Shown here: piece after piece, positions 1-20,546 of the stretch | How the letters are laid out: each line of letters begins with the position of its first letter | Position numbering within the stretch: the first letter of the stretch is position 1 | Virus record (IMG/VR): IMGVR_UViG_3300027708_002074 | Span: 1 to 20,546 of that record | Reading direction: 5' to 3' (one strand) | Length of the DNA: 20,546 nt | From: a virus | The notes under the pieces: generated by a model | Seen by the model: the letters and a program-made list of their open reading frames with translations, nothing else | Told to the model about the DNA's origin: nothing | Databases searched by the model: none | Translations under genes and position numbers: made by a program

Positions 1-1310
1 TCTATTCCTGCCATTTTAGCAACAGCACTATGAAAGTCTGCATTACCTTCTTTATAAGCATCTGCAATTTCATTTATACCATCTAATCTTTGTAGTTTAG
101 CATAATGAATTAATATTCTTGGTTCTTGTTGTGAATAGTCAAATACTCCCCATTTATGATTTTCTTCTGGAATAAATAAAGATCTAATTAATGGACCAAG
201 CTCTTTATGTCTTACAGGTATTTGTTGTAAATTAGGATTAGACATTGAAAATCTTCCTGTAACAGTTCCACCATCATCAGATCTAATTTGATTTATATCT
301 GCATGAATTCTTCCTTTATAAGAATGTTTTACAATTGTATCTATAAAAGTTGTATGTGCTTTGTTTATTTCTCTTGCGTATGAAATACCTTGAACGATTT
401 CATTTGGATGATTTGATAAAAAGTTTTTTGTAAAACTTGGTGCTTTAGTTTTTTCTGTTCTATCATAAGGTAATTTTAAAACATCAAATACTTTAGCAAT
501 AGAAGTTGCTGCCCATAATTCTACAGAAACTCCAGTTAAGTCTTTGATTTTATTGATTATTTTATTTTCTTTTTCTATTAATTGCTTTTTAATTATATCA
601 GCTTTTTCAACATCTACTCTTACACCTTTAAATCTCATATTAACTAAACATGGAAATAATTTAGTTTCCATATCAAATATTGTCCAAAGATCTTGATCTG
701 ATAATTCTATTTTCATTCTATGCCAAAGTTTTAAAGTAGATTCAGCATCTCTTTCGGCATATTGACCAACAAACATAGATGGAAGTTTCCACATATCTTT
801 TTTAGCATCAATTCCATATTCTCTTGCAGCTGCTTGTAATACAGCTTCATCTTTACCTATACCTGCATATTCTTTTGCTAATGCATCTAATCTAAAACTC
901 CATCTATTTTCATTTACTAATGATGCAGCAATCATTGTATCTACAATCTTAGCTGGAGGAGTTATACCTGATGATCTCAACCAACATACGTCATACATCG
1001 CATTATGAAATACAAATACAGCATCTTGTTTAAATAAATCTTGTAACCAATTTAAAACTAATTTCTTATCCATGTTACCACCACCTTCGTGTGCTATCGG
1101 ATAATAACCAGACCATCCTTCTACTGCTACTGCAATACCTACAATCTTACCACGACCAGTAACGTTCCCCGATCCACGTTCCGTTAACTCTGGATCGCAA
1201 GTCTCTAAGTCAATTGCTATTTCTTTATGACCGCGAAGATCTTTTAGTTCTTCTGGTACTACCCATTCTGTTTGTGGTGTAAATAATATCTGTTGAAATG
1301 TACGTGTCAT
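1..1310 (-). CDS. polA: DNA polymerase I (family A) with 3'-5' exonuclease, C-terminal part outside window
   Basis: Replicative phage DNA polymerase, partial: the gene starts at ATG 1310 and runs off the left edge after about 436 codons. The N-terminal part carries a proofreading exonuclease: motif I IAIDLETCD (Asp34 and Glu36), motif II FHNAMYDVCWL and motif III QYAERDAES. There is no 5' nuclease domain. The polymerase part begins with GRFSMSNPNLQQIP and motif A, FDYSQQEPR, which holds the first metal-binding Asp. The window ends just after DFHSAVAKMAGI, before the O-helix and motif C. No Shine-Dalgarno sequence precedes the ATG; instead it overlaps the stop of an upstream 21-codon ORF (ATGA), suggesting translation by re-initiation. 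It is the last gene of the leftward replication operon that is visible here. Family assignment is firm. Confidence 0.95.
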   Translation of the reverse strand, partial: MTRTFQQILFTPQTEWVVPEELKDLRGHKEIAIDLETCDPELTERGSGNVTGRGKIVGIAVAVEGWSGYYPIAHEGGGNMDKKLVLNWLQDLFKQDAVFVFHNAMYDVCWLRSSGITPPAKIVDTMIAASLVNENRWSFRLDALAKEYAGIGKDEAVLQAAAREYGIDAKKDMWKLPSMFVGQYAERDAESTLKLWHRMKIELSDQDLWTIFDMETKLFPCLVNMRFKGVRVDVEKADIIKKQLIEKENKIINKIKDLTGVSVELWAATSIAKVFDVLKLPYDRTEKTKAPSFTKNFLSNHPNEIVQGISYAREINKAHTTFIDTIVKHSYKGRIHADINQIRSDDGGTVTGRFSMSNPNLQQIPVRHKELGPLIRSLFIPEENHKWGVFDYSQQEPRILIHYAKLQRLDGINEIADAYKEGNADFHSAVAKMAGI

Positions 1311-1372
1311 TGAATCATTGCTGAAAGATACAATGCAAGTGATATTCCGTATAATGCTAATGCTATTCCCAT
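1307..1372 (-). CDS. 21-aa hydrophobic membrane micropeptide, leader of polA
   Basis: A very short ORF beginning MGIALALYG and ending SAMIQ. Nearly all of it is hydrophobic, so it could span a membrane once. It has one of the best ribosome binding sites in the window: AAAGGAG at 1378-1384, five bases before ATG 1372. Its TGA overlaps the polymerase ATG (ATGA), and the polymerase has no site of its own. The DUF3310 stop codon lies just upstream at 1386-1388. Seen: the strong site, the overlap and the hydrophobicity. Inferred: it is translated and at least delivers ribosomes to polA; whether the peptide itself acts at the membrane is unknown. The alternative is a pure leader whose peptide has no function. 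Confidence 0.6.
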   Translation of the reverse strand: MGIALALYGISLALYLSAMIQ

Positions 1373-1377
1373 CTTCT

Positions 1378-1384
1378 CTCCTTT
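1378..1384 (-). promoter_or_regulatory. Strong Shine-Dalgarno site (AAAGGAG) of the micropeptide-polA pair
   Basis: AAAGGAG on the minus strand, five bases before ATG 1372. It decides that the 21-codon ORF, not the polymerase, receives the ribosome first. The same heptamer precedes hsp20. Confidence 0.65.
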
Positions 1385-1385
1385 G

Positions 1386-1604
1386 TTATTTATCTTTATA
1401 ATCTCTTTCCAACACCATTTCTAAATAATGAATTGCTTTTAATATATCTTCTTTTTTACCTTTTAACTTATGTCTACATATATATTTAATTGCATTTCCT
1501 TCTGCAAAAGGTAATTGATTTTCGTTTATAAAAACAGATGGTTGTATTTTCATAACTTTATAATGTGAACCACCTACTTGTTTAAAAAATGTTTTGTTTG
1601 TCAT
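1386..1604 (-). CDS. DUF3310 (SaV-like) small protein
   Basis: A 72-aa protein matching the DUF3310/SaV-like family common in phage replication modules. The hallmarks are GGSHY (residues 11-15), IQP (20-22) and the block EGNAIKYICRHK (35-46) followed by KGKKEDILKAIHYLE. The family has no settled biochemical role; its His/Arg-rich pattern and constant company with replication and nucleotide genes suggest a nucleic acid or nucleotide function. Length is typical for the single-domain form. The ATG at 1604 overlaps the helicase stop (ATGA), so it is probably translated by coupling after the helicase. Confidence 0.85.
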   Translation of the reverse strand: MTNKTFFKQVGGSHYKVMKIQPSVFINENQLPFAEGNAIKYICRHKLKGKKEDILKAIHYLEMVLERDYKDK

Positions 1605-3109
1605 ATAGTATACGCTTTATTAAAATCCCTAGGATCTACAATATGTAATTCTTGTTTAGCTCTTGTAAAAGCTGTGTAGAATAACCTATGTAAATCATCT
1701 GGATCCTCATCTCCTTGTTTAATTGCGGATGCTGTAAGATCTAATAAAACTAAAACTTTTTCACGTTCGCCACCTTTAGCGCCGTGAATAGTTGACATAA
1801 GAATTCTTGGAGTTTTATTTATCTTCTCACCATTAGCTCTCATGTTACGAATATAGTTCTCTGTAATCGTATCAACACCTTCAAATGATTCATACCATAC
1901 TTTATCTGTAAGTAAACCATGATTTTGTAAACAATCTTTAATTGTATATTTTTCTTCTGCTTTTAATGTTTTAGCGTCTCTATAACCATCAATTACATTA
2001 GCTCCTAAATATCTATATATGTTTTTAATTTGTATATAATTTAAAGCTAATCCATTCCTAAAATCTTCCCAAGTACTTAAAGCTAATAGTAATTCTAATG
2101 AAATAGAATTCATTCCTTTATATTGATAATACCAACCTTGTAATTCACATAATTCTTTAACATCATCTAAAAAATAACCTGCTGAAGCCAATACAAGCCA
2201 TTCTCCTTGCGACATATCTACTTGAGTAATATCTGTATAATACTTTAATAAACCTGTTTCTTGACGTGGATTATATGTTTTTTCATATCTATTAGTTATC
2301 TTAGATATAATTCTTTGTGATAATTCGTGTATAGGGCCACCAGGAATACGATAAGATTGTTTTAACGTCTGGATCTCGTCTACTTCATTCTTTAGAGCTA
2401 TAAAGTGATCTATATCAGCTCCAGCCCATCTAAATATAGCTTGGTCATCATCACCTGCAATATAAGTTTTTTCCGCCTTATTCCATATAGATCTAACCAT
2501 TTCCCACTGTAAATGAGATAAATCTTGCGCTTCATCTATAAACAATACTTTAAGTTTAGGAGCTATATTTTGTTCAATAAAATCTTCTAATAAATCTGTA
2601 AAATCTTTCAATCCTTTTTCTGCTTTATATTTTTTAAGTTCTTGATCTAACAAAAATAAAGTATCTCTTTCTATATCTAATAGATTCCTTCTTGAATCAT
2701 AACAATCTAATAAATCTATTCTTTTAACTCTAGCTGTATTTATTATGGTTAAATATTCATTGTCAGAATTAAATACACCATCTTCATCTGAATAAGACGC
2801 TGTTTTAATTGGAATATTACATCTTATACCAAATTCTCTATAATCTTCTTTGCCCATCATTTTATCTTTAGTTGTGCCTAACATTCTAAATGCAAGTGAG
2901 TGCAATGTTCTAAAATAAATTAAATCATGATCCGCACTTAATCCAAATTTTTGCGAAGCTCTAGTTGCTGCTTCTAATGCAGCTTTCTTTGTAAAAGAAA
3001 AATAACCAATTTCTTTTGGTCTAATCCCTTGCTTTATGAACTCGTCTACCAAGTTTAACAACGTAGTTGTTTTTCCTGTCCCAGGCGGACCTAGAATTAT
3101 AGTTTTCAT
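1601..3109 (-). CDS. UvrD/Rep-like superfamily 1 DNA helicase
   Basis: A 502-aa ATP-dependent DNA helicase of superfamily 1. Motifs in order: Walker A GPPGTGKT (7-14), Ia YFSFTKKAA, DEAQD (192-196, Walker B), motif III GDDDQAIFRWAG (from 219), motif IV QSYR (251-254), motif V MSTIHGAKGGE and motif VI LFYTAFTRAKQELHIV near the C-terminus. It is shorter than bacterial UvrD (about 720 aa), as usual for phage versions. The start at 3109 is supported by GAGGAG at 3115-3120 with five-base spacing. It sits between primase and polymerase; with no DnaB or T7 gp4-type helicase visible, it is the best candidate for the fork or recombination helicase, which is inference. Its stop overlaps the DUF3310 start. 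Confidence 0.93.
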   Translation of the reverse strand: MKTIILGPPGTGKTTTLLNLVDEFIKQGIRPKEIGYFSFTKKAALEAATRASQKFGLSADHDLIYFRTLHSLAFRMLGTTKDKMMGKEDYREFGIRCNIPIKTASYSDEDGVFNSDNEYLTIINTARVKRIDLLDCYDSRRNLLDIERDTLFLLDQELKKYKAEKGLKDFTDLLEDFIEQNIAPKLKVLFIDEAQDLSHLQWEMVRSIWNKAEKTYIAGDDDQAIFRWAGADIDHFIALKNEVDEIQTLKQSYRIPGGPIHELSQRIISKITNRYEKTYNPRQETGLLKYYTDITQVDMSQGEWLVLASAGYFLDDVKELCELQGWYYQYKGMNSISLELLLALSTWEDFRNGLALNYIQIKNIYRYLGANVIDGYRDAKTLKAEEKYTIKDCLQNHGLLTDKVWYESFEGVDTITENYIRNMRANGEKINKTPRILMSTIHGAKGGEREKVLVLLDLTASAIKQGDEDPDDLHRLFYTAFTRAKQELHIVDPRDFNKAYTI

Positions 3110-3203
3110 ATTTTCTCCTCATTACGTTTAAGTCAAACTCTAGTTTTTTTATTATTTCTAAAGCTTGTCTATATTTTAAATACCAATTAACACCTATTTT
3201 CAT
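3021..3203 (-). CDS. Small basic 60-aa ORF overlapping the helicase start
   Basis: A 60-aa ORF starting MKIGVNWYLKYRQALEIIKKLEFDL and rich in Lys and Arg. The ATG overlaps the primase stop (TAATG at 3199-3203 region), the usual coupling in this operon. The first ~31 codons lie in the space between primase and helicase and would otherwise be empty; the last ~30 run inside the helicase gene in another frame. No family recognised; a short amphipathic helix is likely. An 89-base overlap is unusual here, so either the C-terminal half is incidental or the overlap is real. The alternative is that this is only a leader providing ribosomes near the helicase site. Confidence 0.45.
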   Translation of the reverse strand: MKIGVNWYLKYRQALEIIKKLEFDLNVMRRKYENYNSRSAWDRKNNYVVKLGRRVHKARD

Positions 3204-4741
3204 TAGAAATGTTGTTCTTGATATTTAACTTGTGAAACTGTTGCATCTAATTTCTTCATAGCATTAATCTTAACTAATCTAGGTTCTTGACCTTTAATCT
3301 TCATTCTAACTTCAGATATAAATATTTTATCTAATTGTTTTATTAAATTACCTGTTTTTGCCTTATCCATTTCCCAATGATTCTTTTTACAAAAATTAAA
3401 AAAATCATCCATTCTAAAATATGTAAATTCTCTTTTATCATCTGTATATGGAAGTTTATTAAATACATCATCCATGGTTCTTGCATTTTGTCTATTCGTA
3501 GTCCAATCTTGTAATAAAGCTATTATTTGATTTTGAGGATCTAAAGATTCTAATGGTTCAACTGTTTGTAAGTTATCAATTAATGGTTTTAAATAATATT
3601 CTCTCCAATCTTTATCTTTTAATTTTGGTATAACTAAATCAGCTTTCTCTAATACAGCTACTGAAAATAAAATAGGATTTGCTAAATGTTCAGCTTTTAA
3701 TTCAATTCTTTTTTGTGTTTCCCCTTCCCCTACGCTTAAAAAATATTGTGGTGGATTAGAATTATATTTAGTTAAGTTACCTAACATAGGCATAGCTTCT
3801 TCTTCTGAACCTACACCAAATTTTTTAGTTCTACATAATTTTGCATTACAAATATCGTTTATAGGTGGAAGTTTACATCTATACTTATCATAACCTTTTT
3901 TACCTAATGATTTTAATAATTGCTGTACTTCACCATTAGGTAATGGAGGTGTCATATATTTTAGATTAGCCGAGACAACTTTATCTTGCCAAAGATCTGG
4001 ATCCGATTGTTTAAAAAATATGGCAATATTAAATAAAGCGTTATTCCTAGATCCTTCGCCAAAGCCGTCGCGAGCTAATCTATTTAAACATGGAGGTCCA
4101 TCTTTAAATGCTTCTTCTATCTTCGTTTCTTTGATCTCAATTTTTTCAACTTCTTCTTTGGTTTGCGCGTACAAATCATAGAGCTTAAAAAATTCTTCAA
4201 TTGTACAAGCGGAGCCATTATCGTCAAACGCATATCTTAGTCCTTTTGTTTGGTTATGGTAGGGAAGATTTAAAAAATTACCTGTGTCCCCACGTTCCAC
4301 AAGTATTTCCGTTTGCTTTGGAAATATCTCAACACCTTGATATCCTAAAGAATCAGAAATTCTTTTTAATGTACTCTGCATTAATGCAGCTGAAATAAAT
4401 TCTTTTGTAAATAAAAATATATGAGCTCCTCCTGACTTAGATCTAAATACTATTAGTGGAAGTTTTAAATTTCTTATTTTTTGTATTAACTCTTTATGGT
4501 TAAGATTATACTGATCAATATCAATGCAACCCCACTTACAATTATTGCTTTCGTTGATAGGAATAATACCCAAAGCAGGATCAACACCATTAAGGTGATC
4601 TTCCCACAGATTATCTGTAATAGGTTTTCTGATAATGAATGCTTTGCCTTTTTGTTTACCTGTTTCACTTCGTTCTCCTTTTTGATATTGTCCATAGGCA
4701 CTTTGCAGGCCACTAAATATTTCCTTAAATTTTTCTTTCAT
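3203..4741 (-). CDS. Archaeo-eukaryotic type (AEP/TOTE-like) DNA primase
   Basis: A 512-aa primase-like protein. The AEP core is in the N-terminal 170 residues: the metal-binding acidic pair in GCIDIDQYN (Asp74, Asp76), the nucleotide-binding block SKSGGAHIFLF (101-111) and EIFPKQ followed by GNFLNLPYHN (154-163). Residues 215-312 form a second module with RNNALFNIA, PPLPNGEVQQLL and four cysteines (218, 289, 298, 303). This resembles the C-terminal region of TOTE-type phage primases and could bind zinc or an iron-sulphur cluster. Residues 350-512 are helical with no P-loop, so helicase activity must come from elsewhere. There is no obvious ribosome site; a GC-rich hairpin ends 15 bases before the ATG. 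Primase/PrimPol function is inferred from family motifs. Confidence 0.85.
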   Translation of the reverse strand: MKEKFKEIFSGLQSAYGQYQKGERSETGKQKGKAFIIRKPITDNLWEDHLNGVDPALGIIPINESNNCKWGCIDIDQYNLNHKELIQKIRNLKLPLIVFRSKSGGAHIFLFTKEFISAALMQSTLKRISDSLGYQGVEIFPKQTEILVERGDTGNFLNLPYHNQTKGLRYAFDDNGSACTIEEFFKLYDLYAQTKEEVEKIEIKETKIEEAFKDGPPCLNRLARDGFGEGSRNNALFNIAIFFKQSDPDLWQDKVVSANLKYMTPPLPNGEVQQLLKSLGKKGYDKYRCKLPPINDICNAKLCRTKKFGVGSEEEAMPMLGNLTKYNSNPPQYFLSVGEGETQKRIELKAEHLANPILFSVAVLEKADLVIPKLKDKDWREYYLKPLIDNLQTVEPLESLDPQNQIIALLQDWTTNRQNARTMDDVFNKLPYTDDKREFTYFRMDDFFNFCKKNHWEMDKAKTGNLIKQLDKIFISEVRMKIKGQEPRLVKINAMKKLDATVSQVKYQEQHF

Positions 4742-4756
4742 ACAACAATTTTAGTT

Positions 4757-4778
4757 GGAGCCCCAATTAAGGGGCTCC
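4757..4778 (-). other. Perfect 8-bp GC-rich hairpin before the primase gene
   Basis: GGAGCCCC, a six-base loop AATTAA, then GGGGCTCC: a perfect stem standing out in very AT-rich DNA. It lies in the only sizeable gap of the replication operon, between the 260-aa gene and the primase ATG (4741). On the minus strand it is followed by AACTAAAATTG, not a run of T, so it is a poor intrinsic terminator. It may be an attenuator, an RNA-processing or stability element, or a control on primase translation. Confidence 0.6.
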
Positions 4779-4790
4779 GATTAGTTTAAC

Positions 4791-5573
4791 TTAGAACGGT
4801 ACGTTCTCAGTTACTCTCTCTTCTACATCAGCTTTTGTTTGCACCGATCCTTTTCTGACATCTCCAGCAAAACCTTTTGCACTAATGTACAAAGATTTAT
4901 CTTTTGTGTCTAAAATTCGGTCTTGTGTTACTACCCAACCATACCAACTACCTTTATCATTTTTTTGTAAGATAGATGCTAAATTGTATACAACACCATG
5001 CATTGGAGGAACTGCAAATCCACCTTTACCATCCGGTATTTGGATAGTTTTCATCATTGCGTTCCACTTCTTGCTTACATTCAACTGAGTTGATTTCATG
5101 GTAATTAAAGCTGGAGTAAATCCACCTGCTTTAGTTTCTACCATTACATAGTAAGAAGCAGTCTCTTCAATATAGTTACCGTTTGGTAATCTAACTTTAG
5201 ATCCTTCTCTCTTACCTGTAGCTATCACTGGACTGTTAGGTAAGTGAATTGCAACCGGAGCTGCAGATCCTTCACCTCTGTCAGACCATTCTGGATAGTC
5301 TTTCTTATAGTAACAAGGAATTACTTTAATTCCTTTTTTACCATCATACAGTTCATTCGTAACTGTATTATATATATTGCCTGGTTTTGCACCTGCAACA
5401 TATTTAGCATCACCTTCAGTAACCTGAGGTGATAACTGTCCCAATATTCTGATGAAAGGTAACGCAAGATCTTGTTGCGTCATATTTTCAAAACCTTTGT
5501 CTAGATCATCTCCAAACAAAGCTACAGAATTATTGGCTATTGGTTTTTTTACCAATGTTTCATTAGCCATCAT
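4791..5573 (-). CDS. Putative ssDNA-binding/recombination-associated protein with SSB-like C-terminal tip
   Basis: A 260-aa protein that I cannot assign to a named family with certainty. It starts with two Met codons; ATG 5573 has GGAG five bases upstream. Features: an N-terminal stretch DLALPFIRILGQLSPQV, a central part rich in beta-type sequence with many Gly and aromatic residues (YYKKDYPEWSDRGEG, WYGWVVTQDR), and an acidic C-terminus ending ENVPF. That end resembles the DDDIPF tip with which bacterial SSB recruits partner proteins. It lies directly upstream of primase, helicase and polymerase in the same operon. A single-strand binding role fits size, tip and position, but is inference. 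No membrane segment or catalytic motif is visible. Confidence 0.65.
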   Translation of the reverse strand: MMANETLVKKPIANNSVALFGDDLDKGFENMTQQDLALPFIRILGQLSPQVTEGDAKYVAGAKPGNIYNTVTNELYDGKKGIKVIPCYYKKDYPEWSDRGEGSAAPVAIHLPNSPVIATGKREGSKVRLPNGNYIEETASYYVMVETKAGGFTPALITMKSTQLNVSKKWNAMMKTIQIPDGKGGFAVPPMHGVVYNLASILQKNDKGSWYGWVVTQDRILDTKDKSLYISAKGFAGDVRKGSVQTKADVEERVTENVPF

Positions 5574-5583
5574 TCATTCTCCA

Positions 5584-6147
5584 TTATTTACGGGTTATTT
5601 TAGTTGTGTCTTTAATCCAAGTACTAAAGACATCAGAAGGCATGTCGAGCCCGGACTCGACACGCTCCTGAAATAGGGCTGTCAAAGTGTTCCAAGCTAC
5701 ATCAGATTTCTGATGCGGATTAAAACCTTTTGACGCCGCAAGGTCCAACAATTGTTGTGCCTTGTCATCTTCGCCACGACCGAACGTCACAGAAACATTG
5801 TTTTTAATAATGTCACCTAGTCCGTTCTCACGAAGCCATTTATAAGCATCTTCCCTTCGCATATCATCTTTGGGAAGAGTACATCTGTATTCTCTTTTGA
5901 CTGTTACAGATGAACCATCAGCTAATTTCAAAGAACTTAAACCTTGTTCGGCTAAAAGTTCTGGTATAACTCGTTCACTAATATCTCTTGCCATTGCCTT
6001 TAAATTATCTACATGTTCTTCAGCTCTTAAGATATCATCTTCTAAAGCTTTTAATTTTTGGCATTGGTCTGCTATTGTAGTTACTTCTACATTGTCTAGA
6101 AGATCTGTTGAATCATCTAGCATCATTTGTTTTACATCGTCACTCAT
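5584..6147 (-). CDS. Conserved phage protein of unknown function, replication operon
   Basis: A 187-aa protein, family not recognised. Residues 27-66 form a charged heptad-like helix, probably a coiled coil. Then comes a compact domain with GLSSLKLADGSSVTVKREY (69-87), a basic stretch DDMRREDAYKWLRENGL and a Gly/Asp turn TFGRGEDDKAQQLL. The C-terminus is basic (TTKITRK). The order 'helical N-terminus, small beta sheet, helical C-terminus' is similar to phage proteins encoded beside single-strand binding and recombination genes. It starts at ATG 6147 one base after the 132-aa gene and lies 10 bases before the 260-aa gene, so the three are surely co-transcribed. A structural or partner role in replication or recombination is a guess. 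Confidence 0.7.
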   Translation of the reverse strand: MSDDVKQMMLDDSTDLLDNVEVTTIADQCQKLKALEDDILRAEEHVDNLKAMARDISERVIPELLAEQGLSSLKLADGSSVTVKREYRCTLPKDDMRREDAYKWLRENGLGDIIKNNVSVTFGRGEDDKAQQLLDLAASKGFNPHQKSDVAWNTLTALFQERVESGLDMPSDVFSTWIKDTTKITRK

Positions 6148-6148
6148 A

Positions 6149-6547
6149 TTATCCTTTCTGATAGAGATCGAATTCTATTGGGTAATATTTAAACTCTCTA
6201 CGATCCCATTTCAAGAGGTTAAATTGGCCATTGGTCATATCACTTGCGATTGCACAGGAAATACCAATGACCGCCGGATCTCCTGTAAGCAATATATAAT
6301 CTTGCTTCGTAAAATCTTTCAAGTTCTTTCGCATCTTAAATACGAAAGGTGAAGCATTAAATGCTACTTGATCGAAGTAGGCAAGACATATAACTAAATA
6401 TCCAAAATTAGAAGCGCTTAATATATTTATGTTAGCTGGTGGATGTTGTAATACATACACAAAATTTTCTTCAGGATTTTCTTTTTTGAACTCTAAAAAC
6501 TCTGTAAGACTTTTATCTTTATATAATTCAAATATTTTATTTTTCAT
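6149..6547 (-). CDS. Unknown protein, first gene of the replication operon
   Basis: A 132-aa protein with no family I can name. The N-terminal third is helical (FELYKDKSLTEFLEFKKENP). The middle has a hydrophobic helix SNFGYLVICLAYFDQVAF that is too interrupted to be a clear membrane span. The C-terminal part holds the likely conserved core: DYILLTGDPAVIGISCAIAS (83-102), then NLLKWDRREFKYYPIEFDL. It is the first gene after the candidate leftward promoter at 6570-6598, which would leave a leader of about 16 bases with GAGAG eight bases before ATG 6547. First position under an early promoter suggests an early regulatory or replication role, but nothing in the sequence shows which. Confidence 0.7.
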   Translation of the reverse strand: MKNKIFELYKDKSLTEFLEFKKENPEENFVYVLQHPPANINILSASNFGYLVICLAYFDQVAFNASPFVFKMRKNLKDFTKQDYILLTGDPAVIGISCAIASDMTNGQFNLLKWDRREFKYYPIEFDLYQKG

Positions 6548-6560
6548 TCTATTTTCTCTC

Positions 6561-6589
6561 TTGACAAAGCATATAATGATGTTTATTTA
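6561..6589 (+). promoter_or_regulatory. Candidate sigma70-type promoter for the SNF2-like helicase gene
   Basis: A perfect -35 box TTGACA (6561-6566), then 17 bases, then TATTTA (6584-6589), which is a weak -10 box. Transcription would begin near 6596, downstream of ATG 6592, which would favour initiation of the helicase at Met10 (6619). It overlaps the oppositely directed candidate promoter. Confidence 0.4.
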
Positions 6590-6598
6590 TTATGTCAA
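6570..6598 (-). promoter_or_regulatory. Candidate sigma70-type promoter for the leftward replication operon
   Basis: On the minus strand a perfect -35 box TTGACA (6598-6593), a 17-base spacer and TATATG (6575-6570) as -10. Predicted start is near 6563, giving a short leader to ATG 6547. It shares its DNA with the rightward promoter, so RNA polymerase could probably occupy only one at a time. The two TTGACA boxes also form an inverted repeat that might be an operator. Confidence 0.45.
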
Positions 6599-8082
6599 TA
6601 GAAAGAAATAAATTATTTATGGCACGAAACTATAGGTTTAAAACTAAACCATATGAACATCAACTTAAGGCATTAGAAATGTCTTGGGATAAAGAAGAGT
6701 ATGCATACTTTATGGAGATGGGAACCGGGAAATCTAAAGTATTAGTTGATAATATGGCTATGCTTTATGATAAAGGAAAAATTAATGCGGCGTTAATTGT
6801 AGCACCAAAAGGTGTTTATAGGAATTGGTTTTCTTCTGAAATACCAACACATTTACCTAGCCATATACAACATAAAACTGTATTATGGACCGCTTCAACT
6901 TCAAAAGCTAAGGATAAAGAGTATCAAGATTTATTTAACATAGACTATAACCTTCACATCCTCCTAATGAATGTTGAGGCGTTTTCTACTGTTAAAGGCG
7001 CTGCTTTTGCCAAAAAGTTTTTAAATAGTCATAAAGCTTTATTTGCTATTGACGAATCAACTACTATTAAAAGTCATAAAGCTGCTAGAACTAAAAATAT
7101 AATAAGTATAGCTTCTCTTGCAAAATACAGAAGAATATTAACAGGATCTCCTGTTACTAAATCTCCATTAGATTTATATACTCAATGTAAATTTTTAAAT
7201 GAACATTTATTAGGATTTAGTTCTTATTTAACTTTTCAAAATAGATATGCAAATATGGTTAGAAAGAATTTTGGAGGCAGACAAGTTTGGATAATACATT
7301 CCTATCAAAGATTAGATGAACTATCTGAAATTTTAAAACCTTTTTCTTATCGTGTATTAAAAGAAGATTGTTTAGATTTACCTGATAAAGTTTATATAAA
7401 AAGAGAAGTTGAATTAACTAAAGAACAAGAACAACATTACTCTACAATGAAAGCTACAGCTATGGCTTTATTAAAAGGGGATATCGTAAAAGCTCCTCAT
7501 GCTTTAACTCAATTAATGAGATTACATCAAATAGTTTGTGGACATTTAAAAACAGAATCTGGAGAAATAGTGGATATACCAAGCAACAGAATAAAAGAAT
7601 TAATGAAAATATTAGATGAAACTAATGGTAAAGTAATTATATGGGCTCACTACATTCATGATATTGAAAAAATAGTTAAAGCAATATCTACGGCAAAAGA
7701 TGAAGAAGGCAATCTTATCTATGGCCCAAAATCTATTGTTTCTTATTATGGAGCAACTGAATCTGAAATTAGACAAAGAAATATAGAAGCTTTCCAAGAT
7801 CCACGATCCCCTGTCCGATTTTTCGTGGGTAATCCACAAACAGGAGGATACGGTATTACACTAACAGAAGCTAGTATGGTTATATATTATTCTAATGGTT
7901 ATGATTTAGAAAAAAGATTGCAGTCAGAGGATAGAGCTCATAGGATTGGGCAAAAGAAATCAGTGACTTATGTAGATCTAATCGCGGAGAAAACTGTTGA
8001 TGAAAAAATCGTCAAAGCTCTCCGCAAAAAGATAGATATTGCGTCTGAAGTATTAGGAGAAGAATTAAGATCTTGGATTTAA
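6592..8082 (+). CDS. SNF2-type superfamily 2 helicase/ATPase
   Basis: A 496-aa SNF2-like double-stranded DNA translocase or helicase, the only gene on the plus strand. Motifs: Q-type KTKPYEHQLKAL, Walker A MGTGKS (43-48), Walker B as IDEST (153-157) instead of DEAH, motif III LTGSP (184-188), a C-terminal RecA domain with GKVIIWAHY, motif V GGYGITLTEAS (418-428) and motif VI QSEDRAHRIGQ (444-454). This compact form is common in phages, where it may act in replication, recombination or countering host DNA-binding proteins; its exact role is unknown. ATG 6592 and Met10 (6619) are both possible starts; neither has a good ribosome site, and homology starts near Met10. It ends 29 bases from the convergent micropeptide stop. 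Confidence 0.92.
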   Translation: MSIERNKLFMARNYRFKTKPYEHQLKALEMSWDKEEYAYFMEMGTGKSKVLVDNMAMLYDKGKINAALIVAPKGVYRNWFSSEIPTHLPSHIQHKTVLWTASTSKAKDKEYQDLFNIDYNLHILLMNVEAFSTVKGAAFAKKFLNSHKALFAIDESTTIKSHKAARTKNIISIASLAKYRRILTGSPVTKSPLDLYTQCKFLNEHLLGFSSYLTFQNRYANMVRKNFGGRQVWIIHSYQRLDELSEILKPFSYRVLKEDCLDLPDKVYIKREVELTKEQEQHYSTMKATAMALLKGDIVKAPHALTQLMRLHQIVCGHLKTESGEIVDIPSNRIKELMKILDETNGKVIIWAHYIHDIEKIVKAISTAKDEEGNLIYGPKSIVSYYGATESEIRQRNIEAFQDPRSPVRFFVGNPQTGGYGITLTEASMVIYYSNGYDLEKRLQSEDRAHRIGQKKSVTYVDLIAEKTVDEKIVKALRKKIDIASEVLGEELRSWI

Positions 8083-8111
8083 CCAATCATTTTCTTCTGA
8101 ATTATAAGGTA

Positions 8112-8195
8112 TCATTTATTATATTTATAAATAAAATATAAGATTACAATTAAACCAATTGCAAAAATTAATGATAATTGTAAAAGTATACTCAT
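8112..8195 (-). CDS. 27-aa single-pass membrane micropeptide after hsp20
   Basis: A short ORF beginning MSILLQLSLIFAIGLIVIL and ending in a basic, aromatic tail (YKYNK). The hydrophobic core of about 20 residues followed by Lys is a textbook single membrane span. Its ATG overlaps the hsp20 stop (TAATG at 8193-8197), the same junction used between clear genes of this genome. It is the last ORF of the rightmost leftward operon before the convergent helicase gene. It could be a lysis accessory (holin, antiholin or spanin-like), but no motif proves that. It resembles in kind, not in sequence, the micropeptide before polA. Confidence 0.55.
   Translation of the reverse strand: MSILLQLSLIFAIGLIVILYFIYKYNK
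8144..8183. repeat. 8-bp inverted repeat between convergent genes
   Basis: TTACAATT (8144-8151) and AATTGTAA (8176-8183) with a 24-base AT-rich loop, lying within the 27-aa ORF close to the meeting point of convergent transcripts. The stem is weak and no T tract follows, so a terminator function is only possible. Confidence 0.3.
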
Positions 8196-8629
8196 TATTT
8201 TATATTTATTTTTTTACCTTCTAAAACTTCAGGATTTTTAATACCTAGTTTTATTTTTAAAAGTCCATCAACCATTTCAGCTTCATCGATTATTACATCA
8301 GATGCTAACTCAAATTGTTTAATGAATTTTCTAAAAGCTAAACCTTTTTGAACATAGTCTACTTTTTTATCTTCAACTTTACCTTCTATAGTTAAGATAC
8401 CGTCTTTTACTTCTACAAGAACGTTTTCTTTATTATATCCAGCAAGTCCTATTTCTAGACCATATTTACCTTTTCCATATTTCACCACATTGTAGAAAGG
8501 GAATGAAGGTATTTTAGACCAACTATCAAATATATTATCAAATATATCTGCAGTTTGTTTTACGAAATGATTATGGAATTCATCCATTTTAATCAAACCG
8601 TTATTTGGGAATAATGAATTGAAAGTCAT
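8195..8629 (-). CDS. Small heat shock protein Hsp20 (IbpA-like)
   Basis: A 144-aa ATP-independent chaperone. The alpha-crystallin domain spans about residues 45-128: YNVVKYGKGKYGLEIGLAGY, then VEVKDGILTIEGK, a region AFRKFIKQFELASDV like bacterial IbpA, and the family end motif DGLLKIKL (121-128). The C-terminal IxI motif that docks subunits is present as INI (141-143). Hsp20 genes are known from T4-like cyanophages and other marine phages, where help with virion protein folding or host stress is supposed. AAAGGAG six bases before ATG 8629 gives a strong own ribosome site. It is followed by a coupled membrane micropeptide and preceded, after a 69-base gap, by a SpeD-family gene. Confidence 0.93.
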   Translation of the reverse strand: MTFNSLFPNNGLIKMDEFHNHFVKQTADIFDNIFDSWSKIPSFPFYNVVKYGKGKYGLEIGLAGYNKENVLVEVKDGILTIEGKVEDKKVDYVQKGLAFRKFIKQFELASDVIIDEAEMVDGLLKIKLGIKNPEVLEGKKINIK

Positions 8630-8635
8630 TATTAT

Positions 8636-8642
8636 CTCCTTT
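8636..8642 (-). promoter_or_regulatory. Strong Shine-Dalgarno site (AAAGGAG) of hsp20
   Basis: AAAGGAG six bases before ATG 8629. The 69-base gap 8630-8698 otherwise shows only short TTAA repeats and no convincing promoter or terminator. Confidence 0.65.
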
Positions 8643-8698
8643 GTTAAGCAAGTTAATAAGGTCCATCCACATGATGCAACCTGAAGTATATATAATGA

Positions 8699-9106
8699 TT
8701 AATTATTAGATTTCAAGTAGCTTATTTTATGTAATTCTTTTAAATTATGTTCTCTATCAAGGAATTTGTATTCTATCTTAGTAGTATTAAAATCTTTCTT
8801 TATTTTTTCACATATTGTTTCTGGATCAAACTCACCGCACGAATAAACATCAAATTGTAATAAGGCGGGATCAGGTTCGTCCCAGACATGCATTACTATA
8901 TGAGATGTCTCTATAATAGCAGCACCCGTTATTCCTCGATTCCCAATCATATGAGAATACTTTACGTATGGTCCTAACATAACTTTCATACCTATTTCTT
9001 CTATAAATTTTTTAAACCATTCTGTAAGAATAGCTTCATCCATCGGAGGATTTTTAGCTTCTGCTCGGACTATTAAATGTTTATGTACTAATATTTTATT
9101 ATCCAT
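8699..9106 (-). CDS. SpeD-family pyruvoyl-dependent decarboxylase (S-adenosylmethionine decarboxylase-like)
   Basis: A 135-aa proenzyme of the AdoMetDC/SpeD fold, close to the usual bacterial class 1B length. Counted from ATG 9106, the self-cleaving Ser68 lies in ETSHIVMHVWDE, with His73 as the processing residue and the conserved Cys90 in DVYSCGEFDP. Cleavage at Ser68 would give the pyruvoyl group. The residue before Ser is Thr, and there are two extra residues (PDPALLQ stretch) between His73 and Cys90 compared with the Thermotoga enzyme as I recall it. A TTG start at 9121 would add five residues, but the N-terminus MDNKILVHKHLIVRA fits the family start. No spermidine synthase is present. 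Some phage SpeD homologues decarboxylate arginine or ornithine instead, so I give no gene symbol. Confidence 0.88.
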   Translation of the reverse strand: MDNKILVHKHLIVRAEAKNPPMDEAILTEWFKKFIEEIGMKVMLGPYVKYSHMIGNRGITGAAIIETSHIVMHVWDEPDPALLQFDVYSCGEFDPETICEKIKKDFNTTKIEYKFLDREHNLKELHKISYLKSNN

Positions 9107-9149
9107 AAACGCGTCATACAACCTTTTGAAACTATTGCAAGAAAATATT

Positions 9150-9590
9150 TTAATTAATATCAGCGCAAGTTCTTAAAACTTCTGCCAGTTCTTCGCATCG
9201 TTTAGGAGTCTGTTTATGCCAATTAGAAGCCAACATATGGACTGCTGCATTAGCATAATCCGATTCTTTTAAAGACTCTAACATCATTTTAAATTTACCC
9301 ACACCCCCAACACCTAATTGAAATACCATTTCTATAACAACTCCTAAAGCATCTTCACATATATTAAATCCACCTACCAAAGTTAAAGCTTGATCACAGG
9401 CAATATCAAAATCTTTATCAAACAAATCATCTAATTCTTGTTTACTATATTCTTTTCCTTCTATAAAATTATCTGTTTTTGTAATTAAATGCCCATAACC
9501 AATTGTAGCTTTACCTAAACTATCTAAATAAACAGTATTTCTAAATCCCTCGTGTTTCTTAATTCTTTCTTTTACTTGTTCAAAACTCAT
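9150..9590 (-). CDS. T4-type lysozyme (endolysin, GH24)
   Basis: A 146-aa muramidase that cuts peptidoglycan for lysis. Catalytic triad in T4 spacing: Glu14 in KKHEGF, Asp23 in YLDSLG and Thr29 in ATIGYGH, the same 9 and 6 residue distances as Glu11, Asp20 and Thr26 of T4 lysozyme. Further down are VIEMVFQLGVGGVGKF and WHKQTPKR, again T4-like. The start is ATG 9590, overlapping the holin stop (ATGA); an upstream in-frame TTG would add a hydrophobic-looking stretch lying inside the holin gene and is unlikely. No signal peptide or signal-anchor is seen, so it needs a holin to cross the membrane, and one lies immediately upstream. Confidence 0.94.
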   Translation of the reverse strand: MSFEQVKERIKKHEGFRNTVYLDSLGKATIGYGHLITKTDNFIEGKEYSKQELDDLFDKDFDIACDQALTLVGGFNICEDALGVVIEMVFQLGVGGVGKFKMMLESLKESDYANAAVHMLASNWHKQTPKRCEELAEVLRTCADIN

Positions 9591-9814
9591 TTTAATTTTA
9601 AAACTATAGCTATTAATGATAAAATCAATGCACCCATTCCACCAATCATAAACCAAAGTATCTTATCTACTTTCTTTTCTATTTTATAGATAGCACAGCT
9701 CATATGCTTGAGGTGATTATTTTTAATTACAGATATATCTTTTTTAAGATTATCTACTCTATTGTAAAGGTCTATCATGTGATCTTCTAATCTTGATTTA
9801 ATAATACGTTTCAT
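9587..9814 (-). CDS. XhlA-like holin/lysis membrane protein
   Basis: A 75-aa protein with a long charged N-terminal helix, heptad-like over residues 10-50 (IDLYNRVDNLKKDISVIKNN), and one C-terminal membrane span of about residues 53-72 (WFMIGGMGALILSLIAIVL) ending in Lys. This layout, a coiled coil followed by a single C-terminal span, is that of the XhlA/hemolysin family of holin-associated proteins. Its stop overlaps the lysozyme start (ATGA), the classical holin-endolysin pairing. Whether it forms holes alone or helps another holin cannot be told; the 27-aa micropeptide downstream could be a partner. Confidence 0.75.
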   Translation of the reverse strand: MKRIIKSRLEDHMIDLYNRVDNLKKDISVIKNNHLKHMSCAIYKIEKKVDKILWFMIGGMGALILSLIAIVLKLK

Positions 9815-9825
9815 TATTTTACCAT

Positions 9826-12800
9826 TTATTGTTGTCCTTGTCCTTGTTGTTTTTCCCTTTGTCTTTGTCTAATTAATTGTTCTTCTCGTGATAAATACGC
9901 AGTTTCATTTCTAGTTAAATTTGTTGCTGGATTAACTTGTTGTCCTGCTATAATAGGATTTAAATTCATAGTTCCAGTAGTTGCAGTTGATGTTGAAAGT
10001 GGCTGAGATATTATATTTTGAATAGGAGCTAATGTAGGTTTTGGTAAATTTTTAAGTGGATTCTGTATTCTTGGAAATATTCCATTTGCTAATGGTTGCG
10101 AAGATAATTGATCTTTTATATCTTCAATTATTGGCTTTACTTGTTCGTAACTATTTTGAATACCTAGTTTATCCATATTTAATTGAAATACTTTTTCAAA
10201 ATTTTTAGATGGTGTAAAAGGTGTAAATGTACCTTCTTGTAAATCTGAATATTCTTTTTTAGGTAATTTTGCTGTTTTTTCTTTTAAATCATCATCACTA
10301 ATATTTAAAACTTTAGCAGCATTTAAATCTTTATGCATTTCACTTTTAAGTGTATATAATGCTCTATTTGCATTAATGTAATTATCAACTAAATCTTCAG
10401 GTTTTACAGGTCCTCCTTTTAAAGCATCACTATAAAATAAACCTCTAGCATCGTTTCCTTCTTTACTAAATTGAGAAACTTTATAACCCAAAGCTTTTGG
10501 AACATCTAATTTTATAGCTCTCATTCCTATTACACTTGCGGCTTCATCACCAAAATTATATGTGTTTCCTCTTTCATCAAATCTTCCTTCAGAATCAGAT
10601 GGATACATAGAAAGACCTAATCTATTTAATTGTTTATATCCAAAAGGAGCTAATGAAGAACTAACATGAACCATTGATTTCCAAAATTTATTTCCATAAG
10701 TATCTAATGGATTATAAATTTGTTTTCCATCTGAAGTTCTTCCATCTTTATTAAAAACATCAGTAACTGCTTGAGTCCAAATTGATTCTGAAACAAGTGG
10801 AGATGCTATTTCACCCGTAGAAGAAGCTAATCCTTTTATAAAATCACCCATGATTCCATGGTGATCTTTTCTTCCTAAAGCAACAGCATTAAAAGCTGCT
10901 TGTATAGGTCTATATAAAGTATCGTAAGCATTAAAATGACTAAAATCTATATATTTAAATTCACCTGTTTCTTTATCTTTTAATGGAATTATAGTTGAAT
11001 TTTTAGACCATTTAGCTACGTATCTTTTCATTGCGTCTAATTGATCTTCAGAAACATCGTAAATAGCTTGACCTGCAGCAACCATAGCAGCTGGTTCAAT
11101 AGCAGTTGTTGCCATCATTCCCACTAATCTTCTATAACCAATTCCAGCTAAAGGTTTAACAATAGTTCCATCTGCTAATTTAATTTCATGTGTAATTTCA
11201 TAAATAGCTCTATCAACTATGTTAGTTCCTGTTCTTATTATTTCTGAAGGATAAGATGCAAAACTTCCAATAGGAAGATTTTTAGTAAATTTAACAAAAT
11301 CTCCTACCATTTGATAATTTTGAACAGTATTTCTTACAACATCAGCAGCTTCTTGTTCTATTTCTTTAGCTGATTTTTGTATTCCATATTGTTCATAAGC
11401 TTTAGCAAGTCTATTTCTTTCAGCCATAAAGTTAGTGCCTTTAATAAGGTTATCGGCAGTAGCATAAGCTGTTTCGGCAGCTTGCTTACCTTTAGCTAGT
11501 TTATTAACTATACTTTGAAAAACATTAGAAAAATCTAAAGCATTTGATGGATCTAATTTAAGACCAATACCTTTTTCAAAATCTTTTAAATCTCCTATAA
11601 AAGCATTTGTATTAAATAAACCATTTCTTATTAAAAAATCTTTTTTTTCAGGATTTTTCCAAAAACTAGCTAATTCTTTGAAATCAGTTAATGCTGGATT
11701 AATACCGTTTGCTGTACTCATAGAAAGGTTACTAATAAGCTGTTTACCTTGTACAAATGGATTCAATACAACTGCAGCTGTTTGAGATGCAAATTTAGGT
11801 AATAAAACAAAAGTATCATAAGCTTTTTTTAAAAATTGAGCTGTAGAAGAAGCTGGTTTAGCATCAAATACATCACTTAATGATTTTGCTATATCTTCTC
11901 TTGTATATAAACCTTCAAGTGGGTGAGTAGCTGCAGCTTCAAGATTACCTACATTTTTAAAAGTTAATTGTTTTAATTGTTGAGTATCAGGTAATCCATT
12001 TTTAAGTAATCCAAATGTTTTAGCTCCTTCTTCAAGATTTTCTTTTTCAAAAACTATCCCTGCTTTTTTCATTTCTTGAAACATTTGATTACGTCTTGCT
12101 ATTTCAGATAATTTTATTGTTCCATTAAGCATAGTTTCAAAAGGATTTTTTTTACCTAAATATTCTTCTATTACTTTTCTATTTTGTTCTGGTAAATCTT
12201 TTAAAAATTTACCTTCAATAAGTGATACAGCATCTCCTGCCATGCTGTCTTTAAGCATAAAATTAGGTAATTTAAGTACTGGATCTATTGTACCCGCAGC
12301 ATTTTTTTCTGTTACTTTTAAAAGATTATTTACAAAATAATTTAATTGTTCTTCTTCTAATTTTACACCTTTTTGTAAAGCTACATCTTTAAATGTTTCC
12401 TTTAATTTATTAACTGAATCTTTTGCAGGACCATAATTTGAAAATGGTATTATACTTTTATTTTCAAAAATTGAAAAAGTAGGTGCCATATGATCTTTAA
12501 ATTGATCTGCTACTATTGATTTAAAATTTTCTAAATCTTTAAGTTTAAATCCTTGTCCAATTGTATTAAACATTGAATTCCACGTTTCACGTGTTTTTTC
12601 TAATCCATTTAATACATTTTCTATATTTTCTTCTTTTCCACCCATTTTTTTAATTTGATCAATAGCTTTATTCCTTAAATTTTCATCTATTTTTCCAAAA
12701 TTAAAAACCCCCGCTTCATTTGCTTCTGGTTTTCCAGACCTTAATAAATCATCTAATATATTTAATGTTTCTTTTCTTTGTTCTTTTGTTTGTGAATTTA

Positions 12801-13689
12801 ATATTTCTTTAACGTCAGGAAACATAGCATCAATATTCATCCTTGCAGCTTCTGTGTCTGCTTTTATGTTATTAATTTTATTTAATTTATTTATAAAAAT
12901 TTCAGAAGGATCTTTTCCACCAGGTCTTAATCCATAAACTATAGGTGCAAAAAAACTGTCTAATTTTGAATTGGGATTTGCTGCCCAATTACGATCCCTT
13001 AATTTACTTATGGTACTTCCTGTTCCACCAATTAAACCACTAAATAATGCGCTTTCAGTTCCAAATTTAACTCTATTAATTAATTCTCTAGCTGGATCAT
13101 AATCTTCACTTCTATCTAATTGTGTTGGTCCACCAAAAATATCTCCAAGTGTACCCATGCTTTTAACATCACCTACAAAAGCAGCATCACTTACACCGGC
13201 ACCAATTGTTCCAGCTGCAAAAGCTTTTATTCTTTCAGCATCGGATAATTTATCTATAGTAGGACCGTATTTAATTATATTAGCTGCTTTATTGCCTTCA
13301 GCAGCTACATTAGATGCTTCGGTTAATCCTTTATTAGCTAAATTAAAATAAGTACCTGATTTTTTAGCTTCAATAGCTCCTTTTGCTAATCTACTTGCAA
13401 CTTTAAATCCAAGTGTAGAAGGTAATCCAAGATTCGTTATTGCTTCAGTTATTTTTCCAATAGTATGTGCTTCCGCATCTTCTTTAAAAGGATTTAAATC
13501 ATTAAAAAATTTTTCTACTTCTAATGCTTTATTTGTACCCGCTCCAAGATCATACAAATTAGCTGCTAAAGAAAATAAACCTTTTGGTATTTCAATTAAC
13601 CCAGAACCTATTCCGGCTAAAGCAGAATGTAATTGGCTTACACCACTATCCCTTTCTTCTGGAGATAATTCATCAAAATTAACAGACAT
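9826..13689 (-). CDS. Very large virion protein, probable ejected internal core protein (T7 gp16-like in size and place)
   Basis: A 1287-aa protein, the largest gene here. It is mainly alpha-helical and rich in Lys, Asn and Ala, with no lytic transglycosylase or other enzyme motif that I can see. Moderately hydrophobic stretches occur near the middle and at VGMMATTAIEPAAMVAAGQA (about two thirds along), which could insert into a membrane. The C-terminus is low-complexity and Gln-rich (QRQREKQQGQGQQ), the N-terminus Gly/Leu-rich with amphipathic segments. It follows two smaller structural genes and precedes the lysis genes, and its size matches T7 gp16 (about 1318 aa), which forms the ejection channel. 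The role is inferred from size and order, not sequence. Confidence 0.7.
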   Translation of the reverse strand: MSVNFDELSPEERDSGVSQLHSALAGIGSGLIEIPKGLFSLAANLYDLGAGTNKALEVEKFFNDLNPFKEDAEAHTIGKITEAITNLGLPSTLGFKVASRLAKGAIEAKKSGTYFNLANKGLTEASNVAAEGNKAANIIKYGPTIDKLSDAERIKAFAAGTIGAGVSDAAFVGDVKSMGTLGDIFGGPTQLDRSEDYDPARELINRVKFGTESALFSGLIGGTGSTISKLRDRNWAANPNSKLDSFFAPIVYGLRPGGKDPSEIFINKLNKINNIKADTEAARMNIDAMFPDVKEILNSQTKEQRKETLNILDDLLRSGKPEANEAGVFNFGKIDENLRNKAIDQIKKMGGKEENIENVLNGLEKTRETWNSMFNTIGQGFKLKDLENFKSIVADQFKDHMAPTFSIFENKSIIPFSNYGPAKDSVNKLKETFKDVALQKGVKLEEEQLNYFVNNLLKVTEKNAAGTIDPVLKLPNFMLKDSMAGDAVSLIEGKFLKDLPEQNRKVIEEYLGKKNPFETMLNGTIKLSEIARRNQMFQEMKKAGIVFEKENLEEGAKTFGLLKNGLPDTQQLKQLTFKNVGNLEAAATHPLEGLYTREDIAKSLSDVFDAKPASSTAQFLKKAYDTFVLLPKFASQTAAVVLNPFVQGKQLISNLSMSTANGINPALTDFKELASFWKNPEKKDFLIRNGLFNTNAFIGDLKDFEKGIGLKLDPSNALDFSNVFQSIVNKLAKGKQAAETAYATADNLIKGTNFMAERNRLAKAYEQYGIQKSAKEIEQEAADVVRNTVQNYQMVGDFVKFTKNLPIGSFASYPSEIIRTGTNIVDRAIYEITHEIKLADGTIVKPLAGIGYRRLVGMMATTAIEPAAMVAAGQAIYDVSEDQLDAMKRYVAKWSKNSTIIPLKDKETGEFKYIDFSHFNAYDTLYRPIQAAFNAVALGRKDHHGIMGDFIKGLASSTGEIASPLVSESIWTQAVTDVFNKDGRTSDGKQIYNPLDTYGNKFWKSMVHVSSSLAPFGYKQLNRLGLSMYPSDSEGRFDERGNTYNFGDEAASVIGMRAIKLDVPKALGYKVSQFSKEGNDARGLFYSDALKGGPVKPEDLVDNYINANRALYTLKSEMHKDLNAAKVLNISDDDLKEKTAKLPKKEYSDLQEGTFTPFTPSKNFEKVFQLNMDKLGIQNSYEQVKPIIEDIKDQLSSQPLANGIFPRIQNPLKNLPKPTLAPIQNIISQPLSTSTATTGTMNLNPIIAGQQVNPATNLTRNETAYLSREEQLIRQRQREKQQGQGQQ

Positions 13690-13690
13690 T

Positions 13691-14917
13691 TTATTCTACA
13701 GAAGATCTATAACCAACGCCACTTAAAGCTGCAATATCCCCTGGTGATAAAGTAGGTTTTCCGATTCCTCTTTCACCAACTCTAGACCAACTACTTTGAT
13801 TATTTTTATCTTTACCTGTAACTAATATATAATGTTGTAATCCTTGTTTATCTTCTACTAAAATTATTTTTCCTTTTGGTTGTTTATCTATGTAAGCCGA
13901 TGCTTCTTTATTATTATTTAATTCACTTAAATTAACACCTTTTATAGCATATGGAGCTTCCCCTAAAATAGTTATTGGATTATTCCCTGCTTTAAAATTT
14001 GCTTGAATTTTAGCTATATCGTTTTGAATTGTTTGTGGACCCATTAATTTTTGATTAAGAAATGCTAATTTTGCTTTTTCTTGTTCTTGAATTTTTTCTA
14101 AACCAATTTGTCTAGTAAGAGCTAATTCAGCAGCAGCTTGTTGTATTTTTTGAGGTTTATCAAATGCTCCTGATTTAATTATACCTTCAAGTACATGAGG
14201 AGCAGCTTCTGTTAAAGTTCTTCCTTTAAAAAAACCAGGAGATGCTGCTAACATCGCATCAAATATAGCTTGTGTGCCTGCTTTTTCTCCACCAAGAGCT
14301 TTATAAGCTCTATTATAAAATTTATCAAATTGTGCATCTTCATCAATTCCTTCTTTAGCAGCATTTTGTTTATAAAATAAACTATTTACATCAGTTAAGA
14401 CATCTGATTTAGAATCTGTAGGTTTATTTTGATCAGTTTTTAATTTTTCTTCAAACGCTTTTCTTTTTGCCATTTGTTCTTTTGCATTTCCGCTTTCTAT
14501 ATCAACACCTGCTTTTTTTGCTAAATCAAAAATATTTGGTTGTAATTTAAGTCTATCTCTTTGAGTCCAAGGTAATCCAGTAGCTGGATTTATTCCAATA
14601 TTAGTTGTTGTTCCTTGTTCTAATTCTTTTTTTAATTTTTCATTATATTCTTTTATTTTATCATCTCTAGTTTGGATTATTGATGTATTTGTTGTTGGTA
14701 TATTTGATCTTGTTGTATCATTAATTAAATCTGACATATTTATTCCAAATTCATCATAGCTAGGAGTAACTAAATTATAATTATTATCTGCTGTTGGTCC
14801 TTCATAACCAATTCTTCCACCATTTGCATAACCTTGATTTAATCCAGAAGTAATACCTGTTCCTTCACTATTTACAGGACCTCCGCGAAACATTGGTCTT
14901 CTTAAAATTCTACTCAT
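13691..14917 (-). CDS. Virion structural protein with N-terminal GGRIGYE motif
   Basis: A 408-aa protein whose start, MSRILRRPMFRGG followed by GYANGGRIGYEGP (29-41), is a signature I know from many marine phage structural proteins of unknown role. The remaining part is helical and Lys/Gln-rich: a long charged region at 70-160, AAELALTRQIGLEKIQEQEKAKL in the middle, and a C-terminal domain with KIILVEDKQGLQHYILVTG and a Gly-rich end. The motif recurs in the neighbouring 401-aa protein. It stands between the Gln-rich 300-aa protein and the 1287-aa protein, so an internal core or neck protein is likely. Confidence 0.7.
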   Translation of the reverse strand: MSRILRRPMFRGGPVNSEGTGITSGLNQGYANGGRIGYEGPTADNNYNLVTPSYDEFGINMSDLINDTTRSNIPTTNTSIIQTRDDKIKEYNEKLKKELEQGTTTNIGINPATGLPWTQRDRLKLQPNIFDLAKKAGVDIESGNAKEQMAKRKAFEEKLKTDQNKPTDSKSDVLTDVNSLFYKQNAAKEGIDEDAQFDKFYNRAYKALGGEKAGTQAIFDAMLAASPGFFKGRTLTEAAPHVLEGIIKSGAFDKPQKIQQAAAELALTRQIGLEKIQEQEKAKLAFLNQKLMGPQTIQNDIAKIQANFKAGNNPITILGEAPYAIKGVNLSELNNNKEASAYIDKQPKGKIILVEDKQGLQHYILVTGKDKNNQSSWSRVGERGIGKPTLSPGDIAALSGVGYRSSVE

Positions 14918-14920
14918 ATT

Positions 14921-15823
14921 TTATCCAAATATTTTTCCAGCTAAACCGCCAAGACCAGTTGCTGTTCCAAGGAACGATTGCAATGGACTAACAGGTTGAA
15001 TTGGATTGTAAGTTTGAACTTGTCCAGGGAATCCACCAGCAAGTCCAGTTAATTGTTGACCTACTAATCCATATCTAGTGTAAGGTTCAAAAGCTTGTTG
15101 TTGTAAAGCTTGTTGTTGAGCACTTAATCTAGCTTGTTCTACTTGTTGTTGCTGTTGACCTAATTGTTGTAAACCTTGAATTTGAGTACCAGCTAATTGT
15201 TGAGCTTGTTGTCCAAGTGCTCCTTGAAAAGAACCTAAACCTTGTTGTTGTTGAGCCGCAGCTAATTGCTGTTGATAAGCATTTTGAGCTGCTGTTTGTG
15301 CTTGACCAAATCCTTGATTTAATAATTGTGCTTGAAGTTGTGCTCTATTTAAATCACTTGAAGATTGATATTGAGCTTGTTGAATACCTTGTCTTGCTCC
15401 ACCAAAAGCACCCGCACCTACAGCTTGTGCTGATAAAGGTGCAATTCCTTTTTGTGCTTGAACATCATAATTTGCTAAAGTTGAATTAATAACATCTTGT
15501 TGATATGGAGACATAAATTGTTGATATGCTTGTGGTCCAGCATATTGTTGTGCTCCTGCTAAAGTTTGAGCAGCTTGTGTGCCCATTTGTCCAGCTTGTT
15601 GTAAATAAGGTTGATAACTTCCAAGTCCGCCTGCTAATCCAGCAGCTTGTTGTTGTAATTGGTTTTGACCGGCAACAAATTTGTCACCCATAAATGTGCT
15701 ATAATCAATTCCTGCTGAAGTTGCTAATAAAGGTAATAATCTTTCACCTAAAGCAGTATATGCTCCTTGTAAATATGGATTTGGTAAAGTTTGGGTTATC
15801 GATGTTGGAACTGGATCTGCCAT
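14921..15823 (-). CDS. Gln/Ala-rich internal virion protein (T7 gp14-like in character)
   Basis: A 300-aa protein with extreme Gln, Ala and Gly content. Order: start MADPVPTSITQTLPNPYLQG, residues 50-100 rich in Gln (QNQLQQQAAGLAGG), a more conserved centre SPYQQDVINSTLANYDVQ then QAVGAGAFGGARQGIQQA (132-150), a long Gln-rich helix (165-245) with tandem QQQAL/QQQAF, and a hydrophobic Gly-rich tail (GLGGLAGKIFG). Podoviral inner core and ejection proteins often have such compositions. No membrane span is certain, though the C-terminus is hydrophobic. The DNA consequence is many CAA codons, which create long false ORFs on the opposite strand. Function is inferred from composition and position. 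Confidence 0.7.
   Translation of the reverse strand: MADPVPTSITQTLPNPYLQGAYTALGERLLPLLATSAGIDYSTFMGDKFVAGQNQLQQQAAGLAGGLGSYQPYLQQAGQMGTQAAQTLAGAQQYAGPQAYQQFMSPYQQDVINSTLANYDVQAQKGIAPLSAQAVGAGAFGGARQGIQQAQYQSSSDLNRAQLQAQLLNQGFGQAQTAAQNAYQQQLAAAQQQQGLGSFQGALGQQAQQLAGTQIQGLQQLGQQQQQVEQARLSAQQQALQQQAFEPYTRYGLVGQQLTGLAGGFPGQVQTYNPIQPVSPLQSFLGTATGLGGLAGKIFG
15089..15118 (-). repeat. Tandem 15-bp repeat coding QQQA(L/F)
   Basis: On the plus strand the 14-mer AAAGCTTGTTGTTG occurs at 15090-15103 and again at 15105-15118, a 15-base period that keeps the reading frame and encodes QQQAL then QQQAF in the Gln-rich virion protein. It looks like a recent in-frame duplication. Confidence 0.7.
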
Positions 15824-15824
15824 A

Positions 15825-17030
15825 TTATTTTGCCTCTAAATGTTTCATTAATTGGTACATTCTTTTTGCACCATGTTTTATATCTCCACCACCTGCATTT
15901 CTAACAGCTTTTGCTGTAAAAACAAATTCATTCTTAGATAGTCTTGCTGGAACGTCATCTGCACGTTCTTTTTTACCAAGTGGTACAAATCCACCACCAT
16001 CTCTAAAATCCATTTCATGACCTTTTAAACTCATTAATCCACCATCTGCTTTTTTATTTTTATTATCATCTATATAATCTCTTACTGCTTGTTTTTCTGT
16101 ATAAGTAAGATTATCTATATTTTTATCAAATAATCTTAAACCAACACTTTCAGGATCCATTGGTAAAAATTTTGGTGCAGTTGTTCCGCCTGTTTCATAT
16201 CCAGCTCTACCACCATAAGCAAATCCAGATCGTCTTAAAGCATCATCTATTTCAGAAGAAGTAAATCCTGCTGATACCATTGCTTTTCTAATGTAGTCTA
16301 TTTGATTTTGTTTATTTGCAATTACTTTTTGTCCAAGTGCTGCTTGTTGTTTTTCAAATTCTAATGCTTTATCTTTTGCAGCATTATAAGCTAAATCAGA
16401 TGCAGCTCCTATTGCTCCTGGAGCATATGCTTTTAAGAAATCTTTATTAAGTATACCTTCAGTTTCAAGTCCAGTTACTCCTTTATTAAAAAAATCAGAT
16501 GCTGATTGAGCACCTCCTAATATTGAATTTCCTATTTTATCTAAACTTGAAATATTTGATGTAACATCTGCTGGTAATTGAACAGGTCCTTGTAATGGAA
16601 TATTTGTTGGATCAAATCCACCCATAACATCTGCATATCCAAGTGAAGGGATATCTTTAAATCTAACAGCATCACCTATTCCATAAGCATCTGTTCCTAT
16701 TGATTTTAAAGCACCAAACTCTGATGAAGGGGCAGTTAAAGCTCCACCAAGAGTTCCTAATCCTAATGACATAGGATTAATTCCTCTTTTTTCATATCCC
16801 TCTTGAGAAGCTTGAGATATTAAATTTGTTATTCCACCTGCTACGGCTCTTTGGGCAATCGGATTAGTTATTAATCCACCTAATCCTCCCATAGTTGCAA
16901 ATAGTTCAGGTGCTAAAAATGGAAATGCTGCAGCAGCAAAAGGTAATGCAGGTTTAATTTCATTAGGTATAACTTTATTTAAAGTATTACTTATTTCTTT
17001 TGGAATAAGTTTACTAATTGTTTTGCCCAT
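15825..17030 (-). CDS. Virion structural protein with GGRAGYE motif and conserved C-terminal block
   Basis: A 401-aa protein. The N-terminus has a repeat-like basic start (LIPKEI, VIPNEI) followed by a hydrophobic Ala/Phe/Gly region at 29-70 that may be membrane-active. The middle is Gly/Ser-rich. Residues 222-275 are helical and end in GFAYGGRAGYETGG (269-282). The C-terminal block DDVPARLSKNEFVFTAKAV (358-376), followed by RNAGGGDIKHGAKRMYQLMK, is a sequence I recognise from many marine phage structural proteins, role unknown. The ATG overlaps the stop of the HlyC-like gene (TAATG). It is placed first in the group of four large structural genes. A virion or scaffold role is likely, exact place unknown. 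Confidence 0.72.
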   Translation of the reverse strand: MGKTISKLIPKEISNTLNKVIPNEIKPALPFAAAAFPFLAPELFATMGGLGGLITNPIAQRAVAGGITNLISQASQEGYEKRGINPMSLGLGTLGGALTAPSSEFGALKSIGTDAYGIGDAVRFKDIPSLGYADVMGGFDPTNIPLQGPVQLPADVTSNISSLDKIGNSILGGAQSASDFFNKGVTGLETEGILNKDFLKAYAPGAIGAASDLAYNAAKDKALEFEKQQAALGQKVIANKQNQIDYIRKAMVSAGFTSSEIDDALRRSGFAYGGRAGYETGGTTAPKFLPMDPESVGLRLFDKNIDNLTYTEKQAVRDYIDDNKNKKADGGLMSLKGHEMDFRDGGGFVPLGKKERADDVPARLSKNEFVFTAKAVRNAGGGDIKHGAKRMYQLMKHLEAK

Positions 17031-17473
17031 TATTTATAAATCTCCTTAGTGAATTGAACAGCTTTTCTATATACTTTATTATCGTCAGATATACGCAACC
17101 AGTAAACTGGTTTGTTTAAACCTAACAAATTAGTAAAGTATTGCTTAGTCCAAGCCATTACTTTTCTTATATTTTTAGCACAAACTGTATCAATATGCCA
17201 TACATTATTGCCACTTTTCCAATCTTTATCTTCTAAAATTCCTGTTAAAATAAAACGATTTTCTACATCTTTGTTTAAAAAAGCCCAATTTGTAAAAGCA
17301 ATCATATTATTGTCCTCGTCTTTATGTATTTTATATTGATTCAATTTGAATGAAGGAAAGATATGATAATATACCTCTTCGTTTGTATAGTCTTTATATC
17401 TATCAAACTGTTTATAAAAAGATACTACGTTATGTAGTTCTTTTAATTTTTCCTTATCAAATATGAAGTTCAT
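17030..17473 (-). CDS. HlyC/RTX toxin-activating lysine acyltransferase-like protein
   Basis: A 147-aa protein that aligns well with the HlyC family, whose members transfer fatty acyl groups from acyl-ACP to lysines of RTX toxins. Shared blocks: FPSFKLNQYKI (39-49; HlyC LPAIRANQYAL), FTNWAFLNKDVENRF (60-74; CSWANLSLENE) and DWKSGNNVWHIDTVCA (84-99; DWTSGDRKWFIDWIAP). The active-site Asp is kept as Asp95. The catalytic His23 of HlyC falls on Tyr26 (FDRYKDYT) in an ungapped comparison from memory. Size is near the family norm of 150-170 aa. No RTX toxin is present in the window; it overlaps a structural gene and follows glycosyltransferases, so a virion or host target is possible. Fold assignment is good, activity doubtful. 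Confidence 0.75.
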   Translation of the reverse strand: MNFIFDKEKLKELHNVVSFYKQFDRYKDYTNEEVYYHIFPSFKLNQYKIHKDEDNNMIAFTNWAFLNKDVENRFILTGILEDKDWKSGNNVWHIDTVCAKNIRKVMAWTKQYFTNLLGLNKPVYWLRISDDNKVYRKAVQFTKEIYK

Positions 17474-17476
17474 GCA

Positions 17477-17505
17477 AGTTGGCTAATCTTGTAGGTATGC
17501 CAACT
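17477..17505 (-). other. 7-bp hairpin directly before the HlyC-like gene
   Basis: AGTTGGC (17477-17483) pairs with GCCAACT (17499-17505) around a 15-base loop. On the minus strand it ends three bases before ATG 17473, in the place of a Shine-Dalgarno sequence, which is absent. A translation-control hairpin is possible; there is no T tract for termination. Confidence 0.4.
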
Positions 17506-17514
17506 CTTAATTTA

Positions 17515-18261
17515 CTACGATTTTATAGTAAGGTCAACAGCTTTTGGTTTGAACATCATGCTTAGAGAACCTTTAAAAGCATGTCCACCAAAGTGACTTA
17601 ATTCAGTAGTAGCATCGGCATATATTTTACCACCTGTATCTACCCATAATTTACAGAAGCAAATATCTTCACCTAGATAACCATTTACAGGATCTACTCC
17701 TGTTTCAAAGAATGTGTACCAATCTGTATCCATTACTTCTACTTTATTACCTACTAATTGTTTATTAACAGTTTTTTTATCTGGATATGATTTTTTCATC
17801 TTTTCAAACGCTTCGCGTTTAATCATCATAAATCCAGTAGGTCCTGCTGTAATTTCTACAAAGCCATCTTTACCTAATTTAACATCATCTTTATTAGGAA
17901 AATGTACAATAAACTGTAATCCATAATTAGCTCCAAATCCTTTAACAGCGTATGGAGTAAGAACTATGTCTTCATCTTTTTCTAATAATCTATAAACCGC
18001 TTCTGGTTCAAATCCAATATCCGCGTCTATAAAAAGAAAATGCGTGCAGTCTGATTTCATAAATGACGCTACACAATTATTTCTAGCTTGTGTAACTAAA
18101 GCCATTCCTGATTGTAAATGGATTGCAGTAGATACTTGTAATCTTGGATGTTGAGTTGATACGAATCGCATTACGCTATTCATGTAATTAGTAGTAACTT
18201 GATGCCCGAAAGCAGGAGTTGCTATAAATAATTTAATCTGCTTTTTTTTGTTCTCTGACAT
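17515..18261 (-). CDS. GT-A type (family 2-like) glycosyltransferase
   Basis: A 248-aa sugar transferase with a single nucleotide-sugar binding domain. Motifs: KLFIATPAFG near the N-terminus, TQARNNCVASFM (57-68), the metal-binding FLFIDADIGF (75-84, Asp-Ala-Asp at 79-81), ITAGPTGFMMIKREAF (137-152), GYLGEDICFCKLW (194-206), which holds the probable catalytic acidic pair, and LSHFGGHAF (221-229). Similar short proteins are frequent in cyanophages and pelagiphages. It overlaps the upstream glycosyltransferase gene by 29 bases, so both belong to one translation unit. The acceptor is unknown: virion protein, host surface polysaccharide or DNA base are all possible. No membrane segment is seen. 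Confidence 0.85.
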   Translation of the reverse strand: MSENKKKQIKLFIATPAFGHQVTTNYMNSVMRFVSTQHPRLQVSTAIHLQSGMALVTQARNNCVASFMKSDCTHFLFIDADIGFEPEAVYRLLEKDEDIVLTPYAVKGFGANYGLQFIVHFPNKDDVKLGKDGFVEITAGPTGFMMIKREAFEKMKKSYPDKKTVNKQLVGNKVEVMDTDWYTFFETGVDPVNGYLGEDICFCKLWVDTGGKIYADATTELSHFGGHAFKGSLSMMFKPKAVDLTIKS

Positions 18262-19168
18262 AATTTAAAAAGTTTTTCCATTCTTGTATTCTTGTATTCC
18301 AAGAATAATATTTTTTATAGTATTTAGTTTGCATTTCTAAGTCGTCTTTATAAAGATTGTTTTTATAATTGTCAATTACAGAGTTTAATGTCTGTGCATA
18401 TCTTTCAATTAAATTATTAACACTTGAATCAAATTCAATCATTGTTGCAAATTCACCACATGTTTCTGGAAGAGCACCATAGTTAGTAGTTACTACATGA
18501 CAGCCAGCTGACATCGCTTCAATAGCAGCAAGACATGATGTTTCTTCAAATATACTTGGGTAAGCATAGATATGAGTATCTTTTAATAATTCTCTTATTT
18601 GAACATTAAGACCATAACCATGATAATTAACATTTTTTGTATTTTTACATTTTTCAAATAATGCATCAAACTTACCTTTTTCAGATTCTTCAAATGCATC
18701 ACCATATATTTTAGTTGATGAAAATATATCTACCTCAAAATCATCTCTAGTTTTATTTAAAATATCAATAGCTTTAATAAGAATAGCTAAACCTCTCCAT
18801 GGAGTTGAAGTATAAGCAATTCTAATTCTACCTGCTTTATTTCTATTAATTTCTTCAAATTCATAAGTTGCGTTTTTAATAATAAATGATTTGTATTCAG
18901 GTATTTGGAAATGTTCTCTAAACTTATTGTATTGCCAATGACTAACATAAACAAAGTAATCTACTGAATCTACAAACTTACGATCGCGCATGTATTGAAC
19001 ATTAGGTTGATCATAACTTAAATGTTGCCAAACAACGTTGATCTTATCTTTTTGAATTAATTGAGGATGACAAATAGAACCAATTAAATTAATTCCTTCA
19101 ATAGATTCTGAATCTAATTGACTAATTAACTGCTCTTTTAATATCTCTGTTCCACCTTTAGGAGTCAT
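18233..19168 (-). CDS. GT-B type (family 4-like) glycosyltransferase
   Basis: A 311-aa glycosyltransferase of the GT1/GT4 kind. The N-terminal Gly-rich acceptor loop is PKGGTEILKEQL (3-14). The C-terminal nucleotide-sugar domain has IAYTSTPWRGLAILIKAI (117-134), VNYHGYG, YPSIFEETSCLAAIEAMSAG (203-222) with the E-x7-E pair (Glu209, Glu217), and VVTTNYGALPET (225-236). It is somewhat shorter than the usual 350-400 aa, with a reduced N-terminal domain. ATG 19168 overlaps the stop of the FkbM gene (ATGA). With its neighbours it forms a small glycan-modifying cassette within the virion region. Confidence 0.88.
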   Translation of the reverse strand: MTPKGGTEILKEQLISQLDSESIEGINLIGSICHPQLIQKDKINVVWQHLSYDQPNVQYMRDRKFVDSVDYFVYVSHWQYNKFREHFQIPEYKSFIIKNATYEFEEINRNKAGRIRIAYTSTPWRGLAILIKAIDILNKTRDDFEVDIFSSTKIYGDAFEESEKGKFDALFEKCKNTKNVNYHGYGLNVQIRELLKDTHIYAYPSIFEETSCLAAIEAMSAGCHVVTTNYGALPETCGEFATMIEFDSSVNNLIERYAQTLNSVIDNYKNNLYKDDLEMQTKYYKKYYSWNTRIQEWKNFLNYVREQKKAD

Positions 19169-19779
19169 TTTATATTTCTATTTATAAACAATCCATCGAC
19201 TTGAATCAAGTGATTATTTGAATACATAAGATCAAATAAATCAACAAACCCAAAACCAAGACCATGTAAATACGATACGACTTCCTCTATTAGCGGAGCG
19301 CCTTTATTGTATTGATATGTTTGTAATTCTAATAATAGATACTTTGTATTCTTTATTATAGGCAAAGCTCCTTTAATAATATTAAGTTCAGATCCTTGGA
19401 CATCCATTTTAATTAAATCAAATCCCTTTTCTGAACCTAATAAAGTCGGTAATGTTATTGCTTTTCTCTTTTCAGGTTTAAATTCATATTCTGTATTTTC
19501 AGGATAGATACCATTTCCTGTAGGAACTTCATTTAAACATTTATAATAATCAACTTCTTCATTATCTTTTGATCCTAATAAAGCTATTTTATAATTGCCT
19601 ATTTGTTTTAGAATATCTTCTTTTTCTGTATTAGCTTCTATCATTAATACATTTGCATCAGGATAAATGCTTGTGAATAACTTAGCCCAATTACCTTCAT
19701 AAGCGCCAATATCTAATACATTGTTAAATTCAATGTTTAAACTTTTATAGTGATTAAATCTCTTCTCGTGTGGTGTCAT
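19165..19779 (-). CDS. FkbM-family SAM-dependent methyltransferase
   Basis: A 204-aa methyltransferase. Motif I, which binds S-adenosylmethionine, is VLDIGAYEGNWAKLF (21-35); NVLMIEAN (43-50) is the acidic strand-2 motif; the FkbM signature is DLIKMDVQGSELNIIKGA (121-138), then KYLLLELQTYQYNKGAPLIE. FkbM enzymes usually O-methylate sugars or other small hydroxyl groups, and in phages they are often found beside glycosyltransferases, as here. Length is typical. The start ATG 19779 overlaps the upstream stop (TAATG), and the stop overlaps the GT4 start. The likely job is capping a glycan made by the neighbouring transferases (inference). Confidence 0.9.
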   Translation of the reverse strand: MTPHEKRFNHYKSLNIEFNNVLDIGAYEGNWAKLFTSIYPDANVLMIEANTEKEDILKQIGNYKIALLGSKDNEEVDYYKCLNEVPTGNGIYPENTEYEFKPEKRKAITLPTLLGSEKGFDLIKMDVQGSELNIIKGALPIIKNTKYLLLELQTYQYNKGAPLIEEVVSYLHGLGFGFVDLFDLMYSNNHLIQVDGLFINRNIK

Positions 19780-19952
19780 TATGTTTTACTAAATAAGGGA
19801 ATCGGTGGAACTATAATTTTAACGTCACGTCTTATATCTGCAGGATCAACAGTTGTATCAGCTTGCGCTTCTGCTTCATCCTTATAGATGTATCCGGTCT
19901 TTAAATTTACTATTGTGATTTCTGAATCACAAACAATTCTTATTTCTTCCAT
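19779..19952 (-). CDS. Small 57-aa phage protein, unknown
   Basis: A 57-aa ORF beginning MEEIRIVCDSEITIVNLKTG, acidic in the middle (DEAEAQADTTVDPADIRRDV) and ending VPPIPLFSKT. I recognise no family. Both ends use TAATG junctions, with the 112-aa gene upstream and the FkbM gene downstream, and it fills the space between them exactly, which supports it as a real gene. The beta-rich N-terminus suggests a small accessory virion or tail protein. Confidence 0.65.
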   Translation of the reverse strand: MEEIRIVCDSEITIVNLKTGYIYKDEAEAQADTTVDPADIRRDVKIIVPPIPLFSKT

Positions 19953-20290
19953 TATGATGCTAGTGTTCCTCTGTTCACTTCCATTATTGATACAATTGCT
20001 GTTACATCTGTAGTGCTATCAGAAGATAATAACAACGCATCTCTTTCTTGTAGTATTATAGGACCTGAAGCTAAATTGAAAGAAGTTTTTGCAGCTATAT
20101 CATTAATACCAATTTGAATTGTTGTACTATTAGTATAACTATAAACATAAGCAGATACAGTATGAGTGCCTGTTGTATTTGCAAATTGTATGTTTTGAAT
20201 GATAGCTCTTGCCGTAGCATTACAAGTATACACCGTTGTATTAGCAGTTGTTGTAGCTTTATAAATTGCGTTTTTATATATATTAGACAT
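19952..20290 (-). CDS. Small virion/tail-type protein, Thr- and Ala-rich
   Basis: A 112-aa protein, strongly beta-type in sequence: SNIYKNAIYKATTTANTTVY at the start, then VSAYVYSYTNSTTIQIGIND and ASGPIILQERDALLLSSDS, ending GTLAS. The alternation of small polar and hydrophobic residues, and the phrase 'L..GP.IL...D.L...SS....V', are typical of small head-tail or decoration proteins of phages. No enzyme motif. It is flanked by tiny coupled genes. Structural role inferred from composition and neighbourhood. Confidence 0.65.
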   Translation of the reverse strand: MSNIYKNAIYKATTTANTTVYTCNATARAIIQNIQFANTTGTHTVSAYVYSYTNSTTIQIGINDIAAKTSFNLASGPIILQERDALLLSSDSTTDVTAIVSIMEVNRGTLAS

Positions 20291-20296
20291 TTTTCT

Positions 20297-20470
20297 TTAT
20301 ACTTTTATAAAATACCAAGCTTGTGCTTCATTAGCATCTTGAACGTCTTGTGTAAAGGTTGAATTCAATTGCTGTACCATTTGCTCTAATGTTCTAATAA
20401 TTTGATCTAATTGAGCTGGTGTATATTCTGGTGTAGCGTTTGCTAATCTGGGTTGATTTAATTTAGCCAT
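20297..20470 (-). CDS. Small 57-aa protein, unknown
   Basis: A 57-aa ORF starting MAKLNQPRLANATPEYTPAQ, with a helix LDQIIRTLEQMVQQLNSTFT that can form a coiled coil, and ending AWYFIKV. No family recognised. The ATG overlaps the stop of the gene entering from the right (TAATG), and its stop lies 7 bases before the 112-aa start. Conserved packing and the helix suggest a small virion or assembly protein. Confidence 0.65.
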   Translation of the reverse strand: MAKLNQPRLANATPEYTPAQLDQIIRTLEQMVQQLNSTFTQDVQDANEAQAWYFIKV

Positions 20471-20546
20471 TATCTCAGTCCATCTGGTTGTGCATCTATA
20501 CGTAAAGTACCAAATCTAAATGTAGTTGCCGTTGACGTTCCGCTAT
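20470..20546 (-). CDS. C-terminal end of an unknown, probably virion, gene
   Basis: Only the last ~24 codons are inside the window, ending GTLRIDAQPDGLR and a TAA that overlaps the next start (TAATG). The readable part, TSTATTFRFGTLRIDAQ, is beta-type like tail proteins, but too short to assign. Confidence 0.5.
   Translation of the reverse strand, partial: SGTSTATTFRFGTLRIDAQPDGLR

Follow-up and report, generated by a model that had tools for sequence, protein, structure and literature searches.

A 21-codon hydrophobic open reading frame (ORF) lies between a DUF3310 gene and the DNA polymerase A gene (polA) in the window, by which we mean the whole 20,546-nt stretch of viral DNA analysed here. 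We read it, with a probability of roughly 0.6, as an optional gene for a single-pass membrane micropeptide, inserted at a cassette site in such a way that the coupling of polA to upstream translation would be preserved. The phages that carry it are relatives of HTVC023P/HTVC027P-type pelagiphages.

The micropeptide ORF belongs to a compact replication operon on the minus strand of the window, in which polA runs into the contig end (Table 1). Its anatomy is as the initial annotation had described it: a Shine-Dalgarno (SD) sequence, five nucleotides, an ATG, 21 hydrophobic codons and a TGA that shares an ATGA with polA are all found exactly, on the minus strand, which the annotation had left unstated. 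The peptide has a GRAVY of 1.67. The same annotation had held that polA is without a ribosome site of its own, and the predicted anti-SD pairing agrees, with -8.9 kcal/mol at the micropeptide start versus +0.6 kcal/mol at the polA start, whose ATG (1310-1308, minus strand) is the earliest possible start of the polA frame. The absence of an SD is not unique to polA, as several further overlapping genes in the window also lack one. Elsewhere in the window, host-like genes for an Hsp20 small heat-shock protein and an S-adenosylmethionine decarboxylase (8195-8629 and 8699-9121, minus strand) adjoin a phage lysozyme gene (9150-9656), and a glycosyltransferase group 1 gene lies next to an FkbM methyltransferase gene (18233-19779, minus strand).

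Table 1. Positions in the window of the micropeptide gene, its junction with polA and the surrounding replication genes.
Feature	Position	Strand	Basis or remark
polA, N-terminal 436 aa, cut at contig end	3..1310	minus	Pfam PF00476, PF01612
ATGA overlap, micropeptide stop/polA start	1307..1310	minus	sequence; 12 of 13 haplotypes, TAATG in L301
Micropeptide stop TGA	1309-1307	minus	
Micropeptide ORF including stop, 21 aa, single hydrophobic span, MGIALALYGISLALYLSAMIQ	1307..1372	minus	sequence, 13 homologous haplotypes, substitution pattern
Micropeptide start ATG	1372-1370	minus	
Spacer AGAAG, 5 nt, between SD and micropeptide ATG	1377-1373	minus	sequence
SD AAAGGAG of micropeptide	1378..1384	minus	sequence; anti-SD energy -8.9 kcal/mol
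79-nt segment missing in direct DUF3310/polA overlaps	1310..1388	minus	L009, L013, L016 (...GATAAA/TGACACG)
DUF3310 protein gene, 72 aa, upstream of micropeptide	1386..1604	minus	Pfam PF11753
UvrD-type helicase	3109-1601	minus	
60-aa ORF between primase and helicase		minus	
AEP-type primase	4741-3203	minus	

The junction is common to two contigs nearly identical to the window (L085, 99.73% identity over 6,326 nt; L090, 99.79% over 8,622 nt) and is also found in a third (L089) with 92% identity over 8.4 kb, where the micropeptide gene differs by two synonymous changes. Because these contigs carry the same junction, an assembly error is excluded as its origin.

To define the family, hereafter family A, we collected its members in IMG/VR with a degenerate peptide pattern. 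All 15 pattern matches sit directly 5' of polA and make up 13 distinct nucleotide haplotypes of the ORF, all at this one place, which is more than chance would give. Three loci (L086, L087 and L088) were rejected as relatives, their pattern matches being internal parts of larger proteins. Family A peptides, such as MGIALALYGISLALYLSAMIQ, MEIALILYGISLALYISAIVK and MEIAIALYGVSIALYILSMMQ, are about 20-21 aa long and share the core IA-x-x-LYG-x-S-x-ALY. An SD precedes the micropeptide in all 13 haplotypes and is strong in nearly all, with a mean anti-SD energy of -8.6 kcal/mol. The spacer ahead of the ORF varies in length, and there are no indels or stops within the ORF, even though haplotypes differ at up to 15 of 60 positions.

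These observations bear on whether the ORF is a neutral or decaying insert, or a by-product of mosaic exchange, maintained without selection. Such an origin would fit the patchy distribution, the small data set and the lack of significance in the unbiased subset (below), but in neutral simulations with 14 changes a stop was gained in 64%, while none of the 13 haplotypes has a stop or a frameshift, and the SD is nearly always kept. Substitutions were counted as the initial annotation had proposed. On the family tree there are 19 synonymous and 18 nonsynonymous events, against a neutral expectation of 27-29% synonymous (P=0.001-0.003), a whole-ORF statistic affected by the search pattern, which constrained the first 11 codons. 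In codons 12-20 the counts are 10 and 12 (P=0.04-0.08), and the 12 nonsynonymous events there all lead to residues that are small or aliphatic (P about 0.02). For the five members found via flanking genes alone, the counts are 10 and 14 (P=0.12). The proposed comparison thus gave a synonymous excess over all 13 haplotypes, and was not significant in the unbiased subset. The family A dN/dS is about 0.35-0.5, with modest statistics, and mean pN/pS is 0.36 for the micropeptide versus 0.15 for polA in the same genomes. Taken together, we read the substitution pattern as purifying selection of weak to moderate strength on the hydrophobic peptide, and no conserved RNA structure accounts for it. With its frame kept, its changes conservative and its SD retained, the micropeptide ORF is probably a genuine gene, and we regard an insert free of selection as quite unlikely.

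To place the gene among its relatives, we compared about 330 loci retrieved by polA, DUF3310 and peptide patterns. In most of the sampled relatives DUF3310 directly overlaps polA in an ATGA, with no micropeptide between. Within these sets, which were selected by similarity and for which alone the frequencies are valid, a recognised DUF3310 overlaps polA by 4 nt in 118 of 157 distinct polA junctions, and in 116 of about 190 DUF3310 junctions polA starts one base ahead of the DUF3310 stop. The same micropeptide is present in only 5 of the 80 best DUF3310 relatives, with the window's own population counted. In one relative (L210), 703 nt of polA match the window at 97.9% identity, yet DUF3310 and polA simply overlap there in an ATGA. 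A universal and essential micropeptide is rejected by such empty junctions, which most relatives have. To account for its presence and absence, at least 7 state changes are needed on the polA tree, and the upstream tree requires 6-7; since both trees need several changes, it was not simply carried along by one flank. The initial annotation had proposed a search for short hydrophobic ORFs with an ATGA junction upstream of polA in related phages, and would have counted relatives that keep only the SD, without an open frame or hydrophobic character, against the gene. The 13 haplotypes, with ATGA or TAATG junctions, answer to the first part of this, while most relatives are empty; absence is common, but every genome that has the ORF retains both its frame and its hydrophobic character.

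The DUF3310-polA junction is a cassette site, found empty or occupied by an endonuclease VII ORF, by family A or by unrelated membrane micropeptides. Three relatives (L008, L210 and L212) share 98.8-99.7% identity upstream, and the junction is empty in L008 and L210. In L212, which is 99.7% identical to L008 upstream, a 159-aa endonuclease VII ORF (PF02945; L212:2216-2695) sits exactly between DUF3310 and polA, and polA has its own AAAGGAG after this ORF. A 63-aa hydrophobic ORF is found at the L180 junction, with a similar one in L320 ahead of a family A peptide, and the L282 junction holds two micropeptides in tandem. Five loci (L257, L258, L276, L277 and L325), in which polA is more distant, have a 28-aa micropeptide of a second family, B, with DMGLxTCxCV in its hydrophobic part. 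In L027 there is a 21-aa hydrophobic ORF, unrelated or very distant to family A, with an SD and an ATGA. The family B ORF starts over the DUF3310 stop and ends beside polA or a few bases before it; in L254 it is shortened by a one-base difference. The DUF3310 genes of L254 and L258 are 94% identical to that of the window and their polA only about 48%, a contrast that makes the junction look like a recombination boundary as well.

We then considered what an insertion at this site would mean for polA translation. At direct junctions (n=88) the polA SD has a mean of -4.8 kcal/mol and is supplied by the DUF3310 codons for ...ERDY; after a micropeptide the mean is -0.1 kcal/mol. The micropeptide insertion thus displaces the SD that DUF3310 codons give to polA. 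The stop/start overlap of termination-reinitiation pairs is present throughout family A (ATGA in 12 haplotypes, TAATG in one). Of 14 overlapping native gene pairs tested, 13 showed strict coupling (Huber et al. 2019, PMC6728339), and in a 2023 study coupling was nearly gone at gaps of about 20 nt, while 15 nt of the upstream gene were enough for it (PMC10666635). From these rules and the SD displacement, it follows that an insert must either provide polA with a new SD, which is the case in L212, or end in a coupling overlap, which is the solution seen with the micropeptide. In the default, and presumably ancestral, junction the DUF3310 stop and the polA start share an ATGA, and a moderate polA SD lies inside DUF3310 codons. 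The inserted segment supplies a strong SD and the micropeptide and again ends in ATGA, and ribosomes finishing the micropeptide would reinitiate on polA. Because polA in carriers is without an SD and the overlap is ATGA, polA probably depends there on micropeptide translation. The suggestion that the polymerase needs the micropeptide is accordingly probable for carriers and fails as a general need, since most relatives couple polA to DUF3310. When the SD was lost from five E. coli pairs, reinitiation fell by 60-90% in three of them and ceased in one. Since SD removal lowered reinitiation in most of the pairs tested, more peptide than polymerase would be expected, and the yield of PolA may be below that of the micropeptide.

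The same features might be taken to mean that the mini-cistron only brings ribosomes to polA and that its amino-acid sequence is irrelevant. A strong SD in nearly all haplotypes, an SD-less polA start and an exact ATGA end would all suit such a device, and PMC5995908 describes short first cistrons that act as coupling leaders in engineered systems. However, the amino-acid changes are conservative and the hydrophobic character is always kept. The device would moreover be unneeded, since in the default junction polA has an SD and is already coupled to DUF3310. We consider it rather unlikely. An RNA leader or attenuator was rejected: the alignment fold around the leader (-4.5 kcal/mol, 0 of 15 pairs with a compensatory change) revealed no conserved structure, and folding of the window (z-score +0.63) gave no support for a structured leader. 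The idea of a leader that sets polymerase level by conserved design is thus not upheld, with most relatives lacking the micropeptide and RNA folding lending it no support.

The initial annotation had also suggested that the peptide could link replication to the membrane. On this reading it would be a tether or regulator of the phage replisome, made together with PolA. In its favour, every family A member sits directly before polA, and in other lineages this junction holds unrelated membrane micropeptides (family B and L027). But the micropeptide is missing in most relatives and is dispensable even among close ones, so that a constant association with the replication gene is not seen, and the junction carries endonuclease and other ORFs too. 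For specificity, we scanned 590 kb of the relatives' loci for ORFs that encode 15-35 aa, are hydrophobic and have an SD better than -6. Away from the polA junction this revealed several other membrane micropeptide families, among them MNYYFTGILIILLVLMAFFMEPGYVPR and MIDKIKNMANKCWCNHKVC..., the former ATGA-coupled to a 127-142-aa ORF, not polA. A membrane link specific to replication is thus not supported; these genomes have similar strong-SD micropeptides at other places too, and the gene to which some of them are ATGA-coupled is not polA. We regard a replisome tether as very unlikely. It is likewise very unlikely that the junction repeatedly recruits unrelated single-pass membrane micropeptides (family A, family B and L027) for co-translation with the polymerase because a membrane peptide kept in constant proportion to PolA adjusts replication at the membrane.

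Among the individual loci, a 27-aa membrane micropeptide MNYYFTG(I/T)LI... with a strong SD (L141:4540, L145:3683, L149:4540 and L164:4540) is ATGA-coupled to a 127-142-aa ORF downstream of polA. Micropeptides of the MIDKIKNMANKCWCNHKVC... type, 33-34 aa long with a polar N-part and a hydrophobic C-part, lie downstream of polA in many relatives (for example L001:7436, L137:4506, L140:3747 and L163:4512). The existence of families beyond the polA junction indicates that small membrane genes are general to this phage group. The link of the family A micropeptide to polA is probably positional, judging from these comparisons, and as a guess it might have an accessory function that acts on the host membrane or against competing phages. 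For the 21-aa query, PHROGs gave no profile match and tblastn against 50,697 phage records gave no match, very short queries being weak in both searches. Literature searches of partial coverage found no description of a membrane micropeptide encoded ahead of a DNA polymerase gene in a phage.

Closely related phages, some of which have a 21-codon gene between two shared neighbours while others lack it, amount to a natural presence/absence experiment. In the carriers, polymerase translation appears to have been switched from an SD within DUF3310 to an ATGA that the micropeptide feeds. Membrane genes of this very small size, which gene callers usually overlook, can thus enter a compact operon with the coupling seemingly unbroken, and comparative data can separate such tiny ORFs from noise.

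The arrangement resembles known ATGA-coupled pairs (PMC6728339, PMC10666635) in its 4-nt overlap, its upstream gene with an SD and its downstream gene on the same strand; it differs in that the upstream gene has only 21 codons and the downstream gene no SD. The engineered bicistronic-design leaders (for example PMC5995908 and PMC10367133) likewise have a short first cistron feeding a second, but are engineered, and their leader protein sequence is not intended to function. The replication module of HTVC023P/HTVC027P-type phages (MN698239, MN698241; MW574966 023Pt_psg01; PMC9599517) has the same order of primase, UvrD-type helicase, small ORFs/DUF3310 and polA, whereas none of the three annotated records inspected has this micropeptide at the junction. 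Over 2 million phage small proteins (<100 aa) have been predicted (reviewed in PMC11323111); like many of these, the micropeptide is encoded by a tiny gene beside core genes, but at 21 aa it stands at the extreme small end, and here one can see both its presence or absence and how it affects the ribosome site of the neighbouring gene.
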